In this document: positions 1 to 5,894 of the stretch, one piece after another
Numbering within the stretch: the stretch's first letter is position 1
Layout: every line of letters begins with the position of its first letter
Origin: Candidatus Mesolinea sp.
GTDB taxonomy: Bacteria > Chloroflexota > Anaerolineae > Anaerolineales > Anaerolineaceae
Assembly (NCBI GenBank): GCA_003499715.1
Contig: DNSH01000117.1
Span: forward strand, 3,384 to 9,277
Direction of reading: 5' to 3'
Length of the DNA: 5,894 nucleotides
The notes under the pieces: generated by a model
Databases searched by the model: none
Seen by the model: only the letters and a program-made list of their open reading frames with translations
What the model was told of the DNA's origin: nothing
Position numbers and translations under genes: made by a program

Positions 1-73
1 CGCCAGGCTTGAGGGCAAGCGCAAAGTTGACGATGAGATCGGCATAATTTTCGAGATAGTGTTCAAAAGACAT
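1..73 (-). CDS. Probable M29-family aminopeptidase, N-terminal fragment (runs off the window)
   Basis: Only the first 24 codons are present; the rest lies beyond the left edge. Reading the minus strand from the ATG at 73-71, the peptide contains YADLIVNFALALKPG. This resembles the conserved start of M29 (AmpS / aminopeptidase T type) metallo-aminopeptidases, where a 'YAELLVKVGxNxQPGQ' segment follows a short N-terminal helix. A strong Shine-Dalgarno sequence, GGAGG (complement of 79-83), sits 5 nt upstream of the ATG and supports this start. Enzymes of this family are cytoplasmic, metal-dependent exopeptidases that release N-terminal amino acids from peptides. No metal ligands can be seen because they lie much further downstream. 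The gene is divergent from infC and shares the spacer 74-318 with it. The family call rests on about 20 residues recognised from memory, so it is moderate; that this is a real protein start is more secure. Confidence 0.6.
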   Translation of the reverse strand, partial: MSFEHYLENYADLIVNFALALKPG

Positions 74-78
74 GTAAT

Positions 79-83
79 CCTCC
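79..83 (-). promoter_or_regulatory. Ribosome binding site of the divergent aminopeptidase
   Basis: The complement of this segment reads GGAGG, 5 nt before the ATG at 73-71. It fixes the start of the truncated minus-strand gene. Confidence 0.6.
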
Positions 84-210
84 GTTTTATATAGCTTGTA
101 ATTTATATTCGCTGAACCTACTCGCGACTTAAAAATTCTACTCTTCCTCCGAGCAAGCAGCTTATAGATATTACCGCAAATTCATTTAAAATCCGAAAAA
201 TTAGTATTTG

Positions 211-220
211 ATCCATGGAT
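211..220. repeat. Perfect 10-bp palindrome ATCCATGGAT just upstream of the infC -35
   Basis: ATCCATGGAT is its own reverse complement and ends 5 bp before the putative -35 box TTGACC (226-231). The position would suit an operator, but a 10-bp palindrome can occur by chance and no second copy is seen in the window. Confidence 0.25.
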
Positions 221-225
221 TTGGA

Positions 226-255
226 TTGACCATTATTTGGGCATTATGGTAAGAT
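226..255 (+). promoter_or_regulatory. Putative sigma-70-type promoter of infC
   Basis: TTGACC (226-231; five of six consensus -35 bases) is followed after 18 bp by TAAGAT (250-255; four of six -10 bases). Transcription would start near 262, giving a leader of about 57 nt to the AUC start codon. The leader would carry the 268-290 hairpin near its 5' end. This is a match by eye only. Confidence 0.4.
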
Positions 256-267
256 ATAGTCGACGCC

Positions 268-290
268 AGAAAACACTGGAAGTGTTTTCT
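268..290 (+). promoter_or_regulatory. Perfect 10-bp inverted repeat (hairpin) in the infC leader
   Basis: AGAAAACACT (268-277), a GGA loop (278-280) and AGTGTTTTCT (281-290) pair perfectly over 10 bp. The A-run on the left arm and T-run on the right arm make it look like a weak intrinsic terminator or attenuator. The upstream gene is divergent, so no gene ends here that would need a terminator. That favours a role in infC expression, such as attenuation, mRNA stability, or an operator if it acts as DNA. It ends 14 nt before the infC ribosome binding site and would not itself cover it. Confidence 0.5.
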
Positions 291-304
291 ATTAAATATT
301 ATCT

Positions 305-310
305 AAGGAG
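305..310 (+). promoter_or_regulatory. Ribosome binding site that fixes the AUC start of infC
   Basis: AAGGAG at 305-310 lies 8 nt before ATC at 319-321. An in-frame TAA at 304-306 closes the frame upstream, and no ATG, GTG or TTG occurs in this frame before 376. The site therefore points to ATC as the initiation codon. Confidence 0.8.
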
Positions 311-318
311 AAGAAACA

Positions 319-834
319 ATCAGTAGTAAACAAGAATATAGAGTCAATGAACGCATCCGGGCTGAAAAAGTTCGCTTGGTGGATGAGAACGGTGAAAACG
401 TTGGCATCGTGCCACTTAGTGAAGCTCTCAACCGGGCAGATGACGCCGGTCTGGACCTGGTAGAGGTAGCTCCCAATGCGGATCCACCTGTTTGCCGCAT
501 CATGAATTACAGCAAGTTCCTTTATGAAAAAGAGAAGAAGGAACGCGAAGCACGCAAATCCCAAACAAAGATAGAAATCAAAGAAATTATGTTGCGCCCA
601 AAAACGGGTGATCATCATCGCAATATCAAAGTGAACAATGCGCGAGGCTGGCTAGAGGACGGCAAAAAGGTACGAGTTACGATACGTTTCCGCGGGCGGG
701 AGATTACTTATCCTGAGTTAGCCTTGGAAGATCTCAAAGAGATCGCCGAACAACTTAAGGATGTGAGTGAAATCGAGCAGGCTCCTAACATGGAAGGCCG
801 CGTAATGTACATGCTGCTCAGCCCGAAAAAATAA
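319..834 (+). CDS. infC: Translation initiation factor IF-3, starting at a non-canonical ATC codon
   Basis: IF3 binds the 30S subunit, prevents premature joining of 50S, and checks the start codon-initiator tRNA pairing. The 171-aa length is normal. The N-terminal domain opens with YRVNERIRAEKVRLVDENGE (residues about 7-26). The family signature RIMNYSKFLYEKEK (about 60-73) leads into the charged linker helix. The C-terminal ribosome-binding domain follows (about 85-171), with VTIRFRGREITYPE and the end MYMLLSPKK. Starting at the first ordinary start codon (TTG 376) would delete 19 residues, including the conserved YRVNERIR segment. The ATC at 319 has a well-spaced AAGGAG. AUU/AUC/AUA starts in infC are known from other bacteria and let IF3 repress its own translation; the same is inferred here. 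The usual downstream partners rpmI and rplT are absent, and an insertion sequence begins 7 bp after the stop. Confidence 0.95.
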   Translation: MSSKQEYRVNERIRAEKVRLVDENGENVGIVPLSEALNRADDAGLDLVEVAPNADPPVCRIMNYSKFLYEKEKKEREARKSQTKIEIKEIMLRPKTGDHHRNIKVNNARGWLEDGKKVRVTIRFRGREITYPELALEDLKEIAEQLKDVSEIEQAPNMEGRVMYMLLSPKK

Positions 835-841
835 CACGTTA

Positions 842-888
842 TGCCTCAAAATAAAATCTAACTATAGTGGTCATTGTTGCCTCAAAAT
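842..888. repeat. Left terminal inverted repeat of the IS, two TGCCTCA boxes
   Basis: Two TGCCTCA boxes (842-848 and 878-884) are spaced 36 bp start to start, with AACTATA between them. The inner box is extended to GTTGCCTCAAAAT (876-888) and overlaps the transposase stop codon (882-884, complement). It mirrors 2080-2125 with a 1-nt length difference. The two boxes probably act as paired transposase-binding sites, which is an inference. Confidence 0.75.
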
Positions 889-2036
889 GAACCTAACCGA
901 TCAATTTTTAAGATTCGGGCTCGTGCAGCCTGAATAGATTTCCACAGCCCAACAGGGTTGAGGGAATTATACATACTTGTCAGCTTCTCTTTGATTGCAG
1001 GGTCAACTTGGTCTGAGTCTAACACCCTTTGATAAGGAGTTTTGGCACGATCATGAATGCGATGCGTTTTGTGATCTACCACCGTCTTGCCAACTAACTT
1101 CATCACGGGCTGAAAGAAATTGACAAAGAGATGCATATCCTCATAAAGCGATCTGAGCTGGTCTAACATCTCTTGGCTCTCAAAACGGTCATAGCCCACA
1201 GCCTTGCGCACCACAGACCAATTCTTTTGTTCGATGTGGGCTTGATCATTCTTTTGATAAGGCCTGCAGCGCGTAAAGTTAATTTGATGTTGCTGACAAT
1301 AGCGTAATAGCAGACCATTGATAAACTCAGTGCCATTATCACTATCTATACCCAGTAAAGGGAAGGGTAAACGTGCTCGCAGCATATCAATGGCTTTCAT
1401 CGTCTCCTCTTGAGTTTTGGCAGGCAAAGCTAAACATTCCGTCCAGCCGGTGGCTAAATCCGTTGCACAGAGGGTATGGAGGTAAGTGCCAACGGTAGTT
1501 TCCCCACAGTGTGCAACCAGATCCACCTCCATAAAGCCTACGTGTTCCTCATCCCAAGGGGTAAAGATACGCACTTGGATTTGGCTTTTGAGCAAGCTGC
1601 CAGGCTTGGTGGTGGAAAGACCATGCTTTTTCGTGCGGTAACGACATTCTTTCAGGCAACGATCCATGGTTGCAGGGCTCATCCGCAATAAGGCTGCTTT
1701 ATGCTCCTCACTGAGCACCAACTCACCACAAGCCTCTAATCGGTCAATGAACTCTCCCATAAAGGGTTGCAAACGCTTGGAACAAATATATCCACTCCAT
1801 TCCCAGATTTGTTCCAGAATCTTGACGACGTCCCCACGATAGACTTTCTTCCTACCTGGTTTTTTATGGCTTGTCTTGCGCTTTTCATGCCGAAGTAAAT
1901 TGATAGCATATTTGCGATTGTAGCCTGTAGTTGCCACCAGTTCATCTAAGATCTGGCTTTTTTGGGTCTTCTTAGCTTTCCAGTAACGTTCCCGCACTGC
2001 AGCAATGACTTCTGCTTTACTCTTTCTGCTCATCAT
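882..2036 (-). CDS. IS transposase, DDE (rve-type integrase core), intact
   Basis: This 384-aa protein would catalyse cutting and rejoining of the IS ends. An N-terminal helix-turn-helix-like segment (about residues 5-55, with TGYNRKYAINLLRHEKR) is followed by a basic linker KKPGRKK (58-64) and a mainly helical region to about 140. The catalytic core begins near 145 (TTKPGSLLK). The acidic triad is visible: D172 in FMEVDLVAHCG, D233 in GIDSDNGTEFIN and E269 in NDQAHIEQKNW. D233 and E269 are separated by exactly 35 residues, giving a DD(35)E arrangement. The C-terminal part (about 295-384) contains LFVNFFQPVMKL. The start may be the ATG at 2036 or the adjacent ATG at 2033; a modest AAAGAAAG precedes both. 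The stop codon lies inside the left terminal repeat. The gene is antisense to infC read-through. No frameshift or internal stop is seen. Confidence 0.9.
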   Translation of the reverse strand: MMSRKSKAEVIAAVRERYWKAKKTQKSQILDELVATTGYNRKYAINLLRHEKRKTSHKKPGRKKVYRGDVVKILEQIWEWSGYICSKRLQPFMGEFIDRLEACGELVLSEEHKAALLRMSPATMDRCLKECRYRTKKHGLSTTKPGSLLKSQIQVRIFTPWDEEHVGFMEVDLVAHCGETTVGTYLHTLCATDLATGWTECLALPAKTQEETMKAIDMLRARLPFPLLGIDSDNGTEFINGLLLRYCQQHQINFTRCRPYQKNDQAHIEQKNWSVVRKAVGYDRFESQEMLDQLRSLYEDMHLFVNFFQPVMKLVGKTVVDHKTHRIHDRAKTPYQRVLDSDQVDPAIKEKLTSMYNSLNPVGLWKSIQAARARILKIDRLGSF

Positions 2037-2079
2037 AGTCTTTCTTTGCGATACTCCTCATACCGCAATAGTATGATCT

Positions 2080-2125
2080 ATTTTGAGGCAACGTATATTC
2101 TTATAGTTTGATTATTTGTGAGGCA
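2080..2125. repeat. Right terminal inverted repeat of the IS, two TGAGGCA boxes
   Basis: TGAGGCA occurs at 2084-2090 and 2119-2125, 35 bp apart, with TATAGTT (2102-2108) between them. The inner copy is part of ATTTTGAGGCAAC (2080-2092), a perfect 13-bp inverse of 876-888. It lies upstream of the transposase start and probably also contains or overlaps its promoter. Confidence 0.75.
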
Positions 2126-2155
2126 ATTCGTTCCTAACCTGATTGGCCGGCAGTA

Positions 2156-2161
2156 TATAAT
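2156..2161 (+). promoter_or_regulatory. Putative -10 box of the LRR-protease gene
   Basis: A perfect TATAAT (2156-2161) lies 37 bp before the ATG at 2199 and outside the IS. The -35 region is poor; TTCCTA at 2131-2136 with a 19-bp spacer is the best I see. A transcript would start near 2168 with a leader of about 30 nt. The region is AT-rich, so a chance match is possible. Confidence 0.35.
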
Positions 2162-2187
2162 AATAACGTCAAACTGTTTGGTTTATG

Positions 2188-2194
2188 AAAGGAG
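2188..2194 (+). promoter_or_regulatory. Ribosome binding site deciding the start of the LRR-protease gene
   Basis: AAAGGAG lies 4 nt before the ATG at 2199-2201. That start opens directly into a Sec signal peptide, whereas the frame's upstream GTG at 2118 falls inside the IS end and has no such context. Confidence 0.75.
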
Positions 2195-2198
2195 TTTA

Positions 2199-5141
2199 AT
2201 GAAAAAAGTGTCTTTGAAAATTAATGTCACTATTCTGATACTATCCTTCGTTTTTCAATCTTCTTCCGCACTCGCAATCTCATGTATCAGTGCTATTGAA
2301 CCAGAAGATCAAGTCTTGAAGGAAACATTGATTCAATCTAGCCCCCCAGTTCCTGAAACGCCTGGTAAACCTGTTACTCATGAATCTACAATTTCCTCTG
2401 CGCATCTCTTAGATTCAAAAGTGCCACACGCAGATTTACTCCAAGACCCTAACCTACCTGAGGATATTCGTGCCCATTTCATTGCTCAGACAAAAAGAAT
2501 TCAAAAACTTGGTTTTTCGTTACCTACAACCGAGCAGATCGCCCAGACTCAAGCTCAGGTACAAGCATTTAACTGCACATCGGTAACTGAGGTCTCGCAA
2601 ATTGAATGCGAAGCGCTTGTCGCACTCTACAATAGCACTGATGGAGCAAGTTGGAGTTTTCGGGATAACTGGTTGGAAAATGACACTATGAGTACGTGGT
2701 ATGGAGTTGACGTTTGGGAAGGCCATATTGTGGGAATTTACCTTAGATACAACAACTTACACGGCTCTCTTCCCAGCGAAACTGGTGACTTGATCCATCT
2801 CTATTCATTAGTGATAAGTGATAATAACCTTACTGGGCGCATTCCAGAGTCTCTTATTAATCTTACGATATTAAATGAATTAGACATAAGTTATAATTTC
2901 TTTGAGACAACTGGATATAGTCAAGATCTTCTTGATTTTCTCGCTTTGAATGATCCGGATTGGTTGGAAACCCAGTATACGCCGTTTACCAGTTGCAATG
3001 ATGTGACAGAAATTCCTAAAACCGAATGTGACGCTCTGGTAGAACTTTACAACAGCACTAACGGAACAAGCTGGACGAATAATTTTCACTGGTTAACCTA
3101 CAACCCTATTGATGCCTGGTATGGAGTGTATGTAAAAGATGGCCATGTTTCGTCTATAGGCCTCCAATCCAATAATCTCGTAGGTACGATCCCTAACGCA
3201 TTGGCAAACTTGACCCAACTTAGACTACTTTACCTTACTAGTAGTAATCTCTCAGGTGAGATCCCACTTGAGTTCGGTAATCTAAGAAATCTTGAGAATT
3301 TAAGTTTTTTCAATCAAAAGTTGACTGGTAATATCCCACCATTTATTGGTGATTTGACTAAACTGAGAAGTTTGAATTTGGGATGGAACTACTTCACTGG
3401 CTCCATCCCTTCGAATTTAGGGAATCTCGCAAATCTTAATAACCTCAATCTGAGTCGTAACTATTTGACAGGTTCAATACCATCATCGTTAGCTAATTTG
3501 CCTCTTTTTCATTTGGACCTTGGAGGGAATCGGCTCACTGGTACCATCCCGCCTGAACTGGGCAACTTCAAAACTTGGATTGACATAGACTTAAGTCAAA
3601 ACCAACTGAGCGGTAGGATTCCGCCCGAGTTAGGCAACATCCGTTACCTTACAGAACTGAGACTTAATTCTAATGATCTCTATGGAAGCATTCCACCAGA
3701 GCTTGGAAATCTGTTTTTTTTGAAGTATCTTTTTCTCCATAATAACCACCTTACCAATAGAATTCCGACAAAACTTGGTAATTTGGCTAGTTTGGAAACT
3801 CTCTGGCTTGATGGTAATGATTTGGTTGGTAGCATACCGGTTAGTTTTATTAAGCTGACAGAGTTAAGAAATGTAAATGTGGTAGGTATGGATTTATGTA
3901 TACCTAATACTCCTGACTTTGTGGCATGGAGCAATGCGTTATCATGGATGTATCCATGGGGCAAACCCCCTTTTTGTGAACCACAAAATCCAAAATTCTT
4001 GATTGTTCCTTTGACATGGAAAGGATCCCAAGCCTCATTCGATCAAGCTGCTACCATTCAATTGGACAATTTTCTTGATCAAGTTCCTTTGTCGGCTTGC
4101 AGAGAAAATGTCGTCATTAATAAGTTGAACGTCTCGACTCAAAATTTCTCTACCTGGAACTGTTCTGCAAATTCATATGGCCTGACAGAAATCAAAGATT
4201 TTGTAAGAAAAAATTTGAACATTGACCCTGCTGATTACGATGTAATCCTAGGGCTTGTTGAAGACTCACCATGTAAATACGATGGCGCGAGTAATGGCGC
4301 AGATGTAATTTGGTCTTCCACAGAATACCAAATTGTGACGGCACATGAGCTTGGACATATCTATGGCCTAGAAGATCAATATTGCAGCAACCAAGCTGGC
4401 TCAACAGACCCACGTTGTAATGATGGTGACATCCAAAATGATGGGCCAATCACTGGAGATGTGAACTGGCTTAGCGCTTCTCTCCCTTACGACTGCCCTC
4501 CGAATGGGGCTCTTGATAGCACTGGTTCGAAGTGTTGTAATTTCAATGAAGCTAATCTCTGCACATCAAAGCCTTATGGGGTTTGCTGCCATGGAAACAA
4601 AAATCCAGCTGGAGGCAGATCGACCATGTCATATTCCAACGCGCCTGAACCAAGGGGCTTCGACACAATCGAGTTGGCACATCTTGACGTACACCCCAGC
4701 CTGCAATGTTCGACTGGTGCTGCGAGTAATGGATCCGAAATATTTACTACTCAAGATGAAGACACTGAACTTTTATTGGATATCAATTTGCATGTTTACC
4801 CAAATGATACTGTCAATAGTCACAGCATCACCATAACTGAAGGAAGAATAACCCAAGAATCTATCTTACTAGAAAAATCAGGTGAATATTTGTTAACGAT
4901 CCGTGGCCAGTCGAATGAAGAAATATTCGAGCAGTCATTCCAATTATATTTTGATTATTTTGGTCCAGTTTTTCTTGATGGAGATTACTCTGATATTAGC
5001 CTGGCTAAAACCGATGTCTCTTTTAGAGTTCCGTATTCCTGTCCGATGAAAATCCTGAACCTTTTCCATAATGGAGAATTGATCCATACACAAATGCTTC
5101 CGAGCCTTTGTGCAAATTACCTTCCCATTATCTTTAGGTGA
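2199..5141 (+). CDS. Exported LRR protein fused to a metzincin-like zinc metallopeptidase
   Basis: This is a 980-aa protein. Residues 1-26 form a Sec signal peptide (MKK, hydrophobic ILILSFVF, cleavage after SSSALA). LAISC ending at Cys29 could alternatively be a lipobox. After a linker (about 27-125), block 1 (126-265) has a cap with ECEALVALYNSTDGASW and about three LRRs. Block 2 (266-593) has the related cap ECDALVELYNSTNGTSW, ten 24-residue plant-type LRRs (LxxLxLxxNxLxGxIPxxLGNL) and a C-terminal cap with Cys566 and Cys593. Residues about 598-838 are a cysteine-rich peptidase domain with HELGHIYGLED: H716, E717, H720 and D726 fit HExxHxxGxxD. M810 in STMSY is a candidate Met-turn. A beta-rich tail (about 846-980) ends in NYLPIIFR. 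The likely role is an extracellular or surface protease whose LRRs bind a protein or glycan ligand; the substrate is unknown. It has its own RBS and promoter-like site and stands as a single gene. Confidence 0.85.
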   Translation: MKKVSLKINVTILILSFVFQSSSALAISCISAIEPEDQVLKETLIQSSPPVPETPGKPVTHESTISSAHLLDSKVPHADLLQDPNLPEDIRAHFIAQTKRIQKLGFSLPTTEQIAQTQAQVQAFNCTSVTEVSQIECEALVALYNSTDGASWSFRDNWLENDTMSTWYGVDVWEGHIVGIYLRYNNLHGSLPSETGDLIHLYSLVISDNNLTGRIPESLINLTILNELDISYNFFETTGYSQDLLDFLALNDPDWLETQYTPFTSCNDVTEIPKTECDALVELYNSTNGTSWTNNFHWLTYNPIDAWYGVYVKDGHVSSIGLQSNNLVGTIPNALANLTQLRLLYLTSSNLSGEIPLEFGNLRNLENLSFFNQKLTGNIPPFIGDLTKLRSLNLGWNYFTGSIPSNLGNLANLNNLNLSRNYLTGSIPSSLANLPLFHLDLGGNRLTGTIPPELGNFKTWIDIDLSQNQLSGRIPPELGNIRYLTELRLNSNDLYGSIPPELGNLFFLKYLFLHNNHLTNRIPTKLGNLASLETLWLDGNDLVGSIPVSFIKLTELRNVNVVGMDLCIPNTPDFVAWSNALSWMYPWGKPPFCEPQNPKFLIVPLTWKGSQASFDQAATIQLDNFLDQVPLSACRENVVINKLNVSTQNFSTWNCSANSYGLTEIKDFVRKNLNIDPADYDVILGLVEDSPCKYDGASNGADVIWSSTEYQIVTAHELGHIYGLEDQYCSNQAGSTDPRCNDGDIQNDGPITGDVNWLSASLPYDCPPNGALDSTGSKCCNFNEANLCTSKPYGVCCHGNKNPAGGRSTMSYSNAPEPRGFDTIELAHLDVHPSLQCSTGAASNGSEIFTTQDEDTELLLDINLHVYPNDTVNSHSITITEGRITQESILLEKSGEYLLTIRGQSNEEIFEQSFQLYFDYFGPVFLDGDYSDISLAKTDVSFRVPYSCPMKILNLFHNGELIHTQMLPSLCANYLPIIFR

Positions 5142-5357
5142 TTTTTTGGTTTCAAATTAAGCAGGTAACTTACAACCAGCAAATAATTAAGGCAAGCATT
5201 GTTGTATTAATCCTTTCAAATTACACATTTTGGGATTACTGCTAGTCATGTAGGTATTATGTATTATAGATGTTTTACATGAGGTGCATCGCACGAATGA
5301 CAATACTTAATTACCTATCATGTAGCGTATTGCGTAAAAGTTGGTTTTCAACGGAAC

Positions 5358-5384
5358 TTATCTCCAACCGACAGCTAGAGATAA
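5358..5384. repeat. Inverted repeat TTATCTC / GAGATAA
   Basis: TTATCTC (5358-5364) and GAGATAA (5378-5384) are perfect inverse copies around a 13-nt loop. The same GAGAT/ATCTC theme recurs at 5524-5536. Function unknown. Confidence 0.3.
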
Positions 5385-5480
5385 ATGAATTTGAAAATGA
5401 ATTCCTGGTCGGGGGGACGGAACTTAACACCTTAGAATTTGATAGACCGCAATATTTTCACGAGTATATCCTGACACACC

Positions 5481-5495
5481 GCCTGGATGCCAGGC
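5481..5495. repeat. Perfect hairpin GCCTGG-ATG-CCAGGC
   Basis: A 6-bp GC-rich stem with a 3-nt loop. No T-run follows (AATGCAGTCC), so it is not a standard intrinsic terminator. Confidence 0.35.
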
Positions 5496-5523
5496 AATGC
5501 AGTCCACTGGCAAGACACATCAC

Positions 5524-5536
5524 GGAGATAATCTCC
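5524..5536. repeat. Palindrome GGAGAT-A-ATCTCC
   Basis: Perfect 6-bp arms around one central base. It could be a dimeric protein-binding site; nothing nearby identifies a regulator. Confidence 0.3.
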
Positions 5537-5545
5537 TAATTCGTC

Positions 5546-5647
5546 ATTGGGGCAGTATTTTCGGTATTAAACCCTAACGCAAAGACTGAAACATTCCTGC
5601 AAGAGGTCTGGATTCACCGTTTCAATCCTAAGGATTGTCAAGGCTAA
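5546..5647 (+). pseudogene. Possible decayed fragment of an ECF sigma factor (region 2)
   Basis: The plus-strand frame from 5546 to the TAA at 5645-5647 reads AVFSVLNPNAKTETFLQEVW followed by IHRFNPKDCQG. This resembles ECF sigma factor region 2, where a 'LxxRILGDRxxAEDVLQEVFLRVW...RFDP' pattern recruits core RNA polymerase. The matches are in the spacing of the hydrophobic positions, in LQEVW against LQEVF, and in RFNP against RFDP. A few residues would be missing between EVWI and HRF. There is no start codon or RBS, an in-frame TAA lies at 5537-5539 and the frame ends after 33 codons, so the piece cannot be a functional gene. The alternative is chance similarity in non-coding DNA. Confidence 0.25.
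5623..5637. repeat. Near-perfect palindrome CAATCCT-A-AGGATTG
   Basis: Perfect 7-bp arms around a single central base. It is preceded by GTTT, which gives a CRISPR-repeat-like look, but only one copy exists in the window. Confidence 0.35.
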
Positions 5648-5741
5648 ATAGAAATGTCCTAATGGGTGAATAAAGTCTTCAGTATGGGTTTTTTCTCACA
5701 ACTAACTACCTTATTTCTTCTTGTCTATAATGATTCACGGT

Positions 5742-5759
5742 AACCCTAACCCTGACCCT
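5742..5759. repeat. Short tandem run of CCCTAA-like units
   Basis: AACCCT AACCCT GACCCT gives three 6-bp units, the last with one change. The 9-mer AACCCTAAC also occurs alone at 5570-5578. It is too short to call a functional repeat array. Confidence 0.4.
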
Positions 5760-5894
5760 TATCCAGTGGCAAGCGGTCTTATGTGCCTCGGCAAAGCCGC
5801 TGGGGAAGGGGAGTAAGAGGGGAAAGGCTGCTCGTACACTGTTCGTCATGATTTTATCGTTCCTTAGAAAAAACTCGGAGTAATCGAACGACGA

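What the first reader, a model, noticed from the sequence alone, without database searches (positions are those of the whole stretch)
2199..5141. Plant-type LRR array fused to a cysteine-rich metzincin-like protease in one exported bacterial protein
Seen directly: a signal peptide, two LRR blocks, HELGHIYGLED (residues 716-726), STMSY (residues 808-812), more than ten cysteines in the peptidase region and a beta-rich tail. From family knowledge: HExxHxxGxxD with a downstream Met-turn is the zincin/metzincin layout, and LRRs are binding scaffolds. Inference: the LRRs direct the protease to a protein or glycan target, as in predation, host association or turnover of a surface layer. I do not recognise this exact domain order as a named family.
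Basis: partly seen in the sequence, partly recalled or inferred. Interest (0 to 1): 0.7.

Follow-up and report, generated by a model that had tools for sequence, protein, structure and literature searches.

The report
Protease cassette with interchangeable targeting scaffolds
This gene encodes a protein with two leucine-rich-repeat blocks followed by a predicted zinc-protease unit; the same unit occurs in bacteria and archaea behind many unrelated front domains, so the fronts likely aim one conserved protease at different targets outside the cell.

The parts
2199..2276 (+). signal-peptide-like start, residues 1-26
   Evidence: hydrophobicity and ALA end; inferred, no predictor run
2574..2978 (+). 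LRR block 1 with its cap, about residues 126-260
   Evidence: boundaries by eye
2994..3893 (+). LRR block 2 with its cap, about residues 266-565, plant-type repeats
   Evidence: boundaries by eye
3978..4712 (+). metzincin-type peptidase domain, about residues 594-838, 13 cysteines from 593 on
4344..4376 (+). zinc-binding motif HELGHIYGLED, residues 716-726 (followed by Q727, Y728)
4620..4634 (+). Met-turn STMSY, residues 808-812
4767..5102 (+). beta-sandwich tail, about residues 857-968
5118..5138 (+). C-terminal tag YLPIIFR, residues 974-980, shared with most members of the bacterial clade

Best explanation
The gene encodes a 980-residue leucine-rich-repeat protein that ends in a conserved 385-residue cassette predicted to be an exported metzincin zinc endopeptidase, with the LRR blocks likely serving as an exchangeable binding arm that brings the protease to its substrate. 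Shown: the ORF and its domains; conservation of the zinc ligands, base and Met-turn; reuse of the cassette behind unrelated front domains. Predicted: the metzincin fold, and a beta-sandwich tail like the accessory domain of M64 peptidases but at the other end of the catalytic domain. Inferred mechanism: H716, H720 and D726 hold the zinc; E717 activates the water; Y728 would steady the scissile carbonyl, as Y324 does in M64 BF3526; the sandwich would help wall the cleft; disulfides of the cysteine-rich loop would replace the structural zinc site that some relatives keep; and the C-terminal YLPxxxR tag would hold the protein at the surface. The target is likely a protein or glycoprotein outside the cell; which one is unknown.
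Against: No activity, metal or substrate data. No ligand distances. Four relatives, one clade, have HExxQ, so part of the family may be inactive. Closeness to M64 is uneven: single-sequence scans score Reprolysin_5 (15 of 18 members, best E 1.3e-5) and M6 (15 of 18, best 2.5e-5) better than M64 (2 of 18, best 0.051); a PDB profile search lists snapalysin first and no M64; a global hhalign run favoured M10. The tail match is one fold match only, rmsd 4.2, not seen by Foldseek at E <= 0.001 nor by sequence. LRR polyphyly is only weakly supported, and the clades tested were chosen after the tree was seen. Targeting by the LRRs is not tested at all.
Confidence: 0.6

Rival explanations
1. It is simply a divergent member of M64 (igalysins) or of the neighbouring CLCA-type proteases, with an LRR front and one residue fewer in the zinc motif; nothing new at family level.
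For: Best profile score to M64; M64-like tail fold; M64 structural-zinc ligands in ten relatives; CLCA domains are reported in Chloroflexi in varied architectures (PMC3650047, section 7).
Against: Motif is HExxHxxGxxD, not HExxHxxxGxxD; no PF09471 or PF08434 hit for the window at E <= 10; the sandwich is at the opposite end; the structural-zinc ligands are absent in the window.
Confidence: 0.25
2. The front domains do not aim the protease but keep it latent: the LRRs act as a pro-domain or inhibitor that is cut off after export.
For: Many metzincins are made as zymogens (recalled); fronts are all N-terminal to the catalytic domain in the LRR members.
Against: Unrelated folds at the same place are hard to reconcile with one conserved latency mechanism; no conserved switch residue in the fronts was looked for.
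Confidence: 0.15
3. The cassette is no longer catalytic here and serves as a binding or structural module of a surface LRR protein.
For: A HExxQ clade exists among relatives; substituted zincins are common (PMC3650047 passages).
Against: All zinc ligands, the base Glu and the Met are intact in the window and nearly invariant in the family.
Confidence: 0.08
4. The neighbourhood is an assembly chimera or IS-driven rearrangement: the LRR-peptidase gene does not naturally follow infC in this genome.
For: 8 of 9 same-genus infC loci have an rpmI-like ORF next, 7 of them also an rplT-like ORF by pattern (an eighth rplT-like ORF by eye); here an IS481-like element follows. Partial IS copies lie on contigs C13 and C78. 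rplT was not found in the own genome, which is 57% complete. No other of the 147 family-group genomes has the cassette, except one weak match.
Against: A true IS insertion and gene gain gives the same picture; the ORF itself is intact and its protein cluster holds 5 member sequences (P0002).
Confidence: 0.4

Closest known systems
M64 peptidases (igalysins): BF3526 and BACOVA_00663, Thomasclavelia ramosa IgA peptidase
   Same: Metzincin fold, Asp as third zinc ligand followed in many relatives by Glu-Tyr, accessory beta-sandwich of similar predicted fold, structural-zinc ligands kept in ten relatives (PMC12402451 section 12; PMC12237041 passages)
   Different: Motif one residue shorter; the sandwich follows rather than precedes the catalytic domain; structural-zinc ligands absent in the window (Q727, S808, D822, E825); below Pfam cut-off; long cysteine-rich loop
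M12B reprolysins/adamalysins and ADAMDEC1
   Same: Best structural Z (11.1) and weak Reprolysin_5 matches; ADAMDEC1 also has HExxHxxGxxD (PMC5174729 and PMC4885070 passages)
   Different: Asp instead of the usual third His; below cut-off (19.8 against 27 bits); no disintegrin part recognised by Pfam
M6 peptidases (immune inhibitor A type)
   Same: HExxHxxGLxD spacing, Asp third ligand position (L053, L055); weak TIGR03296 matches in 15 of 18 members
   Different: Profile similarity limited to 19 columns around the motif; below cut-off
CLCA_N proteases
   Same: HExxH...GxxDEY type motif and a following cysteine-rich part; reported in Chloroflexi with varied architectures (PMC3650047 sections 7 and 8)
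   Different: Motif spacing HExxHxxxGxxDEY; no PF08434 hit for the window
Second LRR protein of the own genome (L030 5254-8397, minus strand)
   Same: Two capped LRR blocks and a YLPLLTR end
   Different: No peptidase cassette: the own-genome search matched it only over LRR residues 226-548

Membership tests
Metzincin clan | HExxHxx(G/N)xx(H/D) zinc motif | tested here: met
   HELGHIYGLED at 716; conserved in relatives; clan consensus as quoted in PMC12237041
Metzincin clan | downstream Met-turn | tested here: met
   M810 52/52 rows
Metzincin clan | metzincin fold of the catalytic domain | tested here: met
Metzincin clan | zinc bound by the three ligands, proteolytic activity | not testable with these tools
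   no coordinates, no assay
M64 igalysin | HExxHxxxGxxD spacing | tested here: not met
   window and relatives have HExxHxxGxxD; M64 spacing from PMC12237041 and PMC12402451 passages
M64 igalysin | structural zinc: Glu after the Asp ligand, Met-turn Cys, two further Cys | tested here: not met
   window has Q727, S808, D822, E825; full set in 9 of 65 readable relatives and in P0054
M64 igalysin | PF09471 above its cut-off | tested here: not met
   no hit for the window at E <= 10; 2 of 18 members, best E 0.051
M64 igalysin | profile similarity beyond the motif | tested here: inconclusive
   hhalign score 59 over 90 columns, best of four families; global mode favoured M10; PDB profile search lists no M64
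M64 igalysin | N-terminal beta-sandwich (BF3526 type) | tested here: inconclusive
M12B reprolysin | third zinc ligand His | tested here: not met
   D726, Asp in 51 of 53 rows and Glu in 2
M12B reprolysin | PF13688 above its cut-off | tested here: not met
   19.8 against 27 bits for the whole protein, 22.9 for the cassette
M6 | PF05547 or TIGR03296 above cut-off | tested here: not met
   TIGR03296 14.5 against 110.8 bits; PF05547 not listed for the window at E <= 10
M7 snapalysin | NF033628 above cut-off | tested here: not met
   12.9 against 300 bits
CLCA | HExxHxxxGxxDEY and PF08434 | tested here: not met
   different spacing; no PF08434 hit for the window at E <= 10; motif from PMC3650047 section 8
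Plant-type LRR | repeats of the LxxLxLxxNxLxGxIP type | tested here: met
   (name of the type recalled)

The most novel reading that the evidence does not exclude
An undescribed prokaryotic metzincin family, shared by Chloroflexota and archaea, in which an M64-like protease core carries its accessory beta-sandwich at the opposite end and is repeatedly re-fitted with different binding fronts (LRR, propeller, FGE/lectin-like, TTR-like, TSP3, VWA): a natural plug-in system for aiming one protease at many surface targets, held at the Chloroflexota surface by an unrecognised C-terminal YLPxxxR sorting tag.
Probability: 0.4. Interest if true: 0.66.

Novelty: new variant of a known kind. Interest (0 to 1): 0.5.

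Why it matters
If right, one conserved protease cassette with many natural fronts would let the question of what LRRs and propellers do on bacterial surface enzymes be tested by domain swaps, and would fill a gap between M64/CLCA-type proteases and other metzincins. It would also give annotation a family that the Pfam and NCBIfam copies used here lack: relatives that bear a source name are called hypothetical protein, LRR protein, formylglycine-generating enzyme or the like, after their fronts.

Tried and rejected
Tried without result: a scan of genome contigs with the window cassette alone found none, while alignment A2 gave 8 loci. Viral contigs: 550 pattern stretches, none a relative. Plasmid records: no match; phage records were not searched. 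The CLCA profile over 201 phylum genomes rang nowhere, its control genomes included, so it shows nothing. Sequence searches of the PDB with the tail listed no M64. Inverted repeats of 14 or more bases around the IS were not found. Paper searches on Chloroflexi C-terminal sorting gave nothing on the tag in the listings.

Considered and dropped: a type III effector (XopAC, XopAE, XopL hits fall on the LRRs and far under cut-off); a plant-derived protease (the cassette's relatives are prokaryotic); a chance HExxH. One search's tally of 11 of 400 phylum genomes is not used as prevalence: nine of the ten other genomes match only the alignment's front columns (profile positions 6-217) and the tenth (G073) only the HExxH part; only the own genome matches across the cassette. 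Front labels in the tree are coarse: TTR-like and propeller rows overlap; P0010, P0029 and P0037 were labelled propeller from Pfam names that I recalled; L009 and L010 by eye. So the robust results are the FGE and LRR tests, not the total of 18 changes (shuffled mean 36.9). The VWA front of L012 was read by eye and that row was not in the tree.

Full report
What is there. The window holds translation initiation factor IF-3 (376-834 as listed), an IS481-like transposase (882-2036, minus strand; NF033577 46.9 bits, below its cut-off of 224) and the 980-residue ORF of the finding. All stated features are present: signal-peptide-like start, two capped blocks of plant-type LRRs, HELGHIYGLED at 716, STMSY at 808, thirteen cysteines at 593-837, and a beta-rich end.

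The conserved unit is the last 385 residues. A search with residues 596-980 gave 53 proteins, one of them the window's own, the others at 35-57% identity; a second search with the cassette alone gave 19, several already listed. In an alignment of 53 rows, window included, H716, E717 and Y728 are invariant, H720 is 49 of 53 (Gln in four), D726 51 of 53 (Glu in two), and M810 52 of 52. The four Gln rows form one clade at 100/100, possibly a line of inactive proteases.

Fronts. Pfam on 41 members (the window's row being the cassette only) finds CarboxypepD_reg in 16, LRR in 7, SBBP propeller in 4, and FG-GAP_2, FGE-sulfatase, TSP3 and PD40 in 3 each, among 56 families. By eye, archaeal members add PQQ-like propellers (L009, L010) and a VWA-like domain with DxSGS (L012). 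In a tree of 64 of 73 rows the window's cassette groups with FGE-fronted P0003 and FG-GAP-fronted P0005-P0007 (98/88); the twelve-row clade around it has eight LRR rows, three FG-GAP and one FGE. Holding the three FGE rows together is rejected (p-AU 1e-105), the eight LRR rows weakly (p-AU 0.022); both groups were tested after the tree was seen. Domain exchange is therefore well supported for FGE and likely for LRR.

Spread. The 8 named loci are one Chloroflexota MAG and seven archaeal MAGs: Methanophagales, Methanoregula, Nanoarchaeota, Aenigmatarchaeota, Woesearchaeota, Micrarchaeota and one unassigned archaeon. Of 147 genomes of the window's family group 2 have a match: the own genome, and G430 with a weak 30% match in a 310-residue frame that reads HELGHTFGLCDEY. 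Many of these genomes are incomplete. The host group is not named by the tools; the two homologues with an organism name on the bacterial side are from Anaerolineaceae and Chloroflexota, so Chloroflexota is inferred.

Locus. Of 9 same-genus infC loci, 8 have an rpmI-like ORF next and 7 of these also an rplT-like ORF by pattern (an eighth by eye, whose output was cut). Here an IS intervenes, partial copies of which lie on two other contigs, and rplT was not found in the own 57%-complete genome (no positive control). The join may be a rearrangement or an assembly chimera; the ORF itself is unaffected.

Anchoring. A C-terminal end of the [YFLI][LI]P[LIVFMS] type occurs in 34 of 39 rows of the bacterial clade, 1 of 26 other rows and 0 of 120 M64 proteins; in its stricter form it ends 11 of 320 frames of 150 or more residues from the loci at hand, against 0.3 expected from internal positions. 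Eight of the eleven come from reprolysin-type loci, several of them near-copies, so these are not eleven independent cases. Nine of the 26 other rows end in a hydrophobic, membrane-like stretch instead.

In print. No paper in the held library contains HELGHIYGL, HEIGHIYGL, GLEDEYCS or GLSDEYCS, none combines Anaerolineae, leucine-rich repeat and metalloprotease, and the listings for metzincin with leucine-rich repeat or with Chloroflexi (titles and starts of abstracts seen) show no description of this cassette. CLCA_N and CLCA_X (PMC3650047, sections 7 and 8 read) are the nearest described prokaryotic relatives by motif, with other spacings. Subscription papers are not covered.

Judgement. The more interesting fact is that the LRRs are one of several exchangeable fronts on an unnamed, probably M64-like metzincin cassette. 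Its function remains inferred.

Noticed in passing
window 5118-5138; L030 5254-8397 (-); L036, L040, L042, L044, L045, L046, L049, L051: A C-terminal [YF]LP(L/V/I)xxx end, in some reprolysin-type proteins after a Thr/Pro-rich stretch, recurs on unrelated exported Chloroflexota-group proteins (11 of 320 frames against 0.3 expected, many near-copies): possibly an unrecognised sorting tag.
   Followed up: partly
window 882-2036 (-): IS481-like transposase between infC and the LRR-peptidase gene; partial copies of the element at 84-88% identity lie on contigs C13 and C78. Short matching ends (about 13 bases, GTTGCCTCAAAAT and its complement) were seen by eye only.
   Followed up: partly
window 319-834: infC very likely starts at ATC 319 after an AGGAG, upstream of the listed TTG 376: the frame is open, and the relatives' IF-3 begins at the same place (ISSKQEYRVNERIR). 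Rare infC start codons are known (recalled).
   Followed up: no
P0016, P0017, P0022, P0028: One clade of cassette relatives has HExxQ instead of HExxH with the rest kept: candidate inactive proteases.
   Followed up: no
L012 7387-9696: A Micrarchaeota relative has a VWA-like domain (DxSGS) in front of the peptidase, recalling CLCA proteins, where protease and VWA stand in the other order (read by eye).
   Followed up: no
L029 2109-3449 (-): The gene between thrS and infC on the window's contig contains a masked (N) stretch; left as is.
   Followed up: no
G430 locus L074; G073 locus L020: Short or differently built proteins with HELGHTFGLCDEY and HETGHIFGALDEY may be more distant members of the same superfamily.
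   Followed up: no
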